Notes under the pieces: model-generated
The model's input: only the letters and a program-made list of their open reading frames with translations
What the model was told of the DNA's origin: nothing
The model's database searches: none
Part shown: positions 1 through 64,000 of the stretch, piece after piece
Layout of the letters: the number at the start of each line of letters is the position of its first letter
Numbering within the stretch: position 1 is the first letter of the stretch
Translations under genes and position numbers: made by a program
Source: Selaginella tamariscina
Lineage: Eukaryota > Streptophyta > Lycopodiopsida > Selaginellales > Selaginellaceae
NCBI GenBank assembly: GCA_003024785.1
Contig: PUQB01000370.1
Coordinates: forward strand, 1 to 64,000
Direction of reading: 5' to 3'
DNA: 64,000 bases

Positions 1-782
1 CTTAAAATTTTTTTTACCATGTTTGTATAAAACCATACGTCACTTTTTTACTTGAAAATTAAAATTAGCGTAAATTAATATTGACTATGCTCTTATAAGA
101 CGTTTATATAATAAATCAAATTGAATAGTTATTGTTTACTTTTATATATATTCTCAAAAATCTTGGTTAAATTGACTTAATAAAATTAAATCTTCTCATT
201 TTTATCCTTAAATTTTGATATATAAAATTCATTGTTAATGTAATGAAAATTATAAATGATTATATAAGAAAGAAGTTATAATTCTTTAATTGTATGTGCT
301 AGTTTTCTTTTTGGTATATATAACTTATTTAATGTCATCTATTTGAATTATTTTAAAACTTATAAAAGATTTATATACTAGCCTTATTAAATTTATGAAA
401 GAACACATAATTTTTTGAATTAATAAAAGGTCAATGACCTTAAAATTTGTTCACAAATTTGTCTTTTATTATATAAATACAAATCTCACCATCTTTTAAT
501 CATAACACTTATTATATTTAATGCATAAAATAGATCTGGTTTAATGTCATTATATACAATATTATGTATTTAATGCATAAAATAGATTTGTTATAAATGT
601 ATTTTAAAATTTTATAATAACGAATTCTTTTTCTATTATTTAAATGGGTCATTTAAGAATTTTAAAGATGTTTCATTAAACATGTTAAGATATGAGTTTC
701 TTTATTTTTTAAAATAAACATTTAAAATATAGGTTTGTTTGCTTAAGAAATTGTGTTAAGTTTATTGATCAAGTGCTGCTTT
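1..782. other. AT-rich spacer
   Basis: Very AT-rich sequence with stop codons in all frames over short distances. I see no coding similarity, RNA gene or repeat with clear ends. Confidence 0.6.
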
Positions 783-905
783 GCAGGGTTTTTGGGAGGC
801 CGGCCCGCCACCCCGCCGGCGGGAACAAGAAGGATCATCCCCCATCATGATTCAGCAGAGCATGCCGCCTGGCTTTTTTTGGTGGGCCGTGTTGCACGGC
901 CACCA
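783..905. other. GC-rich island in AT-rich spacer
   Basis: About 120 bases of abruptly GC-rich sequence (runs of GGCCGGCCC, CCGCCGGCGGG) between AT-rich flanks. The short frames across it have no recognisable product. A second GC-rich block at 10487-10655 shares a loose motif (GGGGGAT followed by CTTCTTGTT on one strand), so the two may be pieces of one dispersed repeat. This is weak. Confidence 0.35.
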
Positions 906-1254
906 TACCATTTCAAATTACTTAAAAAACAGTATCAAAACATGTTTTCAAGTCAAATCAAGATATTTTGATTTATATTTAAGTTTATCAAATGTTATAA
1001 GAGTACAAGTCTTAAGATTATATGTCTTGTTTAGTTAGATATCATATGGATAGACATATCCATGCTGCATTGAGTGCATGTTAATTAATGATAATGAGTG
1101 GAGCAGAGTAGAACATCCCAGATATATGAAAAGTTCCAATTTCATTTTAGCAATGACAAGTTATGTAAATGCCCAAGAATCTTTGTATCGAAAGATTTAA
1201 ATGGTATTTTGTCCACTTCAGCTTTCGTCTTGTTTTAGGCATGTGCAAATTAAC

Positions 1255-1960
1255 CAATTGAAATCCAAGGCGACACAATGACTTTCACAACTTTAAAGAT
1301 GAAGATGTTCCACCTAGTGAGTCCACGTGTTTTAAATTTTTGACAACAATTCAATTTGTCTAACTATTATATTATAAGTGAGACTGAACACAATGGTTTC
1401 CATGTGCACGCCACATCATAGATCCAATCCTCAAGCTGGCTAGTTGGTTGGAAGCAAGTAAGAAAAACAAATTAAATATAATAGGATTTTGCCATCGATA
1501 TGATGTTTCTTCTTATGTGGAGCAACTTCGGAAACACATTGTAGCAACAGGTTTGATACGTGAAGTTGTGGTCTCTCCTTTGATGCAGTAAGAAATGAAT
1601 CAGTGCTCCCAATTTAGAAATATATGTAGCTGAGCTTGTACTCTTTAAGACTTTACAAATGGCAAACGGTGTTGGTTGTGTGTGTTTGGATGTGTTGTAT
1701 GGCAGTGAATAAATCCTCAGTCCACACAAGCTCATTTAGTACACTTGAGCATTTAGCGATGGTTTGGCCGGATGTCAATAGGTATTTGCAAGGGAGCTCA
1801 TGGTAATGTTTGCTTTTCAATCAAGTCATTGGGAATTATGTTGTATGTGCTTGGTTGCTAAATTCCGTTTGGAGCCATCAAGAGGAGCTTCATCAGCAAA
1901 AATAAGTTTCAATTTCCTTGATATCGATTTTTCACATGTAAGGGATCGGCAATAATATAG
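1255..1960 (+). pseudogene. phosphoglycerate-mutase-like protein, broken copy A
   Basis: Degenerate copy of the gene at 12035-12906. The two align through the first exons and introns (AAGATG..CACCTAGTGAG, then the GAACACAATG exon, then GAGCAACT..GAAAGCACATTGTA). The family is the plant histidine-phosphatase (phosphoglycerate-mutase-like) group, whose first catalytic motif is RHxE. Here the segment encoding V-R-H-A-E in copy B is shortened (GTGAGACTGAACAC against GTGCGACACGCTGAGGCTGAACAC), removing the catalytic His and shifting the frame. At 1735-1785 the exon 4 equivalent is replaced by sequence resembling the end of the TIR element at 19479. Introns are retained, so it arose by DNA-level duplication. 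Confidence 0.7.
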
Positions 1961-1984
1961 CGTTAAAAGATAAATGTGAAAGGG

Positions 1985-2702
1985 ACCAAACAAATGAGTT
2001 GCAAATCATTCAAGAGGCAACATTGCCCATTGTTACCCACAACCATATTGTGTTGTTGAATGTCAATAGAATTCTGCTTCATTAACAAAGATTTGAGGAC
2101 ATAGGAAAATAAATTAAACATGGAGATTTCATTCATTGTCATGGTAAACTTCGACACGATATCATTTTTTGTCCGGGGTTGGACCGTCTCTTTCAAAAGC
2201 TCAAGGAGATGGGTGCACTTGTGGGGATTTTGTCATGCATGCAGTTTCACAACCTGACACCGTTACTGAATTTGCTCGACAAGCATTGTAGTGTTGCAGA
2301 AGAGATGATTCATATAAATTGAATTTTTTATCAGCGAATGTGTTATAAACCTCTCGAATACTATAATATAGAAAAGGAAAACAAGCCCTTCTTCAAGAAT
2401 AAAAGAATAATTGAGTTTCAATTGGACATCAATCAATTAACGATAATGAGAACGAACATATCTTAGTGGTAGATGACTCTCCTCAAAAGGCTATGCTCAA
2501 CCAAAACATTGCTTGTATCCATCCAATCACTTTAGATTTATATTCTGATATTAATACCATGGATGAGCTAATGAATTACTTGGATACGTACATCAAAAAG
2601 AAGAATTTTAAAAACTTTTACTTGCAATATCCACCATATAAAGCATATCTTGGCACTTTTCTTTTTCATAATTTTGAGTTTTATAAAATAAAGGAGAGCA
2701 AT
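1985..2702 (+). pseudogene. FCP1/NIF-type HAD phosphatase, pseudogene
   Basis: Fragments in more than one frame resemble plant HAD phosphatases of the FCP1/SCP/NLI-interacting type. Near 2035-2070 a V-L-L-N-V-N segment sits where the family has the DxDx(T/V) nucleophile motif, with Asn in place of the Asp. Around 2170-2240 a P-G-L-D-R-L stretch matches the usual RPGxxxFL region. The open 2469-2702 segment starts with D-D-S-P-Q, matching the conserved DDSP motif III, and continues through a helix-like tail. Stops at about 2320 and 2466 and frame changes break the reading frame, so I call it a pseudogene. Motif assignment is from memory of the family. Confidence 0.6.
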
Positions 2703-3219
2703 TGAGCACTCTACAATGTTATTATCAAGGAACTTCATTTTTAAATAAGTCTCTATGCACTTTTGGTATTATCACAGCTTATGTATTAATAAGAATGACA
2801 ACTCCTCATGAAAGTGTTATGTGACGGCAACAACATGAAGATATTAACTAGAATGATTTGATTAATCTAAAAAGTGATGACTTAAACAAAATGAGGAGAT
2901 TCCTCTATATAGTTAATGAAAAAGTAATTACAAATATATTGACATGTTGATAAGAAAATGATTTCATATGTAATTATGTTTGATAATTTTTTTAATTATT
3001 GTGAAATATTTTGACACTGAAGAATAATATGAATATACTAAGATATTTTAAGAATATTCTTTATTAAGTAAGTTTAATCAAAGATTAATTTGTTAATTAA
3101 TTAATACTTAAGAGTTAACTGTATATTTAATTAATAATTAAAACTTAAGATTAATTAGTAATTTATTTTATATTCCCATTTCATGTATCATGTCAAATTT
3201 AGTTACAACGTGCATTTGT

Positions 3220-3830
3220 TATTTTAATCTTTTCATTTAACTTGTCAATTATTTATTTCTTTTTTATATATTTATGATTTATTGGTCTTTATAAATTGTT
3301 CAGCTTATATTACAAAATAAGTTTTGTTCAATTATACATTTTTTGTTTTTGTTATATATATATTGTATTAGTGATATAAACATTCAGCAAACATACACAA
3401 AAATAGATAGTAATATACATGGCACACAAAATAGTTAAAATCATTTCAAGTATAAAATAACTCAATTAATGAAATTATTCTAAAATAAAGTATAATAGCT
3501 GTCAAATGTAGTGGAACAACACTTCCCTAAACCTAGGAGAATCTTTGAGCTTCATAACTTTAATTTTACTGCAGGTAACTTGTTATTTTAATATTTTTAT
3601 TTAACTTGTCAATTATTTATTTCCTTTTATATGTTTATGTTTTATTGGTCTTCATAAATTGTTCTTCCATAACCAGCTTATATTACAAAATAAGTTTTGT
3701 TCATTATATATTTTTTGTTTTGTTATATATATATATATATATATATATATTAGTAATACAAATATTCAACAAACATACACAAAAATAGAGATTCGAACAC
3801 AAAACACAGCAATATACATGGAATACATGC
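3220..3830. repeat. AT-rich dispersed repeat, two direct copies
   Basis: About 3220-3430 and 3590-3830 are related direct copies (TTAACTTGTCAATTATTTATTTC, then TTATTGGTCTTxATAAATTG, then CAGCTTATATTACAAAATAAGTTTTGTTCA, then an AT run, then CAGCAAACATACACAAAAATAGA). A third copy lies inverted at 13510-13830, and that copy also includes the 3440-3590 flank. No coding capacity is seen; a non-autonomous transposon or old segmental duplication is possible. An (AT)n tract at 3725-3752 lies inside. Confidence 0.6.
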
Positions 3831-4449
3831 ACACCAAAACATACACAAATTGTGTGTGTGTTTACATATGTTAACTTCGAGATCCAAAAATTTCTATCCA
3901 AATGAAATGTAGTACAGAAACATGCCAATAGTAAAACTTGTGACTTGAATTTTCAACATCCCTAATAATGTTTCACCTTTTGATTTTTGCACAATCTCTA
4001 GAACCTTGCTTGTCCCCACTGATTAATAAAGAATTTAAATCTCTTACAACTTTAAAAATATGATAAGGCACACAAATAATGAAATAAGAAAATTAATAAA
4101 TTCTCAAGACGATTACTTAATTTCAAGGTCATTACATAAAAAGAACTCACTTCTTAGTGGGCTTATAATTACAGACACATGAAAAAGTTAATAAAGCAAA
4201 GTTCTTTTTATAAAATGAGTTCTTTTTATAAAATGAAATATACATTAATACTTGATATCGGGGAACTCTCAAGTAATATAGTACACGAATAAGTGTGTGT
4301 AAATAAGAGAAAAACGTATTGAGGAGTGAGAGTAGGAGCAGTAGAAGCCTCAACAAGAACAGCGCCTTGAAACACATGATCAAATATTTAGATATTTATA
4401 ATATATACTGGCAAATGGCTAAAAAAAGCAAAGGATATATGTATGTGAA

Positions 4450-5160
4450 AGATTTATAGAAGCCAAACGCTCTTTTGGACACACAATCTTACACTCTTGA
4501 GTAGCCTTGTTCTTGGCACGCCTAGCCTCGCATTGGTCAATCAAAGTGTTTTTAGGTGCCTTCTTAGCCTTGGACTTGTGAAAGTTCTCCATGAGACCAC
4601 GCTTGTTTGTGAAACCATTACCTTTTACCTGTTAGAATCAATTTTGTATATAAATTATCAATGGTTAATACTAGCTATATTAGGACCCTAGTACATACTT
4701 TCATGTACATGTGTTTATCAATCTTCTTTTGTGTCACAATACTTCCTCAACAAACTTATAAATGCATCCAAAATCAAAAAATGCACAAATTTAAAATCTA
4801 AAGTGCACAATACACAAACCAATTAAGAAACACACAATGAATGCACACCTTTGCCAAAGTGACAACCCTTGCGCTTTTGCTTCGAGAGTGCGATGAGCAC
4901 GAACACACAAATGGATATTTTGTGGCTTCTTGATGACAAATCCATCCTTAATGAGCTTCTAGATTTTTTGCCTTACAATCCTCATAAGAATCAACGCAAC
5001 GAAGACCGATTTTTACTTACTCGAGTTTGTTATGAAGATTTCATTGATTTTATTCAAATCTATTCACACACTGCGCTTGCCACAACTAAGAACTGAGGTG
5101 GCAATATGCTTTTGAAGATTGCACATCACCATAGCTGTTGAATAGAAGCCTGAGACAATA
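4450..5160 (-). pseudogene. RPL19: ribosomal protein eL19 (RPL19) pseudogene
   Basis: Read on the minus strand from about 5140, the sequence follows eL19. There is an N-terminal L-Q-K-H-I-A-T-S-V-L-S-C-G-K block, a block related to the N-E-I-x-x-x-N-S region, then K-L-I-K-D-G-F-V-I-K-K-P, then Q-K-R-K-G-C-H-F-G-K-G. A C-terminal block (4635 to 4455) includes [14 protein letters not shown] and R-R-A-K-N-K-A. Stops occur after the first block and just before K-L-I-K-D, and the middle of the protein is missing between about 4640 and 4840. GT-AG-like interruptions remain, so this is a decayed genomic duplicate rather than a processed copy. The parent gene is not in the window. Confidence 0.75.
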
Positions 5161-5280
5161 TCCAACGAGAGATTAAACTCGTCAAGGTCTGAATTAATTA
5201 CTTCTTCCTTTGGACACACAATGAAGTTTGAGGTGATTATTGAGATGGGAAATAAGAGTAGAAAATCCTTTGGCATATTT

Positions 5281-6735
5281 TGATGTACTTACTACACTAG
5301 TGAATAAAGTACCAAATATTGTAGCATAGCTATTGACTCTAACCATAAGATGAAATCTAACTTAATGGTTTTACCTCTTAAATATTAAATGCAACAGTGA
5401 CCCTAAATTTGCAATACCTTTTTTAATTCAAACTGCTTGAGTTCAAATTTTAAACTTAATTAATAATATTATTAAACTTTCCCATGTGAACAAATCAAAT
5501 AAAAGTGAATATAAATACATTTATACATCTTATATGGTTTAATGATGTTGACAACATTTACATAATTATATGTGACACTGTGTGGATGTATGTATACATG
5601 CATTAGTACATACACATGCAATATAGACTTTACATTCTAAAAAACTAAAGACTTAATTTAAAATATTGTATGAAACATATATTATGTTCTCATTTATATC
5701 AAGTGCATAATCATAGTATTTTGCATCAAGTGGATAATTATATGCATGATATTTATTATTGAATAGTGTAAGATATCAAAATCATGCAAGTGAAATAACT
5801 CAATGAAGACACAATCACCTTGTAATCATATATCACGTTGCACATGTTTTTCTCCATCTTTCAAATAAGAAATGCATTATTTAGGAATGTAAACATTGTC
5901 ATTTCCTCAAGTACATCCATGTGGTAGTATTTGTTATTTTATGTGTTTAATTGCAGAATGTCTACATTAAGTGTATTTGATATTTGCATTATCACTTACA
6001 AAATCATTTAGAGTTGCTTTATCAAATGAACTTTGCATAGATATGCCATGTACAAATAACTCTTTGAGATTAAAGAGCAAAATGGACGCCTGACCTAACT
6101 GGATAGTTTATGTATATAAATTGTATGTCTTATAAAAAACAATCCCAAATCATGAGCTCCCAACGATAACGTGTTTTCTATTATAAAACTTTAATCAAAC
6201 TGAGATTATCTTACATTTTAGATTTTAAATGGAACTTATATCCAGCTGAAGTGAACAAAATATCACTTTAACACCATAAATTGTCACAACTTGACATATT
6301 TGTCTAGGTTAAATTCCATTGTCTAACACCTACATGACACCTAATATGTAAGCTCTCTAAATTTATACTGCATTTTTACATATTGCCTTCTCTCAGGAAC
6401 ATGCATGCAGGCACGCACACACAATAGAACAGATACACATGTACGGATCGTACACACGTAAAACAGATGCAACCTCTTACTAAGATAAATTATGATACTT
6501 TGTTACAAATAACATAATATCTGAGCAAATACTGTAGTAATGTCCCATTGTAAACAATAAATATATTTACTCATTAACGGCCGATGTATTGTGTCCATGT
6601 TTTCATTTGTACTTGCCCTAGCCCATGTGTGTTTGTCTGTAAGCTATATAAACGGAACTTAAAGTTACCTGCAATATTAGTCTTCTCTCTCTCTATCGGA
6701 GTGTTTCCTATTTAATCTTTTGTATTACGTTTTAA

Positions 6736-6770
<35 letters not shown>

Positions 6771-7015
6771 CAGTGTTTGGTTGGATTCTATATTCATGTA
6801 AAACTAAAATAGCACATCATTTAGTAAAACAGTGCATATGTATATACATATCCACGTAAAGTAAGAACTTAAAGTACCTTATGCTTAAATGAGTACACAC
6901 AAACAAAAGAGGAGATAGAAATTTAGTTATAACAATCCAAAAAGGGCACCTTGCGCATAGGCAACACTTCAATCGTTCAATACCACTCAACATAGTTTGA
7001 CGTTGACATACCCTT
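5281..7015. other. AT-rich spacer with microsatellite
   Basis: No coding similarity recognised. An (AT)n tract lies at about 6739-6768, and (GT/GC)n sequence begins at 7034, next to the F-box-like gene. Short frames here have no family features. Confidence 0.5.
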
Positions 7016-7975
7016 CTACTAAATCATTTAACGTCTGTGTGTGTGTGTGCACGCGCGTGCGTGTTGTGTTTAACAGTAACACACACATATATGCATATAT
7101 AAGACACGTATATATCTGATAGTACCTTTTTCAGCTCAAAGAAGTCTTCCAGCCCTGGCAGAAGCTGCTTGAGCTTCTTTAAATCCAGACTAGCACTGAA
7201 GGCAAACCAAAGCTTCTTCACTGCTGGTGTATACGTCAACAAGGCCTCCAGCTTGTCAGCATCCCAATTGCCCCTTCATATCAAAGTGCAAATGCTTCAA
7301 ATTAACGTCCACACCGCACATAGCTACGTGAGGTTCGAGCTTGAGCTTGCACAGCGCCGGTGTGTTCTTCAGCTCGACTTCTGTCTCCCGCACCTCAAGC
7401 TCACGCAACTTGTGTGTGTTCAACACGAGCTTCAGCGGGTGTTTGTCGGAGTCCACTACGGACTTGGACCGAGCGTGTTGCTACTCACCTCCCACGCCTT
7501 CCTATTCGTCATCAGCTTGGCTGTTATATCCAGCATCCGCAACCACGGAACAAGCGTGCTTCAGACCAACGAGCTTTGAACTGAAGAGTGTGCAGCTTGA
7601 GGCAGCCGGTGAGCCCATCCCACACTGAGGGGCACTCGAGAGGCGAACTGTCGTCGTCCTCATAGTTGTCAATGCAAGAGAAGCGTCGAAGAGTGTCGGA
7701 GTTGACTTCAATAATCCGTTCTACGTACCTCAGTCTACCGTCGTAATGCGGACTCGTTCGTTGTCTTGTACCCGAATGAAAGAAGTTTTTTTTCTTCCCA
7801 CCACTTCGCTATATCCCTGTAGCGCAGACGGACTGCATCTCTGGAACAAAACAAAAACCCAAAGTGAGGAAAAGAAGAAGACATTGAGTTGATCCTTGTG
7901 TGTGTGTGAGAGAGAGAGTGAGAGAGAGAGGTTACTGCTCGTGCCAACACTAGCCATCCGAGCATTCAGAAGACG
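7016..7975 (-). CDS. F-box/LRR-like protein, possibly degraded
   Basis: Minus-strand exons separated by short introns. The first (about 7975 to 7920) begins M-R-L-L-N-A-R. The next (about 7850 to 7745) carries R-D-A-V-R-L-R-Y-R-D-I-A-K-W-W, resembling an F-box helix. Then 7715-7520 gives D-T-L-R-R-F-S-C-I-D and L-T-G-C-L-K-L-H-T-L-Q-F, and 7456-7136 gives L-R-E-L-E-V, L-C-K-L-K-L and L-K-H-L-H-F repeats. The irregular leucine repeats suit a plant F-box/LRR substrate adaptor of an SCF ubiquitin ligase. I could not join all exons in one frame (a stop follows C-G-C-W-I unless spliced out), so it may be a pseudogene. Limits are approximate. A (CT/GA)n tract at 7908-7931 falls in the first intron. 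Confidence 0.5.
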
Positions 7976-8009
7976 CATTTGTTTTAATCATGTTTGTTAA
8001 TTAAATAAA

Positions 8010-8310
8010 CACTGTTAATAGAAGAGGAATATTCCATGTCAATACCGCAAACACGTGGCCTATTCGGTTTTTGAAATTGTTTCTGAATATTCTTAAACAC
8101 TGTTACTCCATATCAACAGCCATTGTATACCCCGTACCGTACGGCCAGCGTGACACGGTCGTAAAGTCAGAGGCGGCAAACACGTGGCCTAGTCGGTTTT
8201 AAACACTGTTACTAATAGAAGAGGAACATTCCATGTCACCGTACGGCCAGAGTGACACCGTCGTTAAGTCAGAGGCGACGAACACGTAGCCTATTCGGTT
8301 ACTGAAAAAT
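8010..8310. promoter_or_regulatory. repeated promoter units with G-boxes between divergent genes
   Basis: Three partial direct repeats lie between the minus-strand F-box-like gene and the plus-strand kinase gene. AACACGTGGCCTATTCGGTT or a close variant occurs at about 8049, 8178 and 8280. A CGTACGGCCAG.GTGACAC.GTCGT.AAGTCAGAGGCG unit occurs at about 8139 and 8230. TAATAGAAGAGGAA.ATTCCATGTCA occurs at about 8014 and 8212. Two of the three first-type units hold a perfect CACGTG G-box; the third is CACGTA. The role as a shared promoter is inferred from position. Confidence 0.5.
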
Positions 8311-8871
8311 AGAACATTCTTTCAAACAAACTAATGTACGATCGGCGTGACAGTATGGACCCAGAACATCCGGGCGCAAACACAAATTGACGGTGCGTAG
8401 TATCGCCTCAATGAATCGTTCTCGCAGGTGATTACGTTTGGGCGGGAGTTTTCAAGCTTGGGCAGGAGCTTTAAAATCTGGGCCCGATTCTGGAATATAC
8501 GTCAATATTTGAAGCAAGGGAGCGGTGCGAGAGGGATTATCGACGCGGATTGACGCAAGGTGTGATCTGCGCCAAAGCTTCTTTAATTATTCTTCTCCTT
8601 CTTTGAGTTTCTGGATTACAGGGAGGCAGCGGATTGAAAAAGCTGAAATATCCAATTCCTGCTTCGATCCCAATGTTTGAACAGGTGCTGGACACGTCTT
8701 TCAATCCTGAGTTGATTTCTTTGATTTGGGATTCAGGTCGCGACGATCGGACCAGCGCTTGCATCGATCCACAAGCTCCAGGACTTCCCCAAGGTAGAAG
8801 TTGTCGATCTTCCGTTCCCTACAACCAAAGTCTGTGCTATTTTCTAGGCCGGATTATTAACTCGTAGCGAG

Positions 8872-10222
8872 ATGTTGAGAGGAAATGCGATTCCTGCAAG
8901 AAAGGTATGTGTGTTTTGAGCTGTAAATTCTCCATGACGCAGTCCGCGTCCAGGTGCAGAGCAATGGTATCGAAACCACATCGTCCCTGGCAAGCTCTCA
9001 TTTTTCTTCATTTTCATAGTAGACTGACCATTGACTTTGTTTTTCCTTGTTTGAAGATCGGCCATTGTCGACCGATCCGCGTTGGACTAATGGAGGCCTG
9101 TCTCGTGCCAATTTCTCCACACAACCACAAGGTATGTGTAGTGTGCGCCTTTTTATATGAGCGACGTCTTAGTGTTTTTCTCGCAGGAGGTGCACAGGAT
9201 TGTGTTCCCATCGGAGCTCGTCAGGCCGAAGAGAGACTTTACGAGTCACACACTGCGTCCACGAACGGTGAGTGATATGGTCAACATGATATGATATTAA
9301 ACAATGTGTTGAGGTGTTGGTAATATGTGCAGCTGCAGCCATGGGTGGATCCTCTCTCATCCGCCTTGAAGACTGGTAGCACTGGCCGCAGGGATAAAGA
9401 TCACACTGTGCTTGTGGCTGCCGATTATGAGGTCACTGTGTACTTCAAAGAACACTTTGAAAAGCTGCGACAGAGTCAAGGGTTGGACAGCAATTATGAC
9501 TTTGTCAACTACCTGGCGACTGCAACGCCTCTCTCCGGGCCCCATGGAGGACGTAGCAGTGCAAACCTTACCACAACGGTGGACAACCGTTTCTTCATCA
9601 AAGAGGAGAGCCGGGACAGGTTTTGCAAGAGCTTTGCGGCATTTGGTCATCGTTACTTCGATTACATCTACAAGAACGAGAGCTGCCTTGCTAAGGTGCT
9701 CGGCATCTACAAGGTAGACATGTGATACTTTGCCGCAAAATTCTTTGTCTCCGACTCTAACTTTCTTCCCTGTCTCAGATTCAAACGAGTGAGAAAGCAA
9801 CTGCAATCATTGTCACAGACGGCCTGACGCCTCCCAAGAACATAGGGACTACTGTTGCATGGTACGATCTCAAAGGCTTCCCACGGGAGGATGTGCCTAT
9901 AGCCGATTGGTCCTTCACTCGACCCATCGTCATCGACGCAGCATCTCACGATAAGTTTTTCAAAATGGTGGAACAGGACACCAAGTTTCTGGAGGTAATA
10001 ACTTTTAAACTATTTCCAATCAACTTTTAACACCTCATTTCACAGGATTCCGGTCTCCTGCATTACTCTCTCCTTGTGTCGCAGCTGGACACTGGCCTCT
10101 TGGTGGTAGGAATTATAGATTACCTTGGCATGACCCTGAAGAAGGAGTCCTTGTTGTTTCAAGTGCACAGGAGCAGGCTGCTGAAAGCCTTGCGCAGCTA
10201 CTTTCCCAAGAAATCACTCTAG
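8872..10222 (+). CDS. FAB1/PIKfyve-like phosphoinositide kinase-domain protein, probable pseudokinase
   Basis: Seven exons join in one frame with GT-AG introns: 8872-8904, 8943-8966, 9057-9131, 9187-9267, 9333-9713, 9779-9994, 10046-10222. They give about 328 residues. From exon 5 on, the protein follows the PIPK fold of FAB1/PIKfyve enzymes, which phosphorylate PI3P to PI(3,5)P2 on endosomes: D-F-V-N-Y-L, R-F-F-I-K (nucleotide-binding Lys), S-C-L-A-K-V-L-G-I-Y-K, Y-D-L-K-G, then Y-S-L-L-V and G-I-I-D-Y. The segment normally reading M-D-Y-S-L-L-V reads L-H-Y-S-L-L-V, so the catalytic Asp is His. The FYVE and chaperonin-like parts of full FAB1 are absent. The start is the first ATG joining the frame; upstream exons are possible. 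A truncated inverted copy lies at 13990-14995. Confidence 0.65.
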
Positions 10223-10486
10223 AGAGGTACTTGGCGCGAACATACATTTCTATTAATTGAGAATATTTTTTTTTCTAGTTTTGCTTTTTAACATTTACTT
10301 TTTACCAACTTCTATATTGTTGTTTTTCTAGTACCAATTAAACAAAGTTATTAGAGTTTGAGAATATTTTTAAAATATTATATACGGTTTAGATAGATTA
10401 AATCTTAAACCGTTTTAATTTTTATACAGTTTACTATCTTTTTACTAGTATTTTTATTTATTAGACAAATGTTAATTTAAAAACGC

Positions 10487-10655
10487 GGGGCGATGGCTTG
10501 GCTGTGCTTGTCGCTGCGAGCTGCTTGGACCGCCCGGCGGCTTCCGGGGTTGGCGGCCGGACCCAACTGTTTCCCCAGGGGGATTCTTCTTGTTGGTGGG
10601 GCCCCACTGCTTTTTTGCCATCGCCGGCCGGCCCGCATCGGCATGCTGCGTACTG
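10487..10655. other. GC-rich block fused to fucosidase copy 1
   Basis: Abruptly GC-rich sequence that replaces the 3' part of fucosidase copy 1. It begins where the AT-rich tail of the kinase duplication ends and stops where the two fucosidase copies become alike (near 10655 and 15598). No gene recognised. It may be a TE fragment or filler from rearrangement. Confidence 0.4.
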
Positions 10656-11425
10656 GCTTGCCGATGACAATCGACCAACACATACTCGTTGCCCCACCAT
10701 CTGATGTCTGGTCCGGCATCTGAGAAGATGTTGGCATCCGGCTGCAGCTGATGGATCGTGTCCAACCAGAGCTGGAACATGTAATTGATCTCGGTGGCAT
10801 TTTGCCCCGTCCAGACAGACCTCAGAATTCGGGCCAACATATTACCTGTAGCCAAAACTCAAGAACACAGCAAATGCCTGTTCATTTGCTGCAAGATCGA
10901 ACAAATGCCCAGAAGGAGAGCTTCAACTTACCCAGTGAGCAACAAATGCCCCTTCTGGGCATTTGCTGCAAGGAGCCAAGTAGAACTCATTATACAGGAG
11001 CGTATTGCCGTAGCTGCTGTCGTGAAGATCCCATGGCGACACAGATCCCTACGTCCAGGCCCTGCTCTCTGGCTGCGCTCACGAAATCTGCAACCGGTTC
11101 CGTTCTTCCACTGCTTGCCACTGAGAAATTCGTGTACGCAGAGGGCCAGAGGCAGAATCCATCGGGCAGTGAGAATCACAAGCTGGCTTTGGCCGCAAGC
11201 ATCCATTGAGCGCGGTGGGATTGAAGGGGCGCTCCAAATCGGTGAAATGTGTTCATCCCGAAGTGGAAGAACATGGAGAGGGGCCTGCTGTGGAATCGGA
11301 ACTGGCGCGGCGAAGGGATTGGAAGAATTGGCAGTGGAGGGCAGTCATCGGTGCCTGACGCCATAGCCATAGATGTTGCTACTGCCCCAAATAAGCAACA
11401 TGGCCTTCAGCATCAGGTTAGTTGC
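10655..11425 (-). pseudogene. FUC1: alpha-L-fucosidase 1 (GH29), partial copy 1
   Basis: Minus-strand reading gives the start of plant FUC1-type GH29 enzymes, which remove alpha-L-fucose from glycans in the apoplast. It shows C-P-P-L-P-I-L-P-I-P, then [10 protein letters not shown] (11270-11230), then a P-W-D-L-H-D block and N-E-F-Y (about 11025-10980). After a repeat-rich stretch come Y-M-F-Q-L-W-L-D-T-I-H-Q-L-Q-P and F-S-D-A-G-P-D-I-R-W (10790-10700). Copy 1 keeps more of the N-terminus than copy 2 but ends in the GC-rich block. Compared with copy 2 it has lost short segments, including the L-T-T-K-H-H-D-G-F catalytic-region block, so it is broken. The 10655-11260 part closely matches 15598-16250. 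Confidence 0.7.
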
Positions 11426-12034
11426 GAGAGCCTGAACCAGAAGAAGAGTCTTGCAGTGCTCCCAAAGAAAAGCTTCACCAAGCTTCCATCCATATCCTCC
11501 GCAGCAAGCAAAGAATTGAACACACAAGCAAAAACGTAAATTCAAATCAGGATGGACCCAGAATTTCCAAAACAAACGAATTTCGTAATCCTGATCGGAT
11601 GATTTTGTCGCTTCACAGCAGCTGATAATGATCTTCGAACATCTGATCAAGGGCTTCAGCCATATGACTAGGGGTTTAATAGACAATGGAGCTCTCCGGG
11701 AGCTCCTGCTCAACCCAGATTCACAAGAATGGAAGCACGAATCCAGAAACAGCTAGGCTTTTGTCATGATGAAGATCTCCCTGTTTCATCCCCCAAGCTA
11801 GGAAATGTTAGGGTTCTTTAAGGTCGGTTTTCAACACACTTCGTGAGCAGCTCAAAGGGAATCTTGAGGCACAATTTAAGCTGTATGTAAAGAGTTGGAT
11901 ATTTCAGACTACAAACAACAATCTTGGCCGCATGTAAAAGGCATTTATGAAATGTTTAGGTAGGGTTTTTCTTACTCTTGTGGTTTGTTATTTGGGTTCA
12001 TACAGTTTAATCAATTGAGATCCAAGGCGACGCG
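11426..12034. other. spacer between fucosidase copy 1 and PGM-like gene
   Basis: May contain 5' exons of fucosidase copy 1 on the minus strand (an open frame spans 11713-11345) and the promoter of the PGM-like gene on the plus strand. I cannot define exons with confidence. Confidence 0.3.
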
Positions 12035-12906
12035 ATGACCTCCATAGTTCCTAATATGAAGATGGTCCATCTAGTGAGCTCCCGTGTTCTGAATTTTTGA
12101 AAATGATTCAATTTGTTTAACTATTATATTATAGGTGCGACACGCTGAGGCTGAACACAATGTTTTTCATGCACCACGCCATATGGTAGATCCAGTCCTT
12201 AGGCCGGCTGGCTGGAAGCAAGTAAGAAAAACAAAATATAATAGGATTTTAACACTGATGTGATGTTTCTTTTTAGGTTGAGCAACTCCGAAAGCACATT
12301 GTAACAACAGGTTTGATACATGAAATTGAGCTAGTTGTGGTCTCTCCTTTGACGCGGTAAGCCATGAATCACCACTCCCATTTTGGAGAAATAAGTTGTC
12401 GAGCTTGTACTTTTTAGGACTCTACAAACGGCTGTTGGTGTGTTTGGAGTGCTAGATGGTGGTAGTGAACGAATCCTTAGTCCACCGCCTCTTGTTGCCT
12501 TGGAATTGTGCAGGGAGCTCATGGTAATGTTTGCTTACGAGTTATTGGGATTATTTTTGTGCTTATTTGTTAGATTCCATTTGGAGCCACAAAGAGAAGC
12601 TCCATTAGCAAAAGCAAGCTTCGATTTCCCGAGGTTGATTTTTCACAGTACTAACCATTTTTCTTTAATTTTAAATATTCATTGTAAATTCTCATAGATT
12701 AAAGATGATGAAGACATGTTATGGAAACCTAACCGAGAAACAAGGGAATCCTTTGACATAAGACGGACATCTTTTTTACAATGGTAACTCTTGAAATTAC
12801 TCTTTAATGATTATTATTCACATGATTATTGATTAGGTTGATGTCTCGTGAAGAGAAGAATATTGCAATTGTTTCCCATGGCGCATTTTTAAAAAAACTT
12901 GGTTAG
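12035..12906 (+). CDS. phosphoglycerate-mutase-like protein (histidine phosphatase), copy B, truncated
   Basis: Exons follow plant phosphoglycerate-mutase-like proteins: 12035-12073, 12135-12221, 12277-12356, about 12419-12523, about 12572-12650, 12700-12782 and 12838-12906, with introns near 50-65 bases. The first catalytic motif is H-L-V-R-H-A-E at the exon 1/2 junction, V-V-S-P-L-T-R follows in exon 3, A-L-E-L-C-R-E in exon 4, and the second catalytic motif I-V-S-H-G in the last exon. A stop comes soon after (F-L-K-K-L-G), removing roughly 50 or more residues found in relatives. The donor after the D-F-S segment is also imperfect. Both catalytic His are present, but the gene is probably impaired. 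Substrate is unknown; this group usually lacks true mutase activity. Confidence 0.65.
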
Positions 12907-13509
12907 TAGATGCAATGAAGATGGGCCAAGTTTTGTTGGTGACTCAAAAACATCAAACTTTGCAAACTGTGAACTTTTCTCCATCGCTTTGAAGCCACCA
13001 TCTTGCATTTGAGTTGTTGAGGTTTAAATTGCTTTATTCACATAAGGATCAAGTCAGAGTTGTTGGCAAGCCTTTATCTGTCTCTATAATTCTTCATAAA
13101 CTCTTTTAAGTACTCTTTGAGTGGTCGGAACTTCAATTTAAGGTTTTGACAAAATTTTTTAACAAAATGTAGTGCCGAGTATCGCCCTCACGCTTGAAAG
13201 CTCTACTTGAGTCAGAGCAATGTCCCTTACATTAAGTCTAAGGAGTTAGTTCAAACTTAGTGTTGATCAAGTAAAGAATGTTTAAATGTGAGAACTGCTT
13301 ATGTGCTGCAGCATTGGGCTAAGGGTAACCCACAGTTCTAACTTGCTCTTCTTGGAGATCTCCCACATAGCACTCTCCGCCAGCATCTTTCCCAAGCAGT
13401 GCCAATCTCTTCCATAAACTAGAGGCTGCTCCATCACTACTTGTTGATCGAGAGGGGTCCCAGCTACATGGTTCCCATGTTCTAAACTCTTATTTAGTCT
13501 CAATTGTCA
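12907..13509. other. spacer without recognised gene
   Basis: AT-rich with a less AT-rich patch at 13300-13500. A minus-strand open frame of 73 codons (13503-13282) shows no family resemblance I can name. Confidence 0.4.
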
Positions 13510-13830
13510 CTAATACAAATTATATTTTATATAGATATATAACAAAAACAAAAAAATATATAATGAACAAAACTTATTTTGTAATATAAGTTGGTTATGG
13601 AAGAACAATTTACAAAGACCAATAAAACATCTAAATATAAAAGATTGACAAGTTAAATAAAAAAATAAAAATAATATAAAAGATTGATAAGTTAAATAAA
13701 AAAATAAAAATAACAAGTTTGCCTACTGCCGTAAAATTAGTTCAAACATTCTCTAGGTTTAAGGAGTTGTTCATGACATTTAAAAGCTATTATCCTTTAT
13801 TTTATTTTAGAATAATTTCATTAAAGTTGT
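13510..13830. repeat. AT-rich dispersed repeat, inverted copy
   Basis: Reverse complement of about 3440-3760. Shared blocks include the Y-rich GGTTATGGAAGAACAATTTACAAAGACCAATAAAACAT region (against the strand at 3640-3680) and the GAATAATTTCATTAA flank against 3470-3485. The copies are diverged. Confidence 0.6.
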
Positions 13831-13989
13831 GTCTGAAACTATTTTATACTCAGAAGTGATAAATTATTGAATGGAAATCTAATTTAAAAGGAAAAAGAGG
13901 AAGGAAATATATTGCTTTGCAGCAATCGTGGTTTATTTGTATATTAAGTTTAATTGTGTATAACAGTTTTTGGTTTTTAAATTAACATC

Positions 13990-14995
13990 TATTTAATAAA
14001 AAAAATGACAGTAAAAAGATAGTAAACTATATAAAATAATTAAACGATTTAAGATTAGGTGATATCACAATAGTTAATTTACAAAATCATAAATGATTAA
14101 AAATATAACAACTTTGTTTAATTGGGAACTAAAAACCTTGAAACAGAACAACAATATAGAAGTTGGTAAAAAAATAAATGTTAAAAAGCAAAAAATATTT
14201 AAAAACAGAAAAAAAAAAACATTCTGAATTAATACCTCGCTTACGCCAAATATCATTTGAAAATGCTGCACTCACGGGAAAGTAGCTGTGCAAGAATGTG
14301 CAGCCTGCTCCTGTGCACTTGAAACAGCAAGGACTCCCTCTTTAAGGTCATGCCGAGGTAATCTATAATTCCTACCACCAAGAAGCCAGTGTCTAGCTGT
14401 TACACAAGGAGACTGGAATCCTGTGAAATGAGGTGTTGAGAGTTGATTGGCAATAGCTCAAAAGTTATTACCTCCAGAAACCATTTTGAAAACTTCTCGT
14501 GAGATGTTGCATCAGTGATGATGGGTTGAGTGAAGGACCAATCAACTATAGGCACATTCTCCTGCAGGAAGCCTTTGAGATCGTACCGTGCAACAGTAGT
14601 CCCTATGTTCTTGGGAGGTGTCAGGTCGTCTATGACAATGATTGCGGTTCATTCGTTTGAATCTGAGACCGAAAAGGAAGTTAGAGTCGGAGACACAGAG
14701 TTTTGCGGCAAGGTATCACATGCTTACCTTGTAGATGCCGAGGACCTTAGCAAGGCAGCTCTTGTTGTTGCAAATGTAGTCGAAGTAACGATGACCAAAT
14801 GCCGCAAAGCTCTTGCAAAACTTGTCCCGGCTCTCCTCTTTGATGAAGAAGCGGTTGTCCACTGTTGTGGTAAGGTTTGCACTGCTAAGTCCTCCACGGG
14901 GCCGGAGAGAGGCGTTGCAGTCGCTAGGTAGTTGACAAAGTCATAATCGCTGTCCAACCCTGCAGCTTTTCGAAGTGTGCTTTGAACTGTTTATG
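13990..14995 (-). pseudogene. FAB1-like kinase, inverted partial copy
   Basis: Reverse complement of about 9437-10480, covering the last three kinase exons and about 250 bases of AT-rich 3' flank. Relative to the gene at 8872-10222, the last-exon segment coding for L-L-H-Y-S-L-L is shortened by about 18 bases, and the splice region upstream is altered. The copy ends abruptly near 14995 against fucosidase sequence, so the first four exons are missing. Confidence 0.75.
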
Positions 14996-16250
14996 CACAA
15001 ACAGAGGCAGGAGATCAAGGGATCTGCTCTGGAATCTTCGATCACCAAGTGCAGTGATTGAGCTACCGTGGTCTCCACATGCACCACCAATGGTTGTACC
15101 GCTGATAAGACCATCCCACAATTTACCAGTGCAACTCTCTGCCCCATGCTGACCGGTTCTCGATCTCAACCAGGTTGAAGCTGATGGATTCTTCCAGATC
15201 GAGCTGCAGCCAAGCGAAAGGATTGCCTTGTTTCGGATACCAGTATGTCGACATGTTGGGCGACAAGATTTGTCGAGGTTGGAACATGTTCTTCTTGTTG
15301 CTTCTGGTGCTGTTCGCTGTCATTTGCAGCCAAACTGAGGGAGAATGGGCATTCCAGCGCAGATCTGAAGCGTTTCAGCACCTGGATGTCTTCGTCTTGG
15401 ATCAAGCCCGAGGAATTTGGGGGCACATTGAGCAGAAGCAAGCAGTTCCTATCCGAAGATTCGTAAGCTGCTCATTCATCCCTGTGCCAAAACCAGGAGA
15501 TATCACATTCCGGAGGCACCCAATCTGTGCCAGTGGCCTCACCGGCCATCAGGTACCTGAAGAAACCATTCAAAGCTCAACTTACTGGCTATCGATCTTG
15601 CCGATGACAATCGACCAACACATGCTCGTTGCCCCACCATCTGATGTCTGGTCCGGCATCTGAGAAGATGTTGGCATCCGGCTGCAGCTGATGGATCGTG
15701 TCCAACCAGATCTGGAACATGTAATTCATGTCGGTGGCATTTTGCCCCGTCCAGACAGACCTCAGAATTCGGGCCAACCTATTACCTGTAGCCAAAACTC
15801 AAGAACACAGCAAATGCCTGTTCATTTGCTGCAAGATCGAACAAATGCCCAGAAGGAGACCTTCAACTTACCCAGTGAGCAACAAATGCCCCTTCTGGGC
15901 ATTTGCTACAAGGAGCGTAGCTGGGCCAAGTAGAACTCATTATACAGGAGCGTATTGCCGTAGCTGCTGTCGTGAAGATCCCATGGCGACACATAGATCC
16001 CTACATCCAGGCCCTGCTCTCTGGCTGCGCTCACAAAATCTGCAACCGGTTCCGTTCTTCCATGGGCTGCTTGCCACTGAGAAATTCGTGTACGCAGAGG
16101 GCCAGAGGCAGAATCCATCGTGGTGCTTGGTAGTGAGAATCACGAGCTGGCTTTGGCCACAAGCATCCACTGCGAGGCATTGAGCGCGGTGGGATTGAAG
16201 GGGCGCTCCAAATCGGTGAATGTGTTCATCCCGAAGTGGAAGAACATTGA
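14995..16250 (-). pseudogene. FUC1: alpha-L-fucosidase 1 (GH29), partial copy 2
   Basis: Minus-strand GH29 reading. [10 protein letters not shown] sits at about 16140-16110, W-D-L-H-D at about 15985, F-S-D-A-G-P-D-I-R-W near 15680-15630, and L-L-L-N-V-P-P-N-S-S-G-L-I at 15440-15400. The C-terminal discoidin-like region (L-D-L-E-E-S-I-S-F-N and E-D-S-R-A-D-P-L-I-S) runs from 15205 to about 15010. The N-terminus before the M-F-F-H-F-G block is lost at 16250, where TIR sequence begins. In both copies a palindromic GCAAATGCC-rich stretch (15805-15910 here) replaces codons expected between N-E-F-Y and the W-L-D-T-I-H-Q block. Frame changes near 15140 also argue for a pseudogene. Plant FUC1 enzymes are secreted and about 500 residues. 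Confidence 0.7.
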
Positions 16251-16313
16251 TCACACAGGGTGATGACGCCGGATGGCCACTTGGTAGCCACGTGTTGGCC
16301 CTTTGGGTTAAAA
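16251..16313. mobile_element. fragment of TIR element X
   Basis: 63 bases matching the right terminus of element X (52915-52978), ending AAAACTCTAACA. It abuts the cut fucosidase copy and has no partner end nearby. Confidence 0.6.
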
Positions 16314-17193
16314 CTCTAACAATTGGTTTCTCTGTGGTCAGTAGGACTGCTAAAGTTGTAATGTGTTTCAGGGTTTAATTAGTCTTAAATTTTTGAAGTA
16401 CTTTATCACTTTTGGCTAACGTCTAAATTCTGTGTAGAGAGTGGGTCCTGAGATCTATAACTCTTTAAAGAACATTTATTTAATAAGTGGGTGTGGGTTA
16501 TGGATTCTAATGTTGAAGGTAGCACTTGGAAGGTAACTTCCAAGTTATATACCAGATTACTTTACCTTATGGATGTTCAAGTTACTTACCATATACTTCC
16601 ACAAGACGTGGCGTGTTAGTTTGTTCTGGCTTACAAACTAAGTTTTGTGAAGTGAATCATGTAACATGCTAAGTTTACACATTATTGAAAAATTTTTCTT
16701 TTTCTTTAAGATGTATAAAATTGGGGTAACACATGATTGAGAACGTGACAACGTCCTTTGAGTTTTGACTTATGTCAAGATTCAATATCGGATTCGGCAA
16801 TAATGTTCAAATGGGGAAAGACTTATGTTTAAATGTGCATCTTTGACTTCGGAAGAAGAGGCATATTTAAACATAAGAGTGAACACTACCTTTTGACAGA
16901 AGGTGTAAAATAAGCTCTCATTATACTGTATGTTTTTGAGAGTGTAACTCCAGAAGTAGACTATGGTGATGAACTTATAATACAACAGAATGTCGGATAT
17001 AACATGTTAAGCAATTGGTTCAAAGATTCAATGTAATCAAAGTATTGTTTGATGTTCACAATATTTTGATGACGCTAGTTGCAAATAACATTAGGTGAAA
17101 TAGTTTACTAAGTTTAAGTTACTTAATTTGAGCATGAACAACTTGAAACCTTAGTTAGTTGTAAGCGTGCACTTTGTATTCAAATTAGCTAGC
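16314..17193. other. spacer, no gene recognised
   Basis: AT-rich with many stops; no RNA gene or repeat with defined ends. The last five bases, CTAGC, are the target-site duplication of the next feature. Confidence 0.4.
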
Positions 17194-17686
17194 TGTCACG
17201 ACCCGATACAGGATGCAGGATTCCGGATATAGGATACATGATATAGGATACGGGATACAGGATATGCTTATATCTACAGGATATGCTTACAGGATATTCC
17301 TATAGGACATGCCTACATGATATGCTACAGGATATGCCTAGAGGATAAGGGTCACCATTTTTAGCTCATGACTAGATTAGGCTCATGACCAGATTAGCTC
17401 TTAGAGTTGTGAGCATAAAAACTCCGACTTAATTGTTGTACAATCAGTTACTATCAACACCAGTTATCCTACAATCATTCTTATTTCTTGTTCTTGTCTT
17501 GCTCCTTGCCTCCTGCTCTTGTCTTGTTCCTTGCCTCTTGCTCTTGTCTTGTTCCTGATTCTCATCCTGCTCCTAGTTCTTAGTTTCTGTTTTGCTCCCT
17601 GTCCTGCTCCTTGTTCCGCTCTTGAGTCAAGCTTCCTTGTTCTTGGAATCCTGCTCTCTTTCTTGTTTCTGGATTGTGGCTTGACA
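17194..17686 (+). mobile_element. solo LTR of the chromovirus E family
   Basis: Starts TGTCACGACC, ends GTGGCTTGACA and is flanked by the perfect 5-bp duplication CTAGC (17189-17193 and 17687-17691). It matches the LTRs at 25028-26045 and 40568-41503: GATACAGGAT repeats at the start, a TTAGAGTTGTGAGCATAAAAACTCC segment with a TATA-like AGCATAAAAA, and a CT-rich tail of CTTGCTCCTG units. It is about half their length because it has fewer tail units. A solo LTR with intact duplication implies recombination between the LTRs of a full element. Confidence 0.9.
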
Positions 17687-17691
17687 CTAGC

Positions 17692-19478
17692 TCGACTAAC
17701 TTGATTATGAAGTTGTCTCATATGAGATCATGAGAGAAACTTGGGATAATAGCTTGAGGATTATGTTTTCTTATCAGTACAATTTTGGGGTAGATGGCAT
17801 GATATCTTATTCATGTTTGGGGAGATCTATTGAATTAGGAGATATGATTGAAACATGAAGTTAGTGTGGCGCTTCGGTGTCATGATAACATTAATGTAAA
17901 AGATAATATCATATTAAATCAGTTATGAACCAAACACTAATTCATAATTCCTTTTAATCTGTGAACAGTTCCTCAAAATATTGTCGTAATATTATCATTT
18001 TTCATCTCAAAGTTGATGTTCAGTTCATATCAACTAAGTCCAAAGTCCATATTACAGTTCTTGCATTTTAATAAATTGATATAGTTGAAAAGTTGTATTT
18101 AAACGTTAAAACAATTGTTATCAATTCAAAGGTATCCATATCGAAATTGCAAATGTTTATGGAATAAGGATTAGTTTAAAAAGATGTTTATCAGAACACT
18201 AATTGCTCAAATTAGTGAAAATGCTATACTTCTGTATAGTGTTGAAAAACATTTACATAATCAATTTGAGAGTTGAAAATAAATATAATGTTACAAAGGT
18301 GTGCAGTATTCTAAGTTCAAGGAGACTTTTATCGTGGAAACTAAGTTTTAAAATTTTGTATTTTTGAATTTAGTGAGATAGGCAGTTAAGAATTATTGAA
18401 AGGCATCTAATATGATGTGCTCTTTGAAAAATGAGTACAATGAAAGTGACAGTTAAGAGACGTGTTATTTAAAGGTTGTTGATTAAGGCACTAGAGATGG
18501 GTTGAATTTCCTAATTTTCACATTGATTTGTAAGAAACGTATGTTAACTTATTTGGTTCTTGAACTGGTCGGTGTTATGAAAGAGTACAAAGTCGGTTGC
18601 GAAAAATTAATATTAGTGCTATAACATTTGGTAAAGATTTGACCTGAATTTCATTCCCATTGGGAATGAAGTTATGTCAATGATATATCAAGTGGATGGG
18701 CTAATTTCAAGTTAGTATGACCTTGTTGTATACATGTGTATAGCCATGTGCCTTTGTGATCGCCTCTGGCCAGATTAACATGTTTACAAAGAATAAGGCT
18801 TTACGAATTGTACTCTTGTATTGAAAAAGAGCTTGATTCTGATATAAGTCTCATACCTAGTCTAGCGTAGCTATATACTAACAAGGGATAGGTATAGTAG
18901 CAGACCCTTATGTAAAGGGGTAATGAGAAACACTAAGAGATGCAGAAATGTAAAGCTATAATACTATAACATGTGAAAATCTAGAACCATTGAAAAATCA
19001 AAGAAACACAAAGGTGTTCAGTCAAGCATTTGAGATTAACTCAAAGTGCTCGTTGTGTGCTAGATGACAGAGGTCATCAACAACATTTAATATTAAGGAA
19101 TAAAGCAAGCCTTTATTTCTTATTAACCAACGGGCCGACAACAACACTAACTAGAGGCCTCCAATATAAATTCTAGTTAAGTAAATAAATTAACCATTGT
19201 GTTGTGTGCGTCGGGTGACATACTTTGTAGAAGTGCAAAAGGTCTCCAAGTGACTTCATGTTGCAGGTGGTGCCTCCGGCAATTAGGTTTACGACTCAGT
19301 GAACAACGGTTCTGAAGTACTTGGCTTCGCATAATGCAAGGGGGTAATAAAAATTATGTGAACTTTTGATTGACTCCGCATAGAGTGAGATGTTAATTTT
19401 AGTTAATTTTTTCTAACATTATATAGTCTTGGAGTTAGATGTCAACGAGGACGTTGACATTTTCAAAGGAGAGGAGTG
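17692..19478. other. AT-rich spacer, no gene recognised
   Basis: About 1.8 kb of low-complexity, stop-rich sequence. It could be very old transposon sequence but shows no readable motif. Confidence 0.4.
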
Positions 19479-21188
19479 TGTCATAGTTTTTACTATGACT
19501 CGACCCTTTACTTTGGATGTTGACTATTATTATCTACTATACTATGTTGATGGACCTTAGATGTAGTAGGAAACATGCCCACTTAATGCACTTGGGTATC
19601 TGGTGATGGTCCGGTCGGGTGTCATTAGGTATTTGCCAGGAATGACCATCCCCTAAACCCTAGAGGATAACCCGAGTAGACTTTAAGATTCTGTCCTAGT
19701 AGACCTAGACAAGCTCATGTCCTAACCCCATGGAGGAGATGTGTCTCACACATACCCCCCTTGACAGAGCTAAGGCATTGTCACTCATCCCTTGAGGAAT
19801 CACCCTTATCTAGGAGTAAAACCCCTTTAGGGCGACAAGGGGTACCTTGAACCACGACTAACCCTTAAGGGTTTAAGTGGCCAAGTCATACCCTAGACCT
19901 AGGGCTAGTACTTAGTGAAGACACGAGTGTGTGCTGTAGGCAAACACGAGTGTTCTACTAAGCAAACTCCCTAAGGCTAGGTTTGGATAACCCTAAGTAC
20001 ATGACCTTGAGAGTGCCTCACGAAAGAGCTCTTGCTAACAAGCTTAGGTTGTTCAAGGAGAACACTCCCCTAACCAAGTGTGCCAAAGCACACCTAGCTA
20101 TGAGACCTAACCTCCCTCGAGCTGATGCCTAAGGCTTAGCACCCTAGTGCGAGCACAAGCATGCATGTTTGCCAGAGTATCCAACCTCTTTGCGACAAAC
20201 CCATGACACAACCCCAAAGGGCATGCCTTGGGCATTGTATCACGTGACGTCTAGCCCAATGTCACATTTTCATGTGACACTGCCTTCCACGATGTGGGTT
20301 ATCATGCCATAGCCCTTAGATTCAAGAGTTGCACAAAGTGCCACAAACATGGCTCCTAAATGCCAACTCTAGAACCCCTTAGTGAACCCTCAGGAACTAG
20401 GTAACGTGAACCTGTCAAATAAGATCCCACACTCACAATTGGATAAGGACACGGATGTGTCTTGCATGGCCTGGCCATGAGTGCTACACTTAGCTTGACT
20501 TGGAGGAGGAGGTTGGAAACAAGCCTCTACCTCTGCCTCTTAGAATGTGCATTCCGATGAGACCTCCCAAGCATGGATTTGCTAACGTTAAGGGTAAGCT
20601 ACCTCGAAGGTGGGACATACCCCTGTCATATGGAAGTTAGGGCGGCACAACAAAGGGTTGTACCTTAACGACACAAGCTAGAGCTTGCACCAATAGAAGA
20701 GCAACAAACTCAATCATGAACCTAGGAGCTCTCCTACTCATACTCTACCTTATTTATGTGATGGAGCGCCCCCTCCCCCCTCCTGTATGTGCAAGTGGGC
20801 TGGCACAGAATGCCAACCCCTTAGTTAATGAGATGAGTTTTGCACACTAACCCCTACCCCTAAACCCTACCCAAGGGTGGGGGTTTTAGGGCATGGGTTA
20901 GGGCAACCCTAGGGTTAGGTTAGTCCTAAGGGTGTTTTTAACCTTATTTAACATGCCAAACTCATCTAATTGGGACGTCAAAATTAGGGGTGGGTTTTTT
21001 AAAAGGTAAGTGCTACCTTCGCTTAGAGTTTCTCACGATATCTAAGGACAACCGGCCGGACTACCCCTAAACACTTAAGTGCACCAAGTGGGGTTGTTTC
21101 TCACTACATCTAAGGTTCAACATAATACAATAGGTAACAATAATCAACCTCAAAAGTAAAGGGTCGAGTCATAGTAAAAATTATGACA
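19479..21188. mobile_element. TIR element Y, non-autonomous, both ends present
   Basis: Left end TGTCATAGTTTTTACTATGACTC, right end its imperfect inverse GAGTCATAGTAAAAATTATGACA. Inverted similarity continues inward for roughly 170 bases (GACCCTTTACTTT; CCTTAGATGTAGTAGGAAACA against TGTTTCTCACTACATCTAAGG; GGTCCGGTCGGG against CCGGCCGGACTACC). The interior is not coding. It holds a CCCTAAACCCT/AGGGTTAGGG telomere-like stretch with dyad symmetry at 20850-20945. I find no convincing target-site duplication. Partial relatives lie at 21262-21966 (inverted), about 36149-37114 and 51297-52854. Large TIRs suggest a Mutator-like origin, but without a transposase this is a guess. Confidence 0.7.
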
Positions 21189-21261
21189 TCACTAAGGGAT
21201 ATCTTAGTCATTTAATGAACACCAATAAATAATAAAATATATAAATATATAAACATAAAAT

Positions 21262-21966
21262 CATGCATAATTCTAGAGTTGGCATTTAGGAGCCATGTTT
21301 GCAGCACTTGGTGCAACTCTTGAATCTAAGGGCTATGGTATGATAGCCTAGATCATGGAAGGCAATGTCACATGGAGATGTGGCACTGGGCTAGACATCA
21401 CACAATACAACGCTCGAGGCACGCCCTTTAGGGTTGTGTCATGGGCTTGTCGCCAAGGGGTTGGATACTCTAACAAACATGTATGTTTGTGCTTGCACTA
21501 GGGTGCTAAGCCTTAGGCATCTGCTCAAGGGAGGTAGGTCTCGTAAACAGGAGCCCTTTCATGAGGCACTTGCAAGGTCATGTACTTAGGGTTATCCAAA
21601 CCTAGCCTTAGGGAGATTACTTAGTAAAACACTCGTGTCCGCCTATGGCACGCACTTGTGTCTTCACTAAGTACTAGCCCTAGGTCTAGGGTATGACCTA
21701 ACCACTCAAACCTTTAGGGGTTAGTCGTGGTTCATGGTACCCCTTGTCACCCTAAAAGGGGTTGTACTTTCGGATGAGGGTGATTCCTCAAGGGGTAAGT
21801 GACAATGCCTTAACTCTATCATGGGGATATGTGTAAAGCACATCTCCTTGATCAGGTTAGGGCATGAGCTTGTCTAGGTCTACTGGGACAAGATCCTAAA
21901 GTCTACTCGGGTTATCTTCTAGGGTTTAGGAGATGATCATTCTAGGGGGCTTAGGGTAGGACTCGA
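21262..21966. mobile_element. inverted fragment of element Y
   Basis: Reverse complement of about 19650-20390 of the neighbouring Y element (TTCTAGAGTTGGCATTTAGGAGCCATG at 21272 against 20358-20384 on the other strand), with point differences throughout. It ends at GTAGGACTCGA, directly against the left terminus of element X. Confidence 0.7.
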
Positions 21967-22071
21967 TGTTAGAGTTTTAACCCGAAGGACCAACACGTGG
22001 CAACACATGGCTGCCAAGTGGCCATTTGACGTCATTACCCTATGTGAACAACGCTAAGTCTTCCAAGATAA

Positions 22072-22750
22072 TGGTCATTGGGGACTCCGCAGGCCAGATG
22101 TGGTGCTTCTTAGGAAGCCTCAGTGGTCGTTAGGACGCTATGGAGAGCGTCCAACTCCAGGGGTCCGAACCGGCAAGCCGGCCTTACCTCGAAAGTACTG
22201 GAAGGTGTTGGATGGCCTCTACCCAAACGCCACGAGGGTCCATGTATAGGGTAGGGGAGTTCTACTATGGTGGTTTGGCAGAGAGTGTTGCTTAGCCTAG
22301 GAGTGGGACAAGCGGGGAATCCTCGCTTGTAAGGTGAATAGAAGGAGTATGGATATATTTATAATGCCTATCTAAGTACAAACTATCTCCAACAGAGGAG
22401 CAAGATACAAGATGCAGACTTGACTCCCAAAAAGACCTCGACCCACTACCAGCCTTCCTGCTTATATAGTGGGTTACCTAGCGCTAGACCCTAGGTACAT
22501 GTGGCACCTTCCTATTGGTCTGCTGCCATGTGATAGAGTCTTGTCTGTCTCATTTATGCGCCTCTCTCACGCGTGTTGTCTTATGTACCCTGGTTAGTTG
22601 GTCCAGACGATCGGATCTACACTTGGTTGCGCTGCCGCCTAACATTTGTCGCCATCAGTTCATACCTGCGATACCTTCCTTGTTCGGCGTTCGTCCCGTC
22701 GCTTGTCCGTGTCGGCTAGCCATTTGACAGTGTCTGACCACTATCAACCA
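22072..22750 (-). repeat. LTR of element C (3' LTR in element orientation)
   Basis: 679 bases, pair of 45518-46184. It includes the minus-strand TATA segment near 22465-22475 and the CTATCAACCA terminus. Confidence 0.85.
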
Positions 22751-24090
22751 GATGCCCGGACTTATTTTGTTGGCACGTCCTCGGGCCATGTGCTCTAGAC
22801 ACCACCCCTTGGAGCTCCCGGTACATGGCGATTTGTTCTCCGTTGCAGCTAGCGTGGTTTTTAGCGTGGTGATGGTCGCCTCCCGTAGCACGATCACCCT
22901 TCGGAGCTTTGCCTCGGACCCTGCCTGTTGCTCCCGAACTTGCTTGAGTTGACCCTCCAGGTCCTGAGTCCGTTCTTGTGAGTATTGCAGCTCTTGTTCC
23001 CTTGCCATGAGGAGTTGAGCTTGTTGGCGGGCGTGCTCCCTCAGTTTTGTGGCGGTGATTCGTGGTGTGTCCGGTTCCCTAGTTGAGCTGTGCTCCTGTC
23101 CTGTGCTTGATAGCCCTGTATCACTCATCTCTGGCTTCCTGAGTAGGAGTCCCGGTTGGCTGGCCGTAGGTGTGGTTAATGGCCTTTGCGAGTTGAGCCC
23201 TTGTTCGCACTCCCTCTGACCGCCATCAGTTCTGCTTGTGCTTCTGCGAGCTTCCCCACACCTTCGCTCTAACAGGGATTTTCGTTCATGTATCTGTTGT
23301 TCCTTTTTTGCTATGACCTGGTTGCGGGTGTGCTGGTCGTCATCGAGTAGCCCTAGGAGGGTTTTGCACTCACTGTATAGCCTCCAGAATTCCGCTCTCC
23401 TCTCGCTCAGCGTTCCCAGGCGTCCTTTGTTCTTTTTATTGTTAACATACACAGTTGGCCCCCTTGACTCAGTAGCTCCTTAGCCTTTTGGGTAACCTCC
23501 TGGGCTTCCTGCCATTGTTCCGTGAGTTCTGTCACTATGTCATCGTGTTCTTTCGCCACCGTTGGGAGGTTGAGGTTGTCATATACCACCATGGCTTCCT
23601 TTAGCTGGTCAAAGGCCTCCGCGAGCTCAGTATAGGCCGTGGAGGTCCATCATCCGTCGGCCTGGAAATGTTGGTAGTTACTCTTGCACTCGTCCTCGGA
23701 CTTGTCTTCCTCTCCTCCCTAGCTGGGTCCGATTGATTGCTTAGTTGTTTTTGCCGGGGATTCCGGTGGTAGCAAGGATCCTACAGCCAGGGGAATCGCG
23801 TGTATGGGTTCTGACGTCCTATACCCTGATGATTCTTGGTCCGGGAAGGGGCTACCTTCCGCCCGTTCCTCATTTGATGCATGTTCCTCTGTTGACGCTT
23901 GTTCCTCTGTTGACGCCTGTTCCTCTATTGACACTTGTTCCTCTATTGACACATGTTCCTCTGTTGACCCTGAGGGTTCTGGCTGTTCCCTAAAGCCATG
24001 ATGTCCTTCTCTTCTCTGTTCTTCATCCCTCATTTGGAGTGGTGGTGGTGCTCTAACTGTCGTCCGGCCGAATGAGCCTGTGGTCATAAT
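22750..24090 (-). CDS. coiled-coil ORF of element C (decayed)
   Basis: Minus-strand frames 24087-23719, 23592-23407 and 23452-22655 give parts of one protein related to the better frame in element B (29054-28404). It has acidic tandem repeats near 23980-23870 (E-E-H-A-S / E-E-Q-V-S-I units), then T-V-A-K-E-H-D-D-I-V-T-E-L-T, then long charged helices with heptad-like Leu/Ala spacing, and an A-K-L-R-R-V-I-x-L-R-E-A-T-I-T-T-L-K segment near the end. A frameshift near 23450 separates the parts. Function unknown; it sits downstream of gag-protease where pol would be. Confidence 0.5.
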
Positions 24091-25027
24091 AGCAATATGG
24101 CCGGCCGTGGGGAGCTTTGCTCAGTACCGGTCCAAACTTCGTGAATTCCACTAGTTAGAGCCGGAACTAGGTATTGCTTAAGGCAGTCAGCCCAATTTAC
24201 TGCGACTCCTTCCCAGGCCCTACAAAGACCGTTCACCAACCGCCTGGTGATTCGACTCCCTGTTCTTCCCGTAAGCATGAAGGCCACTAGTGTTATGAAC
24301 TCGGCTGCTTCCTCCTTTGCTTGTATGCCTCGTAGTCCATGTGTTCTTGTGGTGGCGGGCTATTGAACCTCCATGTCCAAGCATTCCCTAGGGCGAGGCG
24401 TCCCCTGGTAGTCAAAAGATTATCGCTAATTCGTCGAACATAATGCGGAAGACTGCGCTCCCATCCGTGCAGAACTGTATTCCCCTACACCTGGTTTGAC
24501 TAGCTACTAGTTAGTTGATTGGAGAAATTGTTTGGCCTTCTCGGTGAATCCTGGGTTTTCCACTTCTCCCCACGGAAGGTCGAAGAATTCGTCCAACCGC
24601 AGCTATCTCCTGACTCGCCGAACGTTGGGTCGCCCGATTAATTCCTTGAACCTGGAGTGCATGGGCGACACCAGTTCCGCTGATTGTTCCTGGCCCTCGA
24701 TGAACACATGAATCTCTTTGATTAACACCAGCCAATTCCTCTCGGTCCACCTCGTGGTCATGGTAGTGGAAGTGTGGCACTGTACACCTCCTTCCCGAGT
24801 ATAGGTGTTGTGGTAGTCCTTGTGACATCCTCCGAGGTGACTGGCGCGTCTATCCCTGCGCCTAGATACACAATGATGGCACCGCCCAACCATCATTGTC
24901 TTCGTAGTACGTGCCTCACGCATGCGGTCCAACCTCGTGAACCATGTGATCCTGTGAACTAGCCACATGTGCGTTTGGAGATTCTGCTTCCAACTGCTCC
25001 ATCTTCCCTATTGTGTTACCTTGTGGC

Positions 25028-26045
25028 TATCACGACCCAATACAGGATACAGGATTCTGGATACAGGATACGGGTTACAGGATATGCCTACAGGATTTCC
25101 TACAGGATATGCCACAGGATATGCCTAGAGGATAAGGGACATGTGGACTCGTCTTAGCCTCTACATGCATGCAACCACTTTTAGATGCATGCAACCACTT
25201 TTAGCACTCATGCCTAGATTAACTCTTGGAGTTGTGAGCATAAAAGCTCCGACCTAATTATTGTACAATCAGTTACTATCAACACCAGTCATTCTACGAT
25301 CATTCTTGTTTGTCTTATTCTTGTCTTGCTCCTTGCTTTCTGTTCTCTCCTTGTCTCGCTCCTGGATCCTGTCCTACTCCTGTCTTGCTCTTGGATCCTG
25401 TCTTGCTCCTGTCTTGCTCCTGTCTCGCTGTTGGATCCTGTCTTGCTCTTGGATCCTGTCTTGCTCCTGTCTTGCTCCTGGATCCTGTCCTGTTCCTGTC
25501 TTGCTCCTGGATATTGTCATGTTCCTGTCTCGCTGTTGGATCCTGTCCTGCTCCTGTCTTGCTCTTGAATCCTGTCCTGCTCCTATCTTGCTCCCGAATC
25601 CTGTCCTACTCCTGACTCCTGAGTTCCTTGCTCCCTGTCCTGCTATCCTGCTCCAGTTCCTATCTTGTTCCTTGTCCTGCTATCCTACTCTAGTTCCTAT
25701 CTTGCTCCTTGACTTGCTATCCTGCTCCAGTTCCTATCTTGCTCCTTGACCTGCTATCTTGCTCTAGTTCCTATCCTGCTCCTTGTCTTGCTATCCTGCT
25801 CCAGTTCCTATTGTGCTCCTTGTCTTAATATCTTGCTCCAGTTCCTATCTTGCTCCTGCTCCTGCTATCCTGCTCCAGTTCCTATCTTGTTCCTTGTCCT
25901 GCTATCCTGTTCCTAGTTCCTGTCCTACTCCTTGTCCTGCTATCCTGTTCCTAGTTCCTGTCCTACTCCTTGTCCTGCTCCTGAGTCAAGCCTCCTTGTT
26001 CTCAGAATCCTACTATCTTCCTTGTTCCTGGATCGTGGCTTGACA
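25028..26045 (+). repeat. 5' LTR of chromovirus E
   Basis: 1018 bases. The first 120 are GGATAC/AGGATAT repeats, followed by an AGCATAAAAGCTCC segment. About 650 bases of CT-rich minisatellite (variants of CTTGCTCCTGTC and GCTATCCTGCTCCAGTTCCTAT) make up the rest. Long open frames through the tail on the plus strand are a by-product of this repeat. Confidence 0.9.
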
Positions 26046-26140
26046 GTTTAATAGTAACTCCTTTCATAGCTTTCCAATTTTCAGCTACTTTTTTTCCTTG
26101 ATTCTTCTTCTTCGTTTTCCTCCTTTTTTCTTTTATAGAT

Positions 26141-26655
26141 CATGGCCGATTTTGAGTAATTTCAACGCGAGCACCAAATATTGCTTCATGAGCTGGCCAC
26201 TTTGCGCCAAGTGGTCACAGACCTGCAAGGTTCCACCAACGCGGCGCATGCAGTTGCTAATGCATCCTCCAAGGCTGCTGCGCAGGCTCTCTCTCAAGCA
26301 TTCGTGGTTTTCTCTCCATCGAACACTTCTTCGGAGCCGAAGATCAGCATGTTGGAAAAGTTCAATGGCAATCGTGTCGATTTTCAAAGGTTCCTGAATC
26401 AGATCAGGCTTTTGATCCGTATGCAACCACGTCGCTACTCAACTGATGCACAAAAGGTTGGCCTTTTGGCATCCCTACTAGTTGGATCTCCACGGGCTTG
26501 GGTTGCCCCTTTGCTGGAGCGTGACGATCCATTGATGGAAGACTTTGAAGGTTTCGTGGCTGCCTTTGAAGGTTTCGTGGCTGCCTTTGAAGCTTGCTTT
26601 GGAGATCCCGATAAGTACCGTTCCGCATGCACGAAGTTATGAAAGCTCACACAAG
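26141..26655 (+). pseudogene. gag of chromovirus E, 5' part
   Basis: Starts M-A-D-F-E followed by a TAA where the frame otherwise continues (a CAA-to-TAA change would explain it), then reads on through P-K-I-S-M-L-E-K-F-N-G-N-R and W-V-A-P-L-L-E, typical of chromovirus gag. A 24-base direct duplication (GAAGGTTTCGTGGCTGCCTTT) occurs at 26548-26595. The frame is cut by element A at 26656 and resumes after 38418. Confidence 0.75.
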
Positions 26656-26870
26656 GATCTTGTTACGACCCGTATAATGAATAAAAGAATATTCCCTAGA
26701 AAGGTATAAGCTAGAATATTCCTAAAGAGCTATACCTAGATCTAAGAGAATTAAGGGCACACTAATATTGGAAGCCTTTTTGGAGAGCAACATGTGGAGA
26801 CTAGAGACAGCTTGGGGGAGGTCGGGTGGTTTTGTGAGGGTCTTTAGTTTGTATGTAGTGGTTCCTAACA

Positions 26871-26999
26871 ATTGTTATCAGAGCCTAATATGGGAAGCCT
26901 TCTGGAGAGCAGCAAGAGACAGCTCGGGGGAGGTCGGGTGGTTTTTGTGAGGGTCTCTAGTTTGTATGTAGTGGTTCCTAACAATTGGTATCGAAGCAA
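26871..26999 (+). repeat. duplicated LTR end and primer-binding site of element A
   Basis: The 5' LTR ends at 26870 and is followed by ATTGTTATCAGAGCC, close to the initiator-Met-tRNA primer site TGGTATCAGAGC. The LTR's last ~95 bases then recur (about 26890-26983, ending GGTTCCTAACA), followed by a second site-like ATTGGTATCGAAGCA. Confidence 0.7.
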
Positions 27000-27007
27000 G
27001 GTTCGAG

Positions 27008-27561
27008 ATGAGTGCTTGGTGGAAAGGAGAGGATAATACCACATGTGTGGAGATGCTGGACACTAAAAGGCAAATTGTCCAAGGAAGGGTTTTATTGGTG
27101 GCAAGGACAAGTAGATGCCTAAAAAGCTTCAAGAGATGGAGCGTGGAGAGGAGCGCAAAGGAGACTTCTCTAAACCACAAGGTAAATTTCTATTTTGTTC
27201 TTACTCAACAAGTAAACTGCATGGCACGGGAGGAGCCACACACACATGCTATTGTAGTGGAGGGATGACTTGGTAAGCATCCAGTGCGAGTCCTTGTGGA
27301 TAGCATGAGTAGCGATAACTTTGTGTCAACAAAGTTAGTGGAGTAGTGCAACTTGCCCACAAAGACTGTGCCTCAATATGAATTTGAGGGCTCAGCTATC
27401 ACATAGAGCTATAGTGCTTGTGTGGAGGAGTTACAACTATAGGTTGGCAAAACCCAACTGGTGGAGCTGCACGAAGACTGTGCCTCAATACGAGATTGAG
27501 GGCTCAGTTGTCACACAGAGCTATAATAGTGCTTGTGTGGAGGAGTTACAATTGTAGGTTG
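27008..27561 (+). pseudogene. gag/protease remnant of element A
   Basis: An open stretch from 27008 ends at 27268. Just after, V-R-V-L-V-D-S-M-S-S-D-N-F-V resembles a retropepsin active-site region with the usual Asp-Ser(Thr)-Gly Gly replaced by Met. Later stops (27344, 27400 onward) break the frame before element B begins. Confidence 0.5.
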
Positions 27562-28403
27562 ACAAATGGTCGTCGGGGACTCCACAGGCCAGATGTGGTG
27601 CTGCTCAGGAAGCTGCAGTGGTCGCCAGGATGCTGTTGAGGGTGTCCAACTCCGGGGTTCTGCCGGTACGCCAACCTTACCTCAGGAGTAATGGGAAGTA
27701 TTGGGTTGCCCTCTACCCGGACACCGCGAGGGTCTGTGTACAGGTGAGAGGGGAGTTCTACTGAGATGACTGGGCAAAGAGGATTGTGGGACCCAGGAGT
27801 CGGCAAGCGGGGAACGCCCGTTGGTGGGGAGAATAGAAGGAAATGGGTATATATTGCTTGCCTGAGTACAACTATCTCCGACAGTGGAGTAATCTATAAG
27901 ACGCAGACTTGACTCCCAAAAGACCCTGACCCACTACCAGCCTTCCGGCTTATATAGTGGGTACCTACCACTAGTCCCTAGCTATAGGTGGTGCTCTCTC
28001 ACTGGTTTGCCGCCTGGTGATAGAGTCCTGCCTGTCACATTTATGCGCCTCCCCGTGCTGTCCTTCATACCCTGGGTAGTTGGTCTGGACGATCGGATCT
28101 TCGCCCGCTTACGCCGCCGCTTGACACCGGTTGCCATCAGTCCGTACCTGAAGTACCTCCCTTATTCGGTGTTTCGTCCAGCCGCTTGTCTGCACCGGTG
28201 GTGACTTGCTGGATGGCCGCGATGACGGGCCACCGTCAACCAGATGCCCAGGCTTATTCGTTGGCACGTCCTGGGCCATGTGCCCTAGTTATCTGCTCTT
28301 TGGAGCCCGGTACATGGCGATCTCGCTCTCTGTTGCCGCTAGCGTGGTTTTTAATGTGGTGATGGTCGCCTCTCGAAGCGCGATCACCCTTCGGAGCTTT
28401 GCC

Positions 28404-29054
28404 TCAAACCCTGTCTGTTGCTCCCGGGCCTGCTGGAGCTGATCCTCCAAGTCCTGCATCCTTTTCCGGGAGCATTGTAATTCTTGTTCCTTTGCCGCGA
28501 GGAGTTGGGCCTATAGTTGGCTGTGTACCTCTAGCTCCCTGATGGTTCGGGCCTAGTCCTGTCTCGGGCTGGCTGGCATGGGGGCGCTCACTTCTGGCTT
28601 CCTGAGGGGTGGTACTTTGGATGGCTGTAGGGGTGGTACTGGTTTTGGAGAGTTGCATCTTTGTCAGTAATTCCCTTCTGACCGACGTTAGTTCTACTTG
28701 TGCCTCAGCGAGCTCCCTACACCTTCGTTCTAACCGAGCTTTGCATTCCTGTATCTGTCGTTCCCTTCCGGCTATGACCCGGCTGCGGGCGTGCTGGTCA
28801 TCGTTGAGTAGCCCTAGGAGAGTTTCGCACTCACTGTACAACCACTGAAAGTCCGCTCTCCTTTCGCTCCAGCTTTCCCAGGCGTCCTTCGTTCTCTTCA
28901 TTGTCATCATACATAGTCGGCCTCCTTCACTCAGTAGCTCCTTAGCCCTTTGGGCAACTTCCCGGGCTTCCTGCCACCGCTCCGTGAGTTCTATCACTAT
29001 GTCGTCGTGTTCCCTTGCCACTGTTGGGAGGTCGAGGCCGTCATATATCGCCAT
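28404..29054 (-). CDS. coiled-coil ORF of element B
   Basis: Uninterrupted 216 codons on the minus strand. The N-terminal half is strongly helical with charged heptad-like repeats (E-L-T-E-R-W-Q-E-A-R-E-V, R-A-D-F-Q-W-L-Y-S-E-C-E-T-L-L, E-R-Q-I-Q-E-C-K-A-R-L-E-R); the C-terminal half is Thr/Pro/Gly-rich and disordered-looking. A related segment with A-K-L-R-R-V-I-A-L-R-E-A continues at 28410-28310 in another frame. The same ORF order in element C suggests a family gene rather than chance. Function unknown. Confidence 0.55.
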   Translation of the reverse strand: MAIYDGLDLPTVAREHDDIVIELTERWQEAREVAQRAKELLSEGGRLCMMTMKRTKDAWESWSERRADFQWLYSECETLLGLLNDDQHARSRVIAGRERQIQECKARLERRCRELAEAQVELTSVRRELLTKMQLSKTSTTPTAIQSTTPQEARSERPHASQPETGLGPNHQGARGTQPTIGPTPRGKGTRITMLPEKDAGLGGSAPAGPGATDRV

Positions 29055-30447
29055 GGCTTCGTCTAGCTGGTCGAAGACCCCTGCGAGCCTGGTATAGACC
29101 GTGGAGGTCCATCGTTGGCCTGGAAGTGTTGATAGTTACTCTCGTATTCATCCTCGGGCTCGTCCTTCTTCCCACGGAAGGTCAAAGAATTCATCCAATC
29201 GTAATTGCTTCTTGACTCGCCAAACGTCGGGTTGCCCGATTAATTCCTTGAACTTGGAGTACTTGGGCGATACTAGCTCCGCTGCTCGTTCTTGGCCCTT
29301 GATGCGCACTCGAATTTCTCTGATCACCACTGGCCGATTTTTCTCTGTCCACCCCGTGGTCATGGTAATGGAGGTGTGGCATTGTGCACCTCCTTTCTGA
29401 GTGTAGGTGCCGTGACAATCCTTGTGGCGTCCTTCGAGGTGTCGCGCATCTATCCCTGCACCTAGTTACGCAATGATGGCGCCGCCTGACCATCATTGCC
29501 TTCGTAGTGTGTGTCTCACGCCTGTGGTCCAGCCTTGTGGACCATGTGGTCCTGTGAGCTAGCCACACGGGCGTTTGGAGATCCTGCTTTCGTCTCCTCC
29601 GTCCTCCCTATCTCTTCACCCCATGGTTCGCTGGTTCTGCCCCAGGATTCCTCAATCTGTGCTCCATCAGGGTGAACAACGCTGCTACTATCGGTCGTTC
29701 GTCGTGGTACTTGTACGTTAACGTAGACTATGGTGGTTTTGCTGCCGCCTGGGGAGACCCATTTTGGCTCTAACTACACAGTCTTACCTATTGATCCCTT
29801 CCTAGCGCTTCTTCCCCCCACTGGCCCTGCATGTCCCCTATCTAGGTTTCCAAGTCCTACTTCCACCCGGCCGTGTCTACACTGGAGCTTCTCCCCCCCC
29901 ACTTCCCAGGCCGATCTCCGATTGGCCCAGGTAATGGATATCTCTCCTTGGGACCACTGAAAAAGGGCTGTCGATCCCTATCGCTACCAGCTCTGGAGTG
30001 GCTTCGCTTGGTTGGGGTGACTGTCTGGCTTGTTTATGTCCACATAGGCCCTCTGGACTTGTCTTGGTGGTGGTGAACCAACGTTCCGGTGCCGGATAGT
30101 CTTGGGCTTTGGTTGCTGCTGCGATCCCTAGCTCCTTTACGTTGGCCTGCCTCTGATGCGAGGCCTCCTGTCTGGCGCAACCCAATCCTGGGAGCCGGCC
30201 TGCGGAGGTCGCTGTTACGCCCTTGCTCCATCCCAGCACCCGCCGGGCTTCTGATACTCTATCGCCCCGAATCTCCGTGCGGGGACCTGGGTTTCGTCTG
30301 TGGTTATGGACCTTATCGCCCTTCTGGTGCGGAACCGTATTTGTTGGTGCTCCCAATCGTGTTGTACCTTTGCACCCCTGAGCTAGGGTCGACCAAGGAG
30401 TAGGTCGAATCCCCCCTGGCGTGCATATCCAGGATCACAATGTTGAT

Positions 30448-30760
30448 TCAAAATTTGACCATTTGGATCTCGACCTCAACTGCCCTCAGAATGCCTTTGG
30501 GTGCCACCTCGGCCTGATTGGCCATGCGTACATGAAATGGGGTGGGTTCTGGAGTTGGCATACGTAATTTCCTGTGGAGCTCTGCTGACATGACATTGAT
30601 GGCTGAACCCCCATTTATAATCACTTTGTTGATGGTGTGACCCGCCATGCGAACCGGGATAGTCGGTACGTCGTTCACGTAGTCCACTGTGGTTGCAGTG
30701 CTTCTTGGTGGGTTCTTGCTGCTGGTCGTACCCGATTCTCCCATCGTGCGGTGGGAACCA
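30448..30760 (-). CDS. retropepsin-like protease of element B
   Basis: Minus-strand V-P-T-I-P-V-R-M-A-G-H-T-I-N-K-V-I-I-N-G-G-S-A-I-N-V-M region. The active-site motif of plant gypsy elements of this kind is D-G-G-S; here Asp is Asn (I-N-G-G-S), while element C keeps I-D-G-G-S. About 50 codons later the frame is lost, where a G-R-P-W-L linker can be found in another frame. Confidence 0.6.
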
Positions 30761-31776
30761 GCGGCGTTTCCTGTTCTGACCCCTTTTGGGCCTCCCCCCC
30801 TACGAGTGCGTAGTTTCGCCTTCTCCTTAGTTTTCTTAGCAATTCCTAGCCTCGGTTGGGCTCCACAGGTTCCGAGACTGTCAATTCTTGCATTTGCTTC
30901 CTTACCCACTGCTTTAAAACCGGAGTACTTATTGCCTGTCTTCTCCTTTCGCGCCTTCGCGCTCCCCTGGTTCTCCGCCTTTGGGTTTCCCTTGTTTCAT
31001 TGCTAAGGGCGCCTGTGGTACTATGTCTGTCCTGACGTCCTGTTCTGGTAATACCCTCGTTACTTGGTTTACTTGTGGTGTGGAGTTTGGAATTGGGTTG
31101 GCGGGGATCTGCCCGTTACTCGTCTTGGCGACGCCGGCTGCTTGCGCTTCTAGCATTGGTTTGATCAATGACACCCATGAACATCGGTAGAGCGGGTGTG
31201 GGCCTCCGCACAGTGCGCACAACACCTCCTTGCGTTTCGGTCGTCTCTCTCTGTCGCCATACCTGGGTCGGTACGGTGGCTGTTCTCAGGAGTGGGACCT
31301 GCGATTTCAGTCTCCTGAACGGGACCTCCTACGGGGTTGGTTGTCTCCCTCCGTCCTGCGGCCATAACTCCTTCGGCCATTTGGGCCCTCTTCAATTCCT
31401 CATTCTACTGCCAGTGTGGCTACCTGTGGAAACCGCCGATCTGGTCCCTCGGCCACCCCTGTGGCTTTTGGTACATGTGCTTCCAGCATGGGTTTGAGCA
31501 TTGCGATCCAGGGGCATCGATACAATGGATGGTGTTCGCTGCACAGCGTGCATACCAACTCTCGGTGTTCCGACCGTCTATCTCTGTCGTCGTGCTTGGG
31601 TCGGTTTTGTTGTCGTTCCCAGGAACGCAACCTCTGGTCGCAGTCTCCTGATCGTGATTTGCGACAGAGTTGGCCCTTACTACGGCTCCCATATTGTCGG
31701 TCCCCTAGGTGATCCGCCTCCTGTCGCTTAACGGCCCAGGCGCCAGCCTGGGGTGGCGTGCTGCTTAGGAGCTTGG

Positions 31777-33553
31777 TTAGCTGGTAACAGTTGTCTGTGT
31801 TGTGGGATCTTTGCAATACTTGTCCCTGCGCGCTGTGTATCCTAACTGAGCAAGGATCGCCGCCAAGTCTTCCTGCTTTGTGACTACTCTATAGGTCCCC
31901 CTTCGTTGGGACTGCGCGTGCTCCCTGGTCCCCTCCTGTCTTCCCCTCCAGGTCGGGTTAGGGACATCCGAGAGGTCATCCTTGTCTGTGGTGGTGCCGT
32001 TGGTCCCTTCTGCGTCCGGTTTGTCCTGCGCCTTCCTTTCTTGGCATCTTTCAGCTTCCCGCTTTTCGGCCTTCCTGGCGTATCGGAGCAACTTGTCGAA
32101 CGTTTGATCGTCGTCCAAGCCGATCCACTTGCAAATCTTCGGCCGCAGTCCCTTTCAGTACCACATTTTCTTGGTCAGGTCAACTGGGCGCCCAGCATAC
32201 GGACCGTGTATTCGTCAATCGACTCTCTTGCTTTCTGTTTCAAGCTCGTTAGCTTGTGGATCACCTCCTCTTCACTCTTTTCTTCATGGAAGGTATCCAG
32301 AAACGCCCTTCGTGCGGTCTCCCAACGGGCTCCTTCGTTCGCCTTGTGGAATCGCATCCACCAGGCGTGTGCCTTCTTGTCCAGAGTGCAGACAAAGGCA
32401 CTCATCTTCTTGTGATTGTCGCTCACACTCCGAAGTTCGCACACTTGTTCGAACTTGTGGACGTGTTGGTCTGTGTCTTCCCCCTTTGCTCCACGGAATG
32501 CAGGTAAGGGCACGGTTATGGTGCTCTCTTGCATTCGAGTGAGCGCTTGGGCTAATAAGGTGATCGGGTCGGTTCCCATGGCATCCCGTTGTGCCTGAGA
32601 ATTGTTCCGATCCGGACCCTCCGCTTTGGACGTGGTGTAGTTCACGCCCTAGTATTTTGCGGGCACCTTTCTCCTTCCTCGCGGCCCTGCCCTCCCTGTT
32701 GAGGGTGGGTGACGAGGACGGGCTCCCCCCGGCTGTCCCTCGGAGGCCCCCGCCACGAGACCATCCTGACGGCTGGTGGCACAGCTTACCTTGGTTGGAC
32801 GATTTTCCCTCCTCCAGCGAGTAGTTTTGTATGACCGTGCACGGATTTCCCTTGCGACGTCTAGACGATCGTGATCGATGGGGAGATTCCTCCTCGCCCC
32901 GAGATGGTATCCCCCCGTTTGGTAATGGTTGCGGCTCTACCGTGTGCCTGGCAGATTTCCCTCGTAGGGCTGGTGCAATACTAGTCGCTCGGGCGAATCT
33001 CTCTTGCCCCTGGACGAATTCCTCTCGTCCCTTCTCCAAGGTAGCCACCGTGCGGCCCCTCTTTTTGGTGCCTCCTCCCAGTCCGTTAGCTCGTCGACGT
33101 CCAGTCGCCTCCGCACAGGCGGTCGCCCCAGGTGTACCCCGGCCTTCCGAAGCCTTGGGTTCCCATCTTGGTAGCCACCCTGACTTGTTGCGTCGTCCGA
33201 TTGGCTGAACTCCTAGTGCGGAGGTTGCCTTGTTGGCAATCGATGACCCTCCCTACGGGGGCTTCCCGGATGAGGCTCTTCCTCCCCTCTTTCCGGGCAG
33301 ACACGGGCCCCCGCATCACCCTGATGGGTGACGATGACCCTGGGTTTCCTATCTTACCTCCATCGTGGCGCTGGTCACACTGGGCTTCTGGCTCACGTCC
33401 TCCTTCGCTATTCGTGTTGCTTTCTCCCCCTTGAGATTCTTGTCTTCGTTGCATGTCTGCCCTCTCCTGGGGTTGTCCTGGCCGAGGTTTCCTCCTTCGG
33501 AGGTACTCGTCAAACACTGGTTCTGCTCGTTGGTATGGGAGCTCTTCTTTCAC
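31777..33553 (-). CDS. gag of element B (frameshifted)
   Basis: Minus-strand frames 33553-33086, 33048-32284, 32645-32175 and 32118-31777 overlap to form gag. The core retrotransposon-gag domain lies at 32570-32175: Q-H-V-H-K-F-E-Q-V-C, K-K-A-H-A-W-W-M-R-F-H, F-L-D-T-F-H-E-E and V-I-H-K-L-T-S-L-K-Q. Zinc-knuckle-like segments follow further along. Frameshifts near 32500 and 32170 break it. Confidence 0.65.
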
Positions 33554-34712
33554 CTACGTCGAGAGGCGGAGGGCTTCCGTCGTCTAGCCATTCGTCCCAC
33601 TCTGCTTCGTAGGTTATTGTCGGGCGAAGTCGCCCGTCTGGGTGGCCATCATGCCCGCATGCTGCCGTGCCTGGATTGTCGTCCGGACGTGCTGCGGTTC
33701 CTTCATATCCTTCTTCGTCATCAGCAGTGCGTGACCGCCTCTGCCGCTGGTGTGCCGATTTACTGCTGCTTGGAGATTCGGCCATGCGGTGTTACCGTTG
33801 TTCCCTCGGTTAGGTGAGGCAGGGGCCGATTGCAGCAACCAAGGTGCCTTGCCGCCGTCCATCAATCTCCCTCAGCTGGCTCGTCGCATTCTCCTGGTCA
33901 GCTGTTGCTCGTCAATCTCTATTTGCTCGAATGAGTTAATCCCGGCTCTTCGTCGGGCCGCCACTCTACTTGTTACAGTGAACTCCATCTATGTGTACTA
34001 TCTATCCCTCCGTGGTCACCACAAATGGTCGTCGGGGACTCTGCAGGCCAGATGTGGTGCTTCTCAGGAAGCTGCAGTGGTTGCCAGGACGCTGTTGAGG
34101 CGTCCACTTCGGGGGTTCGGCCGGCACGCCGGACCTTACCTCAGGAGTAATGGGAAGTATCGGGATGGCCTCTACCCGGACGCTGCGAGGGTCACAGGTA
34201 AGGGGGAGTTCTACCGAGATGGCTGGGCAGAGAGTGTTGTGGGGCCCAGGAGTCGGGCAAGTGGGGAGAGCCCGCTTGTGGGGTGAATAGAAGGAAAATG
34301 GATATGTATTGCCTATCCGAGTACAAACTATCTCCGACAGGGGAGCAAGATACAAGACGTAGACTTGACTCCTCTACAGAACGACCCCGACCCACTACCA
34401 GCCTTCTAGCTTATATAGTGGTTACCTACCACTAGTCCCTAGCTACAGGTGGCACTCTCCCATTGGTCTGCCGCCTGGTGACAGAGTCCTGCCTGTCACA
34501 TTTATGCGCCTCTGCGCGCGTGCTGTCCTTCGTACCCTGGGTAGTTGGTCCAGACGATTGGATCTTCGCCCGCTTACACCACCACCTGACACCGGTCGCC
34601 ATCAGTCCGTACCTGAAGTACCTCCCTTATCCGGTGTTTTGTCCAGCCGCTTGTCCGCACCAGTGGCGACTTGCCGGATGGCTACGATGACGGGCCACTG
34701 TCAACCAACAAA

Positions 34713-36148
34713 ACCTAGCTAGCGGAGACTTTCTTTCTTGCGAAGCTAGTGCATGTGGATCCTAAGATCTAGTGGAGCACCAAGCACATGAAGCTTGAGT
34801 ATAGTGAAGTGAAAAACACTTGGTTTGGAAGAAAGCTTGAGTCTCCAAACAAGTTCTTTTACTGTCACCTTGAGCAAAGTTGTTGTGCGAGGAGTTTGCT
34901 GACGTCTTCCCTCCCGAGCTACTCATGGCTTACCACATGCAAGAGGTGTGGAGCATGAGATTGTGTTGGAACAGGGTATGAAAGACATTTACTGTAAGCC
35001 ATTTTGACTGAGCCATGCTAAGGAGCAAAGAGGTTAAGAGACAAGTGATGGAGCTATTGGAATATGGCTTCATACAACTGAGCAAGTCTCCATTTGGTGC
35101 ACCAGTATTGCTTGTCAGGAAGAAAGATGGCACCATGAGGATGTGCATAGACTATAGAGCTCTCAACAAGCAAACAGTGAAGGATAGGATGCCCGTGCCA
35201 CGTGTGGATACTATCATGGATTGTCTCTGTGGAGCCAGAGTGTTCACCAAGATAGATTTGCACAGTGAGATATCATCAGATTGCTGTGAAGGAGGCAGAT
35301 ATCTACAAAACTGCTTTCAACACTAGCTTTGAGCATTTCAAGTTCACTGTTATGCCATTTGGCTTAACAAATGCCCCAATCACATTCACTCGGTTGATGA
35401 CTGAGGTGTTTGGTGACTACTTGTATGACTTTGTGGAGATCTTCCTCGACAATATTCTTATTTACAGTAAGAATATGAAGGAGCATGTGCAGCATTTGCA
35501 AAGAGTTCTTCAGTTGTTGAGGGAGAACAAGCTCTATGCAAAGATGCATTTTCTCAGTGCGAAGTGGAGTATTTGGGTCACATTGTGATGCCAAGTGAAG
35601 TGAAGATTGATCCATAGAAGGTGGCAGTGGTGGAGCAATGGCCAGTTCCTAGCAATGCAGAAGAGTTACGGAGTTTCTTGGGCATGGTTGGTTATTACCA
35701 ACGGTATGTCAAGGATTATGCTAGGAAAGCTTCTCCGTTAACTAGGTTGTTGAGGAAGGACGTTCCCTTTACATGAAGTGCTTGAGAGAAGAGCAGTTTC
35801 CAAGCTTTGAAACAAGCTTTGGTATGTGCACCAGTTTTATTTATTGCAGATCCCTCTAAGCCTTATGAGGTATCGTGTGATGCAAGTGGAGTGGCCATTG
35901 GAGTTGTACTTATGCAAGAGGGAAGGCCTATTGCTTATGAGAGTTGTACTTTGAATCCTACAGAGTAACGGTACTCAACATATGAGCAAGAACTACTGGC
36001 TATTATTAATGCATTACAAGGTTGGAGGCACTATCTTTATGATGCAAGTTTCAAGGTGTTTACAGATCACAAGCCTTTGGTGTATTTGTTCACACAGAAA
36101 GAGTTGTCGACAAGCTCGTTGGATGGTTGTTTAGAGTTTTTATCTGGT
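34713..36148 (+). pseudogene. RT and RNase H of element A
   Basis: RT motifs on the plus strand: [15 protein letters not shown] (about 35090), D-Y-R-A-L-N-K, F-T-K-I-D-L, then after a frame change at about 35265 R-Y-H-Q-I-A-V, and F-G-L-T-N-A-P. The catalytic box reads F-L-D-N rather than the usual Y/F-x-D-D. RNase H follows (S-C-D-A-S-G near 35880; Y-E-Q-E-L-L-A-I near 35985; D-H-K-P-L near 36068) and is cut by a Y fragment at 36149. Confidence 0.75.
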
Positions 36149-37114
36149 GCCACAAAGGCGGCTTGCCAGGTGCCAACCCTGGAATCCCCTCTCTTGGAAA
36201 CCCCACGAAACCTGGTAAAGTAACCCGTATTAGGAACCCAAGCCTTAGGAAGTCAAACCCCTAGCTGACTAAGTCCACAAACGAGACTCAACTTGTGAAT
36301 CAGGATACACGGACTAGCCGAGCTTTAGGTGTCGTTCCTAGCTTGGCGTGGTTGAGGCGGCCGAAGCAAGGCCTCAACCACTAGTTTTGCAGAATGTGAA
36401 CTTGGGCAATGTCTTTGAGCTTGCGGGCAGGTTTTCGGACCAAGGAATCTGACTAACTCCTTGGAAGTGACGTGTCCCTATCTCAGAGGCAAGATCCTAC
36501 CAACGATAAGGATAGTCTAAACCCTAGGGGGGTTGTACCCCTATCGTGTGGAAGTTTGGGCAGCACAACGGAGGGTTGCACCTTGACGACACAAGCTTAG
36601 CTTGCACCGGTAGGAGGTTAACGAGCTCTCTCTTGAACCCAGGAAGCCTCATTACATATACTCTACCTTATTTATGTGACGGACCCCCCCCTCCCCCCTG
36701 TTTACCTAAATGAGTAAGTGGGCTGGCATGGAAATGCCAGCCCTTAGAGAAAATGGTTGTCCTAACCTAACCCTAAACCTAACCCCTAGGGGGGGTATTA
36801 GGGCGTGGGGTTAGGGCAACCCTAGGGTTAGGTCAACCCTAGGGGTGTCCCTAACCCTTTTTGACAAGCTATATTTAACGGAAAACCTATCTTTTGTAAC
36901 GTCAAACTGGGGGAGAGTTTTCTAGAGGGTAAGTACTACCTTCGCCTAGAGTTTCTTGAGGTACTTAGTGACAGCCGGTTGGACTACCCCTAAACACCTA
37001 AGTGCACTAAGCGGGGCTGTTTCTCACTACAACTAGGGTTCGCCACACAACTCCATTAGGTAACAACAATCAAACCCCAAAGTAAAGGGTCGAGTCATAG
37101 TAAAAACTATGACA
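36149..37114. mobile_element. 5'-truncated element Y inside A
   Basis: Matches the second part of the Y element from GTGCCACAAA and ends in the Y right terminus GAGTCATAGTAAAAACTATGACA. It interrupts RNase H of element A, whose reading resumes at 37115. A telomere-like inverted stretch (CCTAACCCTAAACCTAACCCC and GGGGTTAGGG.AACCCTAGGGTTAGG) lies at 36765-36840. The left terminal repeat is missing. Confidence 0.65.
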
Positions 37115-38205
37115 ATGGTTAAGCTCATGGAGTTTGATGAATTTCCTATTGAGCATCTTGTGGGAAGGTTAACGTGGTGGCAGATGCTTTGTCACGTGTT
37201 AAGAGAGCCACAGTAGTTGGAGAATTCCAAACACGCTTATGTAATGCATTAATAAGGACGGTCAATGAGTTTAAGGTAGTTCAACATACTCAAGCACAAG
37301 ATGCCGAGGTGTAGGAGCTCAAAGGACAGCTAGAGCAACCATTCTCATTTCAGGATGGAGTTTTATATTACAATGGCCATGTGTATCTTCATTGTGTGGA
37401 CCATTTGATCAACCAGGTACTATATTTCCATCATGATCGCCCGGAGGTTGGTCATTTTAGGGGGAGGAAAACGTATGAGTTGATTAAGAGGAGGTTCTAT
37501 TGGAGGAATATGAAAGATGATATCATAGAGTACTACAGGACTTGTCAGCAAGTAAAGGTGCCCAGAGAGAAACCAGGTGGGCTATTAGTACCATTGCCTA
37601 TTCTAGACAAGCGATGGGGCAGTATCTCTATGGACTTTGTCACCTAATTGCCAAGGACACAATGGCATTGGAATGAGTCCATACTATGCTATGTTTGGAT
37701 GGCATACCAAGATAGTTTTTGAGTTGGGTTTAGCAAGTAAGAAAGTTCAAGGCAACATGGATGAGGAAGCTAAATATCTGAGTGTTGAGCTTAGAAACAT
37801 TTAGAGTTTGTGCAAGAAGAACTTACAAGCAGCTCGGAGTCGAGCTAAGTTTGTTAATGAGCACAGAAGCTTCCAAGAGTTCTAGGTGGGAGATTATGTA
37901 TATTTTCGAGTTGTATTTGCCACACATGTAAGGTAGAACACTGTTGTGGCCTTACGGAAAGGACACAATGATAAGGTACTCAGGTCCTAATGAGATTCTG
38001 GAGCATATCGATAAGGTGGCATATCGACTATAGTTGCCAGAAGGAGTGAGGGTGCACCCAGTTTCATGTTAGCCAATTAAAGAGAGTACTCACAAGGAAC
38101 AAGTCCCGGGTAGATTCTTTGTGAATGTATGAGGCTAATGATACAGGACCAGTTGAGTAAGTTATACTGCCCTTGAGGACAAGGACTTGCTAATGGGGGG
38201 AGGAT
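37115..38205 (+). pseudogene. integrase remnants of element A
   Basis: 37381-37647 encodes the H2C2 zinc-binding region (H-H-D-R-P-E-V-G-H-F-R-G, Y-W-R-N-M and a C-Q-Q region where the second Cys has become Gln) followed by S-I-S-M-D-F-V-T. The catalytic core after that is missing. 37780-38090 carries stop-ridden C-terminal sequence ending in a V-H-P-V-S-C-like block where relatives have V-H-P-V-F-H. Confidence 0.65.
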
Positions 38206-38418
38206 TGTTACAACCCGTATAACGAATCAAAGAATATTCCCAGAAAGGTATAAGTTAGAATATTCCTAAAGAGCTATACTAGATCTAAGAGAATTAAGGG
38301 CACACTAATATTGGAAGCTTTTTTGGAGAGCAGTGTATGGAGACTAGAGACAGCTTGGGGGAGGTCGAGTGGTTTTGTGAGGGTCTTTAGTTTGTATGTA
38401 GTGGTTCCTAACAGATCT

Positions 38419-38880
38419 TGACCAGCTTCCGTCTATGCATCCGAATTTCAGCAACTTTGCACGAACATTTCATGGGACGAGACTGCATTGATTAAACACT
38501 TCCATTTTGAGTTGAGGGATGATGTGAAGGACCTTCTCCTTATGTTACCGGATGCCCAAACATTAACGGAGATCATGCAACAGGCCGTTCACTGCGACAA
38601 CCACTTGTTCGAGCGTCGTCAGGAAAAATCCCATCAACAGTTCTTGCAAACCAATCCTGCAGCTGTGGTACATACTCCTGCGACACCTTCTGGAGTAGTT
38701 CCTATGGAGGTTGAGAAATACAAGCGTGGCTCACTTTCTGCTGCTAAAAGCAACGTTGCCGCAGTGAGAATCTATGTTTGTATTGTGGTGAAGCAGGACA
38801 CAAGGCAGCGGAATGTCCTCCTAAAGCCAGGAAGTTCAAGACGTGTGAAGTTGAAGCCGAAGTTCAATGTCCACTTCGTC
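38419..38880 (+). pseudogene. gag of chromovirus E, 3' part with CCHC knuckle
   Basis: Continues gag after element A (I-K-H-F-H-F-E-L-R-D-D-V-K-D, then a Q/E-rich stretch). After a frame change near 38775 comes a clean zinc knuckle C-L-Y-C-G-E-A-G-H-K-A-A-E-C (38772-38815), the nucleic-acid-binding end of nucleocapsid. Confidence 0.75.
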
Positions 38881-39290
38881 TAGGAGCTGTGAAGTTGGAC
38901 AACGGTGCAGGCTCCATTGGTGCTGCTCATACCATTCCATCACTCAAGTTTCCTGTACACATTCATCTTAATAATCGAGAGCTTAAGGAGTTTGCCCTGT
39001 TAGACACTGGTGCAAATGCATGTTTCATGGATGACACTTTTGCAACTCAACATGGCATTCCGGTGGTGAAATTGAAGCGTGCAGTTCCTGTAGAGGTGGC
39101 CGATGGGCGTCTGATTGCTTCTGGCGCAGTTACCCATGCTACCGAACCTCTCTCTTGCAGTCATATGACACATTCAACTGTTCGATTCCTTCAACTTGAT
39201 CAAGACTCGGTCGACTCCCATCATTTTGGGCATGCCATGGTTCGGTTTTGCAAATCCTCAGATCGATTGGAGGTCTAGGATGCTCACGTT
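38881..39290 (+). CDS. retropepsin of chromovirus E
   Basis: In frame with the knuckle. F-A-L-L-D-T-G-A-N-A-C-F at about 38990-39030 holds the D-T-G-A active site, then V-E-V-A-D-G-R-L-I. After a frame change near 39200, L-G-M-P-W-F-G-F-A-N-P-Q-I-D-W closes the domain. Confidence 0.75.
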
Positions 39291-39429
39291 TTCCTCTCTA
39301 GAAGCCAGGATCAATCTTGTACCTTCCTGCATGCAAGATACGTCCTTAGTGGTTGAGGCAGTGCAAGCTTCAGGATTAACCATGCATGTTTCTGTATTAG
39401 AGTTGAAGATTCCTCCTCGACAGGATTCA

Positions 39430-39970
39430 TCTCATGTTAGTTCCTCCGCAAGCTCTCTCCACTCCTGTAAGTTCGCGGATTCCTGTACATGGTTCTTCCA
39501 ATCCTGTATCAGTGTTGAAGACTTCTCCTCGACAGGATCCACCTCCTGTCAGTTCCTCAGCACATTCTCAGGCTCTCATCAGTTCGCGGTTTCTGAAGGT
39601 TCCTCCTCAACAAGATTCACCTCCTATCAGTTTGTCAACACATTCTCAGGCCCTCCTCAGTTCGCAGTTTCCTGTACAGGGTTCTTCCAATCCTGTATCA
39701 GTGTTGAAGACTTCTCCTCGACAGGATCCACCTCCTGTCAGTTCCTCAGCACATTCTCAGGCTCTCATCAGTTCGCGGTTTCTGAAGGTTCCTCCTCAAC
39801 AAGATTCACCTCCTGTCAGTTTGTCAACACATTCTCAGGCTCTCCTCAGTTTGCGGTTTCCTGTACATGGTTCTTCCAATCCTGTATCAGTGTTGAAGAT
39901 TCCTCCTCGACAGGATTCACCTCTTGTTAGTTCATCAACACTACAGGTTGCTCCTCCTGCTTCTCCTTTT
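39430..39970 (+). repeat. 189-bp in-frame tandem repeat in chromovirus E
   Basis: Nearly identical units begin at 39482, 39671 and 39860 (CCTGTACA.GGTTCTTCCAATCC), an exact 189-base period (63 codons). Each unit has two sub-repeats of Ser/Pro/Gln-rich code (P-P-R-Q-D-P-P-P-V-S-S-S). The array sits between protease and integrase C-terminus, where RT, RNase H and integrase core belong, and two frames stay open through it. Confidence 0.85.
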
Positions 39971-39989
39971 TCTACTCCTGCAGTACAGG

Positions 39990-40555
39990 ATTGTCTCTAG
40001 CATCTTCGTCAGGTACAAGATGATCTCCGGGTTCATCTTCAGTAGGCATAGGAACGATACAAGCATCATGCTAATGCTCACCATCAGCCGGCACATGCAT
40101 ACAAGATTAGTGATCTCATGTGGCTTCTTCGTCGACATATTCGCACCAACAAGCCTTCTTCTAAGTTGGATTTTCAACGATTGGGCCCTTACAGGATTGT
40201 GGCGGAGGTCAATCCTGTAGCTTTCCGACTCGAGTTACCATCTACGGTAAAACTCCATCCTGTGTTTCACACCTCCTTGTTGGAGCCGTATCATCCTTCT
40301 TCTATTCATGATCGTGCTTTTCTCTCCCCCTCATGTGGTCATTGACGATGAACCTGAGTGCGAAGTTGTAGCCATCCTCGATTCTGGTCTTCATCACCGC
40401 CAACTTCAATACTTGGTGGATTGGAAAGGTTATTTGCCTATTGATCGCACTTGGGAACCTGCATCCAACTTACTCCATACTTCTTCCAAGGTTGTTGCCT
40501 TCCATCGGCATTATCCTACTAAACCAGCTCCCAAGACTCGTGGAACTCGTCTTTA
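39990..40555 (+). CDS. integrase C-terminus and chromodomain of chromovirus E
   Basis: After the repeat array: K-L-D-F-Q-R-L-G-P-Y-R-I-V (about 40160), L-H-P-V-F-H-T-S-L-L-E-P-Y (about 40255), then after a frame change near 40320 a chromodomain, V-A-I-L-D-S...L-Q-Y-L-V-D-W-K-G-Y...T-W-E-P-A-S-N-L (40365-40475). Chromodomains at the integrase end define chromoviruses and are thought to guide integration into heterochromatin. Stop codon at 40554-40556, 12 bases before the LTR. Confidence 0.85.
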
Positions 40556-40567
40556 GGGAGGAGGTGC

Positions 40568-41503
40568 TGTCATGACCTGATACAGGATACATGATATGGG
40601 TTACAGGATATGCCTGCAGGATATTCTTACAAGATATTCCTATAGGATATGCCACAGGATATGCCTAGAGGATAAGGGACATGTGGACTCGTCTTAGCCT
40701 CTACATGCATGCAACCACTTTTAACACTCATGCCTAGATTAGCTCTTGGAGTTGTGAGCATAAAAACTCCGACCTAATTGTTGTACAATCAGTTACTATC
40801 AACACCAATTATTCTACAATCATTCTTGTTTTGTTTTATTCTTGTCTTGCTCCTGCTTCTGTTTCTCCTTGTCTCGCTCCTAGATCCTGTCCTACTCTTG
40901 TCTTGCTCTTGGATCCTGTCATGTTCTTGTCTCGCTCTTGGATCCTGTCCTGCTCCTGTCTTGCTCCTGGATTCTATCCTGTTCCTGTTTTGCTCCTGGA
41001 TCTTGTCCTGTTCCTGTCTCGCTCTTGAATCCTGTCCTGCTCCTGTCTTTCTCCTGGATCCTGTCCTACTCCTGACTCCTGAGTTCCTTGCTCCTTTCCT
41101 GCTATCCTGCTCCAGTTCCTATCTTGCTCCTTGTCTTGCTATCCTACTCCAGTTCCTATCTTACTCCTTGACCTGCTATCTTGCTCCAGTTCCTATCTTG
41201 CTCCTTGACCTGCTATCCTGCTCCAGTTCCTATCTTGCTCCTTGTCTTGCTATCTTGCTCTAGTTCCTATCGTGCTCCTTGTCTTGCTATCTTGCTCTAG
41301 TTCCTATTGTGCTCCTTGTCTTGCTATCTTGCTCCAGTTCCTATCTTGCTCCTGCTCCTGCTATCCTGCTCCAGTTCCTATCATGTTCCTTGTCCTGCTA
41401 TCCTGCTCCTAGTTTCTGTCCTGCTCCTTGTCCTGCTCATGAGTCAAGCCTCCTTGTTCTCAAAATCCTGCTATCTTCCTTATTCCTGGATCGTGGCTTG
41501 ACA
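40568..41503 (+). repeat. 3' LTR of chromovirus E
   Basis: 936 bases, starts TGTCATGACC and ends TGGCTTGACA, with the same arrangement as the 5' LTR and a shorter CT-rich minisatellite. Confidence 0.9.
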
Positions 41504-42386
41504 GTGGTTCGATTGCCCTGCCCCGGGATTCCTCAGCCTGTGCTCCATTTGGGTGGCCAGAGTGGCTACTATCAGCTGCCTGTCGTGGTACTTGTCCGTT
41601 ATTGTTGACTGTGTGGTTTTGATGGTGCTTGGTGAGGCCCATCCTGGCTCTAACTGCAGAGCCTTACATGTTGATCCCTTCCTACTGCTTCTTCCCCATA
41701 TTGGCCCCGCATGTCCCCCATCTGGGACTTCGCGTCCTACTTCTACCAGGGAGGGTCTATGCTGGAGCTTCTCCCCCCCCCACTTCCAAGGCTAATCTAT
41801 GATCATCCGTGATAGTGGGTACTTGCTGTTGAGGCCAGGACTGATATAGGGCTATCAGTCCATACTAATACCGGGCTTGGGGTGGCTCTACTTGATTGGT
41901 GCGATCGTTCGACTGGGGTGTGTCCAAATGGGCCCTCCGGAATCATCTTGGTGGTCGATGAACCAATGTTTTGGTGCTGGATAGTTTCGGGCTTCGGTTG
42001 CTCCTCCTGTGATCCTTAGTTCATTCACGTTGTGCTGCCTCTGATGATAGGCCTCCTGCCTGGCATGACTCGATCTCAGGGGTCAGCCTGCGGGGGTCGC
42101 TGTTGTGCCCTCGTTCCATCCTCCGCTCCTACTTGGCTCCTGGTATTCCAGTTCCCTGAATTTCTGTGCGTGGGCCTAGGTTTGGCCTGTAGGTACGGAC
42201 CTTATCGCTCGTCTGGTTCAGAATCTTATTTGTTGGTGCTCCCAGTCGTGCTACACCTTCGCACCCCTAAGCCAGGGTCGACCGAGGAGTAGGTCGAATT
42301 CCCCTCTAGCGTGCATGTCTAGGACCATAACGTTGATCTAAAATTTAATCGTTTGGATCTCGACTTCTACTGCCCTCAAGATGCTC

Positions 42387-44740
42387 TTAGGTGCCACCTC
42401 GGCCTGATTTGCCATGCATACCTGGAGTAGGCTCCGGAGTTGGCATATGCAACTCCCTGTGGAGCTCTGTTAACATGACATTGACTGCCGACCCCCCATC
42501 TATAATCACCTCGCTAATTGTGTGACCCGCCATGCGAACAGGAATGGTTGGTACATCATTTACGTAGTCCACTGTGGTTGCAGTGCCTCTTGGTGGGGCG
42601 GTCGTGCCCGATTCCCCCATTGTGTGGTGGGAATCAGCGGCGTTTCTTGTTCTGACAACGTCTGGGCCTCTCTCCTTCTGAAGGCACGGTTTTGCTGACT
42701 CCTTACCTTTCTTAGTGATTCTTGGCCTTGGCTGGGCTCCAAGGGTCCCGAGACGATCAGTCCTTCAGTTTGCTTCCTTACCCACTGCTTTAATACTGGG
42801 GTTTTGTTGCCTGTTTCCTCTTTTCGCGCCTTTGCGTTCCCTTGGTTCTCCACCCTTACGTTTCTCTTGTTTCGTCCGCTAAGGGAGCCTGCGGTACTAT
42901 GTTTGTCCCATTGTCCTGTTTTGGCAGTATGACCGTTACTTGGTTTACTTGTGGTGCGGGGTTGGCATTGGGTTAGCAGGGATCTACCCGTTACTCACCG
43001 GCTGCTTGCGCCTCTAGCATTGGTTTGATTAATGATACCCATGAACATCGGTAAAGCAGGTGTGGGCCTCCGCAAAGTGCACACAACACCTCCTTGCGTT
43101 CCGGGCGTCTCTCTTTATCGCCATACCTGGGTCGATACAGTTGTCGCTCGTGGGAACGGGAGTTACGATTCCGATCTCCCGAACGAAACCTCTTACAGGT
43201 CGATTATCCCCCTCCGTCCTGCGGCCGTAACTCCTTCGGCCATCTGCACCCCCTTCGGTCCCCCGCTCTACCGTCAGTGCGGCGCCTATGGTAGCCTATT
43301 GCTCAGAAGTTTGGCCAGCTGGTAGCAATCGTCCATGTTGTGAGATCCGCGGATGTTACATACTCAACAGTACTTGTCCCCACGTGTGGTGTATCCCATT
43401 TGAGCCAATGTTGTGGATAAGTCTTCCTTTTGTGTGGCCCTCGTTGGGTTTCCCCCCGCTGCAGCTTCCTGTGCCCCTTGGCTCCCGACCGTTTTCCCTT
43501 CTGGCCGGCTTTGGAGCATCAGAGAGGTTTTCCTCATCCGAGGTGGTGTCGTTTGCCCCTCTGCGTCCGATTTGTCCTGCGTCTTTCTTTCTTGGTGTCT
43601 TTTAGCTTCCCGCTTCTCAGCCTTCTTGGCGTACCGGAGTAGTTTGTTGAACATCCGGTCATCATCTAAGCCGATCCACTTGCGGATCTCCAGCCACAGT
43701 CCCTTTCAGTACCACATTTCTTGATCAGGTCAACTGGGGCGTCTCTTAGCCGGGTGATGTACCCTAGCATGCAAACCGTGTATTCGTCGACCAACTCTCT
43801 TGCTTTTTGTTTCAAGCTCGTTAGCTTGTGGTCACCTCCTCTTCACTCTTTTCCTCCTAGAAGGTATCCTGAAACGCCCTTCGTGCAGTTTCCCAGCGAA
43901 CTCTTCGTTTGCCTTGTGGAATCGCATCCACCAGGCGTGTGCCTTCTTGTGCATGCGAATGCACTCAGCTTTTTGTGATTGTCAATTACACTCCGAAGTT
44001 CGCACACCTGTTCGAACTTGTGTATGTGTTGGTCTGCGTCTTCCCCTTTGCTCCACGGAACGTGGGTAAGGGCACTATTACGGTGCTCTCCTGCATCCGA
44101 TTGAGTGTGCGGGTTAGTAAGGTAACCGGGTCGGTTCCCATGGTGTCTCGTTGCGCCTGAGAAGTGCTCTGATTTGACCCTCCGCTTCGGACGTGGTGTA
44201 GCCAACGTCCCGATATTCTACTGGGTATATTTCTCCTTCCTCGCGGCCCTGCCCTTCCATTCAGGTGGGTGACGAGGACAGGCTCCTCTAGCTGTCCCTC
44301 GGGGCCCCCTTTGTGGGACAAACCTGACGGCTGGTGGCGCAACTTACCTCGGCTGGACGATATTCCCTCATCTAGTGAGTGGTTTTGTAGGACCGTGAGT
44401 GGAATCCCCTGCAACGTCTAGACGGTGTGATCGATGGGGCAAATCTCCTCACCATGAGACGTATCCCCTTGTTTGGTGATGGTTGCGGCTCTGCCATGTG
44501 CTTGGCGGATTCCCTCGCAGGGCCGGTGCGATATGGTGGCTCGGGAATCTCTCATGCCTTAGACGAAATCTCTCGCCTTGTTCAGAGTGGCCACTGTGCG
44601 GCCCTCTTTCTGGTACCTCCTCCCAGTCCATCAACTTCGACGTCCAATTGCCTTCGCGCAGGTGGTCGTCCCATGTGCACCCCGGCTTCCGAAGCCTTGG
44701 GTTCTCATCCTGATAACCCCTCGCCTGCTGCATTGTTCGA
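42387..44740 (-). CDS. gag and protease of element C (frameshifted)
   Basis: Minus-strand counterpart of the B genes. Gag runs through 44733-43986 and 44205-43843 (Q-H-I-H-K-F-E-Q-V-C; P-W-S-K-G-E-D), then 43654-43364. Zinc-knuckle-like C-N-I-R-G-S-H-N-M-D-D-C lies near 43370-43330, and protease V-I-I-D-G-G-S-A-V-N-V-M at 42520-42480. Frameshifts interrupt it. In this copy the D-G-G-S catalytic Asp is kept. Confidence 0.6.
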
Positions 44741-45517
44741 TCGGCTGAACTCTTGGTGCAAAGGTTGCCTTATTGGTAATTGATGCCCCTCCCTATGGGG
44801 GCCTTCCGGATGAGGTCTTCCTCCCCTCTTTCCGGGCAGCCACGAGCCCCCCCTCACCCTGGTGTGATGAGTGACAGTGGTCCTGGGTTTCCTACCTTAC
44901 GTCGTGGCGCTGGCCACACTAGACTTCCGGCTCACGTCCCCGTCATTATCCCTGTTGCTTTTGCCCCTTGAGATTCCTGCCTCTGTCACATGCCTACTCG
45001 TCAAACACGGGTTCTGCTCTTTGGTGTGGGGGCTCATCGTGGCCGTCACTTTTGCCTACGTCGAGAGTTGGAGGGGTTCCATCGTCTTGCCATCCCATTC
45101 TACATCATAGGTTATTGTTGGGAGAAGTCGCCCATCCGGGTGCTATCATACCCGCATGCTGCTGTACCTGGACTGACATCCGGACGTGCTGCGGTTTTTC
45201 ATATCCTTCTTTGTCAGCGGCGGCGTGTGACCACCTTTGCTGCTGGTGTGTCGGGTCTACCGTTGCTCGGAGATTTAGCCATGTGGTATTTACGTTGTTC
45301 CCATGTAGGTGAGGCAGGGGCCAATTGTGGCAACCAAAGTGCATCACCGCCTTCCATCAACCTCCCTCTGCCGGCCCGTCGCATCCTCCTAGCTAGCTGT
45401 TGCTCATCGATCTTTATTTGTTCGAACGAGTTAATCCCGGCTCTCCTTCGGGCCGCAACTTTGCTTGCTACAATGAACTCCATCCGTGACTATTTATCCC
45501 TCTGTGGTCACCATAAA

Positions 45518-46184
45518 TGGTCGTCGGGGACTCCACAGGTCAGATGTGGTGCTTCTCAGGAAGCCTTAGTGGTTGCCAGGACGTTGTGGAGAGCGTCCAA
45601 CTCCAGGGGTCCGAACCGGCAAGCCGACCGAACCTCGGAAGTACTGGAAGGTGTTGGATAGCCTCTACCTGGACACCGCGAGGGTCCGTGTACAAGGTAG
45701 GGGAATTCTACTATGGTGGTTTGGCAGAGAGTGTTGCTCAGCCTAGGAGTGGGAGAAGCGGGGAATCCCCACTTGTAAGGTGAATAGAATGAGTATGGAT
45801 ATATTTATAATGCATGTCTGAGTACAAATTATCTCCGACAGAGGAGCAAGATACAAGACGCAGACTTGACTCCCAAAAAGACCCCGACCCACTACCAGCC
45901 TTCCTGCTTATATAATGGGTTACCTAACGCTAGACCCTAGGTACATATGGCACCTTCCTACTGGTCTGCCGCCATGTGACAGAGTCTTGTCTGTCTCATT
46001 TATACGCCTCTCTCACGTGTGCTATCCTACGTACTTGGGTAGTTAGTCCGAACGATCAGATCTACGCTTGGTTACGCCATCGCCTGACATCGGTCGCCAT
46101 CAGTTCGTACCTGCAGTACCTTCCTTGTCCAACGCTTCGTCCCATTTCTCGTCCGCACCGGCGGTGTCTAACCACCATCAACCA
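45518..46184 (-). repeat. LTR of element C (5' LTR in element orientation)
   Basis: 667 bases, pair of 22072-22750. Minus-strand TATA segment near 45905-45915. Confidence 0.85.
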
Positions 46185-46216
46185 GATAACCCTAAGAGTC
46201 TAACTTAGAGGCCCAA

Positions 46217-46597
46217 TGTCATGACCTTGTGCAAAGGGCAAAACCTTTAGAACAAGGGCGAAACCTTTGAGTTAAAAGGAGAAGATTGTATTCAAGAGAG
46301 AAATGAATACAAAATGAAACACAAGGCCGAAGACTGGTGTTCAATGATTCTAAGAAACCTGGAACTGGAACCTTGTTTATATATCTGAGATCCTGAGGAT
46401 TGTGTGGTCCACAACTGGTCTGGAACGTGTGGTCCACAACTGGTCTGGAACATGCATATGAATATACACCTTGCTGTTGATGGTGTAATTCAGCATTTAG
46501 GATCATACAGACAAGTTGGCTAATACATATGTGTGTTAGTGGAAAGGTCTCGGGTTTAAGTCCTGTGAAAAGAAAAAAATAACTTATGATTCTTACA
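46217..46597 (-). repeat. 3' LTR of element D
   Basis: 381 bases. In element orientation it follows a GCGAGGGATAG purine-rich tract and starts TGTAAGAATC. It contains a 28-base direct duplication (GTGTGGTCCACAACTGGTCTGGAAC) at 46400-46452. Confidence 0.8.
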
Positions 46598-46619
46598 CTA
46601 TCCCTCGCATCACTGGTCC

Positions 46620-47215
46620 AGGTTTTGCAGGATATCGATGATGGAACTCGGCAACAGGCTATGAACAAGAGATATCCTGGAACTAATATCGATGATGGAA
46701 CTCGACAACAGGCTCGGCAACAGGCTTGTTCTGGCAACAGGCTTTGAACAAGATGAGCAGCAAGTTGGTTGGTGGAAGCTCAAGATGAAATGTCACATCA
46801 GAGAGTCTCTCCAACAATGGAACTCAGCAACAGGCTCTGAACAAGATGAGCAGCATGTTGGTTGGTGGAAGCTCAAGATGAAATGTCACATCAGAGAGTC
46901 TCTCCAACAAAGAAACATGGAACACGGGATGGATCCGGATGCGAAATGGGGCCAAGCATTGATAATCCAACTTGGTCACCAACTGTGAATGCTGGAGGAG
47001 AGGAATGGGAAATGGGGCCAAGTGTTGATAATCCAGCCTGTGAATGCTAGAGGAGAGGAATGGGAAATGGGGCCAAGCGTTGATAATCCAGCTTGTCACA
47101 GGGACGTGTGGTTGGTCAATGACGCCGGAGGACTGGTCACCAATGACGCCAGAGGAGCCACACTTGGTCACCAATGTGAATGCTGGAGGAGAGGAATGGG
47201 AACAATCATCTTGTT
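46620..47215 (-). repeat. tandem duplications at the 3' end of element D
   Basis: Two arrays. An ~84-base unit (AAGATGAGCAGCA.GTTGGTTGGTGGAAGCTCAAGATGAAATGTC) occurs at about 46748 and 46842. A ~55-60-base unit (GAATGCT.GAGGAGAGGAATGGGAAATGGGGCCAAG.GTTGATAATCCA) occurs about three times at 46940-47095. They overlap the integrase C-terminus (V-F-H-V-S-L-L near 46900). Confidence 0.7.
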
Positions 47216-49930
47216 GTTGCAAATCCCGAACATGTTGAAGATGATGATGCACCTGTTGGAGATGCTTAACACGATCATCGGCAGCAGTGGTAGGCCAGGA
47301 ACCACGAGCAAGTTGTAGGACCAACGAGGATGAACACCAGAGAACACGAAAAATGGACACACCTATGGATGAGTGTGCCGTGTTGTTGTACGCGAACTCG
47401 GCAGCAGGAAGGAGATCGACCCAATCATCTTGCAATGAGAAATGAAACACCAAAGAGAGTCTGAATCGTGCGCTCCGATTGTCCATCTGTTTCAGGATGA
47501 TGTGCAGTAGACAGCTTCCTGTGATACGTAGCCGATCTAGGAATCTCCCAGAATGCCGAAGTGAACTGGGACCTCGATCAGTGACAAGTTCATCAGGAAG
47601 ACCATGAAGACGGAACACCTCCCGTACACCAGATCTGCAGCATCAGGACCCGAACATGTCTTGTTGCAGGAACAAAGTGCGCCATCTTAGAGAACCGATC
47701 AACAATGACTAGGACAGCATCAAACCCTCTAGAAGGCGGTAAATGTGAGGAAATCCATGGTGATGGATGACCATGGCCGCTGAGCAATAGGAAGAGGCTG
47801 TAGTAGTCCAACCGGTCGATGACGAGGAAGCTTTGTACGCTGGCACGTGTCACAAGATCGCACAAATCTCTCAACATACATGCGAAGCCAGGCCACCAGA
47901 ACACCTTGTACCAGCTCGATCGTCTTCCGAATGCCAAAATGTCCGCAGCTGTGTTGTCATGGCAGTGTTGGACAGCTCGCAACCTCAGTTCTCCGTCCGG
48001 AACATAGATTTGGATGTGGTGGTACAACAACCCATTATGAAGATGGAAAGCAATAATCTCAGTTGTGACCCTGAAGACAATGGCTGAACTCGTCGAACAT
48101 GTGCAAGGACATCACGAGCAAACTCGTCTTGAGGGAGATTTTCTCGGATTAGATCCAAAAACGAAGTGTCAACTGGAGCAGAAGAACGGAAAGCGCGTTC
48201 ACCAACAACTGGTCGGAGCTCAGGATGACTTGTTCTTGTTGATCAAATCGGATTTCACCTGGTACTGGAGCTAGGTAACTGCGACGAGATAAGGCATCTG
48301 CTTTGCCATTTAGACGACCGGGACGATGAATAATCACGTATCGGAACCGGGACAAAGACTGTGCCCATCGCGCCTGACGCGATTGAGAACTCGTGCTGTT
48401 GCCCAGTACTGGAGGTTCTTGTGATCACAATACACCTTAACCACATGCGGGGAACCTTCAAGGAATCTGCCACTCCTCAAAGGCATCGACGATCGCCAGC
48501 AGCTCCTTGTTGTAGACATCGTAGTTGATCTCAGGTGCAGTGAACTTGCGGGAATGGAAAGCAATGGGATGGAGAAGATGATCTGGACCTTCCTGGGACA
48601 ACACTCCACCAATGGCGAAGTCAGAGGCATCAGCTTCCACGAAATATGGCTTCGCAGGGTCAGGATGGATAAGAACAGGTGCCGAGGTGAACGCCTTCTT
48701 TAGGAACTCGAACGCCTCCTCAGCCTCAGAGACCAACAAATGGAACATCCTTGCCAGTCAACTTCGTCAATGGCAATGCAATCTTGGAGAAATCCCGAAC
48801 GAAACGTCGATAGAAGTTCGCAAACATCGAATCACGAACATTTGATGGTCTCTCCCACTCCAATACAGTCCGGACTTTTGCAGGATCCATGTGAACACCT
48901 TCAGCTGAAATGATGTACCCCAGGAACTCGACAGACTGCTGACTGAAAGAGCACTTCTCCAACTTGGCAAACAAGTGGTGCTTCCGAAGCTCTCCAAGAC
49001 TAACCGTACATGCCGTTCGTGTTCTTCTCGAGTCTTGAAAAATCAGGATGTTCTAGGTACATGATGACAAACAAATCCAAGAAGTCCCGAAAATATCATT
49101 AGCCATGTGTTGGAAACAGCAGGTGCATTTGTCAGGCCAACGGCATTACTACGTACTCGAAATGTCTATAGCGTGTACGGAAAGCTGTTTTCCACTCGTC
49201 CCCTCGATTCGGATGAGATTGTACGCTCCTCTTAAATCGATCTTTGTGAAATACCGGGCACCAGAAAGACGTCGAGCATGTCAGAGACGAGCAAGAGAGG
49301 ATACTTATTTGGAATGGTACCTTATTTAGATCTCGGTAGTCCACCACAGCCGGAGACTTCCATCCTTTTGGAAACAAAGAATACTGGGCACCAGCCGGTG
49401 ATCGCAAATGACGGATAAATCCGATGACAAGGTTCTCCTCAATGTCTCCAACTCTGTCGGTGAGAGACTGTAACGGGACCGAAGGATGGTTGCTTACCCT
49501 CAACGAGATTGATAGGACAGTCGTACTCACGGTGCGTGGCAAGAGAAGCTTTCTTTTTGTCGAAGACGTCTGCAAAATCAGCATACTGCTTTGGTAAGGC
49601 AGGAGGAACAGGAACAGAAACATCCTTAGCAAGCAGGGATAGACTTTGATCGCGAACACGGATGCTGGGTCATGTCGGCTATCTTTCTTGAACTGCTTCA
49701 AGGTGATATGCGAGACTCGAAGTGGAGGAGGAACTGGAACAGGATCGGAATCAAAGAGTGTGGCTGGAGTTGAAAAGCTGGGAAACTGTTCATGAAACGT
49801 TCTCTCCAACCAGGATCCACCAACTCGATCCACGGCAAACCAAGGATAATCGTAGAGTCTGAATAGAAACAACACTGAAGGAGATGTTGCACACACAAGC
49901 AACGACCTCAACGAACTCCGTGTCATTTAT
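46830..49930 (-). pseudogene. pol of element D (RT, RNase H, integrase)
   Basis: Minus strand. RT: V-V-D-Y-R-D-L-N-K-V (about 49340), D-E-W-K-T-A-F-R-T-R-Y and F-E-Y-V-V-M-P (about 49200-49140). Then F-L-G-Y-I-I-S-A-E-G-V (about 48930), typical of the RT connection, and RNase [17 protein letters not shown] (48640-48590). Integrase core includes D-E-L-V-T-D-R-G (about 47590) and A-E-F-A-Y-N-N-T (about 47400). At least five frame changes. Confidence 0.75.
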
Positions 49931-50389
49931 TACCGCTCCAGATTTGATATCTCGTCCATCAACGACCCGTACAGAACCAGGAGTCTTCAAAGGATGTAGA
50001 CGGATCCCGTGCTGACAGCAAAATTCTTGTCGATGAAATTTGCGTTCGCTCCGCTATCCACCAAAGCTTTACCAGAGAACTCCACCTCTGGTCTTCAGCT
50101 GCACCGAACATGGAACGGCTTGCACACCTTCGTGGATGGAATGGATCCAAGATGAGGAAGGGAAGATGTTATGAGTGAAGAGCCTTGAGGAACATGAGTT
50201 GTTCCACGGCAATCCAGCCGGACGGCTCCTATTCGGGCTGGATCTTCTCGTTTCCCGGCAGCACAGCAAGGGCCACTTCACGAGCTTGTTTTGGACGTCG
50301 ATGACAATTCTCCAGTGGTACGGGTCCCCCAGTACAAACAAAGCTTGTACTGAATCCGCTTCTGACGTTCGGTTGGCAAAAGCTTGCCT

Positions 50390-51119
50390 CGGCGTGATCG
50401 CCCTAATTCCATCGGGGATGGTTCTACTGAGGAAGATGATGAATCAGCATATGAGGGAACAGGGACTGCAAAATGGAAGAAGACGGCACCAAGAAGAAAG
50501 AAGGATGCCGACGTTCTTGTTTCCGCTCGATCAACCGGTTGTCACAACGAATTGCCAACTCGATCATGCTGGTGAGGGTTTCCGGAACCAAAATTCAGCA
50601 ACATGTCTTTGACCTCGTCCTGCAACCCCGACCGAAAACCTCCTTGAGAGCACGATCTCCCCATGTGACATCACAAGCAAGAAGTTGAAACTTCGATGCG
50701 TACTCTGCTACCGACATACCCCCTTGGTGAAGCTGGGAGTTTGGTGATGGCAGCACTCTCACGATCCACGTCACTGAACATCGCGTGAACCGTTCCACAA
50801 ACTCGTCAAAATTCCCAAGATCGGATCATTGTTCTCCAGCAAGGCTGAGAACCACGAAAGAGCAAAACCGAAAGCAGCGACCTAATCAATCCGACCTTAA
50901 TAGGTTCTGTGCTGTAGCGCCTCAGCTGCATCATGATTCACAACGAACTTGATTGAGAAAACCTCGGAACTTCAATTGGGTACCATCGAATTTTTCAGGC
51001 ATGCTGATCTTTGGCTCTAGAGAATTCGCATGCTGTCGGAGTTGATCATTTTCCAGGTGTTGTTGTTCGATCTGCTGTTGGAGGGCAGCAACTTGCTCAT
51101 GAAGAGCATGCTCGAACAT
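50390..51119 (-). pseudogene. gag of element D
   Basis: Minus-strand ATG at 51119 starts a Gln-rich coiled coil (V-A-A-L-Q-Q-Q-I-E-Q-Q) followed by P-K-I-S-M-P-E-K-F-D-G, the same opening as chromovirus gag in E. Further on, M-S-V-A-E-Y-A-S-K-F-Q-L-L-A belongs to the conserved gag domain. Frameshifts at about 50935 and 50600. Confidence 0.65.
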
Positions 51120-51296
51120 GATGAATCGAAGAAGAAAATTGAAGAAAGAAAGAAAAAAATGGGATCGATGACAAGCGGGAGCAGAAGCTTGTCACTACCT
51201 CCTTTTAGCTCAAAAAAAATTTAAAAAATAAAAAAATAAAAACAAAATAACCCATGATCCTTTAACCCATGATCCTTACACCCAATTAGGCAGAAG

Positions 51297-52854
51297 ACTT
51301 AGAGTCTTACCCTAAGTCCCCTAGAATGACCATCCCTGAACCTTAGAGGATAACCCGAGTAGACTTTAGGATCTTGTCCCAGTAAACCTAGACATGCTCA
51401 TGCCCTAACCCACAAAGGAGATGTGTCTCACACATACCCCCGTGATAAAGCCAAGGCATCGTCACTTACCCCTTGAGGAATCGCCCTCATTCGGGAGTAC
51501 AACCCTTTTAGGGCGACAAGGGGTACTTGAACCACGACTAACCCCTAAGGGTTTGAGTGGCCAAGTCATACCCTAGACCTAGGGCTAATACTTAGTGAGG
51601 ACACGAGTGTACGTCATAGGCGAACACGAGTGTTCTACTAAACAAACTCCCTAAGGCTAGGTTTGGATAACCCTAAGTACATGACCTTGCGAGTGTTCAC
51701 GAAAAGGCTCCTGCTAACAAGCTTAGGTTGTTTAACCCCTGGATTCCAAGGAGACACTCCCCTAACCAAGTGTGCCTAAACACACCTAGTTACGAGACCT
51801 AACCTCCCTCAGGCCGTTGCTCAAGGCTTAGCACCCTAGTGCAAGCACAAGCATGCCTGTTTGCCAGACTATCCAACCCCTTGGTGACAAACCCAAGACA
51901 CAACCCCAAAGGGCATGCCTTGGGCATTGTATTGCGTGACGTCTAGCCTAATGTCACATCTTCATGTGACACTACCTTCCACGATGTGAGCTATCATGCC
52001 ATAGCCCTTAGATTCAAGAGTTGCACCAAGTGCCACAAACGTGGCTCCTAAATGCCAACTCTAGAACCCCTCAGTGAACCCTCAGGAACTAGGCAATGTG
52101 AACCTATCAAACAAGATCCACACCCACAGTTGGATAAGGACACGGATGTGCCTTGCTTGGTCGTGAGTGCTACACCTAGCTTAACGTGGAGGAGGAGGCT
52201 GGAGACAAGCCTCTACCTCTGCCTCTTGGAACGTGCAATCCGACAAGACCTCCCGGATTCGCCAACGTTAAGGGTAAGCTACCCTGAAGGTGGGACATAC
52301 CCCTGTCATTTGGAAGTTAGGGCGGCACAACAAAGGGTTGTGCCTTGACGACACAAGCTAGAGCTTGCACCGGGAGAAGAGTAACGAGCTCAGTCATGAA
52401 CCCAAGAACCCTCACTCCTACATACTACCTTATTTATGTGACAGAGCCCCCCCCCCCCCCTGTTTTCCTGTTTACTTAAGTGGGCTGGCACAGAATCTCA
52501 TTCCCAGAGGGAATATACTTGGTGAGTTATCCATCGACTCCTAAACCCTAACTTATCAAACCTAGGGGTATTTCTAAACATATCCGACATGCCAAACTCA
52601 CCAGAACTAACCATTACAACCGGGACACAAAAAACCAAGGTAAGAGTTTTTTAGAAGGTAAGTTCTAGCTTCACCTAGAGTTTCCTACAAATACCTAATG
52701 ACACCCGGCCGGACCATCACCAGATACCCAAGTGCACTAAACAGCCATATTTCCTACTACATCTAGAGCTTATCAACATACTACAGTAGATAACAATAGT
52801 CAATGTCCAAAGTAAAGGGGAGTCATAGTAAAAACTATGACACTTGAAGTCTTT
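51297..52854. mobile_element. element Y copy forming the core of X
   Basis: Long match to 19650-21188 (GAATGACCATCCC, CTCATGCCCTAACCC, GGGCGACAAGGGGTAC, CACAACAAAGGGTTG), ending GAGTCATAGTAAAAACTATGACA. The left terminal repeat is missing. No coding potential that I trust. Confidence 0.65.
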
Positions 52855-52978
52855 TGCCTAATTGGGCCTCTGAGTCAGACTCTTAGGGTTACCTTGGAAG
52901 ACTTTGCTCACACAGGGTGATGATGTCGGATGACCACTTGGCAGCCACGTGTTGGCCCTTCAAGCTAAAACTCTGACA

Positions 52979-55010
52979 GGTAGTATTGGTAATTAACAAT
53001 TGTGTGTAGGATGTACCAAAATGGGTAGACTAATACCCAAAAAAATATTAGAGTTTAAGAAGAAATTAGAAATTCAAGGCTTTTAGTAAACTTCGATTAG
53101 AATATCTATGTCAAACTACATACCTTAAGAAGAGGGCAAGACAAAAGAATGCTCAACAAAGGCCTAACGAGAATATATTTGCAGCTTTGAATAGTAAATG
53201 AATGGATTACTATTAACAGGTTTTTGTAGAACGTTGAGATAAAACAAAGAACAACAGGAACGAGAGGAGTGGTACATATGACAATAAGCCATGAGGAAGT
53301 TGGAGGAACGAGAAGTACAACAACGTAAAGAACAATTAGAGGCATGGGAACCAACACAACAATAACCGGAGCATGAGAAACTTAATAGTAAGGAAGACAA
53401 ACTTAGAGACAACCTTAATACAAGAACAACGGGGTGCAATTATCACCACAATGTTTATGGGATATATTGGTGATTGATACACTAGAAATGATGAAAGGAT
53501 TAACAATCATCATGAAAGTGGTACCATTTGCCTTTTGTAGTCTCAAGCATGAAGATACGAGTCAATATACAACAATTTAAGAAAGCATGCAAAACCAATG
53601 AAATCACGAATGAAAATAAGAAATTTCAAATATTTCCATTCACCCTAAAGGGAGATGCCAGAGAATACTATTACAATTGATAAGTAAGTACGAAACACTA
53701 CTTACATTATTTCAAAATTACTATGTTAAGAAGTATCATAAGTAAAATCTAATAGTCCAGTTGTAGGAATTACAACAAGAAACTATAGAACTTGTGGAGG
53801 ATTACATGCATAGATTTTGAAGAATATACAATTGTTGTGACATGGGTAATATCAATGACAAATTGGTAAGGAAATGGTATGTGAATGGATTATGCAAAAA
53901 TTTGCAATTACAAGTACGGCTGGTTAGGCCACATGATTTGAAAAGGAGGCGAGACAAATTGAATGTTGATACCACCATGATACATGAACAATGAGGAATG
54001 TGAACCACAAAGACCACATAAGAAGGAAACCAAGGTACGAGTACGGCCCAAAACAATATTATGCATAACATGTAAAATGAAGGACACAGTGCTTTGAAAT
54101 GTAAAATACTGTAGTATCGAATGTGTGGAGGAGTAGAACATATGGTTGACGGTGGCCCATCATCACGACCAGCCGGCAGGTCGCCACCGGCGCAGACGAG
54201 CGGCGGGACGAAGCGCCGGATAAGGGGAGGTACTTCAGGTATGGACTGATGGCAACCGGTGTCAGGCGGCGACATAAACGAGTGAAGATCCGATCGTCTG
54301 GATCAACTACCCAGGGTACGAAGGATAGCACGCGTGGAGAGGCGCATAAATGTGATAGGCAGGACTCTGTCACATTGCAGCAGACCAATGGGAGAGTGCC
54401 ACCTGTAGCTAGGGACTAGTGGTAGGTACCCACTATATAAGCTGGAAGGCTAGTAGTGGGTCGGGTTGTTTGGTAGAGGAGTCAAGTCTGTGTCTTGTAT
54501 CTTGCTCCCCCTGTCGAAGATAGTTTGTACTCGGACAGGCAATATATATCCATTTTCCTTCTATTCACCCACAAGCGGGCTCTCCCCACTTGCCTGACTC
54601 CTGGGCCCGCAACACTCTCTGCCCAGCCATCTTGGTAGAACTCCCCCTTACCTGCACACGGACCCTCGCGGTGTCCGGGTAGAGGCCATCCCGATACTTC
54701 CCATTACTTCTGAGGTAAGGTTCAGCGTACCGGTCGAACCCCCAGAGTGGACGTCCTCAACAGCATCCTGGCGACCACTGCAGCTTCCTGAGAAGCACCA
54801 CATTTAGCCTGCGGAGTCCCCGACAACCAACATAAAGCGAGACAATGCCAAAATACGGGATACAAACCACATCAATCATTATTGTCAACAGGGCCACCTC
54901 CAGGATCATCAATGTGTCACTCCATGTGCTCCACATGGACACATTATGTCATACAGGCTGGATATCTCAACAGTCAGCCCGTGATATGATAGTGGGTTTT
55001 TATTTCAACT
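52979..55010 (+). pseudogene. old Ty3/gypsy gag remnant
   Basis: AT-rich, stop-ridden plus-strand sequence. F-P-F-T-L-K-G-D-A-R-E-Y-Y-Y lies near 53635-53675 and D-K-L-V-R-K-W-Y-V-N-G-L near 53850, matching the conserved gag domain. A CCHC-like knuckle around 54118-54142 is interrupted by a solo LTR and resumes at 54835. It is much older than the nested elements. No other gene is seen. Confidence 0.55.
54143..54829 (+). mobile_element. solo LTR of the B/C family
   Basis: Starts TGGTTGACGGTGG, ends CCCCGACAACCA and is flanked by the perfect duplication ACATA (54138-54142 and 54830-54834). Orientation is opposite to the B and C LTRs in the nest, so its CTATATAAGC TATA segment (about 54432-54441) is on the plus strand. 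Confidence 0.9.
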
Positions 55011-55873
55011 TACAAATTTATTTATAAAATTATAGAAGTAAAAAGATTAGAATATATTAATAAAGAATCATATAACAAACATTGTTACTTATATACACAT
55101 ATAATACTTGTATAAACACACAACTAATCAGTCATTATAAATTATACAAATTACGTGCATACACATGTATAAATAAATTTAAATTTTCTCTTAAGAACCC
55201 TTAGAAATGTTTGTTTATAAACACGCATATATACACAAGCAAGTGTGAAACCCTGGTCAAATCTATTTTCAGTTCTGTCATCCCCACAGCGAATGGCTTA
55301 CCAATAAGAAGATTGCCATAATACGATTTGGTACCATTATAGTTATATTTTAATTATAAATATTATTATGATACGGTGTTGAAATATTTTTAAAGTTTGG
55401 AAGTCAATGTTATTAAAAAATTTACAGTATAAGAATAATAACGTTGAGTAACTTTGAAGCTCCAGAAATATTAATAAATTATTCTCCCAAAAAAAAAGTT
55501 TCAACTACTTAAAAAAAATTTAAAAATCAGAATGTGTAGACAAATCTCTACCGTTCAGGAGAATATTCTTAAGAATAAGCTACGCGATACGTAGTTAATT
55601 TCTATGTTAATTTCTATATATAAAAGTATAGTTAAGGTTGTTTAAAGAATACTCTAAATAAAATTCTTAAATTGTAATACTTAAACAATATAAGTTAACC
55701 GTCACACTTTCTATAAATATATCCTGACAAGAGTCTTTTATATGTTAATAGCTAAAAGTTTTAAATAAATGATTAGTGCTAAATATATGTACTTAAACGT
55801 ATATTATATATGTGTGTGTGTAAAGTATAATGCCTCTCAATAAGAAAAGAACTCTACATTAAATTGAAGAGTT
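55011..55873. other. AT-rich spacer
   Basis: No gene recognised. It includes the 3' flank of the minus-strand peptide-precursor gene. Confidence 0.5.
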
Positions 55874-56729
55874 TTACGGAATATTTTCAAGAGTCACCCC
55901 ATCACTAAATGCTTGATAACTCTGCAATAACGAAAAACCATAAAGAATTAATGTTAAAGTAAAATAATTATAAATGAGAACTTGCAAAATATATAATATA
56001 TATGATAAGCACATCAACCTGCTTATATCAATATATATTGTCCGCAAAGAAGTTTTATCTATGTGTGCATATATTAGTTTAAGTAACAAAATTGCATAAT
56101 TACCTTCAAATGATGGCGAGGAGCGTGTAATTTTGGGTCCTCATAATCCAACACGGCATTATCCTATGTAGAAAAAATCACATATACACATATATGAATA
56201 TAAATAAGACATGTATGAATTATATTGTATATATAATATATACTTCCTTATAATTAAGTGCTGTTTATATGTTTATTTATTTATTTAGTATGAATTACCT
56301 TAACATGATGACGAGGGACATGCACCTTTGGGCCCATGTAATCCACATCATTCTGTAAGGGGAAATTTAAGGTTTAAAAAAAAAAAAACTATATTTTTAG
56401 TGAAGGAATTGTATACCGTTATAGCATGGTGACGAGGATCATGCTCCTTTGGATCCATGTAATCCAGATAATTCTTTTAAAAAGGGGAAAATAAAAATAA
56501 AATTAGAAAATTAAAAAAATGGTGAAAACACTGTTTAATTAATTTACCTTGGAATCCATGCTTGGTGATCCTCCCACTGCATAGAGCATACAGTTCATGA
56601 TATTAAATAAAAAATTATTATTATATTATGAGTAAATTACACAAACAGAAGCATACAAATACCGAGTGAGGGATGACTTGCGGTGAAGAGGATAGCGATA
56701 ACAAAGAAAAAAGTGAGATAGTCCGCCAT
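55874..56729 (-). CDS. secreted precursor with three tandem RGF/GOLVEN-like (tyrosine-sulfated type) peptides
   Basis: Six minus-strand exons: 56663-56729, 56548-56576, 56417-56473, 56299-56352, 56104-56163, 55874-55921. All splice sites are GT-AG and the frame is clean, giving 104 residues. Exon 1 encodes a signal peptide (M-A-D-Y-L-T-F-F-F-V-I-A-I-L-F-T-A-S). Exons 3, 4 and 5 are phase 0 at both ends and each encodes one peptide unit: DYMDPKEHDPRHH, DYMGPKVHVPRHH, DYEDPKLHAPRHH. RGF/GLV/CLEL hormones are 13 residues with an Asp-Tyr sulfation signal at the start, Pro at position 5 and P-R-H-N at the end. All three units keep D1, Y2, P5, P10, R11 and H12. The last exon adds a 15-residue tail. 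PSY peptides (D-Y-G-D-P...) are the main alternative. Receptor and role are inferred only. Confidence 0.75.
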
Positions 56730-56747
56730 GTTCTACAATGCCTAGAA

Positions 56748-56765
56748 TGCCCGTTTATATATGTG
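56748..56765 (-). promoter_or_regulatory. TATA box of the peptide-precursor gene
   Basis: On the minus strand CATATATAAACGGGC lies about 25-35 bases upstream of the start codon at 56729, so the 5' leader would be very short or the start lies close downstream. Confidence 0.5.
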
Positions 56766-57964
56766 TTCCTAATGTAATCCGACGGCGCCACGTACGGAAT
56801 CAACACGTATACACACGTGAAAATATGTGTATATGTATTCTTGTGAATATGTTGTGTGTGTGTGGTGTGTGTTATGGTATATATCACCATGTGAAGATAT
56901 AATTATTGTGAAATTTTAAGCATTAATTAATATTTAAATTATGATCTATTAGAGTATAGGTGGTCAATCAATACATATTACGCACAAAATAAAATATACA
57001 TGAAGTTAACATGAAACTTGAAATTCTTTATTTTTGTATTATATATGCGTGTAATATTATTAAGAAGCTTTTATTGTCTTTTATTGTTAATAAGTTAAGA
57101 TTTGTTTTAAATCAATAGTCAAGATTTTAGAATAACAGGGAAAATATTATATATGATTGAATATTTATTTAATTAACATGTATATGTAAAAATTAAAATA
57201 TTTGATTAAGACAAACAAATAGGAATACACATGTGTTTACCAGATACATACATATTTGTAAAAGAATATATAAACATTAGTATTAATAATACATATACTA
57301 ACACACACACACACACATTAGTTTTTTAAACACATCAAAATAATTAGTAATTTTAATTTAAAATGTCAAAGTTTATAAGTTAATTATATAAATTTAAAAA
57401 TTTATGAAGAATACACACACATATAGATAGATAGATAGTCCTAATTATATTTGTTTATATATTTCAATTCTTATAAAATAATATATCAATTAAGGGAAGT
57501 TCCTTAAGTAATCCCGTTATATCAACTTTGCCATGTGAAACCCTTATTCTCTTAATTAAAAATTTAAAGAGACTATATATTTAAAATAAAATATTCTTAA
57601 ATATAAAATATTCTTCTAATTAATATAAAATTAATATTAAGTAACCCATAAGTTTATTTAACTTTAAAATACCTAAATATAAATTTATAGTGAAAATAAT
57701 GCCTAGTTTTTTAAAAGTAAATTAATTTTTACGGGATAGAATAAACGTGTAATTATTTGAGCCGTCGGATCACATAAACATTTCTAGGTATCACTATGCT
57801 CCTCACTGCGCACGCTTCTTGCTAGGTATTTATGTAGTGATATGTGTATGTATGTGAGTGCGCGCGCGCGCGTGTGATGCAATTTACTAATGAAGTGTAT
57901 GTTAAAGCCGAAGTGTCTGGCAAGGTAACTTTAGGTTTAGGTCTTAGGGTTTAGGGTTGTGGCT
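56766..57964. other. spacer, shared upstream region of divergent genes
   Basis: AT-rich with GT/AC microsatellites (56855-56875; 57301-57317) and a (GC)n-(GT)n tract at 57859-57876. Probably contains promoters for the peptide gene (minus) and NEPRO (plus). A TTAGGGTTTAGGG stretch at 57936-57955 resembles the telo-box common upstream of plant ribosome-biogenesis genes. Confidence 0.45.
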
Positions 57965-59643
57965 ATGGCGGAGGAGCGTCTCCGGGAGCATTTGTCGCAG
58001 ATGTGGCAGGAAGACGCCATATTCCAGCGCCTCATGTACAAGAACAAGAGCCAACATCGCCGCACATTCTATTTCCGCTGGCTTCACCAGGTATTGTATT
58101 GTGTTGTGTGTGTGTGTAACCTGAATGAGCTTTAGAGTAAAGTTTATTTTACATAGTCTAGTTTTATTTACATTGTAGGTTCAGAGATTTCTCAAGCTGC
58201 TAAATACTGCTGCTTCTGACGATTTACTTACAGCAATTACTCGACATCTTCAGTCCACCTCTTCCAGGTATGAAAGCTTGTGTACGGTCGAGCTTGAATG
58301 TGTTTATAATATGTTTTTGTCAGACAGCCGGACAAGGCTTCAAAGCTTGAAACGAAGGAGAGTGTCTTGAACAGTCTGTTGGGCATCTCACGAATCTTAC
58401 ATGAGGTTTTCTCTTAATACGTACTCATACGTGTGTATGTATTGTGTGTGTCTGTTGTTGATGTAAGTATAACTTACATTTGGTTATTATTTATATGTGA
58501 AACTTTTCAATTATATCTAAACCATTTGAGCTTCACAGATAGAGTCGCCTATTCTCAATGCAAGCAGGTATTCTGTGTGTGTTGTGTGTGTGTGTGTGTG
58601 TGTTTAAAGACTATTAGGCAGGTAGCTGGCTTGTTGGAGCAATGCTACTTCATGCCATTTGCAGTTAGCGTCTTATCTGTGATGGCACGTGTTCGGGTGC
58701 TTTCATTTCAGGTACTTTTATTCAGACTGAATGTATATGTGTATACATTGAATGCGCTTAATATATGATATACATCATGCATATAATCATATCTATATAG
58801 AGATTGCTAGTGCATTTATAAATTGTATTATATGCAGCTCTTGTCAGATACAGTTGCAATCTACAATTTACTTGCGAAGGATGTTTATTGCGGCAGTTCC
58901 TTAATTCCATTCAGCAAGCTACAGGTACAATCGTCTTATATTATACACACTATTGACTAGAGAGAGGCTGAACTGTGTCTCTTAGCAAGAACTTCCGTCT
59001 TCATTAGAATGCAAATGGAAAGATTCTAGATATCAATTGACAGAGGTAAAAGCTGATACTGCAACCTGGTTTGTAGATGACCATTCTGATGTGCAACCTA
59101 AAGGTACGTGTATTAACTATGTTTATATATGCTATACTTCTAGTGGTTGATGTAATAGTATGGCTGCTCATATATTTGTGATGTATATACTATATGTATA
59201 TGTGTGTATTTACGATCGCATGTTACTGTGCAGAGAACACATCGAAGATTGTGTATAGGAGTGCAGGAAAAGACCTCGTGAGCATGACTAAAACTAGTGG
59301 AAGCCAGTCCCGTATAAACAAACCAGCGGAATTGACCAAGTCAACCACACTGACTTCGGTCAATGGATTGGCTGTCGACGAGTCAGCAGCATTCTTGTCG
59401 ACTGACAAGTCGGTAGCATTGACTCCAGTCAACAAGTTGACTGCTGTGAAGCAGTCAACGCCAGCAGCATCAGAGTTTCTTGATTTCATGGAGAGACCAC
59501 GTAATAAAAGGGTAGCTTACATTGCAGTAGGGGGCGGTATAGACAAGCCCACACCAGAAAAGGACGATGGTAAGGGTGTTGAGAAAAGAGATACACTCTT
59601 TGATCTGTTGGTATCTGGTAGAAATAATGAAAGCATATTCTAA
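57965..59643 (+). CDS. NEPRO: NEPRO-like nucleolar protein
   Basis: Eight exons in one frame: 57965-58090, 58179-58267, 58324-58405, 58539-58567, 58618-58711, 58838-58924, 58986-59103, 59234-59643, about 344 residues. The N-terminal domain matches nucleolus and neural progenitor protein (NEPRO): F-Q-R-L-M-Y-K-N-K-S-Q-H-R-R, F-R-W-L-H-Q-V-Q-R, L-L-E-Q-C-Y-F-M-P-F, L-S-V-M-A-R-V-R. The C-terminus ends F-D-L-L-V-S-G-R-N-N-E-S-I-F. In other eukaryotes NEPRO is nucleolar and linked to RNase MRP and rRNA processing. The region 59330-59460 codes for Ser/Thr/Val-rich imperfect repeats (S-V-N-G-L, P-V-N-K-L) and looks disordered. The upstream telo-box-like motif fits a ribosome-biogenesis role. Intron 4 holds a (GT)n run. 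The gene looks intact. Confidence 0.8.
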
Positions 59644-60318
59644 AAAACATGACAATTTGCTGCTGGGAAATTTTCAACTTTACATACTCTAATGATATGT
59701 TCATGGGATGCTATTACATGAACACAAGCAGCACTAATCCGTTTAAAATAATCGTGTTTTTTACTTAAGTATTACAATGTTTATATATTATATATTATAT
59801 ACTAGTATAACACTACGAATATCATGCTTTATCACATAAACACACATCATTAACTTAGATAATGAAAGCTAATATTATTTTTGTTCGTTATTAACCTCAG
59901 TTTTAAGTATTGCACACTACAGTGAAGAATACGTGTATTACAGTTACCGCTCTATTTATTAAGTTCATTCAATGGGTAGTAATTTATGCTTATTTTAATA
60001 ATTTATACTCGGTTGAAGATTTTGCTTATTAATATCAAATAGAATAGTATAAGTTTAAAATATATTTATATTTATTATACGAAGTAGTGAACTTTATATT
60101 AAAATACCAAATTATGTATGAATGTTTTCATGTAAATATGTTTGTTCATTTCTTTTGTTGTGGTATCTGAACGGGGACGGTTCAAATTTCTTATACATTT
60201 GATATCAATTAAAGAAAATATAAATTATTCAAAATTTATTATTTAAATGAGTAAACTTTTAAATTATTTAATAATAATATGCATATAAATCTTTTTTTAA
60301 AAATAAATTATTAAAAAG
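59644..60318. other. AT-rich intergenic, convergent gene ends
   Basis: 3' flanks of NEPRO (plus) and the coiled-coil gene (minus). No feature recognised. Confidence 0.5.
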
Positions 60319-61544
60319 TTAATAATATGGATTGTTATCTCGCAGTCGACTTTCAATGTAGTCGATCCTGTTCCATATCCCGTCAAATTTGGCATCGATA
60401 TTCATTTCCAACCGTTGGATTCCCTCTTCCAGCCTTTCCATATTCTCATCCAACTTCTTGCTTATTTCTTCAATCTTTTTGTATAATTTATCATCGCATT
60501 CCCTTTACCAAACATATATAAAGATAAATACACACACACACACACATATTTATACTTACTCTATATTATCTCTTATGTAAGTCCTTTCTTGAGACTCAGA
60601 TAGAGTGAGATCTTCCAACTCAATGCGTTCGTCACTACGACAATACACATATAATATGTATGTATATATACGTGTGTGTGTGTAGTTATGAAATACACTT
60701 ACTTTACAAGGATTGAGCTTGCCTCTTCGTACCCTTCATCGTCGTCTTTCCCCCTGCATCATTAATCCAAATTAAATCTAACTTAACAAATAATAAACCT
60801 ACTTCAGTTCCATATACTTGTGATGAATCTTCCATCTCCGGTATATTCCTTCCGGCAAGTCTCTACAGTACGAAACCATAAGGAGAATATCCGAATTGCT
60901 CATTTTTCGTAGAAAATGCTGCACACAAGTGAAGGAATGATCCTCTCTCTGCCTCTCCCTCTCCCTCTCTCCCTCTCCCTCCCCTCCCTCCCTCCCTCTC
61001 TCCTTCTCCCTCTTCCTCTCTCCCTCTCCCTCTCCCTCCCCTCTCTCCCTCCCTCCCTCTCCCTCTTCCTCTCTCCCTCTCCCTCTCCCTCCCTCTCTCC
61101 CTCCCTCTCCCTCCCTCTCCCTCACTCCCACCTCCCTATCTCCCTCTCTCCCACCCTCTGTCCTCCCCTCCCCCTCTCCCTCTCTCCCTCTCTCTCTCCC
61201 ACCCTCTGTCCTCTCCTCTCCCTCTCCCCTTCCCTCCCTCTCTCACTCCTACTAACATTGAACACATGTCGCTCGGGTGCTAGTACGGGGATCCATGTGT
61301 ACTTTGTGCCACGTGTATTGTCGTCGTAAGACAGGACAAGGTGGTGCTGTATAGCTTCTACCCAGATATCAACGGCCTTCTTTGTGGTGACATGCCACCC
61401 TGTGGTGTACAGTGTATAGATTTTGTTGCTCAGTAAACTGAGCTCTTCAGATTCCCTTGCACCGGAGGCGGTCATTTCTGTAATTATGTGAAGTTCTAGG
61501 CTTTCTTTATATGTGCTGGAGGTGGAAGTGGAAAGATGAATCAC
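60319..61544 (-). CDS. unknown protein with C-terminal coiled coil
   Basis: Five minus-strand exons join in frame with GT-AG introns: 61257-61544, 60803-60918, 60703-60753, 60560-60634, 60319-60502, giving 237 residues. The N-terminal 135 residues look like a small globular domain (L-S-L-L-S-N-K-I-Y-T-L-Y, A-V-D-I-W-V-E-A-I-Q-H-H, G-T-K-Y-T-W-I-P-V, then L-P-E-G-I-Y-R-R-W-K). An acidic linker follows (G-K-D-D-D-E-G-Y-E-E), then a long heptad coiled coil (I-E-E-I-S-K-K-L-D-E-N-M-E-R-L-E). I do not recognise the family. Intron 1 (60919-61256) is almost pure CCCTCT-type simple repeat, which makes a false open frame on both strands. A downstream in-frame Met (about 61475) could be the true start. 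Confidence 0.65.
60944..61250. repeat. GA/CT-rich simple repeat in an intron
   Basis: About 300 bases of CCCTCT, CTCC and CCCTCC variants, pyrimidine-only for long runs on the plus strand. It lies wholly within intron 1 of the minus-strand coiled-coil gene. Confidence 0.9.
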
Positions 61545-61826
61545 CCTAACGTATATGCTTGTTTATGTACATACGTATATGACATTTATACGTATGTACA
61601 TGTTATATGTGTGCCATGTGCTCCAATAAGAAATAGTTGTCATACTTAAATAAAAATAGTATTATTGTTATTCTTTTCATTGGATTGCAAAGAGAATTTG
61701 TAAGAAAATAATGGATATTCATCTGGAATTATTTGAATAATAACCTTTAATGTTATTTGTTTAGTATTAGAAATTATTAAGGAAACCTTAGGTTAGGGCA
61801 ACTGTAGTGTTTTTGGAGTTTTTGTG
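61545..61826. other. intergenic between divergent genes
   Basis: Short AT-rich interval with the palindrome ACATACGTATATGACATTTATACGTATGT at 61569-61597. Probably holds both promoters. Confidence 0.4.
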
Positions 61827-61975
61827 ATGGGCGTTCGACTTGTACTGCTAACATCTGGGATTCTCGTGGTTGGATCGACAATTGTTCTTCCATGGATACA
61901 GTCGTCAAGCCTCACATTGGATCCCATCCGCACGATTCACCAATCTCTGGTCCGATTCATATATATATATTATAT

Positions 61976-62029
<54 letters not shown>

Positions 62030-63427
62030 TATGCATGTATGTATGTATATGGAAAATTATCAAACTGACCCTGTAGTATTATAGAATTTCCAAATTGTCT
62101 AACAAATTGGAGTCAAATTTATCATTATATGTAACAAGTAGGTTTGTGTGTGTCTTATTAAGTCGATTTATGGTAAATTTGATTAAAGCCGGACAATTTG
62201 GAAATTATATATTACTAGAGGGTCAGTTTAATAAATTTTCCATGTGTGTGTGTGTGTGTGTGTGCTTTTTATAGATACGTGACTTGTAAATGAAATTACA
62301 GGTGATCTTGATACCTTGTCTACTTCTACTTTATAGCAGCATTGTTCACACTAAGCCTGTAAGTTTTCTAATCTCTTAGTTATGTATAGGTACATACATT
62401 TGTATATAAGTGACACTTATATACATGGTTACATAATTTTTTATATGATGTATACATATCATATATCACACTCACACACACACATATATGCACGAGCGGT
62501 TTTACTGTTCTCCTAACATGAAAATTACGCAGATTTGGCAAACTTTTATTCGTGGTTTACTCAGCATTCCGTTTGGTAGCGTTTACTTTTCTGATATATA
62601 TTTGTGTGTGTGTGTGAACATACGTACATAATTGACGCGTTTTACACACATACTTTACATGCAATATGTTTGTAATTGTTAATCTGCAGGAGCCCTTGCA
62701 CTTGCTTTCTTTGCTACTACCTTGGGTGCTCCATTTGAATCACCGTACGACTGATTTTATAAGTTGAATATACAAAATGAACACCACACACACACACACA
62801 CACACAACATACATACATACATGAGCATGTATAAATTGTGTATTGTTCACAGGTATGCTTTGTCAACATTGTATTGGAGCTTATTTATGTCCACTTTGAT
62901 GGTTAAGTATATTTTAATAGTTAAAACGTTTTCATTTCTCACTAGTTTAATGCAGATAGCACCTGCAGCAGTGGTGTTAGGCACCTCTTGGAGAGCTTGG
63001 GAACGGGTTTTGTCTTTCGCAAAGTAAATGCTTGTGTGTGTGCGCGCGCGTGTGCATGCGTGTGTTTGTGCGTGCGTGCGTGCGTGCGTGCGTGTACATA
63101 GTAACGTTTATGGGGCATTTGTAGGCCAAGGGGATCAGTAGAGCTTTCAATATGCATATGTGGACATTTTGTAGCAATAGGTGCTTGGATTGGAGCTTGG
63201 CCAATACCATTGGACTGGGACAAAAAATGGCAGGTATATTCTTAATTTTAAATTAACTTTAAACTTAATATTATATTATAAACTGATTTTATTTATTTAT
63301 TTATTTGTAGGAATGGCCGATTTCATGCACTTATGGAGCAATCGTTGGCTATTCCTTGGGAGTTTTGTTGACTTTAGCTATAACTGTGTACAAGAGAACG
63401 GATTGTAGTCGTATTTCAAAAAATTAA
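61827..63427 (+). CDS. PIGF: PIG-F, GPI-anchor ethanolaminephosphate transfer subunit
   Basis: Eight exons in frame with GT-AG introns: 61827-61949, 62302-62358, 62533-62575, 62690-62744, 62853-62901, 62956-63023, 63125-63233, 63311-63427. They give about 206 residues, close to the 219 of human PIG-F. PIG-F is an ER multi-pass protein that partners PIG-O and PIG-G in adding ethanolamine phosphate to the GPI anchor. Hydrophobic segments include the N-terminus (L-V-L-L-T-S-G-I-L-V-V), exon 2 (I-L-I-P-C-L-L-L-L-Y) and the C-terminal V-G-Y-S-L-G-V-L-L-T-L. Family signatures are G-A-W-I-G-A-W-P-I-P-L-D-W-D and W-P-I-S-C-T-Y-G-A in exons 7-8. Introns carry GT microsatellites and, in intron 1, a MITE-like element. 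It looks intact. Confidence 0.88.
62050..62242. mobile_element. MITE-like element in PIGF intron 1
   Basis: 193 bases with inverted ends of about 50 bases: TGGAAAATTATCAAACTGACCCT then GAATTTCCAAATTGTC on the left, and GACAATTTGGAAATT then AGGGTCAGTTTAATAAATTTTCCA on the right. It is non-coding. GT repeats on both sides hide any target duplication. Confidence 0.75.
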
Positions 63428-64000
63428 TTATACGTTGATATAGTTTATAATATAAATTTTGAGTCATCTATAAAATTATTCAAGTTTTACATTAACATTC
63501 GAAATACACAATTGTTTATATGTAAAATCACGTACTCCAAAAATATATATTTATGTTTAATAATATTCTTATGTTTATGAAAATCTTTACATAAACATTG
63601 TACTTATTATATGAAATTTACTGCATTATTATAATATATATTGTTTTTACATTTTTATATATATTAAATTACATTTATATTTGTTCTTTAATTTTACTAT
63701 TAATATACATTGTTAATCCTCATAACTGTGAATAAAATTCTAATTAAATTTGAACAAAATCGATTCACACAAATTTTATTAGCATCATATTTAGCTTAAG
63801 TTTAATATGAGTTCTAAACTGATTTAATTAAACAAATGGTTATATTTTATAATTAAAAATTGAATACAAGTTAAATGTAATATAAAAAATTTAAAATTAA
63901 TGTAAAAGTAATATTAGAATTTTAAAATTTAATATTTCTCAGTTTAGAGGGTTAGGTTTTGTGAAATTAGGGTTTCTCAGAGGAGTGTCGGTGCGGCAAC
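63428..64000. other. AT-rich spacer; possible 5' end of next gene
   Basis: AT-rich, no frame. From 63950 the sequence TTAGGGTTTTGTGAAATTAGGGTTTCTCAGAGG has repeated TTAGGGTTT motifs like the region just before NEPRO, suggesting the promoter or leader of a plus-strand gene beyond the window. Confidence 0.35.

Follow-up and report, generated by a model that had tools for sequence, protein, structure and literature searches.

The window, i.e. the whole stretch of 64,000 nucleotides that was analysed, carries on its minus strand a predicted gene (56729 to 55874) whose six exons were re-derived from the sequence. The predicted spliced frame is open, which can be taken as established, and encodes 104 residues with a single terminal stop. 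Exon 1 (56663..56729, 67 nt) provides the ATG and a hydrophobic, signal-like sequence, MADYLTFFFVIAILFTASHPSL, in which the top hydrophobic 11-mer (LTFFFVIAILF, residues 5-15) has a Kyte-Doolittle mean of 3.01 and is signal-like as judged by this hydropathy scan; an in-frame TAG is located two codons 5' of the ATG. Exon 2 (56548..56576) is a 29-nt micro-exon and encodes the short propeptide VGGSPSMDSK. The following three exons are in phase 0 at both ends, and each contains a single 13-residue peptide: exon 3 (56417..56473, 57 nt) carries copy 1, DYMDPKEHDPRHH (56464-56426, residues 36-48), exon 4 (56299..56352, 54 nt) copy 2, DYMGPKVHVPRHH (56343-56305, residues 55-67), and exon 5 (56104..56163, 60 nt) copy 3, DYEDPKLHAPRHH (56148-56110, residues 75-87). 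Exon 6 (55874..55921, 48 nt including the stop) encodes the C-terminal tail SYQAFSDGVTLENIP. The array described in an earlier note on this DNA, three tandem 13-mers each alone on an exon of phase 0/0, was thus recovered in the re-derivation.

All five introns of the peptide gene are of the GT-AG type, 64 to 182 nt long and with 18 to 24% GC; the exons have 35 to 52% GC. The acceptor of exon 3 ends in AAG and its donor is ACG/GTATAC, and the remaining four acceptors end in CAG or TAG; the less typical splice sites of exon 3 are one weak point of the gene model. Intron 4 (56164..56298, minus strand) possesses three overlapping AATAAA motifs, the first of them 13 nt into the intron. Speculatively, this cluster might act as an intronic poly(A) signal, but such motifs are unsurprising here because the intron has only 18% GC. 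Skipping of exon 2 breaks the reading frame. For exons 3 to 5, all eight include/skip combinations are in frame, so that duplication or skipping of these exons could alter the number of copies, as the earlier note had proposed. Read-through of each peptide exon yields an in-frame tail (22, 5 and 9 residues, respectively) followed by a stop. The motif TATATAAA (56754-56761, minus strand) starts 32 nt 5' of the predicted ATG; it was discounted as a promoter element, since its position would leave almost no leader, and is either fortuitous or would imply a very short 5' UTR. Pfam returned only bL9m_N for the precursor (E = 3.2, 7.8 bits, below cut-off), the protein search, which reaches relatives sharing three 5-residue words, gave no homologue, and neither Rfam at gathering thresholds nor the tRNA scan (bacterial code) produced matches.

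An intron-rich, NEPRO-like gene (57965-59640, plus strand) lies about 1.2 kb from the peptide gene in divergent orientation. It matches Pfam NEPRO_N above cut-off (47.5 bits, E = 2.1e-12) and RMP1 below cut-off; the protein search with its product returned none of 3645 candidates at E up to 1. The model was drawn by eye, and its first six exons, with five GT-AG introns of 50 to 133 nt and 26 to 38% GC, were checked by script, the later exons by eye alone. It resembles the peptide gene in its short GT-AG introns and in having a 29-nt exon, and exons of this size are therefore no peculiarity of the latter. Repeats of at least 150 nt end at 54465, and none is listed beyond this position, where the peptide gene and the NEPRO-like gene are located. 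Elsewhere in the window, five tested open frames between 30451 and 39275 match retrotransposon domains; Retrotrans_gag, RVT_1, Integrase_H2C2 and one aspartyl protease are above cut-off there, the others below. Two sites 15 kb apart (25322-25979 and 40865-41437) have a 37-nt tandem-repeat unit in common (25627-25979 and 41087-41437), and at each of them the 37-nt array adjoins a second one built from a similar unit of 29 nt. A 189-nt tandem repeat (39470-39941) comprises 2.5 copies with 94% match and overlaps an open frame of 253 residues. The segments 9538-9792 and 14649-14903 form an inverted pair with 92% complementarity; the former overlaps an open frame with a PIP5K match of 21.6 bits, below the cut-off of 27, and this arm may derive from a host gene of which a fragment was duplicated.

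In a six-frame translation of the window, the motif DY..P..H.P..[HNP] has three matches, which lie inside exons 3, 4 and 5, and its presence in the peptides is established. Among 40 first-order Markov sequences of window length, neither DY..P..H.P..H nor the looser DY..P....P..[HN] was found (0/40 each); with all three matches confined to one locus, a chance motif is ruled out. When all six frames were scanned with an RGF profile, copies 1, 2 and 3 scored 22.9, 21.2 and 21.1 bits. The next-best match has 10.7 bits, and no clear fourth copy occurs in the introns or in the rest of the window.

Nine of the 13 positions are fixed in all three copies (D1, Y2, P5, K6, H8, P10, R11, H12 and H13), and four are variable (3, 4, 7 and 9). 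Between copies 1 and 3 there are 12 nucleotide differences in 39 but only 3 residue differences, with 7.5 expected (P = 5e-5), which is good evidence of constraint at the protein level. Constraint between copies 2 and 3 is weak (11/39 nucleotides, 4 residues vs 6.7 expected, P = 0.031), and the comparison of copies 1 and 2 is non-significant (6/39 nucleotides, 3 residues vs 4.2 expected, P = 0.22); as the three comparisons share sequences, they are non-independent. The constraint between copies 1 and 3 can be regarded as established, that between copies 2 and 3 less firmly so. Nucleotide identity is 33/39 between copies 1 and 2, 27/39 between copies 3 and 1, and 28/39 between copies 3 and 2. 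In blastn, copies 1 and 2 align over 51 nt with 84% identity, the alignment starting 2 nt ahead of the exon and ending 1 nt beyond the peptide. The array most likely originated by duplication at the level of exons, and two steps of exon-scale duplication would be its simplest history. The pattern of fixed and variable positions suggests that the peptides may address one class of receptor, with fine tuning possible.

Profiles for the assignment to a peptide family were built from the peptides in Table 1 of PMC11534595. The RGF profile comprises ten Arabidopsis RGF-type 13-mers (RGF4, GLV8 and GLV9 differ in length from 13 and were left out), the PSY profile PSY1 to PSY9 and the CIF profile five CIF/TWS1 peptides, the latter two cut to 13 residues. 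With the RGF profile, the copies reach 21.1 to 22.9 bits, inside the leave-one-out range of its own members (18.9 to 37.1). With the PSY profile they obtain -2.6, -4.2 and 0.2 bits (leave-one-out members 30.2 to 40.2) and with the CIF profile -3.4 to -1.9 bits (members -2.6 to 24.3), the last comparison being weak, as the profile has only five members and one of them scores -2.6 when left out. Permutation of the columns after DY gave P = 0.0016 for RGF, 0.35 for PSY and 0.64 for CIF. In ungapped comparisons every copy shares 7 of its 13 residues with RGF1 and at most 4 with any PSY peptide; in gapped alignments, carried out for four of the nine PSY peptides, RGF1 and RGF10 score above PSY1, 2, 3 and 9 for all three copies. 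Similarity at the family level is therewith established, and the profile, permutation and ungapped results render the PSY-like start of the copies superficial. The comparison with the three profiles thus favours only one family: membership in RGF, which the earlier note had considered in divergent form, is supported, and its alternatives, a relationship to PSY or an intermediate family, find no match above 0.2 bits, nor does CIF. The copies are accordingly best classified as candidate RGF/GLV/CLEL peptides, neither PSY nor intermediate.

The RGF hallmarks Asp-1 and Tyr-2 are present at the start of all three copies, as are Pro-10 and the Pro-5 and His-8 described as highly conserved in Group H (PMC8329595). 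Position 13 is His in every copy and Asn in Arabidopsis RGFs; position 9 is D, V and A in copies 1, 2 and 3, with Pro-9 in none of them. Both features had been put forward in the earlier note as setting the gene apart, a view that did not survive the comparison with monocots, where four RGF proteins carry the domain DYYGASVHEPRHH with a final His and a position 9 other than Pro (PMC8708909). In lycophyte Group H peptides the eighth and the last H are described as conserved, and those of ferns end with N or P (PMC8329595). In view of DYYGASVHEPRHH and of the lycophyte last H, His-13 does not place the gene outside the RGF family. A lycophyte origin, to which the last H had pointed, was dropped as a conclusion because of the monocot RGF ending in PRHH; a monocot or another plant would be equally compatible. 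Pro-9 is also missing from RGF8, RGF9 and CLE18, three of the ten Arabidopsis 13-mers used here (PMC11534595), and is, on that basis, a highly conserved but non-universal and thus non-defining residue of RGF.

With regard to processing, SBT6.1 has been described to cut the propeptides of CLEL6 and CLEL9 in the Golgi, after which sulfation of Tyr follows and a subtilase that depends on aspartate, e.g. SBT3.8, acts on the product; the Asp preceding Tyr is required for cleavage of both precursors (PMC7162652). SBT3.8 yields a peptide starting with DY from extended CLEL6, and cleavage after Asp is also stated in the same source (PMC7162652); we therefore place the cut at Asp and leave its exact side unspecified. 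In the present precursor the Asp before Tyr is kept in 3/3 copies and preceded by a hydrophobic residue (L, V and L), similar to CLEL6 with VVVM before DY (PMC7162652). The SBT6.1 sites of CLEL6 are RRLR and RRAL, of which RRAL is necessary (PMC7162652); such a site is established for CLEL6 and is not known to be universal among RGFs. No SBT6.1-type site was found in the precursor and no Arg occurs before the first peptide, and since Arg is confined to PRHH, sites of the RRLR or RRAL type are lacking. If the precursor works, it would either skip the SBT6.1 step or use another. Only 20 residues separate the hydrophobic stretch from the first peptide. Further residues trail every copy (AITNDV after copy 1, VKDNAVL after copy 2, a tail of 17 residues after copy 3), so that each copy would need C-terminal trimming, and no known site for a C-terminal cut of the internal copies was found in the precursor. 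A loose pattern for SBT6.1/S1P-type sites is R..[LVI]; it fits R-H-H-V of copy 2 and R-H-H-L of copy 3, not R-H-H-A of copy 1, and was given no weight. The R-H-H end of the copies resembles the C-terminal (Arg)-His-Asn motif reported in the IDA, CLE and RGF families (PMC4848090).

The best explanation of the locus, and one that we consider probable, is a plant gene for a three-peptide precursor of the RGF/GLV/CLEL type, which is probably functional; the plant host is our own inference. According to this proposal, the six exons would be spliced to encode a secreted polyprotein of 104 residues, in which the Tyr of the three DY-peptides is presumably sulfated. An SBT3.8-type, aspartate-dependent subtilase would then cut at each Asp, and the C-termini of the peptides would be trimmed to ...PRHH, releasing three RGF-like ligands that are alike at both ends and differ in between (positions 3, 4, 7 and 9). 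Splicing, secretion, sulfation, cleavage and recognition by a receptor are steps we infer within this proposal. An extension, which we regard as doubtful, is a splice-programmable cassette: skipping of the symmetric exons or intronic polyadenylation would determine how much RGF ligand the gene makes and in which mixture, in a lineage largely devoid of the propeptide and the SBT6.1 step.

The strongest rival, which we hold to be possible but clearly less likely than the three-peptide precursor, is an RGF locus with alternative exons. Each transcript would, in the manner predicted for conifer CLEL genes, include just one or two peptide exons, the rest being skipped or cut off by polyadenylation within the intron that follows exon 4; the three-peptide form would be minor or absent. 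The conifer loci, with predicted alternative 3' exons for different peptides (PMC4016512), lend this reading a precedent, and the free combination of exons 3 to 5 (8/8 in frame), the in-frame read-through tails of the three peptide exons (22, 5 and 9 residues), the three AATAAA motifs of intron 4 just past exon 4 and the less typical splice sites of exon 3 all agree with it. However, the exons found here are symmetric and internal with GT-AG on both sides, those of conifers being 3'-terminal according to the same source, and the AATAAA motifs lose weight in an intron of 18% GC. A decaying or non-expressed RGF relic in a transposon-rich region is unlikely. The intact frame over six exons with all GT-AG sites present speaks against decay, as do the 9 of 13 positions constant across the copies despite third-codon-position differences and the preponderance of synonymous changes between copies 1 and 3. 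The relic draws on the missing homologue (in a search reaching fairly close relatives only), the retrotransposon remains elsewhere in the window, the lack of an SBT6.1-type site in a very short propeptide and the non-significant constraint between copies 1 and 2.

Two further explanations are highly improbable. A peptide of the PSY type, or a novel family of sulfated peptides between PSY and RGF, could account for the DYxDP start common to copies 1 and 3 and for the HDP in copy 1, but the PSY profile (-2.6, -4.2 and 0.2 bits vs 30.2 to 40.2 for its members) and the gapped alignments, in which RGF1 and RGF10 outscore PSY1, 2, 3 and 9 for 3/3 copies, speak against it. The window might otherwise belong to a non-plant genome, e.g. 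that of a plant parasite, and the gene might mimic a plant hormone; its gag, reverse transcriptase and integrase remains, which we take to be plant-like in appearance, argue against this. As a precedent for such mimicry, CEP hormone domains have been described in a plant-parasitic nematode (PMC5103176).

Returning to the three-peptide precursor, its interest lies in the description of RGF precursors as one-peptide proteins: a precursor with three peptides would call for a revision of the searches and models used for the family. Should the proposal be true, dose and diversity of the ligands could shift by exon duplication or skipping rather than by gene duplication. The three copies, with nine fixed and four variable positions, are furthermore a natural experiment on the importance of individual RGF residues, and they raise the question of how an RGF matures when its propeptide is nearly absent and further residues follow the C-terminus of the peptide.

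In a survey of 203 RGFs from 24 species including Selaginella moellendorffii, one RGF domain is reported for each protein (203/203; PMC8708909), which bears out the statement in the earlier note that RGF precursors carry a single peptide. With three copies at residues 36-48, 55-67 and 75-87 of 104, the present precursor departs from the usual single C-terminal peptide. No multi-domain RGF precursor was found in the text of the open-access papers searched, and none is reported in the passages of PMC13074997, PMC4526923, PMC13091385, PMC11331138 and PMC10053774 considered here. In contrast to the surveyed RGFs, some CLE and CEP proteins are multi-domain (PMC8708909), and PSK7 of Arabidopsis has two PSK motifs (PMC11534595). 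For conifer CLEL genes, alternative splicing to 3' exons encoding different CLEL peptides has been predicted (Strabala et al. 2014, PMC4016512), with an apparent exon duplication in CLEL of Picea abies (PMC4016512); such splicing might also explain gymnosperm RGF pairs with similar N-terminal parts (PMC8329595). Multi-peptide precursors and peptide exons are each already known; their combination in an RGF gene was not found in the papers searched and may be new.

The copies share the DY start, P5, H8, P10, R11 and H12 with RGF1. Compared with the monocot domain DYYGASVHEPRHH, copy 2 is identical at 9 of 13 positions including VH.PRHH, and copies 1 and 3 at 7 of 13; the monocot domain lacks Pro-5 and occurs once per protein in the survey, whereas the gene described here has Pro-5 and three peptides. 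Like precursors of the RGF/GLV/CLEL family, the predicted product is about 100 residues long with an N-terminal hydrophobic, signal-like stretch, and its gene contains introns (PMC8708909, PMC11534595). It differs from the usual members in its three internal tandem peptides, the very short propeptide, His-13 and the missing Pro-9. Lycophyte Group H precursors mostly stop at the peptide (PMC8329595), whereas a tail of 17 residues follows copy 3. With some CLE and CEP proteins and with PSK7 the precursor has several hormone motifs in common, although the families differ. The conifer CLEL loci are the nearest structural precedent found: as in the present gene, several peptides are encoded by separate exons of one locus, but the conifer exons are predicted 3'-terminal alternatives, whereas those found here are symmetric internal exons that lie next to each other and could all be joined in a single frame.
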